Below are positions 1 to 64,000 of a stretch of DNA of 64,000 nucleotides, one piece after another. The stretch is from NCBI RefSeq assembly GCF_937129525.1, contig NZ_CAKZNK010000067.1, positions 62,001-126,000 of the forward strand, written 5' to 3'. Numbering within the stretch: position 1 is the stretch's first letter; each line of letters starts with the position of its first letter. A program made the translations under genes and the position numbers. The notes beneath the pieces were generated by a model that was not told where the DNA came from, ran no database searches, and saw only the letters and a program-made list of their open reading frames with translations. Source of the DNA: an uncultured Chloroflexus sp. GTDB taxonomy: Bacteria; Chloroflexota; Chloroflexia; Chloroflexales; Chloroflexaceae.

Positions 1-1214
1 ATCTCGATGCATGCATGCGCTGCGGTCGTTGTCAGAGTGTCTGCCCGGCCCACGCCAGCGGCGCGCTGCTTTCGCCCAAATATCTGATCACCAAGCTGGC
101 TGATTTGCAGCGCGGCGATCCGATCCATTTCAAAGATGGCACGGTGCGAAGGCTGGCCGAATTGCATGGGAACGGCGCAACCGCCGAAACATTGCCGCTG
201 ATCGGGACGGTAATCGAGGCTGAAGAGTTGTGGGCCTGTACCACCTGCAACGCCTGCGTGCATGAATGCCCGGCGATGATCGAACACGTGGATGACATCG
301 TTGATATGCGTCGCCATCTGACGATGATCGCCAGTGAAGTGCCCCAGGGTGTCAAGCGCGTGCTTGAGGGGATTGAGCGGCAGAGTAACCCGTGGCGGTT
401 ACCAGCCCGCGAACGCTCGGCATGGACGGAAGGTCTTGACGTGCCGGTGCTGGCTGAAAAAGAGCAGGTGGAGGTGTTGTATTGGGTTGGTTGCGCGCCT
501 AGCTATGATGAGCGTTCGCGTAAGGTGGCGCGGGCGATGGTACAGCTCATGCAAAAAGCCGGTGTTGATTTCGCCATCCTCGGCGAAGAGGAGTGTTGCA
601 CCGGCGACCCGGCCCGCCGGATGGGTGAAGAACTCCTCTTTCAGTCGCAAGCGCAGCAGGCGATTGAAACCATGCATCAGTACAAATTCCGCACCATCGT
701 GACGACCTGCGCCCACTGCTTTAACAGTATTAAAAATGAATACCCGCAATTTGGCGGACGGGCCGGTGTCGATTACGAGGTCGTGCATCACACCGAATTT
801 CTGGCTCGCCTGGTGCGCGAAGGTAAACTCAAGCCGACGAAAGCGGTGAGCGAACGGGTTGTTTACCATGATCCCTGCTACATTGGGCGCTACAACGACA
901 TCTATGACGATCCACGCAGCCTGCTGAACAGCATCCCCGGCCTTGAGCTGGTGGAAGCGCCGGAGCGCAATCGTGAACGGGCAATGTGTTGTGGCGGCGG
1001 CGGCGGTAACGTCTGGCTGGAACGGTGGGGCGAACGCAACGTGAACGTCATTCGGCTGGAACAGCTCACGGCGCCGCAACCGCAAACACTGGCAGTTGCC
1101 TGCCCGTTCTGCATGGTGATGTTTGAAGATGCAGCCAAAAACACCGGGCGCGCCGAGACGCTCCAGCGCCGTGATGTAGCCGAAATCCTGCTCGAGAGTG
1201 TCAACGCGGCGTAA
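1..1214 (+). CDS. (Fe-S)-binding, CCG-domain oxidoreductase (5' partial)
   Basis: The reading frame is open to the left edge, so the ORF-track start is internal. The codon just before the listed Met is a Cys that completes a CxxCxxCxxxCP ferredoxin motif. A second 4Fe-4S motif lies at residues 75-85 (track numbering). Two CCG (heterodisulfide reductase subunit B-like) domains follow: C160, CC194-195, C232/C235, and C288, CC325-326, C363/C366. This is the layout of HdrD/GlpC-like proteins, which pass electrons between soluble donors and quinone or a thiol partner; many have an N-terminal membrane domain, which here would lie outside the window. Family assignment is firm, substrate unknown. A long hairpin follows the stop codon. 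Confidence 0.9.
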   Translation, partial: LDACMRCGRCQSVCPAHASGALLSPKYLITKLADLQRGDPIHFKDGTVRRLAELHGNGATAETLPLIGTVIEAEELWACTTCNACVHECPAMIEHVDDIVDMRRHLTMIASEVPQGVKRVLEGIERQSNPWRLPARERSAWTEGLDVPVLAEKEQVEVLYWVGCAPSYDERSRKVARAMVQLMQKAGVDFAILGEEECCTGDPARRMGEELLFQSQAQQAIETMHQYKFRTIVTTCAHCFNSIKNEYPQFGGRAGVDYEVVHHTEFLARLVREGKLKPTKAVSERVVYHDPCYIGRYNDIYDDPRSLLNSIPGLELVEAPERNRERAMCCGGGGGNVWLERWGERNVNVIRLEQLTAPQPQTLAVACPFCMVMFEDAAKNTGRAETLQRRDVAEILLESVNAA

Positions 1215-1236
1215 TTGAAATGCCACCATCCGGCGA

Positions 1237-1275
1237 CAACCTGGCGGGACGAACAGTGATCGTTCCGCCAGGTTG
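1237..1275 (+). terminator. Hairpin terminator candidate after the Fe-S gene
   Basis: Two 16-nt arms (1237-1252 and 1260-1275) pair fully except for one G-T wobble, with a 7-nt loop. It sits 23 bp after the Fe-S gene stop and ends 15 bp before the glycosyltransferase start. There is no strong T-tract, so it may be an attenuating or mRNA-stabilising hairpin rather than a full terminator. Confidence 0.6.
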
Positions 1276-1290
1276 CGATCTTGATGACAG

Positions 1291-2307
1291 ATGGTACGCT
1301 CACCTTGCATTTCCATCGTATTACCTATCCGCAATGCAGCCGCCACTTTACCGGCATGTTTGCGCTCGCTGGCGCGGCAGACACTGGTAGAGTATGAAGT
1401 CCTGGCCATCGACGATGGCTCACAGGACGAATCGCCAGCAATCGTAGCCGCTGCCGCAGCGCGCGATGCGCGTATTACGCCAGTACAGGCCGGGCCAATC
1501 GGGTTACCCACCGCGCTCAATGTGGGTTTAGACCTGGCGCGAGCGCCAATCGTGGCGCGCATGGACGCTGACGATGTGATGCACCCACAGCGGTTGGAGC
1601 GACAACTGCAAGCCTTGCGCAACCAGCCAGGACTGGCCCTGATCGCCAGTCAGGTGGTTGCCTTCCCGGCGCGGGCGGTGCGCGCCGGTCTGCGCGAATA
1701 TCTGCGCTGGCAAAACCGCGTGCTAACGCCAGAACAGGTAGCTGCCGAGATATATGTGGAAGCGCCTTTTGCGCATCCCTCGGTGATGTACTGGCGGAGC
1801 GCGGCGCAAGAGGTCGGCGGCTATATTGATGGCCCATGGCCGGAAGACTACGAGTTGTGGCTGCGAATGCATGCGGCTGGGTTGCCGATGGCCAAACTCC
1901 CGCGCAATCTACTGGCATGGCGCGAGCGACCTGATCGAGCCACACGCACCGATCCGCGCTACCGTCGGGAAGCATTCGATGAACTGCGCGCTCGCTTTCT
2001 CTCCCAAGATCCTCGTCTGCGCAGCGGCAGACCACTGGTATACTGGGGTGCGGGAAGGGTCACCCGGCAACGAGCGCGCCGGCTTATCGAGCGTGGTTTT
2101 CCGCCGGTTGCCTGGATCGACATCGACCCGGCCAAAATCGGACAGACGATCTGGGGAGCGCCGGTTTGCGCGCCGGCATGGCTCGAACGCCAACCCAAAC
2201 CTTTTGTCCTGGTATACGTCACCAATCACGGCGCGCGTGATCTGATTGACGGATGGCTGACCGAGATGGGATACCGGGTGGGAAGAGATTACCTTGGAGT
2301 GGGATAG
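1291..2307 (+). CDS. Family 2 glycosyltransferase with extra C-terminal domain
   Basis: Residues 6-210 form a GT-A fold: the nucleotide-binding region ends in DDGS (41-44), the metal-binding MDADD is at 91-95, and the acceptor-side PEDYELW at 184-190 carries the likely catalytic acid. Such enzymes transfer sugars from nucleotide-sugars to polysaccharide or glycan acceptors at the cytoplasmic membrane face. Residues about 248-338 are additional and begin with a glycine-rich turn (VYWGAG) after a beta strand, resembling a small Rossmann-like unit of unknown role. No transmembrane segment is evident. No other glycan gene is adjacent, so the acceptor cannot be inferred. The ATG has only a weak Shine-Dalgarno sequence. 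Confidence 0.85.
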   Translation: MVRSPCISIVLPIRNAAATLPACLRSLARQTLVEYEVLAIDDGSQDESPAIVAAAAARDARITPVQAGPIGLPTALNVGLDLARAPIVARMDADDVMHPQRLERQLQALRNQPGLALIASQVVAFPARAVRAGLREYLRWQNRVLTPEQVAAEIYVEAPFAHPSVMYWRSAAQEVGGYIDGPWPEDYELWLRMHAAGLPMAKLPRNLLAWRERPDRATRTDPRYRREAFDELRARFLSQDPRLRSGRPLVYWGAGRVTRQRARRLIERGFPPVAWIDIDPAKIGQTIWGAPVCAPAWLERQPKPFVLVYVTNHGARDLIDGWLTEMGYRVGRDYLGVG

Positions 2308-2315
2308 GCTGCAAG

Positions 2316-2819
2316 CTACATATCAGATGGCCGACCATCGCGATCATTATTGTCTGGAGTCAGCAACCCGCTGTACAGAGAGCGGAGCAATTCACGCAAC
2401 TGCTGCACCTCATGCTCAGAAAGGGAACGCATGCGTTTGCGCAACCGTTCGTGATGGCGCGGGCGCAAATTACGCAACTTTTCAGCGCCAGCTTCGGTGA
2501 GACAGATCAAACTTACTCGCCGGTCGTTAGGATCAGGACGACGTTCGACATAACCTTTGGCGATCAGGCGGTCGACAATTCCGGTCAAATTGGAATTGTC
2601 GCACATCATGCGCGCGCTGATCTCACTGAGCGGCACCCCGCTGCGTGAGGCATAATTCAAGATCATGAATTGCGGCACAGTCAGATCTTCGCCTCGCAGA
2701 TCGTAGCGATTGTACATTTCGAGTATCGAGTGAACCTGACGCAGCAAGGTATAAGCTTCGAGTTCAGGTGTCGTCTCACTACTCTGCTGCCATCCGGTAG
2801 GCTCGGTGGAGAGGCTCAT
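2316..2819 (-). CDS. MarR family transcriptional regulator
   Basis: A 167-residue winged-helix protein. The recognition helix region reads CDNSNLTGIVDRLIAKGYV, followed by the MarR wing signature DPNDRRVSLICLT. MarR dimers usually bind palindromic operators and are released by small phenolic or lipophilic ligands or by oxidation. The start has a good GAGGAG six bases upstream. It is divergent from the membrane protein at 3009, and the 190-bp gap holds an inverted repeat suited to a MarR dimer, so regulation of itself and of that neighbour is a reasonable inference. The ligand is unknown. Confidence 0.9.
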   Translation of the reverse strand: MSLSTEPTGWQQSSETTPELEAYTLLRQVHSILEMYNRYDLRGEDLTVPQFMILNYASRSGVPLSEISARMMCDNSNLTGIVDRLIAKGYVERRPDPNDRRVSLICLTEAGAEKLRNLRPRHHERLRKRMRSLSEHEVQQLRELLRSLYSGLLTPDNNDRDGRPSDM

Positions 2820-2965
2820 CGCAGTCTCCTCACTAGTGCGCTGGAGGCGCAGGGGTAGGAGCCAATAATACCAGTCATCATCTCAGGCAAACAGGATCGA
2901 TAGTTGTCTGCCGTATAATTCCTGCTACATGCAACTATAACATGATTACCATGGCATGTCAACAT

Positions 2966-2989
2966 TGTTTCAAATGAAATAGTTTCAAC
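2966..2989. promoter_or_regulatory. Candidate MarR operator
   Basis: The core TTTCAAATGAAA (2968-2979) is a perfect inverted repeat, TTTCA-N2-TGAAA, and a further TTTCAA follows at 2983-2988. It lies about 20 bp before the GTG start at 3009, overlapping the expected leader, and about 150 bp upstream of the marR start. Length and symmetry fit a MarR-family site. The link to the adjacent marR is inferred from position only. Confidence 0.4.
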
Positions 2990-3008
2990 TTACCAGGGAG
3001 GTTTCAGG

Positions 3009-3851
3009 GTGCAGACACCGCAGCCACGCTACGAACAAATCATCACCATTTCCTTCATCGTCACCATTGGGCTGGCCATTTCGTTCTTGATTGAAAGCAG
3101 CGCGGTCAACCCGCGGTTTGCTTTCGGCGGCGACCTGCCCGAGGTCAGCTTATCCTGGTTGTTAGTCGGATCGCTGGCATTCATTGCCGCGCTCGGAGCA
3201 AGCTGGACGGTGCGCAATCATCCGCACCCAATAAACTGGTTGGTACGCAGATTTGGACCATTCCGCAACATCACGCCAGCGCTATGGATCTTGCCAGGAT
3301 TAAACGTTGTGGCGGCATACGCCTTCTGGCAGCTCTTCAATCCGGTTTTGGGCGGAACAGCCTTCGTGCTGGCGTTCATCATCACTGCGGGCACACTCTT
3401 CGTGATTCTGGTTGCGCAGTATTTCAGCCTTGACCGCCAGCCAGAGGTACATACGCCAGCGCAGATCGTGTTGCATATCATCGGCTACCTGATCGCATTC
3501 AGTAGCTTTAGCGCGATATACTACACACGTTACCGCACCCTCTACTCGGCAACGCTGGTAGCGCTGGTGGCAGCGCTCTTGATCTACGCCCTCTTAAACC
3601 TTCAACGCCGTCCTGTTGCCACAGGCGTGGCGCTGATCGCCGGCCTGGGGATCGCCGAGCTCATGTGGGCGCTGAACTACTGGCAAACAACCTTTCTGAT
3701 GGCCGGTGTGGTCTTGCTGACAGTGTTATACGTTGTCATCGGCTTACTGGGCAACGCTCGAATCGGCCAACTGGATCGACGCTTGATCATCGAATATAGT
3801 CTGCTAGGGATTTTGCTGATCGGAGGAGTGGCTATTCTCTCACTGACTTGA
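3009..3851 (+). CDS. Polytopic membrane protein of unknown function
   Basis: 280 residues with about eight hydrophobic segments and short polar loops; no catalytic or transport motif recognised. The start is GTG, supported by GGGAGG eight bases upstream. It is divergent from the MarR gene and its leader carries the candidate operator, so it may be part of a small stress or lipid-related response. No signal peptide or soluble domain is visible. Confidence 0.75.
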   Translation: MQTPQPRYEQIITISFIVTIGLAISFLIESSAVNPRFAFGGDLPEVSLSWLLVGSLAFIAALGASWTVRNHPHPINWLVRRFGPFRNITPALWILPGLNVVAAYAFWQLFNPVLGGTAFVLAFIITAGTLFVILVAQYFSLDRQPEVHTPAQIVLHIIGYLIAFSSFSAIYYTRYRTLYSATLVALVAALLIYALLNLQRRPVATGVALIAGLGIAELMWALNYWQTTFLMAGVVLLTVLYVVIGLLGNARIGQLDRRLIIEYSLLGILLIGGVAILSLT

Positions 3852-3859
3852 AAATAACT

Positions 3860-3891
3860 GTGAAGAAGCTTCTTCACTGGTCAATGACCAG
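3860..3891 (+). terminator. Tandem hairpins after the membrane protein
   Basis: A perfect 18-bp palindrome, GTGAAGAAGCTTCTTCAC (3860-3877), begins 9 bp after the stop codon. It abuts a second inverted repeat, CTGGTCA-A-TGACCAG (3877-3891). The double hairpin probably ends the transcript, although a T-tract is lacking. Confidence 0.5.
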
Positions 3892-3971
3892 CCGATCATC
3901 AGTTCAGCAAAGGATGCGCGCCAGTTGAAGATCGGTCTTGCCGGGTAAGCTGCTTTCTGCTACACTTACTC

Positions 3972-5114
3972 ATGCTTTGGCTAATAGTACCCCAGCTTCA
4001 TCGCGGCGACCTCATCCTTCCGGCCGCCGCCGGGAGAATGCGCGTGCGACACTTGATTGACACGTGGCGGCAGCGTCTCGATCCCGTTCTGCTTTTCGTT
4101 GGATACCGCTGGCTGGCTTGGTTAAGCGCCGGTGTTGTCTTCACGCTCCCTGGTCACACCACGGCTCATCTATCGCAACAGGCCGGTCTCCTGCTGCTGG
4201 TGTTGATCGTCACCCTGGCGATTACTCGCCAGGCCACAAATTACCTGCGCCTGATGCAACGCCGGCCAGTGTTACTCGCACTTGACATCATTCTGGGGTG
4301 GATTGTCGTCAAACTGAGTGGCGAATCGTTTCTGCCCTTTGGGCCATATGCGCTGGGCAGTCTGATCGCGCCAGCGCTGTTGTTTGGCTGGCGTGGCGCG
4401 CTTATTAGCGGAATTAGCGCCAGCCTGCTAAATCTGGTACCTGGAACAACCCTGGCAGCCTCTGATCCAACCGGTATTCAGGCCGGCATACCACTCTTCT
4501 TCTCCCTTGCCTGGGCAGCACTGGCAGCATGGCAACGTTCGCGGCTTGACTTTGCAACGCGACAACGCATGCGCTTGCCGGATGAAGCTGAGCCGACCGC
4601 GACCTCGGGCCGCGCAGCACTGCCGGGTAGCGAGAACATCAATCCGGCGCCAGACTGGTATCCCACTGCGAGTGCCGGCGTTCGTCGGAGCGCCGAGTTA
4701 GCGCCCGCCGTCTCGCTCCGGCCTGATTTACGGCTCGCGATCACCCAACTGGTTGAGGGTGAACGGCAGCGTGGCGGTTTGCAGGTGGATTGCCGGATTG
4801 AAGGCACGCTCCAACGCCTGACTATAGCGCAACAGAGTGTCTTGCTCAGAGCTACTCAGGAAGCGCTGGCGAATGTACGTCGTCATGCTCACGCTTCGTC
4901 TTGCTCCGTTCAACTGCGCGTCGATGAGCAGGCGGCCATTTTGCAGATCGATGACGATGGCGTTGGTCTCCTTGATGGCACGTATGAACGGCCTCATCTC
5001 CATGCACTGCGCGCGCTCCGCTATCGAGTCGCCGAACTCGATGGTCAGCTTGCCGTCTTTGAAGGCGAGCGCGGCGGCCTGACCGTGCGCGTGCAACTTC
5101 CGCTCGAACCCTGA
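3972..5114 (+). CDS. Membrane histidine-kinase-like protein without a recognisable H-box
   Basis: The N-terminal half has about five hydrophobic segments (roughly residues 38-180). A polar linker leads to a GHKL ATPase domain: N-box ATQEALANVRRHAHA, then DDDGVGL as the G1 box, ending in an HATPase-like strand pattern. The NarL/LytS-type kinases with this N-box normally carry an ELHD phosphoacceptor helix just before the ATPase domain; no such His-containing helix is present here. No response regulator gene is adjacent. It could be a sensor that works with a partner kinase, or a degenerate kinase. No clear ribosome site precedes the chosen ATG; the Met at 4038 is an alternative start. Confidence 0.7.
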   Translation: MLWLIVPQLHRGDLILPAAAGRMRVRHLIDTWRQRLDPVLLFVGYRWLAWLSAGVVFTLPGHTTAHLSQQAGLLLLVLIVTLAITRQATNYLRLMQRRPVLLALDIILGWIVVKLSGESFLPFGPYALGSLIAPALLFGWRGALISGISASLLNLVPGTTLAASDPTGIQAGIPLFFSLAWAALAAWQRSRLDFATRQRMRLPDEAEPTATSGRAALPGSENINPAPDWYPTASAGVRRSAELAPAVSLRPDLRLAITQLVEGERQRGGLQVDCRIEGTLQRLTIAQQSVLLRATQEALANVRRHAHASSCSVQLRVDEQAAILQIDDDGVGLLDGTYERPHLHALRALRYRVAELDGQLAVFEGERGGLTVRVQLPLEP

Positions 5115-5182
5115 AGTTGCGGTATCATGCCAACGAATGCTCATTGCCTGGCGAATGAGCATCGAATGAGGAGTTGGAAGGC

Positions 5183-6904
5183 ATGAAACCGCGCCGTTTT
5201 TGGCATGCGCCGGCCCTGGTTGTCGCGCTGGCGCTACTTGGTTACGGTATCTGGCTACCGGTTGAACAAGAACCACGCTGGTTACTTTTGCTCTGGATCG
5301 GTGGACCACTGGCAGGGCTGGTATTGCTCAGCCGGTTAAGCGATACGTCACCAGGGAGTGAGCTGGCGCGCGCGGTTTCACGAGTTGGTGGTGTCATTAT
5401 TATCGGCTTTCTGATGCTGAGTCTGCAATTACTGCGCCAGCAATTTGTGCAGGCCGGCGCCATCAGCAACTACGTTGTCGTAAGCGCTGAAGGAAATACG
5501 ACCAGTAATGTGCGTCCGGTACTGGCCACGCAGCGTGTGATTCGAGGCTCAATGTTCGACCGACGTGGTCGCACCCTCGTTGAAAGCGTTCTGGTCAATG
5601 GCATTGCGCGTCGCACCTACCCGCTGGCCGGTCAATACGATATGAGCGCGTTTGGTCATATCCTGGGTTTCTTTAGCACGCGCTATGGTCAGAGCGGTCT
5701 GGAGGCTATCTACAACGAGTATCTGTCGGGTGAACGCGGCAACGAATGGCAGTTGCTGCTGAGTGAATGGACAGGTGAAACGCAACGGGGCAACTCGCTG
5801 ACATTAACGCTTGACGCCGAGCTACAAGCGCGCGTGGCGGCGCTCCTCGGCAACCGGCAGGGCGCGGTTGTGGTGCTTGATCCACGCACGGGGGCAATCC
5901 TGGCGCTGGTCAGTCGGCCCGGCTTCGATCCGGGTCAACTGGTCGTTGATCCGGCTGCGCCCGATCTGGCGGCGGAACGACAGCGGGTGAGCGATTACTG
6001 GTCTCAATTGAATCGTGACGACTCTGGGCAGCCACTACTCAATCGGGCAACCCAAGGGCGCTATCCACCCGGTTCAACGTTTAAAACGGTGACGGCAGTC
6101 GCAGTGCTCGAACACCCATTTCAAGGCCAACCCAACCAGATTACGTGTCCGAACGAATATTTTCCGCAACCTGACGCGCCGCCAATTGTGAATGCTGTCG
6201 ATAATCTCGGCGCGCGGATCGGGGAACCGGCTACGTTAGAGCGAGTCTATGCGTTTTCCTGTAACACGGCTTTTGCCCAGTATGCAGTGCGACTCGGCGC
6301 CGACCGCCTCGCCGAAGTAGCGCAGCGATTTGACATCTTTTTGCCAAACCGGATACCGTCCGGTTTTCGCCCACTGCGTGATCTACCTTCTGATCCAAGC
6401 CTGCTGGCAGTTCGGCCTGACTTTCTGGATCAACCGCGCGCGCTTGCCGACACCGGTTACGGCCAGGGCCAGTTGCTTGTCACGCCGTTGCAAATGGCGA
6501 TGGTTGCAGCGACGATTGCCAATGACGGGGTGATGATGCAGCCCTATTTGGTGCAACGGATCACGCGCCCTGACGGGAGTGAAATCTGGTGGACAGGTCA
6601 ACATGCGATACGTCGCGTAATGGCAAGCGGCACTGCGCGTCGAATGCGTGAATATATGGCGGCAGTAGCTCAATATGGCTTCGGCAGTGTCATTTCGCAG
6701 ATGGTCAATCAACCAGTGGGTGGCAAATCGGGCACAGCCGAGCATGTGCCGGGCGCGCCGCCACATGCCTGGTTTATTGCCATTGGCCCCCTTGAAACAC
6801 CACGCTATGCGGTTGCGGTGATCATCGAGCAGGGTGGCGAAGGGAGTGGCGCGGCTGCCCGGCTGGCCGGTGAAGTGCTGGCGGCAGCCTTTGCCCTCGA
6901 ATAG
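5183..6904 (+). CDS. Class B penicillin-binding protein (peptidoglycan transpeptidase)
   Basis: The transpeptidase domain carries all three active-site motifs (track numbering): STFK with the acylated Ser at 301-304, SCN at 362-364, and KSGT at 518-521. Residues 1-90 hold two to three hydrophobic segments, more than the single anchor usual for PBP2/FtsI. The dimerisation domain is short. It cross-links peptidoglycan outside the cytoplasmic membrane and resembles Actinobacteria-style PbpA and spore-type PBPs. The track starts at TTG 5174, but GAGGAG sits directly against that codon and 10 bases before the ATG at 5183, so I use the ATG. No rodA/ftsW partner is adjacent. Confidence 0.9.
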   Translation: MKPRRFWHAPALVVALALLGYGIWLPVEQEPRWLLLLWIGGPLAGLVLLSRLSDTSPGSELARAVSRVGGVIIIGFLMLSLQLLRQQFVQAGAISNYVVVSAEGNTTSNVRPVLATQRVIRGSMFDRRGRTLVESVLVNGIARRTYPLAGQYDMSAFGHILGFFSTRYGQSGLEAIYNEYLSGERGNEWQLLLSEWTGETQRGNSLTLTLDAELQARVAALLGNRQGAVVVLDPRTGAILALVSRPGFDPGQLVVDPAAPDLAAERQRVSDYWSQLNRDDSGQPLLNRATQGRYPPGSTFKTVTAVAVLEHPFQGQPNQITCPNEYFPQPDAPPIVNAVDNLGARIGEPATLERVYAFSCNTAFAQYAVRLGADRLAEVAQRFDIFLPNRIPSGFRPLRDLPSDPSLLAVRPDFLDQPRALADTGYGQGQLLVTPLQMAMVAATIANDGVMMQPYLVQRITRPDGSEIWWTGQHAIRRVMASGTARRMREYMAAVAQYGFGSVISQMVNQPVGGKSGTAEHVPGAPPHAWFIAIGPLETPRYAVAVIIEQGGEGSGAAARLAGEVLAAAFALE

Positions 6905-7230
6905 CCGGTATTGCGCTATGCGCTATCATCACCGCAGGATGGTAATGGCAGGCTGGCAAACATTAACCTCGTAACAGAGCTGCTCGAACCCGTAACATTC
7001 GAGTGGATGTAGGGCGTGGCGAAATGGTTTAACATGAACCTACCAGCAGCGTGTGCTCGGCTGAGATGGATGCAACAAAGACACATGCATCCGAACCTGT
7101 CAGAAACCAGATTGCGATCCACAATGAAGAGTCACAGTCACCGCGCGCCAGCGCGCCGATGAGAAATATGATTGCGCCACCAGCAAGGGAAAACCGGCAA
7201 CAGACTGCGCGGCGAGCTTACGAAGTCACG

Positions 7231-8553
7231 ATGCAAGCTCACATGCGCCAACCGATCACACACCGCGTTCGCTTCATTCCGGTGCCTTTAGCTGGCAGTA
7301 TGCTGATGTGGTTGGCAGTTATCAGCCTGATCGCCTGCGCCATGCAACCTGCGCCGCCACCATCGCCAACAATGCCGCAACTCGAACCGACACCGACGAT
7401 GCAGTCGGTGTCTACTCCTGTCAGTGTTGCATCTCCAACCCCCCGACCGCCGCTCGATGCAACACTGCGTCAGCAGATCTTTACCGAGGTATGGACGACC
7501 ATCAACGAGCACTATCTCGATCCCACCTTCAATGGAGTGGATTGGAACGCCGCGCGGGCCGAATATGGCCCCCGCGCGCTGGCAGCGGAAGATGACGACA
7601 CCTTCTTTGCCGTGATTAGCGGGATGGTACGGCTACTGCGCGACGACCATTCACGCTTTGTGCCACCACAGGCGGTCGAGGCCGAAGATCGGCTGACCAG
7701 CGGACGCGAAGAGCAGGTTGGCATTGGGGTTACAACTTTGCGTCTGGCTGACGGTCTCTTGATTCAGAACGTCTTTCCTGCCAGTCCAGCAGCACAGGCC
7801 GGGCTCCGCCCGCGCGACCGGATTGTTGCCATCGATGGCCGCGCGTTCACGCTCGGTTCAATCGAAGGGCCGCCGGGCAGTCGGGTTCGGCTGGTTGTTG
7901 TCCAACCAGAGGGGGGCGCGCTGGAATTGGAACTGGTGCGCGAACGAGTAGAAGGGCGCATCGAGCCACTGGTGTTGCGACTACCAAACGACATTGCTTA
8001 TGTGAGTATCAGCACGCTCTGGGTGCAAGACATGCACGAGCAGGTAGCGGCGGCGCTGCAACGCCTCGTTGCCGAGCGACCACTGCGCGGGGTCATTCTC
8101 GATCTGCGCAGCAATCCAGGTGGGTGGCGCGACGTATTGAGTGGCCTGCTCGGTCACTTCGTCATCGGCGAAGCAGGCTACTTCATCAGTCGGAAGGGAG
8201 AGACACCATTGCTGGTAACGGCCCGCGAACCCGATCTGCGCGGCCTGCGCTTAGCCGTGCTGATCGATCGGGGCACTGCATCGTATGCCGAACTGTTGGC
8301 GGCAATTCTCCAGCGTGAAGCGGGAGCTATCGTAATCGGAACGCCATCAGCCGGCAATACCGAGACGATCTACGCCTACGAAATCACTGGTGGCGCGCGA
8401 TTGTGGGTTGCGCAAGAGAACTTCCGCCTCACCGACGGTTCAGACCTCGAAGGGCGAGGCGTGCAACCAGATGTGCAACCAGGCAAGGATTGGACTCGTT
8501 TCCGCTTAGAGGCGGATCCATGGATCAGGGCAGCATTGGAGCTGATGCAATGA
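7231..8553 (+). CDS. S41-family (tail-specific protease-like) lipoprotein lacking the catalytic lysine
   Basis: A hydrophobic stretch ends in LIAC (Cys96 in track numbering), a lipobox, followed by a Pro/Thr-rich tether to about residue 133. A PDZ-like domain covers about 222-300 and the S41 core follows, with LRSNPGG at 352-358 and the nucleophile region GTASYAE (Ser411). In CtpA/Tsp the general-base Lys lies 25 residues after this Ser inside GxxTxGK; here that position is Asn436 in GTPSAGN. The protein may be inactive, use another base, or act as a binder. The start is uncertain: 7051, 7231 and 7243 are all in frame, and the two later ones give a plausible signal-peptide length. There is no strong ribosome site. 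Confidence 0.75.
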   Translation: MQAHMRQPITHRVRFIPVPLAGSMLMWLAVISLIACAMQPAPPPSPTMPQLEPTPTMQSVSTPVSVASPTPRPPLDATLRQQIFTEVWTTINEHYLDPTFNGVDWNAARAEYGPRALAAEDDDTFFAVISGMVRLLRDDHSRFVPPQAVEAEDRLTSGREEQVGIGVTTLRLADGLLIQNVFPASPAAQAGLRPRDRIVAIDGRAFTLGSIEGPPGSRVRLVVVQPEGGALELELVRERVEGRIEPLVLRLPNDIAYVSISTLWVQDMHEQVAAALQRLVAERPLRGVILDLRSNPGGWRDVLSGLLGHFVIGEAGYFISRKGETPLLVTAREPDLRGLRLAVLIDRGTASYAELLAAILQREAGAIVIGTPSAGNTETIYAYEITGGARLWVAQENFRLTDGSDLEGRGVQPDVQPGKDWTRFRLEADPWIRAALELMQ

Positions 8554-8605
8554 TGTGATCGGGAACAGCTTGAAGAGTGATTTTGCCCGAAACCGAGCCT
8601 GACCC

Positions 8606-8649
8606 TACCAACTCATTCGCCCGCTGAAGAGCGGGCGAATGAGTTGGTA
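8606..8649. terminator. Strong bidirectional terminator hairpin
   Basis: A perfect 20-bp stem (8606-8625 with 8630-8649) closes on a GAAG tetraloop. It lies between two convergent genes, the S41 lipoprotein and rpoD. The plus-strand side is followed by an A/T-rich tail (TTATATTTA). This is one of the strongest intrinsic-terminator-like structures in the window. Confidence 0.85.
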
Positions 8650-8727
8650 ATTATATTTACACTATCGCGCTAACCGACCACAGCGCAGCAACACGCGCTC
8701 ATGAAGCCTGTCAGGCGTTGTCAGTTT

Positions 8728-9765
8728 CTACTCAAGATAATCGCGTAGATGCTGACCAACCTCAGGGCTGCGCAGACGGCGCAGCGCCTCAGCTTCGATC
8801 TGACGAGCGCGCTCGCGGGTCATCCCAAGGACACGGCCAACCTCTTCGAGGGTACGGCGACGCCCATCGATCAGGCCGTAACGCAGATCGATGATGCGGC
8901 GCTCACGGTCGTTAAGCTGATCGAGCGCAGCGCTGAGATCACGGCGCAAGAGCTTTTGCGCGGCAATCTCGCCCGGCGTTGGCAGATCGTCATCGGTCAG
9001 AAAATCGCCGAGCGTATGTTCGCCTTCATCGCCGACCGGTGTTTCGAGCGAGACGGGACGACGGGCGGCTTCAAGCACGCGCTGAATGCGCTCAACCGGT
9101 TGACCGAGGGCCATCGCAATTTCTTCAGCCGTTGGCTGTCGCTCGAGCGACTGCGCCAACCGGTCAGCAATGCGTTTGACCTGACCAACCGATTCGCTCA
9201 TATGCACTGGCAGTCGAATTGTTCGGCCCTGCTCGGCAATAGCGCGAGTAACTGCCTGGCGGATCCACCAGGTTGCGTAGGTGCTGAAGCGATTACCTTT
9301 GTGGTAATCAAACTTTTCAACTGCCCGCATCAGGCCGATATTACCTTCCTGGATCAGATCGAGCAGAGAGAGGCCACGACCGACATACTTCTTGGCGATA
9401 CTCACCACCAGACGCAGATTTGCCTGGATCAAGTGGCGACGCGCCTCCTCGCCCTGCTGCACTGCTTTCAACAGCTCACACCGCTCGCGTGGCGTCAGAT
9501 TGGTTTCAGTGGCCAAGCGCTCTTCGGCGGCATTGCCGCGTTCGATCCGTTCGGCCAATTCGACTTCTTCGGCGGCAGTAAGTAACGAAACGCGACCAAT
9601 TTCTTGCAGATAATGCTGAACGGCATCGAGCGCCGGCTCAACCCGCTCAACCTCGCTGAGATCGGGAGGGAGCAACTCTTCTTCGTGCCCGAAATGGTCA
9701 TCGTGCTCACGCGCAGCGAGAGACACTTCTTCAAGGTTCCAATTTGCAGGTCGACGCTTGAGCAT
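8728..9765 (-). CDS. rpoD: Principal RNA polymerase sigma-70 factor
   Basis: 345 residues with complete regions 1.2 to 4. Region 1.2 reads [12 protein letters not shown]. Region 2 contains the [12 protein letters not shown] core and [16 protein letters not shown] for -10 recognition and melting. Region 4 ends in a helix-turn-helix with [20 protein letters not shown]. Region 1.1 is essentially absent, as in many compact group 1 and group 2 factors, so a SigA-like role is likely but a group 2 role is possible. AGGAG lies nine bases before the ATG. The upstream region has a near-consensus promoter overlapped by a palindrome, described separately. Confidence 0.93.
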
Positions 9766-9912
9766 TGGCGGGCACTCCTGCTAACTACATAGCAATGACA
9801 AGACAAAGCGCACAAGTCCTCCACTATTGCGGAGATGCCATCAGAGGCGCCCAGCACGTAACGAAACGGGGTAACGTGTGAGGTCGAAACCGTCGAGGAA
9901 GTGACGGCTTTC

Positions 9913-9933
9913 GCTGTTATCTCTGATAACAGC
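9913..9933. promoter_or_regulatory. Perfect inverted repeat at the rpoD transcription start
   Basis: GCTGTTATC-TCT-GATAACAGC has nine-base arms with a 3-nt spacer. It starts about seven bases downstream of the rpoD -10 hexamer, covering roughly +1 to +21. Another GATAAC half-site (9952-9957) lies inside the promoter spacer. The placement suits a repressor operator; a 5' RNA hairpin is the alternative. Confidence 0.6.
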
Positions 9934-9940
9934 AAATGTA

Positions 9941-9969
9941 AGTATACGAGTGATAACGCAATTTGTCAA
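9941..9969 (-). promoter_or_regulatory. rpoD promoter
   Basis: Read on the minus strand: TTGACA (9964-9969), a 17-bp spacer, then TATACT (9941-9946). This is nearly perfect sigma-70 consensus. It gives a leader of about 170 nt before the rpoD ATG at 9765. Confidence 0.75.
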
Positions 9970-10009
9970 GCACTTTGCACACGATTTGTTCACATCCTCT
10001 TATCAGCTA

Positions 10010-10927
10010 TTAGCCCAATTCACTCACTCGAAGGGCCACTTCAGCAGCAACCCTGGTATTGTTTCGCAGCAAAGCGATGTTGGTCTCGATACTTTCACCG
10101 CTCGTTTCTTCAGCCATCGCCGCCAGCAAGAAGGGAGTGACCGCCGGACCGCGCACCCCTTCCGCCTCTGCCCGGGCCAATGCGCGCGCAATCGCCATTT
10201 CAACCGTCTCGCGTTCGAGCGCACTGCGCTCAGGAGGCGGCACGCAGAGCAGCATGCCACCCGGAGCGGCGAAACCGCGATAACGACGCTGGATCCGCCA
10301 CATACGCGCCGCCGTGAGCGCGTCGGTGGCGACTGCCGATACCGGCAAGCCACTGTGCGGCGTGTAGAAGGCGGGAAACTCGTCGGTTTGGAAGCCAACC
10401 ACCGGCACACCCTGCGTTTCGAGATACTCAAGTGTCGCCGGTAAATCCAGGATCGCCTTGGCGCCGGCGCAGACAACCAGCACGCCGGTGCGGCCCAGTT
10501 CAGTCAAATCGGCACTCACATCCCAGCTATGGATGGCACCGCGATGAACGCCACCGATCCCGCCGGTCGCGAAGACCTCGATTCCAGCCGCCGCAGCCAG
10601 GGCCATCGTCGCGGCCACTGTGGTCGCGCCATCAGCCCGATCAACGATGGCCGCGCCAATATCGCGACGACTCAGCTTGCGAACCCGCTCAGCGCCGGTA
10701 GCCAACCGTTCCAGCTCATTCCCGTTGAGTCCGATGATGGGCACACCTTCGATCAGACCGATTGTTGCCGGCACGGCCCCAACTGCGCGCACCTCTGCTT
10801 CAAGACCTTCAGCAACGGCCAGATTTTGGGGGTAGGGCAAGCCATGGCTGATCAACGTGCTTTCGAGCGCCACAACGGCCCGACCCTCTTCGAGTGCGGT
10901 TGCCACTTCTTCAGCCAGACGAAGCAT
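10010..10927 (-). CDS. psuG: Pseudouridine-5'-phosphate glycosidase
   Basis: 305 residues matching the PsuG/YeiN family end to end: the N-terminal VALESTLISHGLPYPQN, the central ATGGIGGVHRG, and the downstream DLPATLEYLETQGVPVVGF and NPxGMLL-type regions. The enzyme cleaves the C-C glycosidic bond of pseudouridine 5'-phosphate to uracil and ribose 5-phosphate, using a Schiff-base Lys, in pseudouridine salvage. No pseudouridine kinase (PsuK) is fused or adjacent. The ATG has an excellent AGGAGG seven bases upstream, and TATACT is visible about 27 bases before that. It lies 58 bp after the DUF58 gene on the same strand. Confidence 0.93.
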   Translation of the reverse strand: MLRLAEEVATALEEGRAVVALESTLISHGLPYPQNLAVAEGLEAEVRAVGAVPATIGLIEGVPIIGLNGNELERLATGAERVRKLSRRDIGAAIVDRADGATTVAATMALAAAAGIEVFATGGIGGVHRGAIHSWDVSADLTELGRTGVLVVCAGAKAILDLPATLEYLETQGVPVVGFQTDEFPAFYTPHSGLPVSAVATDALTAARMWRIQRRYRGFAAPGGMLLCVPPPERSALERETVEMAIARALARAEAEGVRGPAVTPFLLAAMAEETSGESIETNIALLRNNTRVAAEVALRVSELG

Positions 10928-10985
10928 GAGTTTACCTCCTGCAAACAGGTGCTGCGCCAGTATAAACGATGGGCGGCAGCGTTTT

Positions 10986-12152
10986 TCACATAACCGGTAC
11001 GATCACACCGTTGCGGTCGATGCGGTAGGCGCCGATACCATAGCTGCGGGTATGAACCAGATCGGTAGGGCCGGGATCGGTCAGCGCTACAGCAACGCGC
11101 AGATGACCGCGAGCCAGATGAACCAGACTGGTCAACCGGCGTTCATCAATCGCGTTCATGATTACCACGAGCGTACCACCCCAGGCCAGCGCCAGCTCAG
11201 CAGTGATTACATCGGCCAGCAGATCGCCTTCAGCGACCGGTTCAATCCGTCCGAGCTGCGCTAAGATCGCGCGGAGCTGATCCAGACCGGTTGCCGGCGG
11301 CAACGATACCATTGGCGCCGCAGTGAGGGGATCGTAGCCGTTGCTACGTAACCCAACTGCCTGCCGCTGGTTGATCAACGCCGTTGCTAGCGAGGCGGCG
11401 GCAATAATCGCTCGTTCACGATCGTCACGGGCGAAACGACCCCGATAGGCGGTTTCGCTCATTTCAAGCGCAATCAGCGTCTCGCGCCCAATCGCTGGCG
11501 CGAGTTCGCGCACCTGCAACGCACCGAGACGGGCGCTCGTTTTCCAGTCGATCCGGCGAGGTGGATCACCTGATCGATAAGGGCGAACCCCAACCTTCTG
11601 GGCCGGATCATCGAACAGGCTGAACCGTCGCTCTTGACTGAATGATAACCCTGCCGGCAGATTGAGAAATGGCAGCGGCAGGATAGGCGGGGAGATAATC
11701 AACGGTATTTGCTGCTGTTCAGTGATCTGCACTTCAGCCCGATCGAGCACCGAGCCGATCACGATCCGCAGCGGGCCGAGCCAGTAGAGGCCTCGTTGTC
11801 GCCCTTGCACCGCGTAACGCAGGGTGTGTGGCTGACCGCGCTTGAGGCTGATCACCCAACGCTTGCGCGCCGCGTGGCTCAGCGCAGGCGGAATATCTTC
11901 CGAGACGATCACATATGGCAGCGGCATACGCCCCTGATAGGTAATGGTAATCACTACTTCACCCGATTCGTTGGGCGCAAGCACTGCCGGAGTCTGCCGC
12001 TGCCATTCGATCTGGCGGCGCGCGATCTGTGGCCCAAACCACGCAACGAGCTGAATACCGATCAGAACGTACAAGGCCAGACCAAGCGCCGGATGCGGAG
12101 CGAAGATCTGCCAGATCAGGGCGATGATAGTGGCCAGGCGCAGGAAGCTCAT
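10986..12152 (-). CDS. DUF58 domain protein (membrane-anchored, vWA-like)
   Basis: From the chosen ATG two hydrophobic segments span residues about 5-40. An all-beta region follows, then the DUF58 signature VGVRPYRSGDPPRRIDWKTS, and a C-terminal vWA-like Rossmann fold. DUF58 proteins usually sit beside MoxR AAA+ ATPases and transglutaminase-like proteins and are thought to help assemble or fold membrane complexes; neither partner is present here. The track extends to 12248, but that overlaps the end of mccB. The ATG at 12152 lies 7 bp past the mccB stop with AGGTGG just upstream, so the shorter form is preferred and translational coupling is likely. Confidence 0.85.
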   Translation of the reverse strand: MSFLRLATIIALIWQIFAPHPALGLALYVLIGIQLVAWFGPQIARRQIEWQRQTPAVLAPNESGEVVITITYQGRMPLPYVIVSEDIPPALSHAARKRWVISLKRGQPHTLRYAVQGRQRGLYWLGPLRIVIGSVLDRAEVQITEQQQIPLIISPPILPLPFLNLPAGLSFSQERRFSLFDDPAQKVGVRPYRSGDPPRRIDWKTSARLGALQVRELAPAIGRETLIALEMSETAYRGRFARDDRERAIIAAASLATALINQRQAVGLRSNGYDPLTAAPMVSLPPATGLDQLRAILAQLGRIEPVAEGDLLADVITAELALAWGGTLVVIMNAIDERRLTSLVHLARGHLRVAVALTDPGPTDLVHTRSYGIGAYRIDRNGVIVPVM

Positions 12153-12159
12153 TGCCCAC

Positions 12160-13767
12160 CTACATACGAAAGACGCCGAAGCGGGTTGGTTGAACCGGCG
12201 CTTCGGCAGCGGCGGCCAGACCGAGCGCCAGCACGCGCCGGGTCTCAACCGGGTCGATCACGCCGTCATCCCACAAACGGGCACTGGCATAGTATGGATG
12301 ACCCTCCTGTTCGTATTTGGCCAGTATCGGCGCCATAAAGCGCTCTTGCTCTTCGGGTGACATATCCTGACCGCGAGCGCGTAAATTATCGCGCCGAACA
12401 GTGAGCAGAACGTTTGCCGCTTGCGTTCCACCCATCACACTGATGCGGGCATTGGGCCACATCCAGAGCTGGCGCGGTTGATAGGCGCGCCCACACATGC
12501 CATAATTGCCGGCGCCGAAGCTCCCACCAATGATGACCGTAAACTTCGGCACATTTGCGCAACTTACCGCAGTCACCAGCTTGGCGCCATCTTTGGCAAT
12601 CCCGCCATTCTCGTACTGTTTGCCAACCATGAATCCGGTAATGTTCTGCAAGAAGACGAGCGGGATATTACGAGCGCAGCACAACTCGATGAAGTGCGCG
12701 CCTTTAAGGGCACTTTCGCTAAACAGGATACCATTGTTGGCGAGAATGCCAACCGGAAAGCCTTCAATGTGCGCAAACCCGCAGACGAGCGTGGTGCCAT
12801 AGCGCGCTTTGAACTCGTGCAGCCGACTCCCATCAACAATCCGGGCAATGATTTCGCGCACATCGTAACTCTGGCGAACATCGCGCGGGAGGATACCATA
12901 GATCTCACGCGGATCGTAGCGCGGCGGTTCAGGATCGCGCAGTTCCCATTGAGCGCGCTGACGTGGCCCTAGATTCGCAACGATGTCGCGGACAATCGCC
13001 AGAGCTTCGCGGTCATCGTTGGCGAAGTAGTCGGCCACGCCAGAGATACGGGTATGGACATCGGCGCCGCCCAATTCTTCAGCGGTCACCTCTTCGCCGG
13101 TGGCGGCTTTGACCAATGGAGGCCCGCCGAGGAAGATGGTGCCGTTGCCTTTGACAATCACCACTTCATCGCTCATTGCCGGCACGTAGGCGCCTCCGGC
13201 GGTACAACTACCCATCACGCAGGCAATCTGTGGAATGCCTTCAGCAGACATCTGCGCCTGATTGTAAAAAATCCGGCCAAAGTGGTCGCGATCGGGAAAG
13301 ACTTCGCTTTGCAGGGGCAGGTACGCTCCGCCGCTATCAACCAGGTAGATGCAAGGCAACCGATTTTCGCGCGCAATCTCTTGCGCGCGCAGGTGTTTTT
13401 TGACCGTGAGCGGGAAGTACGTGCCACCTTTCACAGTGGCGTCGTTGGCAATGATCATTACCGGTCGTCCGGCAACGCGCCCGATACCACAGACGATACC
13501 GGCAGCGGGCACCTCTTCGTCGTAGACATTGTAGGCAGCGAGAGCGCCGATTTCGAGAAACGCGCTGTCAGGGTCGATGAGCGTGTCGATCCGGTCGCGC
13601 ACAAACAACTTGCCCCGCTCTTCGTGACGACGACGCTGCTCAGCGCCGCCACCCTGCCGGATGACGGCCAGTCGTTCGCGAAGGTCGGCGGTCAGCGCCT
13701 GATGATACGCAAAATTGGCTTGAAAATCGGGATTGCTGGTTTGAACGTGGGAATGAATAATCGACAT
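12160..13767 (-). CDS. mccB: Methylcrotonyl-CoA carboxylase-type carboxyltransferase, beta subunit
   Basis: 535 residues forming the two crotonase-like carboxyltransferase domains. The region [20 protein letters not shown] and the oxyanion glycines around [15 protein letters not shown] and [16 protein letters not shown] are typical of MCC beta rather than propionyl-CoA carboxylase beta. MCC carboxylates 3-methylcrotonyl-CoA with biotin-bound CO2 in leucine breakdown; a geranyl-CoA or related acyl-CoA substrate is possible. The biotin carboxylase/BCCP alpha subunit and isovaleryl-CoA dehydrogenase are not next to it; an acyl-CoA dehydrogenase lies at 42.5 kb. It starts 15 bp after uvrC and is probably co-transcribed with it. 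Confidence 0.88.
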
Positions 13768-13782
13768 AGCTGTCTCCGGTGG

Positions 13783-15747
13783 CTAGAGCAGACTCTTCAA
13801 CTCTTCGGCAGCTTTGCGGGTCATACCGGGCACGGCGGCAATTTCGTCGATACTGGCCTGTCGAATCCCATCCAGCGAACCAAAGGCCTTAAGCAGCGCC
13901 CGCTTCCGCTTGGGACCAATCCCCGGTATCTCTTCGAGGGGCGAGCGCAACGCAGCCTTATTGCGCAATTTCCGATGGTAGGCGATAGCGAAGCGGTGAG
14001 CCTCTTCGTCGATCCGCTGCACCAGCGCCAGAGCTTTGCTATCACGGGCCAGCACGAGCGGCGGTTGACCGACACGCACCAGATCGAAACGATTGCGATC
14101 CGGCCCTTTGGCAACGCCAACTACCGGAATCTGGGCAAAACCCAACTCCTGGAGAGCAGCCTGGGCCGCAGCAACTTGCGCCACGCCGCCATCGACCAGC
14201 AACAGATCGGGGAGATCAGCCCACCGTTCGAGCGCCTGCCGCTCAGCCGAAGCAGGTTCGGCAGTTGTCGACTCATGCTCCCCTTCAATCTCGACCGCAG
14301 CCGCGCCAGGTTGCGCCTCACCGAGCGCTTCGGCAGCGCGGCGGAAGCGCCGGCTGATCACTTCACGCAACGAGGCGACATCATTCGCGCCACTGACGGT
14401 TTTGATCTTGAAGCGACGATAGTGCGCGGGGCGCGGCTCACCATGCTCAAACACGACCATGCTGGCAACTGATTGCTGGCCTTGCGTATTCGAGACATCG
14501 TAACACTCGATCCGGCGCGGCAAGGCCGCCAGTTCCAGCAGATCGCGCAACTCGCTCAGCGCAGCCACAGCGCGCTGTTCGGAATTGAGCCACTGCTCGC
14601 GAATCTCGCGTAGCTTTTGGCGGGCATTGGCAGCCGCCATCTCTACCAGTTGCTTCTTCTCGCCGCGTCGCGGCACGGTGATCTCGACCCGATGACCGCT
14701 CTTCTGCTGCAACCACGAAGCGATGATCATCGGCTCTTCGACATGATCGGCCAGCAACAGATTGGGCGGGATGCTAGGAGCATTCTGGTAGAACTGAGTA
14801 AGGAACGAAGTGAGTAGAGCCTCATCGCTCTCATCTTCAGTTCCTTGCAGAGTAAACGGTTCGGCGTTGATCAGTTTGCCGCCGCGAATGAAGAGCACCT
14901 GCACCACAGCGCTGCCATCTTCGCGGGCGAAGGCAATGACATCTTGATCAGCGTCAACCGTGCGCAACACCTGTTGCCGTTCAGAAATCTTTTCGATGGC
15001 TTGAATCCGGTCACGCAGGTAAGCGGCACGCTCAAATTCAAGTCGCTCGGCAGCTTCCTCCATTTGCGCGCGCAATTCACGCGCGATTTGATCACTCTTG
15101 CCTTCGAGGAACCGACATACGGCATCGATGGCCTGCCGATAGGCTTCCTTTGTCACCAAACCCGGCACACACGGCCCCAAACAACGGCGCATCTGGTAGT
15201 AGAGACAGGGCTTGCCGAGCTTGCGATGGCGGTTGAACTTGTCATCTTTGCATTCGTATGGCGGACGGAAGGCGAACAGGCGGTTGAGAATGTCGAGGGC
15301 CTGGTAGACGGAACCGGCGCTGGCATAGGGGCCAAAGTAGCGGGCGCCATCCTGAAGCACCTGACGGGTAGCAAAGACGCGCGGCCAGTCTTCGTTGACG
15401 GTCACTTTGATATAGGGATAGGTCTTATCGTCTTTGAGCAAAATATTATATGGTGGTCGATGCTGCTTAATCAGGTTCATTTCCAGCAGCAGCGCCTCTA
15501 ATTCGCTCTGGGTGACGATAATCTCAAAATCGGCGATATGGCTGACCAGCCGGCGGGTCTTGCCGTTCAGACTGCGCGGAGAACCGAAATAGGACCGCAT
15601 ACGGTCGCGCAGCCGCTTGCTCTTGCCAACGTAGAGCAGGCGACCATTGGCGTCTTTCCAAAGATAGACACCCGGCTGTTCGGGCACTAAGCGAAGCCGC
15701 TCGAGAAAAGCGGCATGATCACGCACAGCGGTATAACTCAGATCCAT
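13783..15747 (-). CDS. uvrC: Excinuclease ABC subunit C
   Basis: 654 residues, normal for UvrC. The N-terminal GIY-YIG nuclease (GVYLWKDANGRLLYVGKSKR) makes the 3' incision. A Cys-rich patch (about residues 161-192) follows, as in other UvrC proteins. The UVR motif (MEEAAERLEFERAAYLRDRI) binds UvrB. The C-terminal RNase H-like domain (YDVSNTQG, LLLVDGG) makes the 5' incision, and a helix-hairpin-helix pair (IPGIGPKRKRALL, VPGMTRKAAEEL) binds DNA. It works in nucleotide excision repair with UvrA and UvrB, which are not in the window. A TATACT hexamer is only nine bases before the ATG, and a second promoter lies further upstream. Confidence 0.97.
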   Translation of the reverse strand: MDLSYTAVRDHAAFLERLRLVPEQPGVYLWKDANGRLLYVGKSKRLRDRMRSYFGSPRSLNGKTRRLVSHIADFEIIVTQSELEALLLEMNLIKQHRPPYNILLKDDKTYPYIKVTVNEDWPRVFATRQVLQDGARYFGPYASAGSVYQALDILNRLFAFRPPYECKDDKFNRHRKLGKPCLYYQMRRCLGPCVPGLVTKEAYRQAIDAVCRFLEGKSDQIARELRAQMEEAAERLEFERAAYLRDRIQAIEKISERQQVLRTVDADQDVIAFAREDGSAVVQVLFIRGGKLINAEPFTLQGTEDESDEALLTSFLTQFYQNAPSIPPNLLLADHVEEPMIIASWLQQKSGHRVEITVPRRGEKKQLVEMAAANARQKLREIREQWLNSEQRAVAALSELRDLLELAALPRRIECYDVSNTQGQQSVASMVVFEHGEPRPAHYRRFKIKTVSGANDVASLREVISRRFRRAAEALGEAQPGAAAVEIEGEHESTTAEPASAERQALERWADLPDLLLVDGGVAQVAAAQAALQELGFAQIPVVGVAKGPDRNRFDLVRVGQPPLVLARDSKALALVQRIDEEAHRFAIAYHRKLRNKAALRSPLEEIPGIGPKRKRALLKAFGSLDGIRQASIDEIAAVPGMTRKAAEELKSLL

Positions 15748-15784
15748 ACGAATTAGTATAACATCCTTGCGAATCTATTCAGGT

Positions 15785-15812
15785 ATTATTCATTTTAATG
15801 ATATATTGTCAA
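15785..15812 (-). promoter_or_regulatory. Candidate uvrC promoter
   Basis: On the minus strand: TTGACA (15807-15812), a 16-bp spacer, AATAAT (15785-15790). It is in an AT-rich patch upstream of uvrC. The proximal TATACT at 15755-15760 has no good -35 and may be a second, weaker start. Confidence 0.5.
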
Positions 15813-16000
15813 CAGCGAGGGGGAGCAATGGCGCAGGATGGGTGGCACGAACGATTGAACCTGTCCTGCGCAAATTATTCTCAGGAACGGAATGCGGATG
15901 CTGACGTAACTATCCCCTCTTCTCGCGCATCGATACCGATGAGATACCGCTGATCAATCGGCGAAACCAGATCAAGAAACTCCATAAGGAATACGTTCAT

Positions 16001-16933
16001 ATGGCAACAACGATCCCTTCATCTCAGACAACAACGAAACGGCAGCCACGCCTGCGCTATTCGCCGCGCTGGATCGGCGCGGGGCTGGCAGGGAGTATTT
16101 TAGTCGGTCTCGCCAGCGTATATGGCGGACCAGTGGTCGTCGCAGCACTGGCGGGTGCGGGAGCGGTTGGAGCCGGATATGCCCTGGCGGTCGAACCGCG
16201 CCGGTTGCATTTACAAGCGTATACCCTGCATGTAGCCAATCTACCTGAAGGACTGAATGGTTTGACGATTGGCCAGTTGAGTGACCTGCATCTCGGTCAT
16301 CGCTACAGTTTTGTAAATGCCCAACGCGCGATCGATCATCTGCTGGCAGCGCAGCCCGATCTGATTGCGCTCACTGGCGATCTGGTGCAGACCCGCTCAG
16401 CCATTGCCCGACTGCCAGAGGTGCTGAAACGGTTGCATGCGCCGCTTGGCGTCTACGCCGTGCCGGGCAATCACGACTACTGGGAGGGAATGCCCCACAT
16501 TGCTGCCATACTGCGCGAACACGGCATTCACCTGCTGATCAACCGCCACCGGTTGATCGAACGTAACGGCGCGCGCCTGCTGATCGCCGGAGTCGATGAC
16601 CATTGGGACGGCCAACCCGATCTGAACCTGGCGCTCGGTGGCGCACCAGCGCATGACTTCCGCTTGCTGCTGGCCCATTGTCCCGACATCGCCGACGAAG
16701 CAGCGGCGGCTGGCTTCCAACTGCAACTCTCAGGTCACACTCACGGCGGCCACGTGCGCATGCCCGGATTGGGACCGTTGTGTCTGCCACGTCACGGCTG
16801 GCGTTACGATATGGGTCACTTCCGTGTTGGCGCGATGCATCTGTTTGTCAGCCGAGGCGCAGGAGGTCTGCCGCTCCGGCTCGGCTGCCCGCCCGAAGTC
16901 AGTTTGCTCCGGTTACGTGGCGGCGACGGTTAA
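16001..16933 (+). CDS. Membrane-anchored metallophosphoesterase (YkuE-like)
   Basis: A short cytoplasmic tail and a hydrophobic region (about residues 25-62) precede a calcineurin-type domain. The full metal-site series is present: SDLHLGH, LTGDLV, VPGNHDYW, LAHCPD and SGHTHGGH. Such proteins hydrolyse phosphomonoesters or diesters with a dinuclear metal centre; YkuE relatives act outside the membrane. AAGGA lies ten bases before the ATG. The 3' end overlaps the convergent membrane-protein gene by 35 bp. The substrate is not inferable from context. Confidence 0.88.
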   Translation: MATTIPSSQTTTKRQPRLRYSPRWIGAGLAGSILVGLASVYGGPVVVAALAGAGAVGAGYALAVEPRRLHLQAYTLHVANLPEGLNGLTIGQLSDLHLGHRYSFVNAQRAIDHLLAAQPDLIALTGDLVQTRSAIARLPEVLKRLHAPLGVYAVPGNHDYWEGMPHIAAILREHGIHLLINRHRLIERNGARLLIAGVDDHWDGQPDLNLALGGAPAHDFRLLLAHCPDIADEAAAAGFQLQLSGHTHGGHVRMPGLGPLCLPRHGWRYDMGHFRVGAMHLFVSRGAGGLPLRLGCPPEVSLLRLRGGDG

Positions 16934-17786
16934 ACTGACGACGAACGAAACGCCACATGGCTCGCACCCGACGATCGCACCACAAGAGCAGCAAGCCAAT
17001 TGCCATCAGTGGAATGGCCGGCCAGAGATCGAACAGGGCAGTGCCGTGGCGAAACGCCGGTAGATTGGCGACCAGCCAGACGCAGAGCGCGCCTGCGTAA
17101 CCAAACAGACCGGCTTTGATACCGACCATCAACGCTAGCGTCAGCAGGGCAAGCGGCCATCTGGCCGGATGTTCAGGAATATGACCAAACAAGAGCGGCA
17201 CGATCAGAAGAGCCACTCCTGATATAGCCAGCGCAATTGCTATCCATCGGCGCAGACCGGTCGGTTGCTCGAATTCCAGTTCTTTACGGTAGGGCGGCGG
17301 CGATGGTGGGAGCAACTCGATCAGATTGACCGGCGGGGCAAAATCATAGCGTTGAGCCTGCCACGCCAACACCAGCCCGGATTGTTCAGCATGGGCAGCC
17401 AGCTCAGCAAGTTCGGGCAACTCAGTCAAAGGCGGCGGTAGCGCCGGTAGATCAGATGGCGCTGCCGGCAAATGCACTGCCATTGCTGCGGGCACGGTAA
17501 ACCGCCGCTGAATGTAGATCGAGCAGAGGATACCATACACCTGTCGGCCCCGGTAGGGATCGACGAGCATCGCATCGCGTAGCGTCAGAGAGCCAAGCGC
17601 GCGTTGAATCCACGCCGTCAATAACTCATCAAGCAGGGCATGTCCGTCGGGATCAAGATTCGCATCAAAGTCGCCAGCGCGCAGACTGGCGCGGATCGCT
17701 TCCGGCGATTGAGTGCGGATTATCTCGATAACGCGCGCCCGATCGTAGCTGACGATAGCAGGTTGAATCATAGCTTTCGTCGCCAT
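16899..17786 (-). CDS. Hypothetical protein with C-terminal transmembrane region
   Basis: Not recognised. Residues 1-190 are soluble and partly helical, with a Pro-rich middle. Four hydrophobic segments follow (about 195-290), and a basic tail ends the protein. It is the last gene of a probable argS-HAD-this operon and overlaps the convergent metallophosphoesterase by 35 bp. The track begins at a GTG (17804) without a ribosome site; ATG codons at 17786 and 17771 are alternatives. I cannot assign a role. Confidence 0.65.
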   Translation of the reverse strand: MATKAMIQPAIVSYDRARVIEIIRTQSPEAIRASLRAGDFDANLDPDGHALLDELLTAWIQRALGSLTLRDAMLVDPYRGRQVYGILCSIYIQRRFTVPAAMAVHLPAAPSDLPALPPPLTELPELAELAAHAEQSGLVLAWQAQRYDFAPPVNLIELLPPSPPPYRKELEFEQPTGLRRWIAIALAISGVALLIVPLLFGHIPEHPARWPLALLTLALMVGIKAGLFGYAGALCVWLVANLPAFRHGTALFDLWPAIPLMAIGLLLLWCDRRVRAMWRFVRRQFNRRRHVTGAN

Positions 17787-17874
17787 ACACTGCTGCAATG
17801 ACACAAGAAGACAACCATTGTCAGCGGCTATCCAACCTGATCCTGACCGGACAATCGGTGATCACCCAGCGTCA

Positions 17875-18669
17875 TCAGGTGCTTCGCCAGCGGGCTAGCA
17901 GATCGGGCAGATCGGCAACAACCAGATCAGGCTGGATCGGACTGGTTACCACTTCTTCGGCAGTCGTCACACCGGTCAACACCAGTGCCGAGGGCATGCC
18001 GGCGGCAATTGCGCCGGCGATGTCGGTATCGAGTCGATCGCCGACGACCAGCGTTTGCGCCGGCGTCGCCCCCAGCATAGCCGCGCCGATCAGAAACATA
18101 GCCGGAGCCGGCTTACCGATCACCAGCGGCGTTACGTCAGTAGCGGCACTCAACGCCGCAGCTATCGCGCCAGCGCCGGGGATTAAACCCTCTTCACTGG
18201 GAAAGGTGCGGTCGGGGTTGGTCGAAATGAAGCGAGCGCCACGCCGAATGTGCAACGTCGCCTGCTTCAGTCGCTCATAAGTCAGGGTAAAATCGGCCCC
18301 CTGCACTACCAGCTCCGGCGCCTGATCATCTTCGACGAAATAACCATCGGCGAAGAGCGCCTCGCGCAAACCTCGCATCCCGACCACAAAGACGCGCGTA
18401 CCAGGCGAATAGTGATCGCGCAGGTAACGAGCAGTAGCCTGAGCTGAAGTGATGACCCGATCAGCCGGCAAAACGATGCCCATTGCGGACAGTTTGGCCT
18501 CGTACTGTTGCGGTGTCATCGACGCATTGTTTGTTGCGCAGGCGAAGGCAATCTGACGCTCGGTTAGAAAACTGAACAGATCGGTCACACCGGGAAGCCG
18601 CGCCTGACCCCGGTAAAGCACGCCGTCCATGTCAAACAGCACTGCGCGGATCGTTTTAAGTGCGAGCAT
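17875..18669 (-). CDS. HAD-superfamily phosphatase, NagD type
   Basis: All four HAD motifs are visible: I VLFDMDGVLYRG with the nucleophile Asp, II FACATNNAS, III IGKPAPAMF with the Lys, and IV VGDRLDTDI. The C2-type cap between II and III fits NagD/p-nitrophenylphosphatase or phosphoglycolate-phosphatase-like enzymes that dephosphorylate small sugar phosphates or nucleotides. The track begins at a TTG (18681), but GAGGA falls between that codon and the ATG at 18669, so the ATG is the better start. It lies 90 bp after argS on the same strand. Confidence 0.9.
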   Translation of the reverse strand: MLALKTIRAVLFDMDGVLYRGQARLPGVTDLFSFLTERQIAFACATNNASMTPQQYEAKLSAMGIVLPADRVITSAQATARYLRDHYSPGTRVFVVGMRGLREALFADGYFVEDDQAPELVVQGADFTLTYERLKQATLHIRRGARFISTNPDRTFPSEEGLIPGAGAIAAALSAATDVTPLVIGKPAPAMFLIGAAMLGATPAQTLVVGDRLDTDIAGAIAAGMPSALVLTGVTTAEEVVTSPIQPDLVVADLPDLLARWRST

Positions 18670-18759
18670 GGCAATCCTCAATCATCGCGCCCAACCTCAG
18701 GATACAGCGAAACCTGCACCCGTAAACAGCCTCCACCACGCCCTGCACCCTGAGATCGC

Positions 18760-20484
18760 CTACATCCGTTCTGGGGCGCGAATACCCAACAACGCCAATC
18801 CATTGCGCAACGCATTGGCAGTCGCTTCCACCAAACGCAGGCGAGCGGCGCGCAGCGCCGGCGTCTCGGCGCGCAAGACAGGGCACTGTTCGAAAAAGAT
18901 CCCAAATTCGCGCGCAGTGGTGTAGCACCAATCAGCAATCACGAAGGGAGCGTAGCGCGCACCGGCTTCACGAACAGCCTCGTGCAACCGGGCCAGATGG
19001 CGGATCAGGCGCTGCTCGTTCGGATGAGTAAGGAGAGATGGATCAGCTTCGGCAAGCACTACGCCCTCGTCAAGCGCGCGACGCAAGATTGAACGGCAAC
19101 GCGCGTGGGAGTATTGCAAATAGGCAGCGCTGTTCCCTTCAATTGAGAGCATCCGATCCCAATCGAGCGTAATGTTGCGCCGCGGATCCTGATAGAGATC
19201 GTTGTAGATAACCGCGCCAATGCCAACGGCTTCAGCAATATCAGCGCGCTCTGCCGATGACAGCTCAGGACTCTTGGCATCGACCAGCGCCCGCGCCCGC
19301 GCCACGGCCTCGTCGAGCAATGCCTCAAGATAGACCATATTCCCCTTTTTGGTCGAGAGGGGCTGGCCATCGGGTGTCGTGATGACACCGAAGGGCACAT
19401 GCACTAGTTCAACATCACGACCGTACCCCATTGCGCGCGTGATAGCGAAAAGCTGGCGAAAATGCAGTTCCTGGCGCGCATCGACCACGTAAATGATATG
19501 GGAAGGGTTAAATTCCTGGATGCGGAACTTGATGGTTGCAATGTCGCGGGTCATGTAGACAGTGCCGCCATCGCTGCGCTGAATGATAAATTTCGGTAAT
19601 GTATCGATTTCGGCAACGACAGCGCCATCAACATCGCGGAAGGCGGCTTCGGAACGCAATGCCTCTTCGATCACACCGGGCAACATCGACTCGTAGAAAC
19701 TCTCGCCATAAGCGTAGTCGAACTTGATGCCGAGGCGATCGTAGTTGCGTTGCGCAGCCCGTAGCGACAGATCAACACACCATTGCCAGAGCGCGCGCGC
19801 TGTGGCGTCACCCTGTTCGAGCGCCAGCGACCAGCGTCGGGCCTCCGCCTCTAATGCCGGATCATCTTTCATCTCGGCGTTGTAGCGGGCATAGATCGCC
19901 TCAAGCTCAGCCATTGCCGCTTCGCCTTCGTTCTGCGGACGGCCATAGCGCTGGATCGCGGCCAGAATGATGCCGAATTGCGTGCCCCAGTCGCCTAGAT
20001 GGTTATCACCAATCACCCGGTAACCGAGAGCACGGAAGATATGGACGAGCGACTGCCCGATGATTGTCGAACGAATATGACCCACGTGCATGCGCTTGGC
20101 AATATTGGGCGATGAGTAATCGATCACCACCACGCGACCTGCGCCATCAGCGACAGTGCCGTAAGCCGTGCCGGCCTGTTCGATCTCGTCTAACACAGCA
20201 GCCGCCAGGCGCTGGGGATGCAACGAAAAATTGAGAAACGCGCCGGTAGCAGTCACTTTGCCAATCAGCGAATCGGAAGATGGCGCAATGGCGGCTGCCA
20301 GATCGGCAGCCAGGGTAGCCGGATTGACCCCTAGCGCCCTGGCTGCTTTGAAAGCCACAAAGGTGCGATCAGCGGGAATGTTAGGTTTAGGTGTGGTAAT
20401 CTCGATCAACTCAACCGGAACCCTGCCGGTCGCTGCGATGGCGTCTTTTATTTCGGTAATGAAGCGTTCAAGCGCATAGCCCAT
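18760..20484 (-). CDS. argS: Arginyl-tRNA synthetase
   Basis: 574 residues, class I synthetase. The N-terminal Add-1 domain is followed by the HIGH-type motif in SSPNIAKRMHVGHIRSTIIG. The KMSKS equivalent is the variant STKKGN, common in ArgRS. The C-terminal DALR anticodon-binding domain ends in RNGLALLGIRAPERM. It charges tRNA-Arg with arginine at the expense of ATP and needs tRNA for activation. An AGGGG sequence lies eight bases before the ATG, and TATACT is present about 35 bases upstream. It is the first gene of a likely three-gene minus-strand run. Confidence 0.97.
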   Translation of the reverse strand: MGYALERFITEIKDAIAATGRVPVELIEITTPKPNIPADRTFVAFKAARALGVNPATLAADLAAAIAPSSDSLIGKVTATGAFLNFSLHPQRLAAAVLDEIEQAGTAYGTVADGAGRVVVIDYSSPNIAKRMHVGHIRSTIIGQSLVHIFRALGYRVIGDNHLGDWGTQFGIILAAIQRYGRPQNEGEAAMAELEAIYARYNAEMKDDPALEAEARRWSLALEQGDATARALWQWCVDLSLRAAQRNYDRLGIKFDYAYGESFYESMLPGVIEEALRSEAAFRDVDGAVVAEIDTLPKFIIQRSDGGTVYMTRDIATIKFRIQEFNPSHIIYVVDARQELHFRQLFAITRAMGYGRDVELVHVPFGVITTPDGQPLSTKKGNMVYLEALLDEAVARARALVDAKSPELSSAERADIAEAVGIGAVIYNDLYQDPRRNITLDWDRMLSIEGNSAAYLQYSHARCRSILRRALDEGVVLAEADPSLLTHPNEQRLIRHLARLHEAVREAGARYAPFVIADWCYTTAREFGIFFEQCPVLRAETPALRAARLRLVEATANALRNGLALLGIRAPERM

Positions 20485-21430
20485 ATTTCTGCCCCTTTAT
20501 GCAATACCGGTCTTTAGTATACCGTATATCGCGATGATTGCGCGCGCAGGCGAACCGTTCTATCGTTCCTGACGATGACGCGCATGTTGAGTGGAATAGC
20601 ACACGCGCGCAGGCATATACTGCGTGTGTGCTTGACGCGCATGGCACACAATGCATCGCATCCGTACACTGCACTCGATGAATGCCATGATTGAAACAAA
20701 CAGTGCCTCATACGATCAGCGTTATTGCCTGACCAGCTTGGGCAATTACCCATGTCCTGCGCATCTGCCAGCTCATCGGCGCGCACCCAAATCCTGCATG
20801 CCGCCGTTGACCGGGGTGGCAGCCTCATCGCGTTCCACCGTTGACCGCTCGTTGCGCCAGGATGCCATCAGCGCAAGCGGGTTTGCACAGAGGTGACTAT
20901 CGGCAAGCGCTCACGTCACTACGCCAGTAACCGGCAGAGTGCCAGAGATATTGACCGACATCGACAACAACGACGATGCGCAGGCAGGCAAGCCGATCGA
21001 CAACATGGTTCGGCATCATACCGGTGAACGGCACTTCAGACGGTCGGCCACACCGTGGCTGGGTCGAAGGTCGGGGAGGCAGTACCTCTTACGGTCAGGT
21101 AGATGGACGATGATGCAGGGCAAACGCGCGCGATGGATTATCACCGAGCGGTTCTCCTGCCACCGACACGACAGCTCACCTGAGATTGCTTGCAACGGTA
21201 GAGGCACAGCAACAACACAGCCTGACGCGCAAAGGTATCGGCGATAGTGCTCGCCGACCGGATTCTTGTGGAGTCACAGGCAGACCACAAGCTTCTTGCG
21301 GCTAAATGTCGCGACTACCACTTGTTGGCAAATTGTCAGTCAGATGACTTCCGGGAAGCAACCGGGCAACAACAACCCGCGCAGACCATTTCAGATTTGA
21401 GCATCTCACAGAACAGGACAGATCGCCAGC
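20485..21430. other. Gene-free stretch (about 950 bp)
   Basis: No convincing gene. The small plus-strand ORFs here (20651, 20939, 21247) lack ribosome sites and recognisable protein character. I found no tRNA-like fold and no long hairpin. A few short duplications are present, such as GACGCGCATG twice near 20575-20644 and CCGTTGACCG twice near 20810-20850, suggestive of decayed sequence. The argS promoter occupies the left end. Confidence 0.5.
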
Positions 21431-22210
21431 TTAGGCCGGCAGGGATGGCGGCAGTTTCGGCGTATACTGCTCGACAAAGAAACCGCGCAGACGGCCACGA
21501 GCCGGATCAGGGCTGGTTTCGGTCGCGACAAGTTCGTGGCCACGCATATCGAAGGTGATGGTCTGCGCCTGACCAGGGCTGTTCATGTCGTACAGACTGA
21601 TCACACCGGTATCGGGACCGGTTTCATCGTAGCCAATTGCCAGAACCTGATGGTTGTCGAACGGCGAACGCGAACTGCCAACCAGACAGATCGGCCATGG
21701 ATCACCGGCATTAATCCGGGTTTTGAGCGCGCGCCATTCGGCTTTAGTGCGCTCGAGCAACCAGCGAGGGCCGGCAAACGGCAACGGCAGATGCAGCATG
21801 ATCATCCAGGTTAGCAGTTGAGGCGCATTGATTATGAAACTCTCGACTTGCCGTTGCCAGAGATAATCGCGCAAAGCGCGCGAACGGGGCGAGTCATCGA
21901 GCGGGAGATCGTTACGGTCACGTCCGCGTGGCAGCGGCACACCAGCGCGAAAGTAGTCGGCGGCGACAAACGCCATCCCACCGCACATGCCGTAGTGCGT
22001 TGGCAGATGAGCATCCGCCCACATGTCGGCGACTCGTTGCACCATCCCACTGATGTCAAAGCCGCCAATCGCTGCGCGCACATCACGAGCTGCGGCCTGC
22101 GCCGAACGGCTGAGAGTCTGGCGCAACTCAGTCATCTGTTCTGGCAGGAGTGGCCAGGCATTGACGAAAGCGAAGCCATGTTCTTCTGGGCGAAACGCTG
22201 TATGCGGCAT
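21431..22210 (-). CDS. Putative papain-like cysteine hydrolase, uncharacterised
   Basis: 259 residues without signal peptide or membrane segment. Not a family I can name. The order of conserved-looking residues suggests a papain-like fold: a Cys at the start of a helix in THYGMCGGMAF (Cys76), a His leading a strand in NHQVLAIGYD (His187), and a third polar position in LYDMNSP (Asp208/Asn210). These spacings resemble C39-like or transglutaminase-like domains. The start ATG has an AAGGTGG-type ribosome site. It follows the glycosidase-like lipoprotein by 75 bp on the same strand. Activity is inferred from pattern only. Confidence 0.6.
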   Translation of the reverse strand: MPHTAFRPEEHGFAFVNAWPLLPEQMTELRQTLSRSAQAAARDVRAAIGGFDISGMVQRVADMWADAHLPTHYGMCGGMAFVAADYFRAGVPLPRGRDRNDLPLDDSPRSRALRDYLWQRQVESFIINAPQLLTWMIMLHLPLPFAGPRWLLERTKAEWRALKTRINAGDPWPICLVGSSRSPFDNHQVLAIGYDETGPDTGVISLYDMNSPGQAQTITFDMRGHELVATETSPDPARGRLRGFFVEQYTPKLPPSLPA

Positions 22211-22285
22211 ACCACCACCTTACCTCTGTGAAACAGAGATTCGGCAAACCCGCCTGAAACGCGCGGTCGTCAGCGTTGCGCCCTT

Positions 22286-24427
22286 CTACGGCCAGGTTAA
22301 CGTCACCTCGACATTGAGCCGATCGAGCGCCACACCAGCATACCGACTCAAGCCAATCTTTTCGATCACCGGCGTCACCGGCTGGCCTGCCACCGCCATC
22401 GTCACCTCCTCGCCGGCTTCTGGTGGTAACATCAAGCGCACATACGCCATGCGACCACTGCCGGTTACCTGCAAACGCAAGGTCTGGCCGTCACGGTGCC
22501 AGCGATAGGCGACATAGCCATCAGACGCGGGATAGCGAGCTACAACGTATGCCTGCATGATAGCAGATTCGACCGGCCAGCGCGGGCTGATAATGACATC
22601 ATCATACCGGCTGGCTTCATCTGTAATACCGGCCAGCCCTTCAAACAAGGCGCCGAGCATTGCGCTTGCGCCCCAACCGTCAGTTGGAATGGTATCGGGG
22701 CCAGAGATGCCAGGCCGACCATCGGGGTAGTACCAGAGGTATGAGGCATTGGTCAGGCGCAACAGATTGGCATAGCGGCGGAGAATGTCGAGACCATACG
22801 GCTCGAAGCCAACCGTAAAGGCGCCGCGGGCCAATTCACCGCCGACCAGTGGCATAATCCCGCCATTGACATACTCACCTGGCTGCTCACCCTTGCCGCC
22901 GGCCATCCCGAAACTACCCGGTGGAAACGGTGGATCGATGCTGTACCATTCGGCAAAGGAGCGAGAGAAATCACGTCGCCCGTAGTAGCTCTCAACAATG
23001 GCCTGGGCTTGACCGACAGAAAGCACCCGGCGGTTGAGAGCATAAGCGTTTGAGAGACTCAACTGCTCGGCGGCATCGACACCTGTCGGGGTAAAAGTCG
23101 GGTCTTCGGGAATGAAGTGGGTAAAGAAGCGACCATTCCAGGCCAGAGCATTCAACCGCTGCATAATCTCATCGGAGAGGCGAAAATAACGTTCCCCCCG
23201 CTCAGGATCGCCAACCCGCTGCTCGATGCGGGCCAGCAAAAAGAGCGCGTAAGCCAGACCGGTATTGTCACCGTGAAACGTGCCCCAGATGGTGTCTGGC
23301 TCAATCCAATGGCGCGGCGCTGGTTTTCCATCAGGACTGATGGTTGTCGGGCCATAAGCAAAATCCCACATGTCAATCGTGTAGGGGCGGCGCACCAGAC
23401 CGCGATCGGCATTCCAGCGCAGGGGATTCGTGGTGATATACTCAACTGCCCGCCGCAAGGCCGGCAGATGACTGCGGAGCCATTCGTCATTGCCGGTCAT
23501 CTGCCATGCTTCGTACACGCCCTGAATGTAGAGAAACTCTACATCTGACTCGACCTCTTTGCGGAATGCTTTGACATAGCGTTCAGGATAGTCGATCACG
23601 TCAGGCAAACTGCCATCAGGCAACTGGGCATCACGAAAGGCATCAAGCAGGCTGGTGACATCTTGCTCAAAATACCGAAAGCCCCGCCCCTGATAGACGT
23701 GATCACGCAACCAGAGCAAGGGGTTATCAGGGGAGCGATAGCCGCTGATGAAACGACCATTAAGTTCGTAGCTCACCCGCGCTTCTGCCATCAAGCGACG
23801 AATCCGGGGATAGAGTGAATCGATGTCACCCTGACCACTGACAAGCGTGGTTTGGGCATCGAGAGTCACAATCTGGCTCTGCGCGCCGGCCAATTGGCCA
23901 TCGATCAGCGCTACCGCCCATTGCGGACCGAGCACACCTCCGGCGGGCAAGGCAATCTCGCCACTCCCATCGACGATCAGGGCCGTTCCCTGCGCGACCA
24001 GATTGGCGGCGGCGTCGTAAAGCTGAACGGTCACCATTCCATCATAACCGGGCACCTGCACGGTGATTGCCACCGGTTGTAGCGGTTGCACCGGCTGCGC
24101 CGATAGCGCCGATGTGAGCGCTGCTCGCTGCGGCGCCGGCGGCATATCGATCACCGCCGCCGGAGTGTGCGCCCGCCAGTCGGCAGGCAACTGTTCAGCC
24201 ACTGCCCCGCCATTCTCTAGAGCAACGATCTTGATCGTGTTGAAATACTGCACAAGCGCATTATCTACCCAGCGCGGTTCACCGAGCGGCGGACCGATCC
24301 GCGCACCACCCGCAGCCTGCCAGGCGCTGCGAAATGGTTCATTGAGCTGATCGGACGATGGCGGGATGAACGAATTGCAACTGGACAGCAGGAAGATGAC
24401 GATAAACCATGCGATAAGCTGCTTCAT
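22286..24427 (-). CDS. Glycoside hydrolase-like lipoprotein (six-hairpin fold)
   Basis: From the ATG at 24427 the protein begins MKQLIAWFIVIFLLSSC, a lipoprotein signal with a lipobox Cys. A beta-sandwich-like region (about 30-200) precedes a helical catalytic-type domain resembling six-hairpin glycosidases of the alpha-rhamnosidase/GH63/GH15 kind, with landmarks such as NPLLWLRDHVYQ, WGTFHGDNTGLAYA, EYVNGGIMPLVGGELARG and TDGWGASAMLGAL. A final beta domain closes the protein. It probably trims alpha-linked glycans at the cell surface; the exact GH family and the catalytic acids cannot be fixed by eye. TATAAT lies just 10 bases before the ATG, suggesting a very short leader. Confidence 0.75.
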   Translation of the reverse strand: MKQLIAWFIVIFLLSSCNSFIPPSSDQLNEPFRSAWQAAGGARIGPPLGEPRWVDNALVQYFNTIKIVALENGGAVAEQLPADWRAHTPAAVIDMPPAPQRAALTSALSAQPVQPLQPVAITVQVPGYDGMVTVQLYDAAANLVAQGTALIVDGSGEIALPAGGVLGPQWAVALIDGQLAGAQSQIVTLDAQTTLVSGQGDIDSLYPRIRRLMAEARVSYELNGRFISGYRSPDNPLLWLRDHVYQGRGFRYFEQDVTSLLDAFRDAQLPDGSLPDVIDYPERYVKAFRKEVESDVEFLYIQGVYEAWQMTGNDEWLRSHLPALRRAVEYITTNPLRWNADRGLVRRPYTIDMWDFAYGPTTISPDGKPAPRHWIEPDTIWGTFHGDNTGLAYALFLLARIEQRVGDPERGERYFRLSDEIMQRLNALAWNGRFFTHFIPEDPTFTPTGVDAAEQLSLSNAYALNRRVLSVGQAQAIVESYYGRRDFSRSFAEWYSIDPPFPPGSFGMAGGKGEQPGEYVNGGIMPLVGGELARGAFTVGFEPYGLDILRRYANLLRLTNASYLWYYPDGRPGISGPDTIPTDGWGASAMLGALFEGLAGITDEASRYDDVIISPRWPVESAIMQAYVVARYPASDGYVAYRWHRDGQTLRLQVTGSGRMAYVRLMLPPEAGEEVTMAVAGQPVTPVIEKIGLSRYAGVALDRLNVEVTLTWP

Positions 24428-24693
24428 GGCCGGCAATTATAGCCGAAATTCCCCAAAAGGTTGCATAGAAAGAGCTGACCACGTATACTGGTAATGCATT
24501 CCACAACGCCGGTCAAGACCATGACAGCGAGGCTTGCCTGACCTGGGTAAAATTGTTGCAGATACACCCTTGCGCGACAGTATCTGAGCGCCTAACAGCG
24601 GAATGATCTGGTCAGGTTGCGCTGGCATAGCGCGCAAGACAGCTACCACCCACCATCTTCACCACAGCGCCTCTGGAAGAGGAAGGAGCTACT

Positions 24694-26397
24694 ATGTCAA
24701 GCCTGCCCGTGATCTTCATTCCCGGTTTTACCGGTTCATTCAACCTGCCGGTGTTGCTCGACTGGCGTGGCCCCACATTGAACGGCTGGAGCTTTCCCCC
24801 GTTTGTCGATTACGGCAAGTATTTGTTGCAAGCTTTTACCCAGGCTGGCTACCGCCGTAACCGCGATCTCTTCGTTGCCTTTTACGATTGGCGCAAACCG
24901 GTTGAAGAGAGCGCGCGACGATATCTGGTCGGCTGGATCGACCGGGCAAAGAAGGCCGCCAACGCCAGCAAAGTGATTCTTATCGGCCACAGCATGGGTG
25001 GGCTGGTGGCGCGTAGCTATATTCAATCGCCAGAGTACCTTAGCCGGAACGATGTTGCTCGCTTGATCACCCTCGGCACTCCACATCGCGGGTCGGCGGA
25101 AGCGTACACCGCCTGGGCTGGTGCCGAACCGCATACCGACGAGACGTTACGCACCGTTTTTGCTGTCTATTTGTGGTATCTCCGTCATATTCACCCGATT
25201 CAAACTGAACTAGACAAGGTGAAGACGATCCAGACTCAGGTGCCCGGCGCGCGCGATTTGCTGCCAATTGAAGATTATTTGCTCAGTGGCAATCCACCGC
25301 AGCTTAAGCCAATTGCCAGCATGAATAACCGCAATCTGTGGGGCGAGATGATCAATCAAAGCGCAACTGTAACGACCCTGACCCAGCGCGTCGCGGTGAC
25401 GACCATTACCGGCGTTGGGTTTAATACCCTCAGCGCAATTCTGGTCGGTCCACCGCCAGCCGATCATCCGCTGCGGTACAGCGATGGCATCCCGCTCAAT
25501 CGGATCTATGACGCGCAAGGTGACGGCACAGTCTTGCAGCGTATGGCAACCGTAGCCCATGCCAACAACCTGCCACCGCTGGCGATCAGCCATGGCGCAT
25601 TACCTGACAGTCCACAGACGCTAGAGCTGATCTTCGGCGAGCTAGGGATCAGCCCTGCCGTGCTCGGCGCTGCGCCCGCTGTAGCGCCATCATCCCCCAC
25701 GCCGCGGCTGCTGATCATGACGGCGTCACCGGTCACGGTCGAAGTCGAGACGCCATCCGGCCCACCAATTGCGCCTGTCGGCGTGCTGGGCGCAGGAACA
25801 GGCCGCGCGCCGCGCCGACGGCAACGACGTATGAAGGGGCACAATTACGGCCATGCCGGCAAGGCGCTAAATCTGATCGTTATCGATAATCCAACAGCCG
25901 GCGATTACCGGATGGTTGTTCATGGCACTGATTACGGTCATTTCACAGTAGGTACCATGCTGATCGGCATGGGTGAGCCGCCGGTACTCGGCGGTGTCGG
26001 CGCAAGCGCAGCGACCGAACCGACGATCACCACTATCGAAGGCGATATTGCCCGCGAAAGCGATCTCTTCTATACCGTCACCCTGCGCAGCGCCACCGAA
26101 GCGCCCCAAATCAACTTCGACGCTCGCGCCACGATGATGAATGCTATCGAACGCCTGGGTGCCGCGATGCGCGATCAGGGCGGCATATTAGGGGCAGCGC
26201 CGGTCGCGGATGAACGCCTGAGTGGCGCACTCAGCGGCGATCCGACCATGATCGACGCGATGATGGCAGCGCCGCCAGATCAACGCCGTCAGATGATCAA
26301 TAGTCTGATTGAGCTGTGCCAGACTATAGCCGGTGACGAGCGAGAGCGGGCGCTGGCGATCATTACTGCTCTCAAACAGGTGCGCACAGGCGGGTAA
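24694..26397 (+). CDS. Alpha/beta-hydrolase lipase with C-terminal extension
   Basis: Residues 5-310 are an alpha/beta-hydrolase related to LCAT/PGAP1-type lipases: an oxyanion region IFIPGFTGS, the nucleophile elbow GHSMGG (Ser100), a likely Asp in GDGTV (about 276) and a His in ISHGALPDS (about 306). Acyl esters of lipids are the likely substrates. Residues about 330-460 form an extra beta-rich segment starting after a Pro-rich linker and containing a basic patch RAPRRRQRRMKGHNYGH, then a helical tail. No signal peptide, so it appears cytoplasmic or non-classically exported. AAGGAG lies six bases before the ATG. A clear terminator hairpin follows. Confidence 0.82.
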   Translation: MSSLPVIFIPGFTGSFNLPVLLDWRGPTLNGWSFPPFVDYGKYLLQAFTQAGYRRNRDLFVAFYDWRKPVEESARRYLVGWIDRAKKAANASKVILIGHSMGGLVARSYIQSPEYLSRNDVARLITLGTPHRGSAEAYTAWAGAEPHTDETLRTVFAVYLWYLRHIHPIQTELDKVKTIQTQVPGARDLLPIEDYLLSGNPPQLKPIASMNNRNLWGEMINQSATVTTLTQRVAVTTITGVGFNTLSAILVGPPPADHPLRYSDGIPLNRIYDAQGDGTVLQRMATVAHANNLPPLAISHGALPDSPQTLELIFGELGISPAVLGAAPAVAPSSPTPRLLIMTASPVTVEVETPSGPPIAPVGVLGAGTGRAPRRRQRRMKGHNYGHAGKALNLIVIDNPTAGDYRMVVHGTDYGHFTVGTMLIGMGEPPVLGGVGASAATEPTITTIEGDIARESDLFYTVTLRSATEAPQINFDARATMMNAIERLGAAMRDQGGILGAAPVADERLSGALSGDPTMIDAMMAAPPDQRRQMINSLIELCQTIAGDERERALAIITALKQVRTGG

Positions 26398-26403
26398 TAG
26401 ACT

Positions 26404-26436
26404 GCAAGGGGGCGTAGGGTTCTTGCGCCCCCTTGC
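26404..26436 (+). terminator. Intrinsic terminator after the lipase
   Basis: A perfect 11-bp stem, GCAAGGGGGCG (26404-26414) with CGCCCCCTTGC (26426-26436), starts 6 bp after the stop codon. The short tail TTGAAATG has only modest T content. Confidence 0.7.
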
Positions 26437-26502
26437 TTGAAATGTCAGGCTCACTTACACAGAATCTCGCGCGCAGCGCTCCGGTTGGCCCAGATGTGAG
26501 CA

Positions 26503-26955
26503 TTATTGTACCGGTTCGGCAGTTACTTCCACTGTGATCACTCCCACATCTACCGTGCCCTGATTGGGTACCTCAACCGGCACTTCCCAAGCAACCCCGG
26601 ACAGAGCAACATACAGCATCTGGCGGCCTGAGGGCACGTCGGGCAGCGCAAAGCTGCCATCGTCAGCTACCGGAATTTCGGTTGGGTTCGCCAGCGTGAA
26701 GACAACAGCGCCAGCAGTAGGGGCAGCAACACGCCCAACAATTGTGCCGCGACCACCGGGCAGCGCGATCAGGTTGCTGCGCCATAATGCAACTGCTCCC
26801 ATCACCAGCAGAACAACGATTAGCGCCATGATAGCGATCCGCACGATACGCCGACCCTGACCAGGGGGGATCAACGGCGGTTGCCACTTCACGTAGTAAT
26901 CAGGATCGACCGGACTGCCTGCCGGCGGTTGAGAAGGTGGTTCTGGCGTGCTCAT
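26503..26955 (-). CDS. Small membrane-anchored beta-sandwich protein
   Basis: 150 residues: a Pro-rich cytoplasmic N-terminus, one transmembrane helix (about 37-59), then a domain resembling the carboxypeptidase-regulatory/SpaA-like beta-sandwich (GTIVGRVAAPTAGAVVFTL, DGSFALPDVPSG). Such domains are found in surface-exposed proteins and mediate binding or stability. GAGG lies eight bases before the ATG. It is downstream of the pilin-signal protein on the same strand, with a 130-bp gap. Function not assigned. Confidence 0.7.
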   Translation of the reverse strand: MSTPEPPSQPPAGSPVDPDYYVKWQPPLIPPGQGRRIVRIAIMALIVVLLVMGAVALWRSNLIALPGGRGTIVGRVAAPTAGAVVFTLANPTEIPVADDGSFALPDVPSGRQMLYVALSGVAWEVPVEVPNQGTVDVGVITVEVTAEPVQ

Positions 26956-27088
26956 AGCTATACCTCGCTAGACATTTCAGGGAGTAGACGCAATCGTGTC
27001 GGGCCTTGACTCCATCACAGTTCGAGGGCACTGCGGAATCGAGTTTTCCAGTTCGCGAAAACGCAATGTTGCAGGACCTCACGCTCCA

Positions 27089-27763
27089 TCACGGTCGCTG
27101 AACCCGTAGATCGTCGAAACAGGCGCTCGACGCATCCCAACTGCGAAAACCGATTCCACCGCTGGTGAAGCTACTGTCACGCGCCTGCACCACCGGTTGA
27201 CCATCGACATAGGCAGTGAAGGTATCGCCGCGCACTTCCACCCGTACCTGGCGATCGGTGCCATACCAATCGTAGCCTGGAGCATCACGCCGGGCAATCG
27301 GCATTGACAACTCATTGCCATTCACCCATTTGCGAATGATGAAGGCGCCTCGGCCATACCCCGGATCGTACTGAAAGGAGTAGCCGTTGAATTTCGCCCC
27401 TCCCGAATCCCGGAAGAAGATGCCGTATCCATTGCCTTTGGTGATGCGAGCGAGATCAACGTTGATCACGTAATCATTGCGTTCAAGCGGGCGATAGATG
27501 CGTCCTGGGCCGTCGATACAGAGGCGACCATCCCGGACCTGCCAGCGTCCTTGCAAGACTGACCAGTCATCGATCTGAGAAAAATCATCGTACAACAGAT
27601 CGCCACATTCCACCCCAAAAGTACTCGCGGCACGGCAAAGCGCGTCACGCGCCCCTTCTCCGGTGAGCGTTAACCCCGCCACCACGACTGCTGCTACCAG
27701 CCCCAGGAGGAGCGCTAACTCGACAAACGACTGACCGGCGTTACTGGCGCAATCCTGTTTCAT
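27089..27763 (-). CDS. Prepilin-type signal fused to LamG/DUF1080-like domain
   Basis: The start at 27763 has AGGAGG seven bases upstream, better than the track start at 27835. The N-terminus MKQDCASNAGQSFVELALLL contains a prepilin peptidase pattern: Gly10 then QSFVE with Glu at mature position +5, and a hydrophobic stretch follows, as in Flp/TadE/TadG pseudopilins. From about residue 52 a concanavalin-like beta-sandwich follows (LLYDDFSQIDDWSVLQGRWQ to the C-terminus), as in DUF1080 or LamG modules that bind or cut carbohydrates. It is probably a membrane- or pilus-associated sugar-binding protein. No tad or pil gene is nearby. Confidence 0.75.
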   Translation of the reverse strand: MKQDCASNAGQSFVELALLLGLVAAVVVAGLTLTGEGARDALCRAASTFGVECGDLLYDDFSQIDDWSVLQGRWQVRDGRLCIDGPGRIYRPLERNDYVINVDLARITKGNGYGIFFRDSGGAKFNGYSFQYDPGYGRGAFIIRKWVNGNELSMPIARRDAPGYDWYGTDRQVRVEVRGDTFTAYVDGQPVVQARDSSFTSGGIGFRSWDASSACFDDLRVQRP

Positions 27764-27906
27764 AGTGACGCCTCCTGTGAACGAACGCGAAGAGGAGAGG
27801 CGCAGGCGCGCAGCGATGTGTGAAAGTGGCGTCAAGTGGCATGGTGATTTGGCTCTGATCAGGTAACCTTACCGCTTCGTGATCGCAACCATATGATCAC
27901 TGTGCG

Positions 27907-29979
27907 TCAGGCATTCTCCTCTGTCCAGACACGCACCCGGTTGCTGTGAAATGTGCTCTGTCCACCCAAATCGGCCAGCGCGTCAGAGGTCGTCCAGTTG
28001 ACGTTACGACCATCAGGAGAGAGACAGGCCCAATGACCTTTTGCGGCGAAGACAACTCCCACCGGCACATTGTCACTGATAACAGCGCGCAGTCGGCATT
28101 GACCACGTTCGTTTCCAACTGTAACCGTATCGCCATCACGAATTCCGCGCAGCGCGGCGTCAGCAGGGTTCATCTCAAGGACAGGCGGCCCCTCTTTAGC
28201 GCGCAGACTGGGCTGATTGGCCAGGCTCGATGAGACAAAGTGATGCGGCGCTGCCGAGATGAGCGTCAACCAGCCCTCGGTTAGCGGATGGTTCACATAC
28301 TCGGTCGGCGGTTCATAGTACGGCAAGGGATCGAGGCCCTGCGCCGCCATAGCTGCGCTCCACAATTCTACTTTGCCCGATGGTGTGGGGAAATGACCAT
28401 CAGCAAACGGCACTTCCGTTTCTGGAGTGAGCGCCAACCGTACCGTACCCTCGCGTTGCAAACGTTCATAGGTTATACCGGCGAAAAAGGGATTGCGCGC
28501 CCTGGAAGCGTCAAGCACGCCGCGAATCGCTTCTTCAGCACTCTCGTGCAACCACGGCTCGGTATACCCCATGGCAGTCGCCAGTAAACGGCTCACATCC
28601 CAATTGCTCTTTGCTTCACCTAACGGCGCAATTGCCGGCTGGTTGAGAGTCAGGTACCGGTGACCATAGGCGCGATGCAAATCGAGATGTTCGAGCTGAC
28701 TGGTCGCCGGCAGCACAATATCGGCATAGCGCGCAGTATCGGTCATGAAGAGGTCATGCACTACGGTGAAGAGATCTTCGCGGCGCAAACCCTGTTCGAT
28801 CAGGCCGGCATTGGGTGATGACGCGAGCGGATTGGCGCAGTAGACAAAGAGTGACATGATCGGTGGATCGGTCACTTCACCGGTAAGCGCTGCGCCTAGC
28901 CGGTTCATATTCACCGCGCGCGGCGGAGGCGGGCATTCTGAACGGTGTCCAACCGCTTCTCCATCCCACGCCGCATAGCCGCCGGTCGAGTAGGCCAGAC
29001 CACCGCCACGCACACCGTACTGACCGACCACTGCCGGTAGACACAGTAAGGCGCGGAAGGTTTGGCCGCCATTTTGATGGCGTTGAATACCGTCGGCAGT
29101 CTTAATTATCGCCGGTTTAGTCGTAGCATAGCGGCGGGCAAGATCAACAATGGCCGCGACAGGCAAGCCGGTGATTGCCGCGACCCGCTCTGGATCGTAT
29201 TCGGCAGCCCGATTACGTAGCTCGCGCCAACCGATGGTATGGGCTTCCAACCAGGCTTCATCATGCAAATTCTCGGCAAAGATCACGTGCATCATGCCAA
29301 GGGCCAGCGCGCCGTCGGTTGCAGGCTGGATCGGCAGATGCAGATTAGCCGAACGGGCAGTGGCAGTGCGGCGCGGATCGATAACAACGACATACGCCCC
29401 GGCGCGTTGAGCCTGACGAATAAAGGGCATCGCATGTGGGCCGGCGCTAGCCGGGTTGTGCCCCCAGAGGATGATCAAGCGGCTATGGCGCAAATCCTCA
29501 TAATCAGGACTATAGCGCGCGCCGAGGGTGGCATAGACCGCGGCGTGGGCCGCAGCGCAACAGATGGCGCGATCCAGGCCACTGGCCCCCATGCGGTTCC
29601 ACAACCGGGCATCGACAATGGCAGTCTGCAACAGACCGAGCGTGCCACTGTAGGAATAGGGCAAGATCGCGGCGGCGCCGCACTCGGCAATGATCGTCTG
29701 CCAGCGCGTTGCAATCGAGGCAATCGCCTCATCCCAACTGATCCGCTCCCATTGCCCGCTCCCCTTCGGCCCCACGCGCCGCAGTGGGTAGAGCAATCGG
29801 TCGGGACTGTACACCCGCTCGAGGTACGGACGCACTTTTGCGCACAACCAGCCTTGCGTGACAGGGTGATCAGGGTCGGCGTAAAAGGCAACGGCGCGGC
29901 CATCACGCACTTCGGTGATGGTGGCGCAGGTATCGGGGCAATCGTGCGGGCAGCAACCGCGAACAAGCGTGGTAGTCAT
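27907..29979 (-). CDS. Molybdopterin oxidoreductase (bis-MGD, single 4Fe-4S)
   Basis: A DMSO-reductase superfamily catalytic protein. The N-terminus has the cluster motif CPHDCPDTC with a fourth Cys in GWLCAK, then the molybdopterin domains and a C-terminal dinucleotide-binding beta-barrel (from about residue 575). It resembles formate-dehydrogenase/thiosulfate-reductase-like enzymes with no Tat signal, so it is likely cytoplasmic. No electron-transfer or membrane subunit is adjacent, so the partner and substrate are unknown. AGGAAAAG falls between the two in-frame ATGs and favours 29979 over 29997. The gene is divergent from the GlmU-like gene across the region carrying the phased DnaA-box-like sites. 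Confidence 0.88.
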   Translation of the reverse strand: MTTTLVRGCCPHDCPDTCATITEVRDGRAVAFYADPDHPVTQGWLCAKVRPYLERVYSPDRLLYPLRRVGPKGSGQWERISWDEAIASIATRWQTIIAECGAAAILPYSYSGTLGLLQTAIVDARLWNRMGASGLDRAICCAAAHAAVYATLGARYSPDYEDLRHSRLIILWGHNPASAGPHAMPFIRQAQRAGAYVVVIDPRRTATARSANLHLPIQPATDGALALGMMHVIFAENLHDEAWLEAHTIGWRELRNRAAEYDPERVAAITGLPVAAIVDLARRYATTKPAIIKTADGIQRHQNGGQTFRALLCLPAVVGQYGVRGGGLAYSTGGYAAWDGEAVGHRSECPPPPRAVNMNRLGAALTGEVTDPPIMSLFVYCANPLASSPNAGLIEQGLRREDLFTVVHDLFMTDTARYADIVLPATSQLEHLDLHRAYGHRYLTLNQPAIAPLGEAKSNWDVSRLLATAMGYTEPWLHESAEEAIRGVLDASRARNPFFAGITYERLQREGTVRLALTPETEVPFADGHFPTPSGKVELWSAAMAAQGLDPLPYYEPPTEYVNHPLTEGWLTLISAAPHHFVSSSLANQPSLRAKEGPPVLEMNPADAALRGIRDGDTVTVGNERGQCRLRAVISDNVPVGVVFAAKGHWACLSPDGRNVNWTTSDALADLGGQSTFHSNRVRVWTEENA

Positions 29980-30201
29980 AGCATCTTTTCCTGACATTCA
30001 CTTTTATCAATCGTATTGTAGCACCGGCACGAACCGTAGAGAAGCCGGTAAGCGGCAGACTGAACAACAACCTGTGATGCCAGCGCAGTCGTCAGGTGAA
30101 CTGGTTAGACAGCGAGAGTATGCCTGACAGGCCCACCATTGCAATCGATCTGACCGGCCTCATCGACATATCCCCATCATTTCCACGACCGGGCATCGTA
30201 A

Positions 30202-30252
30202 TGTGGATAACTGGCAGGATATTGTGGATAATTTTTGCATATCGGTGGATTA
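30202..30252 (+). promoter_or_regulatory. Three phased DnaA-box-like sites, 21 bp apart
   Basis: TGTGGATAA occurs at 30202-30210 and 30223-30231, each the exact complement of the TTATCCACA DnaA box. A third match, GGTGGATTA at 30244-30252, differs at two of nine bases. All three are in the same orientation with starts exactly 21 bp apart, two helical turns. Only the GTGGAT cores are conserved, so it is a binding-site array rather than a tandem repeat. Confidence 0.6.
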
Positions 30253-30349
30253 CAGATCGATGACAACGCTAAGGCTACCCTGCGAACCATCAGCTCATCT
30301 CGATAGACTCCTCAGATTACTCCTTCTGCGCATCACTACCCCGATCACT

Positions 30350-30378
30350 TTCACTTTGCAGGCAATTTGTGTTATGCT
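30350..30378 (+). promoter_or_regulatory. Candidate promoter for the GlmU-like/selA operon
   Basis: TTCACT (30350-30355), a 17-bp spacer and TATGCT (30373-30378) precede the ATG at 30427 by about 50 bp. The match to consensus is moderate. Confidence 0.35.
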
Positions 30379-30426
30379 TGGCAATAGAATCAAACCACTG
30401 CATACAGGCCATATTGCCGGTAATCT

Positions 30427-31668
30427 ATGACCCTGATCGTGTTTGAAGACGAACTCTGGCACCACTTCGCCACTCTGGTGCAGGCGCGTCCGGTCTTCGA
30501 GTTGCGCTGTGGCGCATTTACCACCCGCGAGCGCGCCGCTGCCTTCCTTAATCGACCGGCGCGTGGTCTGTCTCGTCCCCACCTCATGCCGCACTTCGGA
30601 CCGCCGGGAGGTCTGGCCGAACTGCTGGCAACGAGCGACCCGATCCTGTTTGTCAATGGACGAGCGCTCAATCTTGAGTGGTTGCCGGCCCTCGATTGTG
30701 AGCCGGTCAACACTGTCTATCTGGTCGGCGACACATTGCTTGGCGCGCGCGTATCGCCAGCGCTGGCCAGCGCCATCATCTACTACTTGCGCGAGCAGCA
30801 AGCCACCATCGCTCGCGATGAGCTACTCCGATTTGCGCGGGTCGTCGAGCCACAGGTGACAGCGGCACTGTTGAATTACCCCTGGGATTTGATCACCCAA
30901 GCAGGCGAGCAATTGCTCCGTGATGAGCCATTGCTGGCTCGTCGTTTACCTCGCCTGACTGTCGATCTGCCCCATGTTATCACGCACGGCCAGCGTGTGT
31001 ACGTTGATCCGGGAGCGCAGCTTATCGGGCCGGTGGTACTTGATAGTCGCGACGGGCCGGTTTTTGTGGAAGCGGCCCAGATCGAACCGTTTAGCTACAT
31101 CCAGGGGCCGGCCTACATCGGGCCGGGAACGCTGATCGCGAGCGCGCGCATCCGCGCCGAAACCTGTCTTGGCCCGGTCTGCCGGGTCGGTGGCGAGGTC
31201 GAGGCGTCAATCATTCAAGGCTACTCCAACAAGCATCACGACGGCTTCCTCGGTCATAGCTGGCTGGGCGAATGGGTGAATATCGGCGCGATGACTACCA
31301 ATTCCGATCTCAAAAACAATTATGGCTCGGTGCGGGTGCTGCTGGAAGGGATTGGTCAGATCGATACCGGCATTCTCAAGTTGGGATGCTTTCTGGCCGA
31401 CCACGTCAAGCTCGGCATCGGGCTGCATCTCACCGGCGGCACGATGATCGGCACCGGATCGAATGTCTTTGGCATGCACAGCGCTCCCAAAAACGTGCCC
31501 CATTTTACCTGGGGTGGGGAGGTCTTTCGCGAATACCGGATCGATACGATGATCAGCGTAGCCCGCATCGTCATGGCTCGCCGCAAACGTGAATTAACCT
31601 CGAGTTATGAGCAGGTATTACGCAAAGCCTTTGAGTTGACCCAACCAAGCCGCGATGGTCTGGGGTGA
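30427..31668 (+). CDS. Alternative GlmU-like nucleotidyl/acyltransferase
   Basis: 413 residues. The C-terminal half (about 205-380) is a left-handed beta-helix of hexapeptide repeats with the HDGFLGHSWLGEWVNIGAMTT region and GIGLHLTGGTMIGTGSNVFG, as in GlmU acetyltransferase domains. The N-terminal half lacks the canonical LAAGxGTRM loop of GlmU, but matches the overall pattern of the alternate GlmU group (TIGR03991 type) found in Bacteroidota and other lineages, proposed to make UDP-GlcNAc. The exact sugar is uncertain. Its stop is directly followed by the selA start, so co-translation with selA is likely. Confidence 0.78.
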   Translation: MTLIVFEDELWHHFATLVQARPVFELRCGAFTTRERAAAFLNRPARGLSRPHLMPHFGPPGGLAELLATSDPILFVNGRALNLEWLPALDCEPVNTVYLVGDTLLGARVSPALASAIIYYLREQQATIARDELLRFARVVEPQVTAALLNYPWDLITQAGEQLLRDEPLLARRLPRLTVDLPHVITHGQRVYVDPGAQLIGPVVLDSRDGPVFVEAAQIEPFSYIQGPAYIGPGTLIASARIRAETCLGPVCRVGGEVEASIIQGYSNKHHDGFLGHSWLGEWVNIGAMTTNSDLKNNYGSVRVLLEGIGQIDTGILKLGCFLADHVKLGIGLHLTGGTMIGTGSNVFGMHSAPKNVPHFTWGGEVFREYRIDTMISVARIVMARRKRELTSSYEQVLRKAFELTQPSRDGLG

Positions 31669-33039
31669 GTGATGTCGTTCCGTCAATTGCCCAGTGTTGA
31701 CGCCCTTATCCGCGCTGCAGGCACGGCATACTCCGATGTGCCCCATGAATTGGTGCGCGATGCGGCGCGGACAGTACTGGCACAGGCGCGCGCATCGATT
31801 GCCGCGGGCGCTTCGCCACCAGATCTAACGGCGCTGGTCGCGGCAATCCACAACGAGTTAGCCACCGTTCTTACCCCCAGCTTGCGCCCGCTCATCAATG
31901 CGACAGGAGTGGTGATCCAAACCAACCTTGGTCGGGCGCCGCTCAGTGAAGCGGCCCGTGCCGCCATGCAGACCATTGGCGCCGGTTACAGCAATCTTGA
32001 ATACGATTTGGCAGCGGGCGAACGTGGTTCACGCCACGTCCATCTCGAATCGCTCTTAACTCGACTGACCGGAGCGGAAGCAGCACTGGTAGTAAATAAC
32101 AACGCGGCTGCGGTATATCTGGCGCTGATCGCTCTCGCTGCCGGGCGTGAGGTGATCATCTCGCGAGGTCAGGCGGTTGAAATTGGCGGCGGCTTCCGCA
32201 TTCCCGATGTGTTGCGGGCGAGCGGCGCCATGTTGGTTGAAGTTGGCACCACCAATCGCACCTACAGCCACGACTACGCCGCCGCCATCACCGAACGCAC
32301 CGCGTTAATCCTGCGTGTCCATAGCAGTAATTTTCGCCTGATCGGGTTTGTCCACGAACCATCCCTGGCCGAACTGGCTGCCGTTGCTCACGAGCACAGC
32401 CTGCCACTCCTCGATGATCTCGGTAGTGGCACCCTGATCGATACCCGCCAGTTTGGGCTGCTGGCCGAACCGACTGTGCAAGAAAGTGTAGCCGCCGGCG
32501 CCGATCTGGTCACCTTCTCGGGCGATAAGCTGCTCGGCGGGCCACAGGCTGGAATCATCGTTGGCCGGCGCGATCTGGTTAGCAAGTTGCGCCGCCATCC
32601 CCTTGCCCGCGCATTACGCATCGACAAGAGCACGATTGCCGGACTGGCCGCAACGCTGTATAGCTATCTGCGCGGCACGGCATTACGCGAAATACCGGTC
32701 TGGCAACTGATCAGCACGCCGCTGGCCGACCTCCAACAACGGGCAGAAACGCTTGCAATCAGGCTCAATGCCGCCGGCATTCCAGCCTGCGCAGTTGCCT
32801 GCGAGAGCGCGGTAGGCGGCGGATCACTGCCCGGCGCTACCCAGCCGAGCGCCGGCGTGGCCATTTCACCTGTTGTCGGCAACGCGACTGAACTGGCTTC
32901 CCGGCTGCGTGCCGGCAGACCACCGGTAGTCGCGCGGATCGTCGATAAGCAGGTCTTGTGCGATCTCCGCAGTGTCTTTCCCGGTGAAGATGAGATGCTG
33001 GCTACTGCGCTCATGAATGCGTGGCAAGCGCTGCAATAG
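31669..33039 (+). CDS. selA: L-seryl-tRNA(Sec) selenium transferase
   Basis: 456 residues, the usual SelA length. A helical N-terminus is followed by INATGVVIQTNLGRAPL and a PLP-dependent fold with LLDDLGSGTLID and the Schiff-base Lys287 in FSGDKLLGGPQAG. SelA is a decameric enzyme converting Ser-tRNA(Sec) to Sec-tRNA(Sec) with selenophosphate. The start is GTG or the next codon, ATG (31672), preceded by GGGGTGA that also contains the stop of the upstream gene. selB, selC and selD are not in the window, so a selenocysteine pathway would need them elsewhere. The next gene is a MocA-like transferase. Confidence 0.93.
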   Translation: MMSFRQLPSVDALIRAAGTAYSDVPHELVRDAARTVLAQARASIAAGASPPDLTALVAAIHNELATVLTPSLRPLINATGVVIQTNLGRAPLSEAARAAMQTIGAGYSNLEYDLAAGERGSRHVHLESLLTRLTGAEAALVVNNNAAAVYLALIALAAGREVIISRGQAVEIGGGFRIPDVLRASGAMLVEVGTTNRTYSHDYAAAITERTALILRVHSSNFRLIGFVHEPSLAELAAVAHEHSLPLLDDLGSGTLIDTRQFGLLAEPTVQESVAAGADLVTFSGDKLLGGPQAGIIVGRRDLVSKLRRHPLARALRIDKSTIAGLAATLYSYLRGTALREIPVWQLISTPLADLQQRAETLAIRLNAAGIPACAVACESAVGGGSLPGATQPSAGVAISPVVGNATELASRLRAGRPPVVARIVDKQVLCDLRSVFPGEDEMLATALMNAWQALQ

Positions 33040-33143
33040 ATATGGGCGGGAAAAATCTGAGCGCCTGCGCTCAGCCGGTAGACGTTGCCCACACTCTGCC
33101 GAAGCAACGATGGATGTCAGGGCATCATACGGAAGGTCAACCT

Positions 33144-33728
33144 ATGAAGATCGTCGGTCTCCTGCTGGCCGCTGGCCTGTCATCGCGAATGGGGCAGCCC
33201 AAACAGCTACTCGCCTGGCGCGGGCAACCTCTGGTGACGTATGTTGCCCGGCAAGCGCTTGCCAGTCAGCTTGCCGGCCTCACGGTTGTGGTAGGAGCCA
33301 GCGCAGATCAGGTACGGGAAGCCTTGCGCGAACTACCGGTCACGATTATCACTAACCCTAGCTATCAGGAAGGTCTTGGCACATCGCTTGCCGCCGGTCT
33401 GCGCGCGCTGCCAGCCGACAGTGATGCGGCTATGGTTTTGCTGGTCGATCAACCACTCGTCACGACACGTCTCATCGACGAATTGATCGCTGCCTATCAC
33501 GCCGCCCCAGATGCGCTGGCCCTGGTTCCAACGTATCAAGGTCAACGCGGCAACCCGGTCATAATTGCAGCTCCTCTGTTTGCCGAACTCCAAACCCTGC
33601 GCGGCGATACCGGCGCGCGCGCCATCTTCAACCGCCACGCCGAACGCATTGTCTGGCACGAGGTTGCCGATCCGGCAATCGTGATCGATGTCGATACGCC
33701 AGAAGCCTGGCGCTCGCTCACTGACTGA
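33144..33728 (+). CDS. MobA/MocA-like nucleotidyltransferase
   Basis: The true start is the ATG at 33144: GGAAGG lies seven bases upstream and the family signature begins right after it, MKIVGLLLAAGLSSRMGQPKQ, the nucleotide-binding loop of the IspD/MobA superfamily. A metal-binding segment VLLVDQPLV and a C-terminal DIDTPEAW-like sequence (IDVDTPEAW) follow. MocA adds CMP to molybdopterin for xanthine-dehydrogenase-type enzymes; the same family includes YgfJ, linked to selenium-dependent molybdenum hydroxylases. Being 105 bp downstream of selA makes that latter link plausible but unproven. Confidence 0.85.
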   Translation: MKIVGLLLAAGLSSRMGQPKQLLAWRGQPLVTYVARQALASQLAGLTVVVGASADQVREALRELPVTIITNPSYQEGLGTSLAAGLRALPADSDAAMVLLVDQPLVTTRLIDELIAAYHAAPDALALVPTYQGQRGNPVIIAAPLFAELQTLRGDTGARAIFNRHAERIVWHEVADPAIVIDVDTPEAWRSLTD

Positions 33729-33779
33729 AGCCCGCTGGACAGCATGTCCATGTCGGCAGATAATGCGCAGGCGCCAAAC

Positions 33780-33810
33780 CTGACAAACCGTCGCCAAGGT
33801 ATGGTATAAT
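33780..33810 (+). promoter_or_regulatory. Candidate rpsF operon promoter
   Basis: CTGACA (33780-33785), a 19-bp spacer and TATAAT (33805-33810) with an extended -10 TGG directly upstream. The long spacer is offset by the extended -10. The leader to the rpsF GTG would be about 115 nt. Confidence 0.55.
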
Positions 33811-33932
33811 TGCGTGATGTCACGCGGGAGCGGAGATGGACAGACGCTCCCAATAGTCTTTCTGTTCCGCCGTTGCGCCTGGAACGCGCCGCCGGGTGAG
33901 AAGCGAGCGGAACGTCACCAGAGGAGGATTGT

Positions 33933-34349
33933 GTGCGCGATCGTCGTCGAGAGTACGAACTGGTCATCATCATCAGCCCGCTGTATGCCAACGAAGAGGG
34001 CATCACGGCCAATATCGACCGCATCAAGCAGACCGTCGAGCAACTAGGCGGTCAGGTTAACACGGTGAGCCAATCGTCACCGTGGGGGCGCCGCAAACTG
34101 GCTTACCCGATTCGCGAGTATGTGACCGGCGAAGCCAGTCGCCGCAGCTTCACCGAAGGGTACTACGTCTTCTTCACCTTGACTCTGAGCGCGTCGAAGG
34201 TTGCCGAGCTGGATCGGGCAATTCGGCTGAACGATAACATTCTGCGCCATCTGCTGGTGCTGGTGGAATCCAAAGCGGCGCCGCCACCCCCGATCGAGCC
34301 TGAGACTGAGTCTGAGGAAGAGGAAGAGCCGGCATTGAGCGACGAATAG
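33933..34349 (+). CDS. rpsF: 30S ribosomal protein S6
   Basis: 138 residues; the S6 core (REYELVIIISPLY, GRRKLAYPI, YYVFFTL) covers about residues 5-100. A Pro-rich then acidic extension (PETESEEEEEPALSDE) makes it longer than most S6 proteins; E. coli S6 also has a glutamate tail. It binds S18 and the central domain of 16S rRNA. The GTG start is supported by GAGGAGG five bases upstream. The usual partner rpsR (S18) does not follow; ssb is next after a 194-bp gap. Confidence 0.96.
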   Translation: MRDRRREYELVIIISPLYANEEGITANIDRIKQTVEQLGGQVNTVSQSSPWGRRKLAYPIREYVTGEASRRSFTEGYYVFFTLTLSASKVAELDRAIRLNDNILRHLLVLVESKAAPPPPIEPETESEEEEEPALSDE

Positions 34350-34442
34350 AGTAGCCGACGGCGTGCCGGCAGACAGATCGCAACATTGACGCGAGTCAGC
34401 AACGCTTATGCGCGAAGCACAAGTCTGCTGACCTGCACTTCG

Positions 34443-34499
34443 GCGGGGGTAGCGTAAAAACAGATGATGCAACTGTTTGAGCACGTTCCCTACCCCCGC
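34443..34499 (+). promoter_or_regulatory. Nested hairpin between rpsF and ssb
   Basis: Outer arms GCGGGGGTAG (34443-34452) and CTACCCCCGC (34490-34499) pair perfectly over ten bases. Inside, AAACAG (34458-34463) pairs with CTGTTT (34473-34478). It ends 45 nt before the ssb ATG. It may act as an attenuator, a processing site or a ribosomal-protein binding site; none of these is established. Confidence 0.45.
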
Positions 34500-34543
34500 T
34501 TGCGCGGTCAGATTGCCGGTTGCACATCGTTCTGGAGGGTGCT

Positions 34544-34969
34544 ATGGCGCGTGATTTGAACAAAGTGCTTATCATTGGTCGCCTTGGCGCCGATCCAGAG
34601 CTGCGGTATACCGCTACCGGCACGCCGGTTGCCACGTTTCGGGTAGCCGCTGGTCGTCAGTGGCGTGATCCTGACGGTCATCTCCACGATGAAACCGAGT
34701 GGTTTCAGGTTGTCGCATGGAATCGGTTAGCAGAAATCTGTAGCCAGTATCTCAGGCGGGGAGCGCGGGTTTATGTGGAGGGTCGGTTACAAACCCGCGC
34801 GTGGGAAGATGCCCAAACCGGTCAGCCACGTTCGCGCGTTGAGGTGGTTGCACAAGATGTTATCTTGCTGGATCAGCGTGAGTCGCGAGAGGCTCGCTCG
34901 GAAGACGTGCCACCGCCGCCTCGTCGGGAACCGCCACCGGATATTGGCGATGATGATATTCCATTTTAG
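34544..34969 (+). CDS. ssb: Single-stranded DNA-binding protein
   Basis: 142 residues from the ATG at 34544, which has GGAGGG four bases upstream. The OB-fold covers MARDLNKVLIIGRLGADPELR to VEVVAQDVILLD. A short disordered linker leads to the acidic tip DIGDDDIPF that recruits repair and replication proteins. It coats single-stranded DNA as a tetramer in replication, recombination and repair. Clustering with rpsF is widely conserved. The next gene begins three bases after its stop. Confidence 0.96.
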   Translation: MARDLNKVLIIGRLGADPELRYTATGTPVATFRVAAGRQWRDPDGHLHDETEWFQVVAWNRLAEICSQYLRRGARVYVEGRLQTRAWEDAQTGQPRSRVEVVAQDVILLDQRESREARSEDVPPPPRREPPPDIGDDDIPF

Positions 34970-34972
34970 CCT

Positions 34973-36505
34973 ATGTCACAAACACCAAAGCCGCCTCGTA
35001 GCGCACCGTCGTCGGCGCCAGCTCCCGCGCCGCGCCGCCCTTCGCGCCGTCGTCTCGAAGAAGAGCAGCGCCAGCGCCTGATCATTATCGCAACGGCCAG
35101 CGCGCTGGCGATTGCGCTGATCGCAATTGTAAGTGGGGTCATTTACGAACAGCTCTGGATCCCCAGCCGTCCAGTTGCGCAAGTCGGCGCAACCACGCTT
35201 ACCCGCAGCGACTACTGGCGCGAGCGACGCCTCGCTTACGCGCGCGAGATTTATCAAAACTTTCAGTTACTCGACCTGTTCGGCGCAAGCAGTCCGCAGC
35301 TTGCCCAGCAATTTCAGGGGCGAAGTATCGTAATCGATCAACAAATTCGGGCTTTGCGTCGCGCCGAGATTGAAGAGCGGATTGTCTCGGAATGGATTGA
35401 TCGTCAGATCAAACAGCGCGCTGCTGCCGACTTTGGCATCACGATCAACGACGATGCTGTAAAGCAAGAGGCAGTGGCCGATCTGGCGTTCATCTTCATT
35501 CCACCACCACCAGAACCCACACCTACGCCCGATCCGAACGTGACACCGGAACCGACAATTGACCCGGCGGCTACAGCCACTCCCGAACCGACTGCAACGC
35601 CTTCGCCGACGCCGGGGGGACCAACCCCTACTCGCGAACCGTCGCCGACTCTGGCCCCAACCTTCACGCCAGTGCCAACGCCACTGCCAGCCGAAGCGCA
35701 GGTTCAGTTCGATCAGATTATTGATGAAATCTATCGCCGCTATGAGTTGGAATTGATCGTAACCGAGACCAGCCCAGAACTAAGCAAAGACGAGTTTCGC
35801 GAGGCACTGCTGTCACAGTACCGTGAACGGTTGCTCAACGATGAGATTCAAGCCCGCCTCGTGCCGGAAGAAAGTTTCACTGCCAGCACAGAAGTGGAGC
35901 GAGTCCAGGCGCGCCAGATTTTGATCGCCGTCAACCCGCCGGCTGAAGCTACAGCAGAGCAGATCGAGGCGGCATTTGCCGCTGCTTTGCCAGCCGCGCA
36001 AGACATCGTGGCGCAACTGCGCGCCGGGGCCGATTTCGCTACCCTGGCAGCCGAACGGTCTGATGACATCGGTTCACGCGACAACGGCGGCGACATCGGC
36101 TCGTTTGATCGCAATGGCTTTGCCGATAATGGCGCCACCTATCCGCCAGAGCTGGTAGAAGCAGCCTTCTCGTTGCCGGTTAACCAGATTAGCGATCCGA
36201 TCCGCACTCAGTTTGGCTGGCACATTCTCGAAGTAACCCGCCAGACGATCCCGTCGAAAGAGGATCAGTTGCAGCGGGCGCGAACCGAGGCATTTGACCG
36301 CTGGATCGCCGAGCAACGGGCAGCAGCGGATATCCGGCGCTTCCCTGAGCCGACCCCAACACCAACGCCATTCCCGACTGAACCGGCGCCAACGATTGTA
36401 CCGACCTACCTGCCCGGCCCGCCGACGCCGATCCCGACGCCAACCCTGGAGCCAACAATCGAGGTTACGCCAGAACCAACACCAACAGCGACGGTGACAC
36501 CATAA
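34973..36505 (+). CDS. Membrane-anchored parvulin-type peptidyl-prolyl isomerase
   Basis: A Pro/Ala-rich cytoplasmic N-terminus (1-35) is followed by one transmembrane helix (about 40-62). A SurA/PrsA-like N-domain is split by a long Pro/Thr-rich repeat region (about 178-243). The PpiC domain covers about 300-410, with VQARQILIAV, ADFATLAAERSDD and QTQFGWHILEV-type sequence. A second Pro/Thr-rich tail ends the protein. It probably folds exported proteins at the outer face of the membrane. No ribosome site precedes the ATG, only three bases after ssb, so expression likely depends on coupling to ssb. Confidence 0.86.
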   Translation: MSQTPKPPRSAPSSAPAPAPRRPSRRRLEEEQRQRLIIIATASALAIALIAIVSGVIYEQLWIPSRPVAQVGATTLTRSDYWRERRLAYAREIYQNFQLLDLFGASSPQLAQQFQGRSIVIDQQIRALRRAEIEERIVSEWIDRQIKQRAAADFGITINDDAVKQEAVADLAFIFIPPPPEPTPTPDPNVTPEPTIDPAATATPEPTATPSPTPGGPTPTREPSPTLAPTFTPVPTPLPAEAQVQFDQIIDEIYRRYELELIVTETSPELSKDEFREALLSQYRERLLNDEIQARLVPEESFTASTEVERVQARQILIAVNPPAEATAEQIEAAFAAALPAAQDIVAQLRAGADFATLAAERSDDIGSRDNGGDIGSFDRNGFADNGATYPPELVEAAFSLPVNQISDPIRTQFGWHILEVTRQTIPSKEDQLQRARTEAFDRWIAEQRAAADIRRFPEPTPTPTPFPTEPAPTIVPTYLPGPPTPIPTPTLEPTIEVTPEPTPTATVTP

Positions 36506-36511
36506 ACGTGT

Positions 36512-36543
36512 GGCGCGCCAGAGCCGGCTAGCTCTGGCGCGCC
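36512..36543 (+). terminator. Hairpin after the rpsF-ssb-isomerase operon
   Basis: A perfect 13-bp stem, GGCGCGCCAGAGC (36512-36524) with GCTCTGGCGCGCC (36531-36543), and a 6-nt loop, begins 6 bp after the stop codon. The tail is not T-rich. Confidence 0.6.
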
Positions 36544-36633
36544 GGGCCTGCGGCAGTGTCATCACGATTGCACACTTGCTAATGACTGCCATTTCACACT
36601 GACAAAGCCTAGAATCACTACTGTTCCTTACCT

Positions 36634-37551
36634 ATGCAACGCTGGCGTCCCGTTCCAACAGCTCGCATCTGGATTGGTTTCGCGCTCACCATTATCAGCC
36701 TGGTGGGAGCAATTGGGCTGCTGCTACGGCTCAGCACAACCCTTACCGGCCCAATCGAACAGTGGCCGATTAATGGGTGGTTATTCGTGGAGGTCGTGGT
36801 GGCGCTCGCTTTGCTGACGCTGGCCGTCGCCTTCCTCTACCGCACCGGCGCTGCGCTTACACTCCGTTACAGCATTGACCGCAATGGTCTCTACATCCAG
36901 TGGCTGGGTAGCCACGCTACCATTCCTCTCAATCTGATTGATCGGATTGAGCAAGGGGCGCTGGCGATAAGCGATTGGCGCGCCGTCCTGTCCAGCATTG
37001 GCTACTATCATGGCCGGGTCAAAACCCTCGATGGGACGATTATTCACCGCTTCACCACGCGACCACTTGCTGAAGCGCTGGTTATCTATGCCAATGGTGA
37101 AGCATATGCCATCTCACCGGTTGACCCAGCCGGCTTTGTGCAAGAACTCGAACAGCGCCGTCGTCTCGGCGCGATCCAAACACTGACACCGGGCATCGAA
37201 GTAGCGAGGTTTCTGGTCTACGACTTCTGGGCCGACCCGGTAATACGACAACTGTTGTTCACAACCATCATCCTGAACCTGCTGCTATTCGGCGCCATAG
37301 CGGCTATCTATCCGAACCTGCCGCCACAGATTGAATGGCGCGGCGATCAGATTGGCGCCGCAGCCGAACTTGCGCCGCGAGCGCGAATCTTCTTCTTGCC
37401 GATAGCGGCAGCGCTTACCGCGCTTTTTAATGTGATCGGCGGCCTAATCGTATACCGACACAGTCCACTCGCCGCCCGACTCTGGCAAGGATTTTCTCCG
37501 GCAGTTCAACTCTTCTTTGCGATTGCGACCATTGCAGTGCTACGCTCGTGA
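36634..37551 (+). CDS. Membrane protein with PH-like domain
   Basis: 305 residues: two N-terminal transmembrane helices (about 10-32 and 48-68), a soluble domain resembling a bacterial pleckstrin-homology fold (about 72-175, LRYSIDRNGLYIQWLG, IPLNLIDRIEQG), and three further hydrophobic segments (about 205-300). Bacterial PH-domain membrane proteins are poorly characterised and may take part in envelope stress. No ribosome site is obvious. It stands alone between the isomerase and the peptide transporter. Confidence 0.7.
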   Translation: MQRWRPVPTARIWIGFALTIISLVGAIGLLLRLSTTLTGPIEQWPINGWLFVEVVVALALLTLAVAFLYRTGAALTLRYSIDRNGLYIQWLGSHATIPLNLIDRIEQGALAISDWRAVLSSIGYYHGRVKTLDGTIIHRFTTRPLAEALVIYANGEAYAISPVDPAGFVQELEQRRRLGAIQTLTPGIEVARFLVYDFWADPVIRQLLFTTIILNLLLFGAIAAIYPNLPPQIEWRGDQIGAAAELAPRARIFFLPIAAALTALFNVIGGLIVYRHSPLAARLWQGFSPAVQLFFAIATIAVLRS

Positions 37552-38184
37552 ACTCTGGTTGCGATGACCATCGGGTTGGCAGATTGGTGGGCCAAACATG
37601 CCCACTCAACGCGCTATTGCACAGATGCGCAAGGAAAACCGGATTGCGCCACCAACCTGCCACGATCCGGGCAATGGCGGCTGCAACCGTTGCCGTCATA
37701 GCGTCTCGACTACCGGACGGTCGATTTGCTCACTGCCAGGCACCTTCGCGCATCGATGCGACATTGTTCGTCCCGCCCCAGACCAGCGCAATAGTTCGTG
37801 GAAACGCGCGCGAGTCTGACCTCGCGAGATCAGGCAATTGGTTGTCTTGACAATTTTCCCTATCGCATGCTACGATCTCCACTATCGAACGGGAATTTTT
37901 CCACATAGACGGTTTCACGCTGCGTCAGAGCAATATCGTAACCTGTCGAACTGACATAACCGTCTTCCGGCTGTTTCGCACAACCATCATCTGCACATCA
38001 TCAGGTCAAGCGTCGTCCTGTATCCACCCGAGGAGAAAGGAGGAGTAGGAACAGTCAATTAACACAAATGTGAGTCACTTTGCTCAGGAGGCGATAGCAT
38101 TCTATACGCAGCGCATACCGCTCTGAAAACCCCGCTTCGATAGGATCCTCAATATGGAACAGATGTAACTTAAGGAGTGTCGCG
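37552..38184 (+). other. Gene-free region upstream of the peptide transporter (about 630 bp)
   Basis: The ORFs here lack ribosome sites and protein character. An isolated DnaA-box-like TTTTCCACA is at 37897-37905. The last 20 bases carry the AAGGAG of the binding-protein gene. The transporter promoter could not be placed with confidence. Nothing else recognisable. Confidence 0.45.
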
Positions 38185-39975
38185 ATGAATCTGCTTCGCT
38201 GGCGTCACTCGCTCGTCCTCGCCCTGCTTTTCGGCCTGCTGTTACCAATCCTGGCAGCCTGCGGCGGAGGTTCAACTCCTGCCGGGCAGCCAACGACAGC
38301 TCCGGCTGAGCAACCCACTGCCGCGTCACAACCCACTGTCGCGCCACAACCCACTGCCGCGCCGCAACCCACTGCCGCGCCGGCGCTCGGCACGGCGCAA
38401 CCGGGCGTTCTACGACTGGTGACCGGCTCAGAGCCGGACAATATCGATCCACAGAAAGCCAGCTTCGTAAACGAAATCCAGTTCATCATGATGGCCTATC
38501 AGGCCCTGATGACCTTCGACCTCGATATGAATCCGATCCCTGGCGCTGCCGAGAAGGTTGAGGTCTCAGCGGATGGCACTGTCTACACCTTTACCCTGCG
38601 GCGCGACGGCAAATACAGCGACGGCACGCCGCTGACGGCCCGCAACTTTGAATATGCCTGGAAGCGGCTGGCCGACCCTGAAACTGCCGGCGAATATCAA
38701 TCGCTGCCCTGTGGCATTATCAAGGGTTACAGTGAGTACAGCGCCGCTGCCTGTCAGGGCCTCTCGATGGAAGAGGTGATGAAGCTCGATCTTGAGAAGC
38801 TGCGCGATGAGTTTGGCGTCAAGGCGCTCGATGATTATACGCTTCAGATCGAGCTGGTCGCGCCAGCGCCTTATTTCCTCAGCATGGCGGCGCTCTGGAT
38901 CGGCGCGCCGGTGCGCGAAGAGGATGTCGCGAAGGGTGATGACTGGTGGTACTACCCCGAAAATTACATCGGCAACGGCCCCTTCGTCTTGAAGGAGTGG
39001 GAACACGATAGCAAGGCGGTATGGGAACCCAACCCCAATTACGTTGGGCCGCTGGGGCCGGTCAAGCTCAAGCGCGTTGAATACTACATGATCACCGATG
39101 GTCAGGTCGCGTTCCAGGCCTATCAGAACGGTGAAATCGACATTCTGGGCGTGGGCGCTGAAGATCTGGCTACCGTTGAGTCTGATCCAGTTTTGAGCCA
39201 GCAGACGATTGATGTGCCGGGTTCCTGCACCTTCTACTTCGGCTTCAACCTCGCCAGACCGCCGTTTGACAATAAGCTGGTGCGCCAGGCATTTGCGCAG
39301 GCGCTCGACCGCGAAGCGTATGTGCGCGATGTCTTCCAGGGTCTTGGCTCGCCAACTTACAGCTTCATTCCACCCGGATTCCCTGGCTACCAGCCTGACC
39401 TGCGCTTGTGGGAGTTCAACCCCGAAAAGGCCAAACAGACTCTGGCTGAAGCCGGCTATCCCAATGGTCAGGGCCTGCCTGAGATCCGCCTGACCTACTC
39501 TGGCACGGCGCGCAACAATGCCCGGTTCGAGTGGGTTGCCAACCAGTTTAAGCAGAACCTCGGCATCGACGTGATCCTCGATCCGATCGATCCAACCGCC
39601 TTTGCGGCAGCTACCAAAGATAATCCGCCGCAGATGTTCTCATTGGGCTGGTGCGCTGACTATCCCGATCCACAAAACTGGGTGTCACTCTTCCAGACCA
39701 ACGGTCTGCTCAGCGCGCGAGTCAACTATTCGAATCCGCAGCTCGATGAGCTGGTGCGCCAGGCTGATATCGAACAGGATCCGGTGCGTCGGGCCGAGCT
39801 TTACGCGCAGGCCCAGACGATTCTGGTTGAGGATGCGCCAGTCGTCTTCATGCTCAACAACGGCGGACCGGTGCTGGTGAAGCCATACGTGCAGGGGATT
39901 ACACCTGAAACGATCACGCCGCTGGATTACTGGCTCGGCTTCTTCAACCTGCCTAACGTTGATGTCCAGCCCTAA
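38185..39975 (+). CDS. Peptide/oligopeptide ABC transporter substrate-binding lipoprotein
   Basis: 596 residues, solute-binding family 5. The signal peptide ends at a lipobox (PILAAC, Cys26) and a Gln/Pro/Thr repeat linker reaches about residue 67. The family core contains the SBP_5 signature (NPIPGAAEKVEVSADGTVYTFTLR, YSDGTPLTARNFEYAWKR) and the conserved ending KPYVQGITPETITPLDYWLGF. It captures peptides or nickel/sugar-like ligands outside the membrane and delivers them to the permeases encoded downstream. AAGGAG is seven bases before the ATG. The linker is encoded by an 18-nt tandem repeat. Confidence 0.93.
   Translation: MNLLRWRHSLVLALLFGLLLPILAACGGGSTPAGQPTTAPAEQPTAASQPTVAPQPTAAPQPTAAPALGTAQPGVLRLVTGSEPDNIDPQKASFVNEIQFIMMAYQALMTFDLDMNPIPGAAEKVEVSADGTVYTFTLRRDGKYSDGTPLTARNFEYAWKRLADPETAGEYQSLPCGIIKGYSEYSAAACQGLSMEEVMKLDLEKLRDEFGVKALDDYTLQIELVAPAPYFLSMAALWIGAPVREEDVAKGDDWWYYPENYIGNGPFVLKEWEHDSKAVWEPNPNYVGPLGPVKLKRVEYYMITDGQVAFQAYQNGEIDILGVGAEDLATVESDPVLSQQTIDVPGSCTFYFGFNLARPPFDNKLVRQAFAQALDREAYVRDVFQGLGSPTYSFIPPGFPGYQPDLRLWEFNPEKAKQTLAEAGYPNGQGLPEIRLTYSGTARNNARFEWVANQFKQNLGIDVILDPIDPTAFAAATKDNPPQMFSLGWCADYPDPQNWVSLFQTNGLLSARVNYSNPQLDELVRQADIEQDPVRRAELYAQAQTILVEDAPVVFMLNNGGPVLVKPYVQGITPETITPLDYWLGFFNLPNVDVQP
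38311..38382 (+). repeat. Four tandem 18-nt units in the binding-protein linker
   Basis: Units start at 38311, 38329, 38347 and 38365. The last two are identical (CAACCCACTGCCGCGCCG); the first two differ from them by two bases each. Each encodes a QPTxAx hexapeptide. Being in frame, copy-number change would lengthen or shorten the tether without breaking the gene. Confidence 0.9.
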
Positions 39976-39989
39976 GCGAAATGACTGAT

Positions 39990-40032
39990 GAACCACCGGC
40001 GGCACAGCGCATGCGCTTGCCGCTGGTGGTTC
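39990..40032 (+). other. Long intercistronic hairpin between binding-protein and permease genes
   Basis: Arms of 15 nt (39990-40004 and 40018-40032) pair with a single G-T type mismatch, and the loop itself is a perfect 12-bp palindrome, AGCGCATGCGCT (40006-40017). No T-tract follows. By analogy with REP-type elements after malE, it may stabilise the upstream mRNA and reduce read-through, giving more binding protein than permease. Confidence 0.6.
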
Positions 40033-40116
40033 GGAAGCCGACTCACCAGCAATCTCTTGCCCGCTCTGCGTGGATGCTCCGGTCTCGGCGGGCCAAACTA
40101 GTCGGGAATGCTAGCT

Positions 40117-41121
40117 ATGACAGCCTATATCATTCGGCGCATTTTGTGGAATATCCCGGTGCTGATCATTGTTGGCTTTGTCACTTTTGGTATTGCCAAA
40201 TTAACCCCTGGTGGGCCTTTCGATACCCAACCCGAACGTCGCCAGCTTTCACCCCGCGTTGAAGCCATTCTCCGCGAGCGATTTGGCATGGATCTACCCT
40301 TCTGGCGCCAGTTCACCCGCTATATGTTTTTCGACATTGTGACCGATCCGCGCACAGGTGAACGGAAGATCCAGTGGGGCGCAATTGCCGGTAATCTTGG
40401 GCCAACCTATACCTCGCGCGGCGCGCGCACGGTGCAGCAAGAACTGTTTGAGGGAACAGCATCCCGACCGAGCAAGTTTTACTATTCGGCCCGGCTCGGT
40501 TTGCAAGCATTGGCCTTTGCCGTCGTTTTTGGCGTTCCACTTGGGATACTGGCAGCGCTACGACAAAATACCTGGCTCGATTATCTGCTCTCGCTTTCAT
40601 CAACAATCTTTGTTGCGCTTGGCACGTTGATTACCAGTCTGATCCTCGTCATCATTTTCGCTGTCATTCTCAACTGGTTTACCGTCATTCCCGATTGGAG
40701 CGATCCGGTCAAACCGTGGATCTTGCCTACGGTCGCCCTTGGCTCAACCAGTATGGCTTTCATTGCCCGTCTCACCAGAGCGAGCGTGCTGGAAGTGAAG
40801 CGGCAGGACTACATTCGCACAGCGCAGGCCAAAGGGCTGGCCGGGCAGGTGATTGTGTGGCGCCACATGTTGAAAAATTCACTGTTGCCGGTCGTAACCA
40901 TCCTGGGACCAGCTTTAGCCGGCCTCATTACCGGCACGTTGTTTGTTGAAACCATCTTTCAAGTGCCCGGCATGGGACGAACGTTCGTTGACGCAATCGG
41001 CAAACGTGACTATTCAATGATTATGGCCGGCTCGCTCATCTATGTCTTCTTTTTAGGAATTGCGAATTTGCTGGTTGATATTGCATATGGCGCGCTTGAT
41101 CCGCGGATTACATATAAATAG
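40117..41121 (+). CDS. Peptide ABC transporter permease, OppB/DppB type
   Basis: About six transmembrane helices. The N-terminal MTAYIIRRILWNIPVLIIV and the GxxT/LTPGGPFD region are typical of DppB/OppB. The EAA-type loop contacting the ATPase reads RTAQAKGLAGQVIVWRHMLKNSLLPV. The family ends with SLIYVFFLGIANLLVDIAYGALDPRI. ATGs at 40108 and 40117 are both in frame; GGGA precedes the second by nine bases. It forms a channel with the permease encoded 12 bp downstream. Confidence 0.93.
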   Translation: MTAYIIRRILWNIPVLIIVGFVTFGIAKLTPGGPFDTQPERRQLSPRVEAILRERFGMDLPFWRQFTRYMFFDIVTDPRTGERKIQWGAIAGNLGPTYTSRGARTVQQELFEGTASRPSKFYYSARLGLQALAFAVVFGVPLGILAALRQNTWLDYLLSLSSTIFVALGTLITSLILVIIFAVILNWFTVIPDWSDPVKPWILPTVALGSTSMAFIARLTRASVLEVKRQDYIRTAQAKGLAGQVIVWRHMLKNSLLPVVTILGPALAGLITGTLFVETIFQVPGMGRTFVDAIGKRDYSMIMAGSLIYVFFLGIANLLVDIAYGALDPRITYK

Positions 41122-41133
41122 CGAGGAACTGGC

Positions 41134-42111
41134 GTGACTTCGTCGGTGAAACCAATTGCCAATCCTATCGAACTCCAGACATTAAACACCAAACCGCGCA
41201 GTTTGTGGTCAGATGCGCTCCGACGCCTGCGCCGCAACTACGCCGCCATGGTGGGATTGGTCGTCATTGTGCTGTACGTGGTAGTGGCAATCGCCGCTCC
41301 GGTGCTGGCGCCGTTCAACCCGGTACAGCAGATCCCCAACAATAGCCTTCGTCCGCCGGCGTGGGTAACAGACAATCCGGCCCGCATGGGAGTGCCGGAG
41401 CACTTGCTCGGCACCGATACGCTGGGGCGCGATGTGTTGTCCCGGCTGATGTACGCCATCCGGGTCTCCCTGATCGTCGGAATCGTGCCGCAATTCGCCA
41501 TCCTGCTGATTGGCGTTACAATCGGACTCATCTCAGGTTTTGCCGGCGGTTGGCTCGACAACCTGCTGATGCGCTTTACCGAAATTGTGGCCGCCTTCCC
41601 CGATCTGCTCTTCATCATTGCTCTTTCCACCGCTTTCCGAGAGACGTGGCTGGGTCGCACATTTAACGGTTTGCTCCTGATCTTCATCGCCGTCTCGCTG
41701 GTAAGCTGGACAGGCATCGCCCGCCTCGTGCGCGGGCAGGTGCTGTCGCTGAAAGAGAAGGAATTTGTCGAAGCAGCGCGGGCAATCGGCGTGCCGACTA
41801 CCGCTATTCTCTGGCGACACATCCTGCCCAATACGATGGCGCCAATCATCGTTTCAACGTCGTTCAGCATCCCTGCACTGATTAGCGCCGAAGCTGTGTT
41901 GACTATCCTGGGTGTGGGTATGCGGCCATCGGTTGACCCAGATAACCCATTTCCGACCAGTCTAGGAGTTATGTTGACCGAGGGCTACAATAACCTTTCA
42001 TCAGGTCCGTGGTTGCTCAGCTTTCCCGTGATCCTGATTGCCGGTCTGATGCTATCGTTTACCTTCCTCGGTGACGGGTTGCGCGATGCGCTCGATCCGC
42101 GCGAGCGTTAG
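41134..42111 (+). CDS. Peptide ABC transporter permease, OppC/DppC type
   Basis: 325 residues with an OppC N-terminal domain (about 25-80) and five to six helices. Signature segments are GTDTLGRDVLSRLMYAIRVSL and the EAA loop VEAARAIGVPTTAILWRHILPN. The end FLGDGLRDALDPRER is typical of DppC/OppC. A GTG start with GAGGA about eight bases upstream. It completes the channel with the upstream permease. The two ATPase genes (oppD, oppF) do not follow, so ATPases must be shared from another locus. Confidence 0.93.
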   Translation: MTSSVKPIANPIELQTLNTKPRSLWSDALRRLRRNYAAMVGLVVIVLYVVVAIAAPVLAPFNPVQQIPNNSLRPPAWVTDNPARMGVPEHLLGTDTLGRDVLSRLMYAIRVSLIVGIVPQFAILLIGVTIGLISGFAGGWLDNLLMRFTEIVAAFPDLLFIIALSTAFRETWLGRTFNGLLLIFIAVSLVSWTGIARLVRGQVLSLKEKEFVEAARAIGVPTTAILWRHILPNTMAPIIVSTSFSIPALISAEAVLTILGVGMRPSVDPDNPFPTSLGVMLTEGYNNLSSGPWLLSFPVILIAGLMLSFTFLGDGLRDALDPRER

Positions 42112-42448
42112 CAGATAATGGCCGGTCGGCAAAGCATGACGCTGATCTCCTACCCGGTCATCGGTAGAAGTCGGGGAATGTTGTGGTGAAGCGAAGGAAA
42201 ATGGCTATCACACCGCATCACTGTGGAAGCCGCCGGGCAAACATAGCAGAGCGATGGACGAAGACAATGTAACGATCGCGCTGCGCGCCGATGTGAATAC
42301 GCTCAGACAGGCCTGATCGAGAGTTACCCTGACGTAACCTGTCTCGATCCGCATGGTCGCTCAATGCAGCCTTTCTTCAGTGAATTGGCGACTGGACGAG
42401 ATTGAAACAGCTCACGCCGAGACAACAAATCAGTGGGTACATAGGTGA
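42112..42448. other. Intergenic region after the peptide permeases
   Basis: No gene, repeat or RNA recognised in this stretch of about 340 bp. It ends at the bidirectional terminator. Confidence 0.4.
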
Positions 42449-42479
42449 GGCAGGGCAGAGAGTAGCTCTCTGCCCTGCC
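42449..42479. terminator. Bidirectional terminator between transporter and acyl-CoA dehydrogenase
   Basis: A perfect 14-bp stem (42449-42462 with 42466-42479, including GGGCAGAGAG and its complement) closes on a 3-nt loop. It lies between convergent genes, so it can serve both strands. Confidence 0.7.
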
Positions 42480-42511
42480 CTCAATTGTCAAGAGATTCCT
42501 GACGACTGCGC

Positions 42512-43681
42512 TTAGTACAGCCGGATCCGGTAGCCAACCTGCTTCAACAACTCGCTGGCGATGACATGCTTCTGGATCTCGTTCGTCCCCTCAAAAATGC
42601 GGGTAACGCGAGCATCGCGGTACATCCGTTCGAGCGGTAACTCGCGCGAAAATCCCATGCCACCATGGATCTGGATCGCTTCGTCGATGATCTGGCTGGC
42701 CATTTCGGTGCAGTAGTATTTAACAATGCTGCTTTCGAGAGTCGCCTGCTGACCGGCATCGACCCGGCGAGCGCAATCGTAGACAATCTGCTCCATGGTG
42801 TAGAGTTTGACCGCCATCTCGGCCAGCTTGAACTGAAGGGCCTGGAATTCGGCAATGGGGCGACCAAACTGGTGGCGCGTAATCATATACTTGCGGCTCA
42901 ATTCAAAGGCCTCTTTGGCCGAGCCGATACTGCTGGCGCCCAAACCGCACCGCCCGATGTCGAGGGTGCGCATTGCGAGGGGGAAACCCATTCCAACCTG
43001 ACCGAGCACATTCTCAGCCGGCACGCGACAATCCTCAAAGTAGAGACTGGAAGTATGTGAGGCGCGCAACCCCATCTTATCTTCAATCTTGCCAACGCGG
43101 AAGCCGGGCATAGTCTTCTCGACAATAAAGGCAGTGATACCGCCACGCGCACCCAAATTCTTGTCGGTAACAGCGTGAACGACAATCACATCGGCAAAGC
43201 TGCCATTGGTGATCCACATCTTCTGGCCATTGATGACCCATTCATCACCGCGTCGCTCGGCAGTGGTCTGGATATGAGCAGCATCGGAACCGGCGTTCGG
43301 TTCGGTCAGCGCCCAGGCTCCCCACATCCGACCTTCAATCAATGCGCGCAAGTAGGTCTCTTTCTGCTGTTCAGTGCCACCGAGATAGATACTCATCGCC
43401 GCCAGTTGGGAATGGGCGCCGATGATTGTCGCATGACTGGCGCAGACGCGGTTAATTTCCTCCATCAACACGCAGTAGCCGGTAATGCCGAGTTCGAGAC
43501 CGCCGTAACGTTCTGGGAAGGGAACGCCGAGCAGGCCAAGATCGGCAGCCTTCTTAAGCGTCTCAAACGGCACGCGCTCCTCTTCATCAATCGCGCGCGC
43601 GATGGGCCGGATCTCCTTGTCTACAAATTCGCGCACCGTCTGACGAAACATCTTGATCTCAGGGCTGTGTTCATACTCCAT
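42512..43681 (-). CDS. Acyl-CoA dehydrogenase
   Basis: 389 residues with the three ACAD domains. Flavin- and substrate-binding signatures are present: MWGAWALTEPNAGSDAAHIQ and WITNGSFADVIVV. The C-terminal segment YRDARVTRIFEGTNEIQKHVIA carries the catalytic Glu common to short-chain and butyryl-type ACADs. It oxidises acyl-CoA at C2-C3 and passes electrons to ETF. Chain length is not determined by sequence alone; isovaleryl-CoA use would fit the mccB gene at 12 kb but is only a guess. AAGGAG lies nine bases before the ATG. Confidence 0.93.
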   Translation of the reverse strand: MEYEHSPEIKMFRQTVREFVDKEIRPIARAIDEEERVPFETLKKAADLGLLGVPFPERYGGLELGITGYCVLMEEINRVCASHATIIGAHSQLAAMSIYLGGTEQQKETYLRALIEGRMWGAWALTEPNAGSDAAHIQTTAERRGDEWVINGQKMWITNGSFADVIVVHAVTDKNLGARGGITAFIVEKTMPGFRVGKIEDKMGLRASHTSSLYFEDCRVPAENVLGQVGMGFPLAMRTLDIGRCGLGASSIGSAKEAFELSRKYMITRHQFGRPIAEFQALQFKLAEMAVKLYTMEQIVYDCARRVDAGQQATLESSIVKYYCTEMASQIIDEAIQIHGGMGFSRELPLERMYRDARVTRIFEGTNEIQKHVIASELLKQVGYRIRLY

Positions 43682-43765
43682 TGTGAGCTGCTCCTTCGCT
43701 TGTAAGATCGTTCATCCAGAACCGAAACGGACATACGCCGCGCGGGCGAGGTAAAGTAGCTTCCA

Positions 43766-45538
43766 CTATTTGCGCTCCAGGTTTCCGGCCTTGCGCGCGG
43801 TATGATACTCCATCAGATCGCTACGTTCTACCACCGGTAACAGCAACACCGATGGATGATCGGCATCGAGACAGATCCGATGTTCGACCGGAACCCCACC
43901 CCGACGTTGACCATAGGGACAATCATCACCGGGGTGTGGCCCCCAGCGCGGACTACCGCCGCCGGCAACCTGCACCCGAATGCGGTGACCGGCCCGAAAA
44001 CGCTGCGCCGTAGCTGTGAGATCGATCTCGATCCGGCGTGCGCCGTCAGCCTGCGTTTCACCAACGCCCGACCGCACCCGCGTAATCCCGTCGCAAATAT
44101 TGATACTGCGACCATCGGGATAAACATCGCAAAGTCGGCCAACCAGATCGAAGGAGGGCTGTTCGGTACAGACGTACAGGCAGAGCCGCACCGGCCCGAT
44201 CACATCAAGATCGCGCATCAGTGGCGGGCTGGTGAAGGTCAACACATCTGATCGAGCTTCAACAAGGCGCTGATCGCGTGGGCCACCCTGAGAGCTGAGC
44301 ACAGCGCCACCGATTGCCGGCGTTGGGCGAGCCGGATCGTAAGAAAACCGGGCCGGTGGCGCGCCAGCCGGCGGCATATCGCCGGCAAGACTACGGTCAG
44401 CCTGCAAGTAGTAGCGCGCGATCCTGGCCGGCGGCGGCCAGAAATCCATCTCGTGCCACTCATGACTACCCATCAACGCAATCCGCACCGGACGGCGGGA
44501 AAGGAGGTCGCGCTGGCCCTTCAGATGGGCATCAAACCACCACAATCCCTCGCGCAGCCCCTCAAAGACGAGCGCGAGATCATTGTGCGCGCGGGGCAGC
44601 ACGGTCAGATACGGACGCTTGCCGGCAGCGACCAGCGCCGTGTAATCGGCCAGTTGGCCGGGCAGGAAAATGTCGTACCAACCGGCCACCAGATGGACTG
44701 CAGCGTTAATGCGATGAAGCTGGCGATGATAATCCACCCGCGACCAGTACTCTCCATGCGGGTCAGTATCGCGCAACCAGCGCTGGAAAAAGGGAACAGA
44801 AGCGCCGGTTGCCAGGGCATCGGCTTCAGCATAAGGCTGATGCTGAAGCGCGCGAGCCAGAATGCGCTCGCGCTGGACAAATAACCGCCACAGGATCGTT
44901 GGGTGCAGTGATTTCCGGTTAGTGGCCTGGATCAAGAAAACCCAGCGTAACGTTGACTCGAGGGCAAAAGCGCCACCCGGATAGAAGAGCGGCGAGAAAC
45001 GAGCACTGGTGACAACCGGCACGATTGCCTTAAGGAAAGGAGGCCCATCGATGGCCGGCCCCCACTGGGTATAACCCACATAGCTCGGCCCCCAAAGACC
45101 GAGATTGCCATCAAACCAGGGTTGCTCACCGATCCACGCGACGGTTGCCCGGCCATCGGCGGCTTCGTTGACAAACGGTTCAAAGACACCCTCTGACCGG
45201 TACCGACCGCGCGCACTCTGCACAATCACGTTGTAACCACGCTCGGCGAAGAGCAGGCAGCCAGTATGTTCGAAGATTCCCAGCGGCCCCAGCTCAGCAG
45301 GACGACCGTAAGGCGTGCGAATCAGAATAGTGGGAAAGAGACCGCTGGCGTTCGGCGCATAGCGATCGGCGTAGAGCACAACGCCATCAGGCATCCGGAT
45401 CGGAAGATCGCGGGTAACAGTTACGCGATATTCAGCAGGACGCAAATCAAGCAGACGGGCCAACAGGTGGCGTCGGGCGGCAAATGCAGTTGCCATTGCT
45501 ATCCCGGCTCCAGCCAGAGACCATCCGATCCAACGCAT
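43766..45538 (-). CDS. CocE/NonD-type alpha/beta hydrolase (S15 family)
   Basis: 590 residues. One N-terminal hydrophobic helix (about 5-22) suggests membrane anchoring. The S15 hydrolase domain has RTPYGRP, the QSARGRYRSEG segment and the nucleophile elbow GPSYVG (Ser152), followed by likely Asp (VAGWYD) and His (RAHND) positions. The C-terminal jelly-roll domain is about 375-580. Relatives are cocaine esterase, glutaryl-7-ACA acylase and X-Pro dipeptidyl peptidase. The natural substrate, an ester or amide, is unknown. GGAG lies six bases before the ATG. Confidence 0.9.
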   Translation of the reverse strand: MRWIGWSLAGAGIAMATAFAARRHLLARLLDLRPAEYRVTVTRDLPIRMPDGVVLYADRYAPNASGLFPTILIRTPYGRPAELGPLGIFEHTGCLLFAERGYNVIVQSARGRYRSEGVFEPFVNEAADGRATVAWIGEQPWFDGNLGLWGPSYVGYTQWGPAIDGPPFLKAIVPVVTSARFSPLFYPGGAFALESTLRWVFLIQATNRKSLHPTILWRLFVQRERILARALQHQPYAEADALATGASVPFFQRWLRDTDPHGEYWSRVDYHRQLHRINAAVHLVAGWYDIFLPGQLADYTALVAAGKRPYLTVLPRAHNDLALVFEGLREGLWWFDAHLKGQRDLLSRRPVRIALMGSHEWHEMDFWPPPARIARYYLQADRSLAGDMPPAGAPPARFSYDPARPTPAIGGAVLSSQGGPRDQRLVEARSDVLTFTSPPLMRDLDVIGPVRLCLYVCTEQPSFDLVGRLCDVYPDGRSINICDGITRVRSGVGETQADGARRIEIDLTATAQRFRAGHRIRVQVAGGGSPRWGPHPGDDCPYGQRRGGVPVEHRICLDADHPSVLLLPVVERSDLMEYHTARKAGNLERK

Positions 45539-45718
45539 GCGTCACTCCGCTGTGCTATGACTTATAACACGCTGCGTCATTGATCATAACATGCGCCGCT
45601 TGATGTGTCAACCTTCAAGATTACGCGACATCATAGTTTCTCAACATCGATCGCCGTGACCGGCACTGTAGTAGAAGGAACTGTAATATGCTTGCGACTC
45701 GCTCTAACATTGCTCTTA

Positions 45719-45747
45719 TTGCGGATCCAGAAGCTCTGGGGTACAAT
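45719..45747 (+). promoter_or_regulatory. Candidate fmdB promoter
   Basis: TTGCGG (45719-45724), a 17-bp spacer, TACAAT (45742-45747); the ATG is about 50 bp downstream with GGGAGG in between. Confidence 0.5.
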
Positions 45748-45798
45748 ACAGAATGTGAAATTATCAAACAACTGTGCAATGGGAGGTAGGAAAGGGCT

Positions 45799-46059
45799 AT
45801 GCCAACCTACGTGTACGCCTGTGATGCCTGCGGCAAGCAATTTGAACAATTCCAGAGCTTCAAAGATGAACCACTGACCGTCTGTCTGTGCGGGCAGGCT
45901 GGTCGAGTGCGGCGAGTAATACAGCCGGCGGGTATTGTCTTTAAAGGTTCGGGCTGGTACATTACCGACAGCCGCGGTTCTAGCAGCGGCTCGGTGACCG
46001 GCAATGACGCGAGCAAAGGTGACACAAGTGGCGCGCAGAGTGAATCAAGCGACGAATAA
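45799..46059 (+). CDS. FmdB-type zinc ribbon protein
   Basis: 86 residues. The N-terminal MPTYVYACDACGKQFEQFQS with Cys8/Cys11 and the later Cys29/Cys31 form a zinc ribbon of the FmdB/CxxC-regulatory family. A Gly/Ser-rich, slightly acidic tail follows (about 50-86). The family is widespread and was named after a putative regulator of formamidase; a general role is not settled. GGGAGG and AAAGGG precede the ATG, giving a strong ribosome site. A hairpin separates it from cysE. Confidence 0.88.
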   Translation: MPTYVYACDACGKQFEQFQSFKDEPLTVCLCGQAGRVRRVIQPAGIVFKGSGWYITDSRGSSSGSVTGNDASKGDTSGAQSESSDE

Positions 46060-46107
46060 TTTGCTCGCCTCTCCTCCCCTCTTCTTCCCCGGATGCTACT
46101 GTCGCTA

Positions 46108-46135
46108 GGGGCGTTGCCCTGAGTGGCGACGCCCC
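46108..46135 (+). terminator. Hairpin between fmdB and cysE
   Basis: GGGGCGTTGCC (46108-46118) pairs with GGCGACGCCCC (46125-46135) with one G-T wobble and a 6-nt loop. It probably ends the fmdB message; the T-tract is weak. Confidence 0.6.
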
Positions 46136-46239
46136 GGTATGTGTGCTTGTCGGGTGCGCGCAACGATGCGCGCTACCAATGTCCTTCTTGTTCGCATGTT
46201 ATCGGCAGACAGTTGCCTACTATTCGCCGGAGCAATCCG

Positions 46240-47010
46240 ATGCGTCTTTCACATGCTCTCTGTGTCTTGCGCGATGATATTCGCGCCATTTTTCGCAATG
46301 ATCCTGCCGCACGCAATCTGGCCGAAGTATTGCTCTACCCCGGCCTGCACGCGATTATCCTCCATCGCCTCGCTCATGCTCTTTACCGCCGCAACATTCC
46401 GTTCATCCCGCGCCTGATCTCGCAGATTAGCCGATTTCTCACCGGAATTGAGATTCACCCTGGCGCGCGCATCGGGCGCGGCTTTTTTATCGACCACGGC
46501 ATGGGCGTGGTGATCGGTGAAACCGCCGAAATCGGCGACTGGGTCATGCTCTACCAGGGCGTTACGCTGGGTGGCACCGGCAAGCAAACCGGCAAGCGCC
46601 ATCCGACCGTTGAAGACGAAGTGGTTATTGGCGTTGGCGCGATTGTGCTGGGGGCTATCACCATCGGGCGCGGCGCGCGCATCGGCGGAGGCGCAGTGGT
46701 GGTGAAGGATGTTCCACCCCATTCCACTGCAGTCGGCGTGCCGGCACGTGTCGTCTCGAGGCGCGATCCGGTCACCGGACAATCGCGACGGGTTGAGCAG
46801 TTGCCTGACCCTGAAGGCGAGATGCTGCGTGGATTGCACGACAAAGTGCTCGAACTTGAATTGCGCATCGCCGATCTCGAAGCGGCCACGCACGTGCATC
46901 ACGAAGAGCACCGGCTCAAATACGATGCATTGCCGGATCAGCTTTGGCAAACGCTGATCGATGACTCGGCGCCAGTTGAAGAAGAGTATAATCAAGGCGC
47001 GGGCATTTGA
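46240..47010 (+). CDS. cysE: Serine O-acetyltransferase
   Basis: The start is placed at ATG 46240: GGAG lies seven bases upstream and homology to CysE begins at [17 protein letters not shown]. The left-handed beta-helix has the family hallmarks [26 protein letters not shown] (in part), [11 protein letters not shown] and [15 protein letters not shown]. The enzyme acetylates L-serine from acetyl-CoA, the first step of cysteine synthesis, and is usually inhibited by cysteine. A helical C-terminal extension of about 60 residues follows the core. The next gene is cysS, coupling cysteine supply to its tRNA charging, a pairing also seen in Firmicutes. Confidence 0.93.
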
Positions 47011-47047
47011 GAGGCATACCCGCGTCAGTGCCAGATAGTGAGTTGAT

Positions 47048-48466
47048 ATGGCTATCCAGCTCTACAACACGTTGACCCGGCGGCTCGAGCCGCTCGAGAC
47101 GATTGAACCCGGCGTCGCGCGGATGTACGTCTGTGGCGTTACTCCTTACGATGAAGCCCATATCGGGCATGCAATGTCGGCAATTGTCTTCGATATGATC
47201 CGTCGCTACCTCGAATTTCGTGGCTATCAGGTGCGGCATATCGTTAATTTTACCGACATTGATGACAAGGTGATTGCGCGCGCCAATGCGATGGGGCAAG
47301 ATCCGCTGGCGTTGTCGGGTCAGTACGCAGCAGAGTTTTTGGCTCAGTTACAGGCGATGAATGTCTTGCCGGCCACCGCTTATCCGCGGGTTTCGACGAC
47401 CATGCCGGCCATTATTGCTTTCGTGCAGGGATTAATCGAGCGCGGTTACGCCTATGTCGTCGATGGCGATGTCTATTTTCGCGTCCAACGCGACGATGAC
47501 TACGGCAAACTATCCGGTCGTTCGCTCGACGAAATGCTCAGTGGAACCCGCTTCGAGGTCGATCCGCGCAAAGAGTCGCCGGCTGATTTTGCTCTCTGGA
47601 AGGCAGCCCGTCCCGGCGAACCGGCCTGGGATAGCCCTTGGGGGCCAGGGCGGCCAGGCTGGCATATCGAGTGCTCGGCGATGGCGATGGAGTATCTCGG
47701 GCCACAGATTGACATTCACGGCGGCGGAACCGATTTGATCTTTCCCCATCACGAAAACGAAATTGCTCAGAGCGAGAGCCTGACCGGTCAGCGTTTCGCC
47801 CGCTATTGGGTCCACAACGGTATGTTGCAACTGGTCAATCCGCAGACCCGGCAGGTTGAGAAGATGTCGAAGTCGCTGGGGAACGTGGTGACCATTGCCG
47901 ATTTCCTCAGCCGTTACGACGCCGATGTCTTTCGGTTGATTGTGCTGAGCAGCTCGTACCGCAGTCCGTTGACGTACAACGATGAGATCGCTGCCGACAA
48001 TCAGCGCAAACTCGAACGGTTGCTCTCGGCGTTGATGCCGGCAACCGGCACCACGCGCGAAGGGCCGGCAGTCACAGCGTTGCGCGAGGCTGCGACAATT
48101 GCCCGCGAGCGGTTTATTACCGCAATGGACAACGACTTCAACAGTCCGGCAGCACTGGCGGCGCTGTTTGATCTGGTGCGCGCAATCAACGCAGCGCGCA
48201 ATGCCGGTCTTGCCGCTGAAGAGCTGGCCATCGGGCAGCAGACGCTCCGCGAGCTGGCCGGTGTGCTCGGTTTACGCCTCCAACCGCGACAGACGGCTGC
48301 CACAACCGAAGCCACGCCGTTTATCGAGTTGCTGATCGAGGTGCGCGGCGAGCTGCGCAAGGCCAAACAGTTCGCGCTGGCCGATCTGGTGCGCGACCGC
48401 CTGGCCAATCTGGGGGTGATCCTCGAAGATGGCCCGCAAGGCACGCGCTGGAAATGGCAGGGATAG
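47048..48466 (+). CDS. cysS: Cysteinyl-tRNA synthetase
   Basis: 472 residues, class I. The HIGH-type motif is in [14 protein letters not shown]; zinc ligands include the Cys of VCGVT, Cys in WHIECSAM and the HHENE region ([12 protein letters not shown]). KMSKSLGN closes the active site. The C-terminal helical domain binds the anticodon. It charges tRNA-Cys with cysteine. It lies 37 bp after cysE and 4 bp before prmA, indicating one transcript. Confidence 0.97.
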
Positions 48467-48470
48467 CCGT

Positions 48471-49454
48471 ATGCACACACCGGGCACGTGGCTTGAAATT
48501 GCGGTTGAAGTTGAACCGGAAGCGGTAGAGACTGTCGCCGAGATTCTGGCTCACTACGGCTACAATGGCGGGGTTGTTGTCGAACAAGGCTGGCTGGCCG
48601 GCGATGAAGGTCCAGAGTTTGAATACGACCCTCATCGACCGGTCTGGCTTCGCACTTATCTACCATTCGACGAGCAGGTCGAAGAGACGCGCCAGCGCAT
48701 CGAGCACGCGCTCTGGCACGTGAGCCAGATTCGGCCATTGGGGCCAATCCAGACCCGCACGCTGGCCGAAGAGGATTGGGCTAACGCCTGGAAGCAGTTT
48801 TATCCGGTTATGCGGATTGGCGAGCGGATAGTGATTGTCCCGTCATGGCTGGAGTATCAGCCGCAACCCGATGACATCGCGCTCTTGCTCGATCCCGGGA
48901 TGGCGTTTGGCACCGGTCTTCATCCGACGACGAAACTCTGTCTGCAATTGCTGGAACGCCTGGTTCATCCCAATGATCACGTGCTCGATCTGGGTACAGG
49001 ATCGGGCATTCTCGCCATTGCCGCCGCCAAACTGGGCGCCGGCGCAGTGCTGGCGCTCGACAATGACCCGATTGCAGTGCGAGTGGCGCAAGAGAATGTT
49101 GAGCGCAATCAGGTGCGGGCTATCGTGCAGGTGGCCGAGGGCAGTCTTGGCGCAGGTCAGGCGATGGGGCACTGGCTCTCGGGGGATTTTGGGCCAGATC
49201 GACCCGACCCGGCGCTGAGCGCAAATACACCGCTCGCCACGTTCGATCTGATCGCCGCTAACCTGATTGCCAAAGTGCTGGTGTTGCTGGCCCCCGATCT
49301 GGCCGCAGCACTCAAACCCGGCGGACGGTTGGTAAGTAGTGGTATCATTGATCAGAAAGAGGCAGAGGTAGTGGCAGCCTTTACCGCTGTCGGGCTAACC
49401 TTGCTCGAACGCCATGTTGAAGGTGAATGGGTTGCACTGGTACATACGCGATGA
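48471..49454 (+). CDS. prmA: Ribosomal protein L11 methyltransferase
   Basis: The ATG at 48471 is preferred over the track start, which overlaps cysS. Residues 1-130 form the substrate-recognition part. The SAM-binding core begins at [16 protein letters not shown] and [13 protein letters not shown], and the catalytic-type NPPY equivalent is NLIAKVL. It trimethylates several amino groups of L11. Residues of about 30 between two core strands ([18 protein letters not shown]) make a loop longer than in E. coli PrmA. It overlaps the cysS context and is probably translated by coupling. Confidence 0.92.
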
Positions 49455-49537
49455 TGAAGATCGTGTTCTAGTTCTAACCGGTCACTGGTAACAATGACTG
49501 TGTAGCTCTGGTAAAGCGGCTACGCTTTTGGATTGGT

Positions 49538-50572
49538 ATGAACGCACTTTATCCAATTCTATGTGAGCCGCGCCTGATCGAACCGCTCTGGGGTGGGCAG
49601 CAACTGGCGTCATGGCTGGACTTGCCGCCGCCACACCCGGAACGGATCGGGGAGATCTGGCTGGTTTTCGATAGCAATCGGGTCAGCAACGGCCCGTTAG
49701 CCGGGACAACGATTGGCGAACTGGCGCGCGACTATGGGGCTGCGCTGGTTGGCACTCGCCCCTACGCTCGCTATGGTGGCGACCTTCCGTTACTGGCCAA
49801 ATTCATCGATGCTGCCGACCGGCTCTCGGTACAGGTGCATCCGGATGACGACTATGCCCACACCTACGAGGCGCACACCGGGTTTCACGGCAAAACCGAG
49901 GCCTGGTACATTCTGGCTGCCGAACCGGGAGCGACAGTAACGCTTGGCACACGCGCAACCATCGAACGGGACAGACTGGCAACGGCGATTGCCGATGGTA
50001 CGGTGGAAGAGCTGCTTGCCCAGCAGCCGGTGCGCGCTGGCGACCTGATCTTCGTGCCGGCAGGGACGATTCATGCCATCAACGCCGGGATCATGCTGTT
50101 TGAAATTCAGCAGAAATCGGATCTCACTTATCGAATTTACGACTACAATCGGCGTGACGCCCGCACCGGGCAACCCCGCACACTGCACATCGATCAGGCG
50201 CTGGCGGTGAGTCGGCTGGAACCGGCAACCACGGCCCAGGTGCCGCCGTTGACGCTCGATGAACAGCGGCAACTCCTGATTGCCTGCTCGTCGTTTGCTT
50301 TGGAACGCTGGCAGGTGAAAGGGAGGGTAGCCGCCACAACCGATCCCGGTTCGCTCGAAATTTTGACCGTTATCGCCGGCGCTGCTCAACTGGCGTGGCA
50401 AGACGAGACCCTCGAATTGCGCCGTGGGGCCGCAGTACTGTTGCCGGCCACGCTGGGAGCATATGAGGTGATCGCCACCGAGGCCACCATGCTTCGGTCA
50501 TACGTCCCCGACCTGGCTTCGCTCATAGCTACAATCGGTGCCGGTGACGGTGCCGCCACTATCTTCCCCTAG
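49538..50572 (+). CDS. manA: Type I mannose-6-phosphate isomerase
   Basis: 344 residues, cupin fold. Zinc ligands are seen in VQVHPDDDYA (Gln/His), GKTEAWY (Glu) and AGTIHAI (His). It interconverts fructose 6-phosphate and mannose 6-phosphate, feeding GDP-mannose and glycan synthesis. The C-terminal second cupin is short, close to the Bacillus-type ManA. Only a weak ribosome site precedes the ATG. The 3' end overlaps the annotated start of rsmE by up to 35 bp. Confidence 0.9.
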   Translation: MNALYPILCEPRLIEPLWGGQQLASWLDLPPPHPERIGEIWLVFDSNRVSNGPLAGTTIGELARDYGAALVGTRPYARYGGDLPLLAKFIDAADRLSVQVHPDDDYAHTYEAHTGFHGKTEAWYILAAEPGATVTLGTRATIERDRLATAIADGTVEELLAQQPVRAGDLIFVPAGTIHAINAGIMLFEIQQKSDLTYRIYDYNRRDARTGQPRTLHIDQALAVSRLEPATTAQVPPLTLDEQRQLLIACSSFALERWQVKGRVAATTDPGSLEILTVIAGAAQLAWQDETLELRRGAAVLLPATLGAYEVIATEATMLRSYVPDLASLIATIGAGDGAATIFP

Positions 50573-51332
50573 CACAGCCGTGACAGACTCGACACCAATT
50601 CCCAATACCCGACGCTTTTTCGTCGATCCGGCGTGGCTACGGGCAGATCGGGTCGTGATCGATGATCCGGCGCTGATCCACCAGTGGGGACGGGTATTAC
50701 GGCTCAGCGCGGGAGAGCGGGTAATGTTGCTTGATGGGCAGGGGCTGGCGGCGATTGTGGAGATTGAAACGATTGATCGCAAACGCGCCACCGGCCAGAT
50801 TATTGCCCGCTGTCAGGCAAGCGGCGAGCCAGCCATTGCAATCGATCTTTACCTGGCACTAATCCGGCCCGAACGATTTGAATGGGCATTGCAGAAAGCA
50901 GTCGAATTGGGAGCGCGGCGCATCGTACCGGTCGTATTTGCCCGCTCATTGCCAGGAGATCGAGCTGACGCGCACCGGCTGGCGCGATGGCAACGGATTG
51001 CCACCGAAGCCGCCGAACAGTCAGGTCGAGGACGCCTGCCGGTGGTTACTGCGCCGGTCTCTTTTGCGGCGGCGTTGGTCAGCAGCAGTGATGCCGATCT
51101 TGCGCTCCTCCTCGACGAACAGGCGACCGTCCATTTGCGCGAGGTTGTTGGTGGTCACATCCCGCGCCAGATTGCGATCTTCTCGGGACCGGAAGGCGGC
51201 ATCGAACCAGCCGAACGCAGCGCAGCACTGGCGCATGACATTCGTGCCGTCTCGCTAGGGCCGCGCATTTTACGCGCCGAAACCGCGCCATTGACGGCGC
51301 TGGCTATGCTTCAATATGCATTCCCCATCTAG
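50538..51332 (+). CDS. rsmE: 16S rRNA m3U1498 methyltransferase
   Basis: 264 residues: an N-terminal PUA-like domain (RRFFVDPAWL to QIIARCQ) followed by a SPOUT knot domain with the conserved IFSGPEGGIEPAE and VSLGPRILRAETAPLTAL. It methylates N3 of U1498 in the decoding site of the small subunit. The track start is a GTG overlapping manA; a GTG at 50580 is an alternative that removes the overlap and lies closer to the conserved RRFFV. Neither has a strong ribosome site. prmA is two genes upstream. Confidence 0.93.
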   Translation: MPVTVPPLSSPSTAVTDSTPIPNTRRFFVDPAWLRADRVVIDDPALIHQWGRVLRLSAGERVMLLDGQGLAAIVEIETIDRKRATGQIIARCQASGEPAIAIDLYLALIRPERFEWALQKAVELGARRIVPVVFARSLPGDRADAHRLARWQRIATEAAEQSGRGRLPVVTAPVSFAAALVSSSDADLALLLDEQATVHLREVVGGHIPRQIAIFSGPEGGIEPAERSAALAHDIRAVSLGPRILRAETAPLTALAMLQYAFPI

Positions 51333-51345
51333 AAAAGGCCGTTTC

Positions 51346-52677
51346 ATGAATCGGGCATGGGTCATCGTCGGCAAAATCATGCAATGGGTTGCAGTGATTG
51401 CGGTCGCATTTTTGGGCGGCTGGATCACAGGGCGTATCGTTGGCGTCTCACCCATCGATGTCTTCATCACCGGCATCTCCAACGCCGACGCGCGCCTGCT
51501 TACCCCTGGTGATCGCCGTCAACAGTTTGCCGTCTTCTGGGATGTATGGGATCTGGTTGAAGGTAACTTCTATCAACCGGAAGCGATCGATCGGCAGCGG
51601 ATGGTTTACGGAGCAATCCGTGGCATGCTGGCGACCCTCGATGATCCGTACACATTTTTCCAGGAACCGGAAGAGGCGCGCCAGAATCGCGAGTCGATGG
51701 AAGGACGCTTCGAAGGGATTGGCGCCTATCTGCGGGTCGAGAATGGCATGATCGTCATTGATCGACCCATCCGCAATTCACCGGCGGCGGAGGCCGGTCT
51801 GCAACCAGGCGACATCATTCTCGCCGTCGATGATCAACCTCTCGCTGAGCTGATTGCCGGTTTGAGCGAGAGCGACGCCAGTGCCCGCGCCGTAAACCTG
51901 ATTCGCGGGCCAGCCGGAACCGTGGTACGATTAACGATACGTCGACCGGCAGAAGATCGGGTTTTCACCGTCGCGATCACCCGCGCTACTATTCCATTGA
52001 TCACGGTCAACAGTGCCATGTTGCCAGACAAGATTGCTTACATTCAGATCACTGAATTTAAGGCAACCACAACTGAATTACTCGATCAGGCCATTGCCGA
52101 ATTACGACCGCAGCAACCACGGGCCATTGTCCTTGATCTGCGCAACAATTCCGGCGGCTTTCTGACCACCGCGCAAGAGGTTCTCGGTCGTTTTTACGAT
52201 GGTGTGGCGCTGTATGAAGAGGAACGCGGCGGGGTCAACAAAGAACTGCGCACAATTACTCCGTCAGCCGATCGGCGACTGTATGACATCCCGATGGTTG
52301 TCCTGGTCAATGGGGGTTCGGCGAGCGCCGCCGAAGTGGTGGCCGGGGCTTTACGGGATGAACGGCCCAACACAACACTGCTTGGTGAAAAAACCTTTGG
52401 CAAGGGATCGGTGCAAAACATCTATCCGCTACGTGATGGCAGCAGCGTGCGCATTACGATTGCGCGCTGGCTGACGCCGGATGGCGAGGCAATTAACAGT
52501 GTCGGGATTACACCAGAGCACATCGTGTCGGCATCTAACGATCCGGTGTACCCGACGCCATGCGTGCCCGATCAGCCTGAAGCAATTGACTGCGCCGATG
52601 CCCAACTCTACTGGGCACTAAAGCTACTACGCGAAGGTGTTACGCCACCGATCACCGAAGCAGCAACGGCCCCTTGA
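51346..52677 (+). CDS. Carboxy-terminal processing protease (S41A)
   Basis: From ATG 51346 (AAAGG upstream, 13 bp after rsmE), one membrane segment (track residues 13-40) precedes a long linker helix, a PDZ domain (about 128-215) and the S41 core. The nucleophile lies in GGSASAAE (Ser337) and the base in GEKTFGKGSVQN (Lys363), so the Ser/Lys dyad is intact, in contrast to the S41 homologue at 7.2 kb. It trims exported proteins from their C-terminus at the cell envelope. The stop codon sits inside the terminator loop. Confidence 0.93.
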   Translation: MNRAWVIVGKIMQWVAVIAVAFLGGWITGRIVGVSPIDVFITGISNADARLLTPGDRRQQFAVFWDVWDLVEGNFYQPEAIDRQRMVYGAIRGMLATLDDPYTFFQEPEEARQNRESMEGRFEGIGAYLRVENGMIVIDRPIRNSPAAEAGLQPGDIILAVDDQPLAELIAGLSESDASARAVNLIRGPAGTVVRLTIRRPAEDRVFTVAITRATIPLITVNSAMLPDKIAYIQITEFKATTTELLDQAIAELRPQQPRAIVLDLRNNSGGFLTTAQEVLGRFYDGVALYEEERGGVNKELRTITPSADRRLYDIPMVVLVNGGSASAAEVVAGALRDERPNTTLLGEKTFGKGSVQNIYPLRDGSSVRITIARWLTPDGEAINSVGITPEHIVSASNDPVYPTPCVPDQPEAIDCADAQLYWALKLLREGVTPPITEAATAP

Positions 52678-52688
52678 GCAGGGGCCGT
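52666..52688 (+). terminator. Terminator overlapping the end of the protease gene
   Basis: ACGGCCCCT (52666-52674) pairs perfectly with AGGGGCCGT (52680-52688). The TGA stop is the first part of the 5-nt loop, so the hairpin shares its left arm with the last codons. It ends the cysE-to-protease run. Confidence 0.65.
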
Positions 52689-53122
52689 AACCGGGCGACG
52701 GGCTAAGGGGCAAGCGCGAGGAAGCGGCATCATTCGTGCCGCGTGAGGCAGAAACAGGGGAGGCAGAGATCCTGACTGGCAGGGAAGACATGGATGGTCG
52801 TCATCGCATGTCTCATCTCTTTGGCAGCCCGTCGCCAATCGGCACAGTTTCAGTATAGCAATGACGCAGTGCAGAAAAAGGAAATGACCGGCTACCCTTA
52901 GTAGCGATTCGGTCACCATAACGTGTAACGAGCTGTCAGATTGCGCCAGGCTGTCTTGACAGATGTACTACAATAAAAAAAGAACAAAAGTTCTAATTTT
53001 AAACAAAACCCTTCGCTCGGGTTACCGAGACCCTGGCGCAAAGCAAAGCCGCATCGATAAGACAAATCGGGTGGAAAGAAACGCAACCTGCGATCGTTGG
53101 CAGCACATTTCACGAGGTAGCT
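52689..53122 (+). other. Gene-free region before the pseudokinase
   Basis: About 430 bp without a gene. An AT-rich patch (52969-53010) contains the inverted repeat AGAAC-AAAA-GTTCT (52981-52994 by count) and, just upstream, CTGTC-TT-GACAG (52951-52962). A TTGACA occurs at 52956 but no hexamer stands at the right distance. The last bases hold GAGGT before the ATG at 53123. Confidence 0.4.
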
Positions 53123-55018
53123 ATGAGCAATCCGCAATCGACCATCAGGGGCGAGCGGCGAGCCGGCGTCGAGTCTAACCTTGAACTGCGCGACTACCGC
53201 CTGCATGAAGTCATCGGGCAAGACGAACTCTCGCTCATCTATCGCGCGACGCATCAGACCCTGAATCGACCGGTCTATGTTGCGATCTTGCGCCGCCACG
53301 ACTGGATCTCAAACAGTCGTTTCCAAATGGCGGCCCAACTGGGGGCAAGTCTTAGCCACCCACACCTCTTGCCGGTGATTGATGCCGGCCACGACGAGCG
53401 CTACGGCAACTATATGGTTACTCCGTATGTCAATGCTCGTCCACTTAGCGCCATCCTGGCCGAAACGAAACCCGATCTGGCGCTATCAGTGCGGATCATC
53501 AGTCAGATTGCTGCGGCGCTCGACTACCTGCACGAGCAGAAAATCGTTCATCGCGATGTGCAACCGGCCAATATTCTGGTCACACCCGAAGGAAATACGT
53601 ATCTCACCAATCTCAGCCTGGCGTCAGCGCCTGATGCACCCGATTTGAGCCGGATTGAGGAAGCCGATTATGTCACGCCCTATTCAGCCCCCGAATTGCG
53701 GCTGGCTCAACATACTGCGCATCCGTCACTCGATATTTACAGCCTGGGCGCGGTTGCATACCACCTGCTCAGCGGCGAGTTGCCACCTGCTGACCTGATT
53801 GTCGAAATCAATGGAGCCAACGCATCACCGGAACTGAAACGCGCCGAAGAGGTGCTGTTACGCATGCTGTCACCGCAACCCAATCTGCGTTATCCGACAG
53901 CGAGTGCCGCAGCCAATGCACTTCGTCTGAAGCTGCGCGAATTGCTCGATCAGGCGACAACCGACATGGAAGAGTCGCGCTGGGAGACATGCGCGGAGTG
54001 GTTTGAAAATCCGCTCGAGCTGGCGCTGAGTTCTGAGCTGTCAGATCTGGCCGGGCAATTTAACGATTTCCTGGCCGAATCGCGCAAACGAGCCGATGAA
54101 TTGCACCGCCGCGGTTATCTGCGCAAATGGTTGAATCGGTGGAGCCGGCAGAAATTTCTACGTCGGCCATCGCTTGGCCAACTGATCGAATTCGAGACTA
54201 TTGCCAGCTACAACATTTACATCTACAAACTAAAAGTTCTCTACGAGCGACGCACCGAACCACGCCTTCGCCAGCGTCCGATGCAACTTGACGAGCGACC
54301 AAGGGCAGAATTGCCGCTTGATGTGTGGAGTGTGCCACTGCCGGAGCCACAAGATTTCAGTTCCGAACAGGGATCGGAAATAGTGTTGCCGGGATCGCGC
54401 CGATTCTTCACCTGCGCCAACTGCCAGGGTTCCGGGCAGGTAGTATGTCCACAGTGTCAGGGCAAAGGCGTGATCAAGCCGCGAGCGCGGCGCAATGATA
54501 CCGATCCGGTTGAGCAGCAGTGCAGTACCTGTAAAGGGTACCAGAAAGTTCGATGCGAGCAGTGCAATGGCAACGGAAATATGGTTGAAGAAAAGGTCTT
54601 CACCTGGTCGCGATGGGGACTCGAACATCAAAATGATGACGACAGCGAAGGATTGCCGGCTCAAGCGCAGAAAGCGATCGAACAGCGCTCGCGCAAGGTG
54701 TATGAAGCTGAAATCGATCCTTATGATAGCCGCTGGCACAGTGTTAGCTCGTTGAGCAAGTTAATTAACGAGTCTATTGACCGGGTCGAAGACGAAAAAA
54801 ATATGAAGTTGATTCGGGCGCATTTGCAGATTACCGGAAGCATGATAACCGAAATCCGTGGTTTGCTTGACGATCAAGAGTGTGAATTGTACCTGATCGG
54901 GCCTGAGCGGATACTGATCAGCACGATACCGCTCGTCAGCTTTGAGCGGATTATGCTGGTGGCGGCATTAACGCTCTTGATTGTGATGGCTGCGGTGATG
55001 GTGATGATGTTGTGGTGA
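53123..55018 (+). CDS. Predicted pseudokinase with DnaJ-type zinc finger and C-terminal membrane anchor
   Basis: Residues 24-275 follow the Ser/Thr kinase fold: HRDVQPAN (143-150), an APE-like YSAPE (to 191) and DIYSLG (204-209). Key catalytic positions have changed. The glycine loop is IGQDELSLIY, the ATP-anchoring Lys of VAIK is Leu (VAIL, 53-56), the catalytic-loop Lys is Gln147, and DFG is replaced by NLS (163-165). Residues 431-481 carry four CxxC pairs (431/434, 442/445, 467/470, 478/481), three followed by GxG as in DnaJ. The C-terminus (606-630) is one hydrophobic helix, suggesting tail anchoring with the rest in the cytoplasm. It is probably a scaffold or chaperone-like regulator. 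Function unknown. Confidence 0.82.
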   Translation: MSNPQSTIRGERRAGVESNLELRDYRLHEVIGQDELSLIYRATHQTLNRPVYVAILRRHDWISNSRFQMAAQLGASLSHPHLLPVIDAGHDERYGNYMVTPYVNARPLSAILAETKPDLALSVRIISQIAAALDYLHEQKIVHRDVQPANILVTPEGNTYLTNLSLASAPDAPDLSRIEEADYVTPYSAPELRLAQHTAHPSLDIYSLGAVAYHLLSGELPPADLIVEINGANASPELKRAEEVLLRMLSPQPNLRYPTASAAANALRLKLRELLDQATTDMEESRWETCAEWFENPLELALSSELSDLAGQFNDFLAESRKRADELHRRGYLRKWLNRWSRQKFLRRPSLGQLIEFETIASYNIYIYKLKVLYERRTEPRLRQRPMQLDERPRAELPLDVWSVPLPEPQDFSSEQGSEIVLPGSRRFFTCANCQGSGQVVCPQCQGKGVIKPRARRNDTDPVEQQCSTCKGYQKVRCEQCNGNGNMVEEKVFTWSRWGLEHQNDDDSEGLPAQAQKAIEQRSRKVYEAEIDPYDSRWHSVSSLSKLINESIDRVEDEKNMKLIRAHLQITGSMITEIRGLLDDQECELYLIGPERILISTIPLVSFERIMLVAALTLLIVMAAVMVMMLW

Positions 55019-55357
55019 TCTGTCTATCTGTGCAGAGGCAGAGTTGGCAATTGCCTATCAACCGTATATCGACGAAGCTCATCAAGATGTCCGACCCCGC
55101 TCACCGGCGCTAACCCGCTCAGACTAGCGCCAATGCTGACCTGATGGTGAGCAGGCATAGTCTGTCGATCAACCGGAGCAGTCAGGCGCAGGTTGTTGTC
55201 TTCACCCTATCAATCACAGATCGGCAGAGCGCCGACACTTTGCCAGCAACGCGCGCAGGCCGATCGTCTCAGAGGGATGCGCGCATGTACTCTGCTCAGA
55301 GCTGGCAGACACCCGCCTAGACGAGAGTCAATTCGCAACGAGCGCCTATCCAGCATC
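55019..55357. other. Gene-free spacer between the pseudokinase and uvrD
   Basis: About 340 bp between convergent genes. No gene, no strong hairpin and no repeat was recognised. Confidence 0.4.
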
Positions 55358-57316
55358 TCACTGTATCACGCCTTTAGCCCGTTCGCGCCCAAACGCAATG
55401 ATCTCTTCCAGGAAGCGCGAGGGTTTGAGACACTGACCACGATTGCGCGCCGGCGTCCACGAAAGGTAGAGGCGTTCGGCGGCGCGGGTGAGGGCAACGT
55501 AACACAACCGACGCTCCTCTTCGATCCCGGCAGGATCCCCGAGACTACGTTCGTGAGGCAGGGTTCCCTCTTCCAGGCCAACCACAAACACAAACGGCCA
55601 TTCAAGCCCTTTTGCGGCGTGAATCGTCAGTAATTGCACCTGATCGCGATCATCATTCTCGTCATCGGCATTGGTCATCAACGCAACTTCCTGCAAAAAG
55701 GCGCTCAATTCGGTATGCTCTTCGGCAGCGCGGATCAACTCTTGCAAATGCGCGCGCGCTTCGGCCAGTTCTTCCGCTGCGAGCCGTTCGCTCAACGCGG
55801 CCATATAGCCGCTCTGTTCCAGCACATCGGCCAGCAGGTGATCGGGCGGCAACGTTCCAGCCGCCAGTCGACGCCAGCGTTGCAGCAGCGCAAAGAGCCG
55901 CCGCGCGCCGTCGATAGCGCGCGAGCCGAGACCGGGAATAGCGGCGGCATGACCTAACGCTTCGCCAATGGGCAGGTTCTGCGCAGCAGCATAGGCAGCA
56001 ATCGTAGCCAGCGTCTGTCCACCCAATCCACGCGCCGGCACATTAGCGATACGGGTCAGGCTGAGGTTATCGGCAGGATTGGCGATACAGCGCAGGTAGG
56101 CCAGCGCATCGCGCGCGACCGCGCGATCGAAAAAGCTGACTCCGCCACGCACCTGGTAGGGCAATCGCGCATGACGCAATGCCTGTTCGAGCGGGCGGCT
56201 CATATGGCGGGTGCGGTACAGAATGGCAATATCGCGCAACCGGCGCCCCTGACGCTGGAGATCGTGTATCGCGCGCGTAATCTGCTCAGCTTCGTCACGA
56301 CTATCTTTGGCTTCGCTAATCAACACACACCGCTCAGCCGCCACCGTTGCCGCAGCGCGCAGCTCCATCGGCGCGACGCTGCGGCTGTGGCGAATGATGG
56401 CGTAGGCCGCGTCGAGAATTGGCTGGCGCGAACGGTAATTGGTGGTAAGTTCAATCACCTGCGCCTCAGGGAAGTCGGTGGCAAATCGGCTAATGATGCT
56501 GTAGTCGGCATTGCGAAAGCCGTAGATGCTCTGCATGGCATCACCCACCACAAAAAGCGACCGCGGACGCTGCCCAACCGGCCTGGTCAACAGCTCGATC
56601 AGCGCATGCTGGCTGGGGTCGGTATCCTGGTATTCATCGACCAGCACGTGCGGCCAGCGCTGCTGATAATGGGCGAGCAGTTCGGGATCGTCACTGAGCA
56701 GGCGATACGTCAGGAAGATCAAGTCATCAAAATCGAGCGCATTGGCCTGGGTGAGCGCGCGCTGATAATGGCGATAACACGCGGCGATAAACCGGTCGAG
56801 CGGATCGGCGGCAAAGCGGGCCAGCAGGCGGGGGGTCAACATCCGACTCTTTGCCCGCGAAATCAGCCGTATCACCTCATCGGCTTCCAGTGGACGCGGC
56901 GGCGGTTCGGTGACGGCGGCGAGCGCCGCGGCAGCCAATTGCAACTGTTCGTCGCCAGCGTAGATCGAGAACGAGGCGGTATAACCGGCGAGCCGACCCT
57001 CAATCGACTCGCGCAGGATGCGGGTGCAGACGGCATGGAAGGTGCCGCTAACCAGACCGCGAATGCGCGTACCGAGCTGGTGACGCAACCGCTCGCGCAG
57101 CTCGCGAGCCGCTTTGTTGGTAAAGGTCACTGCCAGAATCTGGGCAGGTGGCACGCCATAGTGGGTAACCAGATAGGCGATACGCAACGTCAACACGCGG
57201 GTCTTGCCACTGCCGGCGCCGGCTTTGACCAGCACCGGCCCGATCGGAGCTGTCACTGCCGCGCGCTGAGCCGGGTTGAGATGGTTGAGCAGATCCATAC
57301 ATTTCACAATCGACAT
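55358..57316 (-). CDS. UvrD/PcrA/Rep-family DNA helicase
   Basis: 652 residues, superfamily 1A. The Q motif LNPAQRAAV, Walker A AGAGSGKT (32-39), motif Ia VTFTNKAARELRER, Walker B VDEYQDT, motif III GDAMQSIYGFRNAD and motifs V/VI (TIHAAKGLEWPFVFVVGLEEG, EERRLCYVALTRA) are all present. It is shorter than typical PcrA or UvrD because it ends soon after motif VI and lacks their C-terminal RNA-polymerase-binding tail. It unwinds DNA 3' to 5' in repair or replication restart. ATGs at 57316 and 57298 are both possible; neither has a good ribosome site. uvrC lies far away at 14 kb. Confidence 0.92.
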   Translation of the reverse strand: MSIVKCMDLLNHLNPAQRAAVTAPIGPVLVKAGAGSGKTRVLTLRIAYLVTHYGVPPAQILAVTFTNKAARELRERLRHQLGTRIRGLVSGTFHAVCTRILRESIEGRLAGYTASFSIYAGDEQLQLAAAALAAVTEPPPRPLEADEVIRLISRAKSRMLTPRLLARFAADPLDRFIAACYRHYQRALTQANALDFDDLIFLTYRLLSDDPELLAHYQQRWPHVLVDEYQDTDPSQHALIELLTRPVGQRPRSLFVVGDAMQSIYGFRNADYSIISRFATDFPEAQVIELTTNYRSRQPILDAAYAIIRHSRSVAPMELRAAATVAAERCVLISEAKDSRDEAEQITRAIHDLQRQGRRLRDIAILYRTRHMSRPLEQALRHARLPYQVRGGVSFFDRAVARDALAYLRCIANPADNLSLTRIANVPARGLGGQTLATIAAYAAAQNLPIGEALGHAAAIPGLGSRAIDGARRLFALLQRWRRLAAGTLPPDHLLADVLEQSGYMAALSERLAAEELAEARAHLQELIRAAEEHTELSAFLQEVALMTNADDENDDRDQVQLLTIHAAKGLEWPFVFVVGLEEGTLPHERSLGDPAGIEEERRLCYVALTRAAERLYLSWTPARNRGQCLKPSRFLEEIIAFGRERAKGVIQ

Positions 57317-57421
57317 CGAGCGCGTACAAACACCGACAGGTAATCATAGCAGGTTCGGCGCTTGCTGTCGATGCCAGATGGGGAGTTGCTGCATCGAGAC
57401 CAGAAAAGGAAGCAGCCGCTT

Positions 57422-57505
57422 GCGCTGCTCACGGGCACGCGGGCCAAACGGTGCGGGTGCAGGTGCGGTGCGGTTACGCGCTGCTCACGGGCACGCGGGC
57501 CAAAC
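57422..57505. repeat. Pair of identical 28-bp direct repeats
   Basis: Copies at 57422-57449 and 57478-57505 are identical and share the core CTGCTCACGGGCACGCGGGC. They are 28 bp apart, giving a 56-bp period, and the spacer contains a run of GGTGCG-like words. Two copies only, so this is not a CRISPR array. Confidence 0.85.
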
Positions 57506-57997
57506 ACTACCTGACAGATGAACACCCCCATGAACGCAGTATGCAACGCGCTGCCGCTAGCGCAGACAGTCGGCTCGATGAGCAGCAGCAGCACGAGGGC
57601 ATATCGTCGATCACGAGCGCGCCCGAGACCCCACCAACCACATCGGCTGCGCAGGCATTGTTCGCGATACCCGTTCACTGCGCTGAGCGGCGCGAAGCCT
57701 GACTCAGGCGCCACCACTATCGGAAATGCGCTGCCATGCGCGCCACGCGCAAACTACTTGCCGGCAAAGGTCACTGCCGGGATCGGACAGATGACATACT
57801 ATCGAGTGATCAGACATGCCTGCGCAGTGTGAGCAGGCCGATCTGCCACCGTCCTGCGTTGGTCGCAACGAGTGCCGACACGATTGATGGTACCTGTATT
57901 GGGTCGAGGTGGTTGAAAAAGGGAATAGCGTCAGCACGCAGATGACAGATCGCTGCTGTCGTAGTTTTCCAGATTACCTGACTATAAACTGCGCAAA

Positions 57998-58023
57998 GCG
58001 CGCGCGATGGCCATCGCGCGCGC
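57998..58023 (-). terminator. 26-bp perfect palindrome after the TPR gene
   Basis: A perfect palindrome centred on GATGGCCATC with GCGCGCGC arms lies 31 bp beyond the TPR gene stop, followed on the minus strand by TTTGCGCAGTTT. It can form a 13-bp stem, with no unpaired loop in cruciform form, and likely terminates the TPR transcript. Confidence 0.6.
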
Positions 58024-58053
58024 CACATTGAACAAAATGGCAACCAATAACGG

Positions 58054-58977
58054 CTACGGCAGTTGCGCTATCTGCTGACGAACTGTTTGGGTTGATGGGT
58101 GGTCTGGACCTAACTTTTGCTCAAACACGGCCAGCGCCTGCTCATAGCAGTCGCGAGCGTCAATAAACTTCCCCTGTTCAAAGAGAACACCACCCAGATT
58201 AGCAAGCACTGTCGCAGTAGAAGGATGATCGTTACCGAAGATCTTTCGATAGATTGCTAAGGCGCGCCGATATTGCTCTTCTGCGTCTTTATATTGTTTC
58301 AAATCTGCGCTAATTGAACCGCCAATATTGAAGGCTGAAGCAACCGACGAATGTTCTGAACCAAAAACTTCCTCATACAGATCTTTTGCCTCTGTGATAT
58401 GCTCAAATGCCTGTTCGAACAATTTCATTTTTCGTAGACAGGCGGCAAGATCTTCATGGATTGTCGCCTTCAGCCAGCGATTATCGCCTTCGGCTCGCTC
58501 AACCGACCACAAAGCCTGTGAGAACTTCTTGATAGCGTCATCGTAATCCCCCTCTCCCTCACGCAATCGCGCCAATCTGAGTAATGTTGCAATAGTGTCT
58601 TCGTGATAATCACCTAGCTCCCGCCGCTGAATGTCAAACGCTTTTTCAAAATAATGCTGGGCTGCTGCATAATCAGCTTTTTTAGAAAAAACATCAGCCA
58701 TCATTCCATACACTGCTGCAACGACACGATGATCTGGATTGGATTGGTTGTGCAAAAACTGTAGCACTTCCTTAAAATAGTCAAGAGCCTGATCGAGTTG
58801 TCTCTGATGTTTGAGAACGATGGCCAGGTCGTAGAGAATATGAGCCGTGTCACCGTGATGTCGCCCGAGAGTTTGCTCGGCAATGCGAAGAGCTTCTTCG
58901 AGAAGCTGCTGCGCTTGAAAATAGTTTTCTGCGTCTCTTTGTTGAGCGGCTTGTCGTTGGAGAACTTTGTGAAGCAT
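58054..58977 (-). CDS. Tetratricopeptide repeat protein (kinesin-light-chain type)
   Basis: 307 residues made almost entirely of about seven 42-residue TPR units. The helix-pair boundaries show the signature of the kinesin-light-chain/NB-ARC-associated subtype: LGRHHGDTA, LGDYHEDT, FGSEHSSVA, FGNDHPSTA, LGPDHPST. There is no signal peptide, membrane segment or other domain. TPR superhelices bind peptides of partner proteins. The subtype is often the C-terminal part of larger ATPase regulators, so this may be a stand-alone or reduced version. GGGAGG sits eight bases before the ATG. Codon use looks AT-richer than in neighbouring genes. Confidence 0.88.
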   Translation of the reverse strand: MLHKVLQRQAAQQRDAENYFQAQQLLEEALRIAEQTLGRHHGDTAHILYDLAIVLKHQRQLDQALDYFKEVLQFLHNQSNPDHRVVAAVYGMMADVFSKKADYAAAQHYFEKAFDIQRRELGDYHEDTIATLLRLARLREGEGDYDDAIKKFSQALWSVERAEGDNRWLKATIHEDLAACLRKMKLFEQAFEHITEAKDLYEEVFGSEHSSVASAFNIGGSISADLKQYKDAEEQYRRALAIYRKIFGNDHPSTATVLANLGGVLFEQGKFIDARDCYEQALAVFEQKLGPDHPSTQTVRQQIAQLP

Positions 58978-59266
58978 AAATGAATCCTCCCTTCTAAGAA
59001 ATACTTAGCCGTTACTTGACGATCCATGCGCTATAGATAATATACAAAAACAGTAACCAAACTATAACTAACAATAAACGGCATGCAGTAACCAGCCAGG
59101 CACCACCTATACTGAGCAGACATATAGTTGTCGCCTCGGCATCATCTACGTCATGGCATACCCAATGACAACCGGCGACAACCATCAGCGTTCTCTTTGA
59201 TAGATACGGTAGAATAACGGCGTAAGAACTTGTGACCTTCTTCTATATTCTCCAGGGGAAACTACC
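58978..59266. other. AT-richer divergent intergenic region
   Basis: About 290 bp between the divergent TPR and alcohol dehydrogenase genes. It contains AT-rich segments (TATATTATC on the minus strand, TAGAATAACGG on the plus strand) that are likely -10 regions for each gene, but no clear -35 hexamer partners them. Confidence 0.35.
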
Positions 59267-60307
59267 ATGCGCGCAGTCTATTACGAAGCCTTCGGTCAGA
59301 TGCCGTGGATTGCAAACCTGCCCGACCCAACCCCGTCACCTGGCGGCGTGGTGCTGGCCGTGCGCGCGACCGGTCTTTGCCGGAGCGACTGGCACGGCTG
59401 GATGGGGCACGATCCCGATATTCGCCTGCCGCATGTGCCCGGTCACGAGCTGGCCGGCGAGGTAGTGGCCGTGGGCAAGCAGGTGACCCGCTGGCAAGTC
59501 GGCGACCGGGTGACAGTGCCTTTTGTCTGCGCCTGCGGTGTGTGCCCGCAATGCCAGGCCGGTCAGCAACAGGTTTGCGATCATCAGTTTCAGCCCGGTT
59601 TTACCCACTGGGGATCGTTTGCCGAGTATGTGGCAATTGACCGCGCCGATCTCAATCTGGTGCGATTGCCTGACGATATAAGCTTTGCGACCGCCGCCAG
59701 TCTCGGTTGCCGCTTCGCGACTGCCTTCCGGGCTGTGGTTGATCTTGGCCGCGTCAGTGCCGGTGAGTGGGTAGTGGTGTACGGATGCGGCGGGGTGGGG
59801 CTTTCGGCAATTATGCTGGCAAGTGCGCTCGGCGCACAGGTGATCGGGATCGATATTAACCCGGAACGCCTGGAACGAGCGCGCGCGGTGGGAGCTTGCG
59901 CCGTGATTGATGCCACTGCTGAGCCAGATGTGGTCAGCGCCGCGCGCGATCTCAGTAGTGGCGGCGCGCATCTCGCTCTTGACGCCCTGGGTAGCCCGAC
60001 GACGTGCGCAAACGCTATCGCCAGTCTGCGGAAGCGGGGTCGTCATGTCCAGGTTGGCCTGTTGCTTGCCGATCAGCGAATGCCGCCGCTACCGATGGAT
60101 ATTGTTGTGGCGCGCGAACTGACGATTATGGGTAGCCACGGGATGCAGGCTCATCGCTATGACGCCATGCTCGACCTGATACGGTCAGGCAAGGTGCAGC
60201 CGCAACGACTGATCGGCAACACGATTCGCCTGGATGAAGCGCCGGCAGCGCTGGTTGATCTGGATAGTTTTCGCGGCTCTGGAGTGACGGTGATTACAGA
60301 GTTTTGA
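59267..60307 (+). CDS. Zinc-dependent medium-chain alcohol dehydrogenase
   Basis: 346 residues. Catalytic zinc ligands: Cys38 (GLCRSDWHG) and the PGHE pair His60/Glu61. The structural zinc site is [17 protein letters not shown] (Cys90, 93, 96, 104). The cofactor-binding turn GCGGVG (173-178) is followed by IDIN, with an acidic residue favouring NAD(H). It oxidises or reduces an alcohol/aldehyde or polyol; the precise substrate is unknown. A purine-rich sequence (AGGGGAAA) precedes the ATG. It stands alone between two unrelated genes. Confidence 0.93.
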
Positions 60308-60397
60308 AACCGGAGAGTGGTTGCCATGGTAATACCCGTTTGCTACGCTGGAAGCATATGGTATTCGATAATATCGATGTATTGCTAAGGAGAAAAC

Positions 60398-61906
60398 ATG
60401 ACAATGACAAAACCGGTCACTGATCCGCAATGGACCGGCTGGCACAAAGGTCTCGCCGCGCTCATCGGCGCGATAGTCTTTGTGATCGGACTGCGTTCAT
60501 ACACAGACCCCGATTTGTGGGGCCATCTCCGCTATGGCCTCGACGCCATTGAAGCGGGAACGCTGATTCGCACCGACCCTTATTCATATCTGAATGAAGG
60601 CTATCCCTGGATTAACCACGAATGGTTGATGGAAGTACTGATGGGAGTAGCCTGGCTGGCCGACGGCGAAGCAGGGCTCATCATCATGCGATTGCTGGTC
60701 TATTCGCTGACTCTAACCCTCGTCTTCTGGCGATTGGTAACCGCCGCCAGGATGAGTTTTGTCCCGGCCATTGTTGTCTGGATCAGCGTGGTGTTGACAA
60801 CCATCTGGTTCAATTTTCCAGTTCGTCCCCAAATCTTTACCTTTCTCCTCTTTACATGTACGCTGATTATTGTTGATGAAGCTGAACAGGGACGCTATCG
60901 CTGGCTCTGGCTCATGCCATTCATCGTGGCAGCCTGGGTGAATCTCCACGGCGGGTTTCTGGCCGGCTGCGGCATTCTCGGCATCTGGACAGTGGCGCAT
61001 CTGGCGCTCAACCCGCGTCAGTGGCGCCAGATTGTGCCACCAGTGGCGTTGAGCGCGCTGGCCACCCTGGCCAATCCATACGGATGGGAGTTGCTCCACT
61101 TTTTGCTCGAAACGGCCACCGTTGATCGACCAGAGATTGCCGACTGGCAACCACTGCCGGTGCGCAGCGAATTGGGGATGATCTACCTGGCAGTTTCTGG
61201 ACTGGCTCTGTACAGTCTTCATCGGTCAACCCTGTCTAAACAACCGATTTTGATTGGGCTATTCTTCTTGCTCCTCATTCTCCCCTTGACCGCGATCCGT
61301 CATTTGCCGTTGATGGGAATTGGCTTTGCGATATTTGTTGGTAAACACGTTGAGTCGGCCTGGAAGACCTTCCCGATCCGCTCGCAAGACATTGCAGTGC
61401 CGCGCCGTTTACAACCTGTGCCATCGATTCTGGCCACAGTGGTGGCGTTAGTGGGACTGGTCAGTTTCAACTGGCGTTTTTCGCCAGCGATGGAAGTTCC
61501 ATATAACGCAATGATACTGTTGCGTGAGAGCAGTTTTCGCGGACGACTGATGTGCGATTTCGGATGGGGTCAGTATCTGATCTGGCATTTAGGGCCTGAG
61601 GTGCAGGTCGGCATGGACGGTCGTCGTGAAACTGTCTACAGTCCTGAAGTGTACGATCAGTATGTTGACTTTCATTTTGGTCGGAATGATTGGGAGGCAA
61701 TCCTCAAGCGTCAATCAGCCGATGCGGTGATCGTCGGTCGAAACAGTCCACCAGCTAATTTACTTGCGCTCAAACCTGAGTGGCAGCAAGTGTTTGCCGA
61801 TGAGAGCAGCGTTCTGTTTATCAATACAACATCAACAGCCGCTCGTGTAATTGAGCAAGCGGCCCGCACATTTCAACCCCGATTGTCTGTAACGGCTTTT
61901 CCGTAA
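60398..61906 (+). CDS. Polytopic GT-C-like membrane protein
   Basis: 502 residues with about ten transmembrane helices (18-440). After the first helix the short loop YTDPDLWGHLRYG carries an acidic DPD motif as in GT-C glycosyltransferases, where it binds polyprenyl-linked sugar donors; a further conserved-looking acidic loop is NHEWLMEVLMGVAW. The extracytoplasmic C-terminal domain (from about 365) contains FDFGWGQYL-like and GMDGRRETVY segments. It is probably an uncharacterised membrane glycosyltransferase. AAGGAG lies seven bases before the ATG. It is convergent with, and 2 bp from, the reductase gene. Confidence 0.75.
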   Translation: MTMTKPVTDPQWTGWHKGLAALIGAIVFVIGLRSYTDPDLWGHLRYGLDAIEAGTLIRTDPYSYLNEGYPWINHEWLMEVLMGVAWLADGEAGLIIMRLLVYSLTLTLVFWRLVTAARMSFVPAIVVWISVVLTTIWFNFPVRPQIFTFLLFTCTLIIVDEAEQGRYRWLWLMPFIVAAWVNLHGGFLAGCGILGIWTVAHLALNPRQWRQIVPPVALSALATLANPYGWELLHFLLETATVDRPEIADWQPLPVRSELGMIYLAVSGLALYSLHRSTLSKQPILIGLFFLLLILPLTAIRHLPLMGIGFAIFVGKHVESAWKTFPIRSQDIAVPRRLQPVPSILATVVALVGLVSFNWRFSPAMEVPYNAMILLRESSFRGRLMCDFGWGQYLIWHLGPEVQVGMDGRRETVYSPEVYDQYVDFHFGRNDWEAILKRQSADAVIVGRNSPPANLLALKPEWQQVFADESSVLFINTTSTAARVIEQAARTFQPRLSVTAFP

Positions 61907-61908
61907 GA

Positions 61909-62784
61909 CTAAGAGATATGTAATCGCCCAAGCGCTTGCAACACTTCGCGCACGCCGCGGAGCCGGTAGCCGAGGCGACGGGCCAGGCTGGTGTCGAGAG
62001 CGCAGTTGCGGGGACGGCGAACAGGACTTTCGGCGCTGAGCGCGCCGGCGATACGGTCAGGATCGAGGCCATACGCCTGCGCCAGCAGCCGTCCCCATTC
62101 GTACCGGCTGAGCGTCTCGGCGCCGGCAAAGTTGATGACGCCGCGGTAGTCGCTCTGCGCCAGATCGAGCAGCGCTACCGCCAAATCATCAACAAAGACC
62201 GGGCAGCGCAGCTCGTCGCGAAAGAGCTTTTCGGAGCGTTCACCACGCGCTACCGCGAGAGCAAAGGCGCTGTGGCGGTCAATCGGATCGAAACCATAGA
62301 TGAGCGATGTGCGGACAATGACTGCCGTTGGATGCGCGGCCTGCACGAGCGCTTCGGCTCGCGCTTTGGCGCTGCCGTAGTCGGTGATGGGGGAAGGGGG
62401 ATCTGATTCGGTGTAGGCGCTGCTCTTTTCCCCATCAAAAATGACATCGCTGGACAGATGGATCAGACGCGCGCCGATCTGCGCTGCCGCTGCCGCCACA
62501 TGACCGGCGCCATCGCCGGTAATTGCCATCAGGTCAGGTTCGTATTGGCGGAAGGCGGTGTGGATGACGACAGCGGGCTGCAATTCGGTGATGAGCGTGT
62601 GAATCGCCGCCGGATCGCGCAGGTCAAGCGGACGCCAGCGCACTTCGGTCTGCGTCGGCGGGAGCCGGGAATGAAAAGTGGCCACGACCGATATGCCACG
62701 CCGGGAGGCATGACGGATCAATGCGCTACCGAGGTAGCCAGTGCCGCCGGTGATGAGGTAATACCCCGATCCCATATCCTCCAT
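61909..62784 (-). CDS. RmlD-like NAD(P)-dependent sugar-nucleotide reductase (extended SDR)
   Basis: 291 residues. The dinucleotide-binding motif TGGTGYLGS lies at residues 12-20, and the catalytic YxxxK pair appears in TDYGSAKARAEAL. The middle and end (SSDVIFDGEKSSAYTE, VRTSLIYGFDP, LRCPVFVDDLAVALLDL) match dTDP-4-dehydrorhamnose reductase and methionine-adenosyltransferase-beta-like proteins. It may finish dTDP-rhamnose synthesis, but rmlABC are absent, so another nucleotide-sugar or ketone is possible. It begins 5 bp after rnc, and the second Met (62775) is preceded by GGAGG, so the start is ambiguous. Confidence 0.85.
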   Translation of the reverse strand: MEDMGSGYYLITGGTGYLGSALIRHASRRGISVVATFHSRLPPTQTEVRWRPLDLRDPAAIHTLITELQPAVVIHTAFRQYEPDLMAITGDGAGHVAAAAAQIGARLIHLSSDVIFDGEKSSAYTESDPPSPITDYGSAKARAEALVQAAHPTAVIVRTSLIYGFDPIDRHSAFALAVARGERSEKLFRDELRCPVFVDDLAVALLDLAQSDYRGVINFAGAETLSRYEWGRLLAQAYGLDPDRIAGALSAESPVRRPRNCALDTSLARRLGYRLRGVREVLQALGRLHIS

Positions 62785-62789
62785 CCGCT

Positions 62790-63485
62790 TTACAGCACAT
62801 CCTCTAGCGCCATCAATGCCGCGCGCGCCGCAGCTTTCTTTGCCTCTTTCTTGCTAGGGCCGGCGCCGGTAAACTCCATCCCTTCCACCTGGACTGCCAT
62901 CACATACTCACGCTGATGTTCAGGGCCGCGCGCTTCGACCAGACGGTAGGAAGGCAACTTCTTGTGGCGCGCCTGAATCTTCTCTTGCAGGCGTGTCGTC
63001 GGGTCGAGCAACATCCGCCGAATCGCATCGATACGGTCGCGCAAGAATGGAATGATAAAATCGCGCGCTGTTTCCAGACCTTGATCGAGGTAGATCGCGC
63101 CGATCAGCGCCTCAAAGAGATCGGCCAGCAGGTTCGGTCGCTTGCGGCCAACCGGCGTATCTTCACCGCGCGAGAGATACGCATACTGGCCCAAATCAAG
63201 CCTGGCAGCGCATTCGGCCAACCCTTTCGTGCTCACGAGTGCTGCCCGCCAATGCGTGAGCGTTGCTTCATTCTGATCTGGAAAACTCGCAAACAACCAC
63301 GTGGTGGTCACAAACTGCAATACGGCATCACCCAAAAATTCGAGTCGCTCATTATCGGTCAAATCGCGCAGCAGATGAGGCTGTTCGTTGAAGAGCGAAC
63401 GATGCATAAATGCTGTCTGCAACAGCTTCCGGTCGCGAAACGTAATACCGATTGCTTGCTCAAGCGCTGCCAGTCGGTCGGTCAT
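62790..63485 (-). CDS. rnc: Ribonuclease III
   Basis: 231 residues. The nuclease signature [12 protein letters not shown] spans 45-56, with the second acidic cluster in [16 protein letters not shown]. The C-terminal double-stranded RNA-binding domain (about 160-231) has [18 protein letters not shown]. As a dimer it cleaves double-stranded RNA in rRNA precursor processing and mRNA turnover. It starts 3 bp after fabF stops, so co-transcription with the fatty-acid gene is certain in outline; fabF-rnc adjacency is widely conserved. Confidence 0.96.
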
Positions 63486-63488
63486 ACG

Positions 63489-64000
63489 CTACTCGTGATA
63501 CTTGCGGAAGGCGAGACAGACATTGTGGCCGCCAAAACCAAACGAATTGCTTAAGGCCACTTCGATGGGCGCTGATCGCGGCTGATTGGGAACAAAATCG
63601 AGATCACAGGCCGGATCCGGCTGTTGCAGATTGATAGTCGCCGGCAGCAGGTTGTGCTGCATCGCCAGCACGGTGACAACCGCTTCAATTGCGCCAGCCG
63701 CGCCGAGCAGGTGACCAAACTGCGACTTACTTGCGCTGACCGGTGGTGACTGTTCGCGCCCGCCAAAGACTTGCTTAATCGCTGCGGTTTCCACCGGATC
63801 GCCAGCCGGGGTAGAGGTCGCGTGGGCATTGATATAATCGACTTCCGCTGGCGCAATCTCACCGCGCTGGAGCGCCAGCCGGATGGCGCGGGCAACCCCT
63901 TCGCCATCTTCGGCCAGATTCGAAATGTGGTAGGCATCAGAAGTGGCGCCATAGCCAGCGACCTCGGCCAGGATCCGCGCGCCGCGAGCGCGCGCAAACT
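63489..64000 (-). CDS. fabF: 3-oxoacyl-[ACP] synthase II (5' partial)
   Basis: Only the C-terminal 170 residues or so are inside the window; the frame is open to the right edge, although the track lists only part of it (63489-63794). The sequence includes EVAGYGATSDAYHI, the catalytic His in NAHATSTPAGD and the second His in SNSFGFGGHN, both typical of FabF. It condenses malonyl-ACP with acyl-ACP in fatty-acid elongation, active as a dimer. The nucleophile Cys lies beyond the window. It is followed directly by rnc. Confidence 0.95.
   Translation of the reverse strand, partial: FARARGARILAEVAGYGATSDAYHISNLAEDGEGVARAIRLALQRGEIAPAEVDYINAHATSTPAGDPVETAAIKQVFGGREQSPPVSASKSQFGHLLGAAGAIEAVVTVLAMQHNLLPATINLQQPDPACDLDFVPNQPRSAPIEVALSNSFGFGGHNVCLAFRKYHE

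Follow-up and report, generated by a model that had tools for sequence, protein, structure and literature searches.

A predicted pseudokinase with a zinc-finger domain and a C-terminal membrane anchor, and its intact-looking paralogue, in the order Chloroflexales

The locus and the layout of the protein

The window, i.e., the whole stretch of 64,000 nucleotides analysed here from an uncultured Chloroflexus sp., carries an open reading frame, here named A, whose coordinates, frame and length had been correctly read in an earlier note on this DNA and whose ATG start codon is preceded by a GAGG ribosome-binding motif. The gene ctpA lies upstream with a gap of 446 bases and a UvrD-like helicase gene converges on A, so that A is probably a single-gene unit. 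A second protein of the same genome with the same layout, here named B, serves as the reference throughout. The features of A are the following:

53123..55018, forward strand: whole gene A, 631 aa, with a pseudokinase domain, a zinc-finger domain and a tail anchor; full-length orthologues occur across Chloroflexales
53192..53938, forward strand: pseudokinase domain, residues 24-272, recognised by PF00069, the AlphaFold2 model of the N-lobe and the best Foldseek match, PknA
53192..53437, forward strand: N-lobe, residues 24-105, with Gly34 to Asp, Lys54 to Ala and Glu70 to Ala, defined by identity and residue counts
53549..53572, forward strand: catalytic loop HRDVQPAN, residues 143-150
53609..53617, forward strand: NLS in place of DFG, residues 163-165
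53975..54922, forward strand: C-terminal module, residues ~285-600, consisting of a conserved segment, an inserted zinc finger and a further conserved segment, from profile and hhalign comparisons
54413..54565, forward strand: four CxxC pairs, Cys431-Cys481, forming two predicted zinc sites, from cysteine counts and spacing
54947..55012, forward strand: tail-anchor transmembrane helix, residues ~609-630, from hydropathy across orthologues

The kinase-like nature of the first domain is well supported by Pfam, whose Pkinase model (PF00069, E 6e-25) covers residues 25-252 and, at 88.5 bits, clears its cut-off of 31.7. In the second half of the protein BSD2_CRD matches residues 430-487 above its cut-off (33.2 vs 27) and DnaJ_CXXCXGXG stays below its own (25.2 vs 32.7). 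The four DnaJ-like CxxC pairs already recognised in the earlier note fall at 431/434, 442/445, 467/470 and 478/481, with a spacing of 7-21-7, and all eight cysteines are kept in 52/52 A and 49-50 of 50 B proteins. The Pfam scan found no J-domain in A, which is therefore not a DnaJ (type I Hsp40), a class defined by a J-domain with HPD. The terminal hydrophobic helix is likewise borne out by hydropathy, which places a single terminal transmembrane segment in 50/52 A proteins (at ~609-630), 47/50 B proteins and 5/5 kinase-less or partial forms; 0-6 residues follow the hydropathy window in A, leaving almost no tail. No Pfam or NCBIfam model describes this arrangement, nor is it described among open-access papers; in agreement with the earlier note, the architecture is outside any named family in the libraries searched.

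A kinase fold with a degenerate active site

The full-length AlphaFold2 model of A, built on an alignment of three sequences, is poor (pLDDT 40.6), and a kinase-only model, also from three sequences, reaches a pLDDT of ~70-90 in the N-lobe and is unreliable beyond residue 165. The modelled N-lobe comprises strands 25-33, 37-44 and 49-56, a helix at 61-76 and strands 87-91 and 95-101, in the order beta1-3, alphaC, beta4-5 found in kinases. Foldseek ranks PknA of Mycobacterium tuberculosis first, with modest TM-scores (~0.5) due to the poor model of the C-lobe, and the same protein is the best PDB match by sequence.

The state of the active site was read from the columns of an alignment of 52 A and 50 B proteins. 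The lysine of the VAIK motif corresponds to residue 54, which in A is His (33), Ala (9), Ser (6) or another residue and never Lys (0/52), compared with Lys in 50/50 B proteins; the window protein has Ala. The previous placement of this loss at Leu56 is wrong, since alignment with the 50 paralogues with intact VAIK/VALK shows that Leu56 is the L of VAIKVL and that "VAIL" (53-56) had been matched to VAIK. The replacement of the DFG Asp163 by Asn had been called correctly and is conserved, with Asn in 45 A proteins, Gly in 5, Ser in 1, Met in 1 and Asp in 0/52, against Asp in 50/50 B. Two further losses had been missed, namely that of the C-helix Glu70 (Ala in 49/52 A, Glu in 50/50 B) and that of the Gly-loop Gly34 (Glu/Asp in 52/52 A, with Asp in the window protein, and Gly in 50/50 B). 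In the catalytic loop, the HRD Asp145 is invariant in A (52/52) and in B, and Asn150 is kept in 41/52 A proteins. The reported change of Lys147 to Gln is also correct and conserved (48/52); by itself this loss is not diagnostic, because the intact-looking B has mostly Ser/Ala at the same position.

An active Ser/Thr kinase was considered for A and rejected, as Lys54 and the DFG Asp are absent from all the orthologues and only the HRD Asp is kept. By the sequence definition A is a pseudokinase, having lost two of the three catalytic motifs in 52/52 proteins in addition to Gly34 and Glu70, and the call made in the earlier note is thus strengthened. In all 52 orthologues both VAIK and DFG are degenerate. 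A WNK-type displaced lysine, which the earlier note had named as an outcome that would speak against its reading, is not conserved anywhere in residues 24-60 of the 52 A proteins, where scattered Lys occur in six sequences; beta1 and beta2 offer no conserved Lys or Arg stand-in either (R26 and R41 each 39/52). At the sequence level A has lost its nucleotide- and metal-binding residues, and it would be expected to lack phosphotransfer.

A kinase fold can also serve other chemistry: SelO AMPylates and SidJ glutamylates. It could be asked, then, whether the domain of A performs another nucleotide-dependent reaction or acts as a switch through metal-free ATP binding. The invariant Asp145 and the frequent Asn150 would suit such a role, as would the fact that Gln147 and Asn163 are themselves conserved and not drifting. 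A also has arginines of its own (Arg57 in 50/52, Arg58 in 52/52, Arg72 in 48/52), and in the DLHK pseudokinases ATP has been modelled as held by arginines (PMC12599244). However, the alignment puts the arginines of A where beta3 ends and in helix C, beta1 and beta2 provide no conserved basic residue, and four nucleotide- or metal-binding positions, the Gly-loop included, were lost together; a non-canonical reaction or switch is therefore considered unlikely.

The paralogue B and the conservation of the N-lobe

In the genome of the window B is encoded on contig C50 (15353-17371, assembly G000) and, unlinked to A, shares ~27-30% identity with it over the full length. The two proteins have the same order of domains, the eight cysteines and the tail anchor, but B has an intact Gly-loop, Lys, C-helix Glu, HRD and DFG, of which A keeps HRD only. 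Judged from these residues, B looks catalytically intact. Its catalytic loop reads HRDxSP or HRDxAP, and not HRDxKP, in nearly all 50 sequences.

The kinase-domain tree recovers an A clade (100/100) and a B clade (97/98) and does not resolve them as sisters among the other kinases of the genome. In the tree of the C-terminal module, the A clade (99/98) and the B clade (96/90) stand together apart from kinase-free relatives (100/100). This is consistent with the duplication of an ancestral module, giving A and B, that predates the division of the order into families; since sisterhood of the kinase domains is not resolved, kinases may have been fused separately in A and B. The two genes lie apart, and no gene next to either of them is retained from family to family: ctpA is found upstream of A in many Chloroflexaceae, and RecJ/RecG and a NUDIX gene lie near A in part of family f4.

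Purifying selection on the pseudokinase of A is strong: in close pairs, dN/dS is 0.03-0.10 for this domain (residues 24-272), 0-0.08 for its N-lobe and 0.07-0.17 for the kinase domain of B. Identity of the window protein to orthologues from other families, with the divergent genus g34 excluded, is 61-69% in the N-lobe, 49-61% in the C-lobe, 39-55% in segment 285-420 and 28-45% in the zinc finger region. The N-lobe is thus the best-conserved part of A, across at least four families, and is better kept than that of B (61-69% vs 51%). Residues conserved in A and not in B include Gln33, Glu35, Leu36, Arg57, Arg58, Trp61 and Arg72. That the best-kept part of A surpasses the N-lobe of its live-looking paralogue points to the N-lobe of A as a binding face.

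The C-terminal module and its kinase-free relatives

A profile of residues 283-631 of A matches ~500-aa kinase-free proteins in other Chloroflexota (L145-L157, L162-L164). With the CxxC stretches cut out, both the segment before the finger and the segment after it still match these relatives (hhalign 95.5% and 94.0%, respectively), and the crossed controls give 0.4% and 0.1%. The zinc finger is therefore inserted in a larger independent domain: the finger, called DnaJ-type in the earlier note and probably of DnaJ/BSD2 type, is a part of a domain of residues ~285-600 and not a stand-alone appendage. The relatives share with A the homologous segments that flank the finger and differ in being soluble, with seven CxxC pairs and neither kinase nor transmembrane helix; a kinase HMM found no kinase adjoining them within a flank of ~2 kb. 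They are an unnamed domain family, having a marginal zf-AtTam37 match only in Pfam and none in NCBIfam. The layout recalls eukaryotic SSUH2, to which we presume that the kinase-free family may be related. In the PDB, a profile search with the C-terminal module returned only zinc-finger chains (DnaJ 1exk, BSD2 6ekb, EMB2737 8xku).

A tblastn search of plasmids with one of the relatives (L147) gave one weak haloarchaeal match, a protein annotated as hypothetical on a plasmid of Halobaculum magnesiiphilum (NZ_CP081960.1:98910-99710, E 4e-5, 25% identity), which could be driven by the CxxC repeats.

Distribution across the order and loss of the pseudokinase domain

Nearly every genome of Chloroflexales has a full-length relative of A: the query is matched at least once (E<=1e-30) in 79/82 genomes of the order and in 56/56 of those of good quality; the rest of the class gives kinase-domain matches only. 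A is inherited vertically across the order and always in single copy. A and B occur together in roughly 64/82 genomes of the order, an approximate count in which most exceptions are fragmentary assemblies. In one genome of 75% completeness, the A orthologue (G041:C1:789431-791362) is interrupted by a TAG that separates two matching pieces, due either to a sequencing error or to a pseudogene.

This distribution bears on the idea that A is an anti-phage defence kinase, suggested by PADLOC matches (PD-T4-6, MAD6) down to E 1e-39. These matches span the kinase fold only and arise equally for any Ser/Thr kinase, and the vertical, order-wide, single-copy inheritance without defence neighbours, together with the fact that neither a mobile-element location nor patchy presence was seen for A, makes a defence function most improbable.

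In genus g34, with genomes of ~3 Mb, the full-length members L098 and L099 have visibly degraded kinase motifs, and four genomes (G074, G076, G078 and G081) encode kinase-less forms of A (L100-L103) of 353-398 aa, if the longest start is taken, which retain the eight cysteines and the anchor. In the tree of the C-terminal module these forms nest inside A beside the full-length members of the genus, showing that the pseudokinase domain was lost. The four kinase-less genomes yielded no B; nor did G057 and G058 (genus g27) and G077, all with full-length A, and A can therefore persist without B. The coupling between loss of the pseudokinase domain and absence of B is suggestive and not strict, and the linked losses in g34 are a single evolutionary event.

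The decay of the domain in L098 and L099 and its absence from L100-L103 are what could be expected if the pseudokinase were everywhere a relic without a function of its own. Outside g34, however, the low dN/dS and the conservation of the N-lobe, the best-kept part in at least four families, already disfavour this reading, which is left with very little probability.

The same genomes could be taken to indicate that the module does the work and the pseudokinase just positions it, so that A would primarily be a BSD2/ZnJ-type chaperone or assembly factor, bound to the membrane and holding clients. Such a role would agree with the retention of module and anchor in g34 after the pseudokinase was dropped, with the module standing alone in other Chloroflexota and with the match to BSD2_CRD above cut-off in a protein devoid of a J-domain, as are BSD2 and ZnJ2. 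Nevertheless, a chaperone of this kind should have its module better conserved than its pseudokinase, and most of the order shows the reverse; no relative of the module has a demonstrated client; and the BSD2-type functions of chloroplasts relate to RuBisCO, a protein with no link to the A gene. A chaperone function is therefore thought improbable, to about the same degree as a non-canonical reaction.

Proposed role

The terminal helix, the kinase and zinc-finger nature of the rest of the protein and the lack of another transmembrane segment in most orthologues suggest that A faces the cytoplasm, and the tail anchor would hold it at the cytoplasmic face of the inner membrane. A would have arisen together with B, of the same layout and with an intact-looking Ser/Thr kinase, and the C-terminal module that they share, predicted to bind zinc, most likely binds protein, for assembly with itself or with a partner or for the binding of clients. 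The finger itself may bind clients or sense redox state, as the earlier note suggested. The N-lobe of A may then be a binding face that docks or allosterically controls a live kinase, most likely B; as B shares the layout and has an intact active site, a partnership with a live kinase is the leading idea. The reading that we prefer, with a probability of about 0.5, is that A is a non-catalytic membrane-tethered scaffold whose N-lobe docks or controls a live kinase, most likely B. A more specific and tentative version, for which the odds are against rather than for, is that in Chloroflexales tail-anchored A and B assemble in a membrane complex via the zinc-finger module and the N-lobe of the pseudokinase gates the kinase.

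The system has natural controls, namely an intact paralogue of the same layout in the same cell, a lineage that has lost the pseudokinase domain and kept the rest of the protein, and a kinase-free module elsewhere in the phylum, by which the contribution of the pseudokinase can be directly tested.

Comparison with known systems

Among bacterial pseudokinases, a function is known for few, and the families described so far come mostly from actinobacteria or proteobacteria (PMC12599244). Newly recognised here are the order-wide A, its intact paralogue B, the N-lobe as the most conserved part, the separate C-terminal domain and the loss of the pseudokinase domain in a sublineage.

A shares the kinase fold with the PknA/PknB-type Ser/Thr kinases (PF00069), PknA of M. 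tuberculosis being its best PDB match in both sequence and fold. In contrast to them, it is devoid of the catalytic Lys, of the DFG Asp and of PASTA domains, and both of its domains lie on one side of a transmembrane helix placed at the extreme C-terminus.

Among bacterial pseudokinases, the DLHK family keeps HRD with loss of the ATP- and DFG-motifs, has no transmembrane region and is often fused to a DEAD-like helicase/DNA2, and the DYD family, actinobacterial and firmicute, has Arg for the beta3 Lys and DYD for DFG (PMC12599244). A resembles both in keeping HRD with degraded ATP- and metal-binding motifs. Assignment to DLHK was rejected on the transmembrane helix in 50/52 A proteins and the lack of a helicase domain, and assignment to DYD on position 54, Arg in 1/52, and on NLS at the DFG site. 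No zinc finger is described for either family, and Chloroflexota are absent from the review (PMC12599244). The MviN pseudokinase of M. tuberculosis is membrane-linked, like A, and has a live kinase, PknB, as its partner, but has all three motifs degraded and a different architecture.

On the side of the zinc finger, BSD2 and ZnJ2 are J-domain-less proteins that hold unfolded clients (PMC5818400). They have four CxxC pairs as A does, but are small soluble chloroplast proteins, whereas the finger of A is part of a larger domain that follows a pseudokinase in a membrane-anchored protein.

If the proposed partnership of A and B is true, the pair would be an independently evolved bacterial counterpart of the JAK or HER-type combinations, kinase/pseudokinase pairs being known from animal cells.
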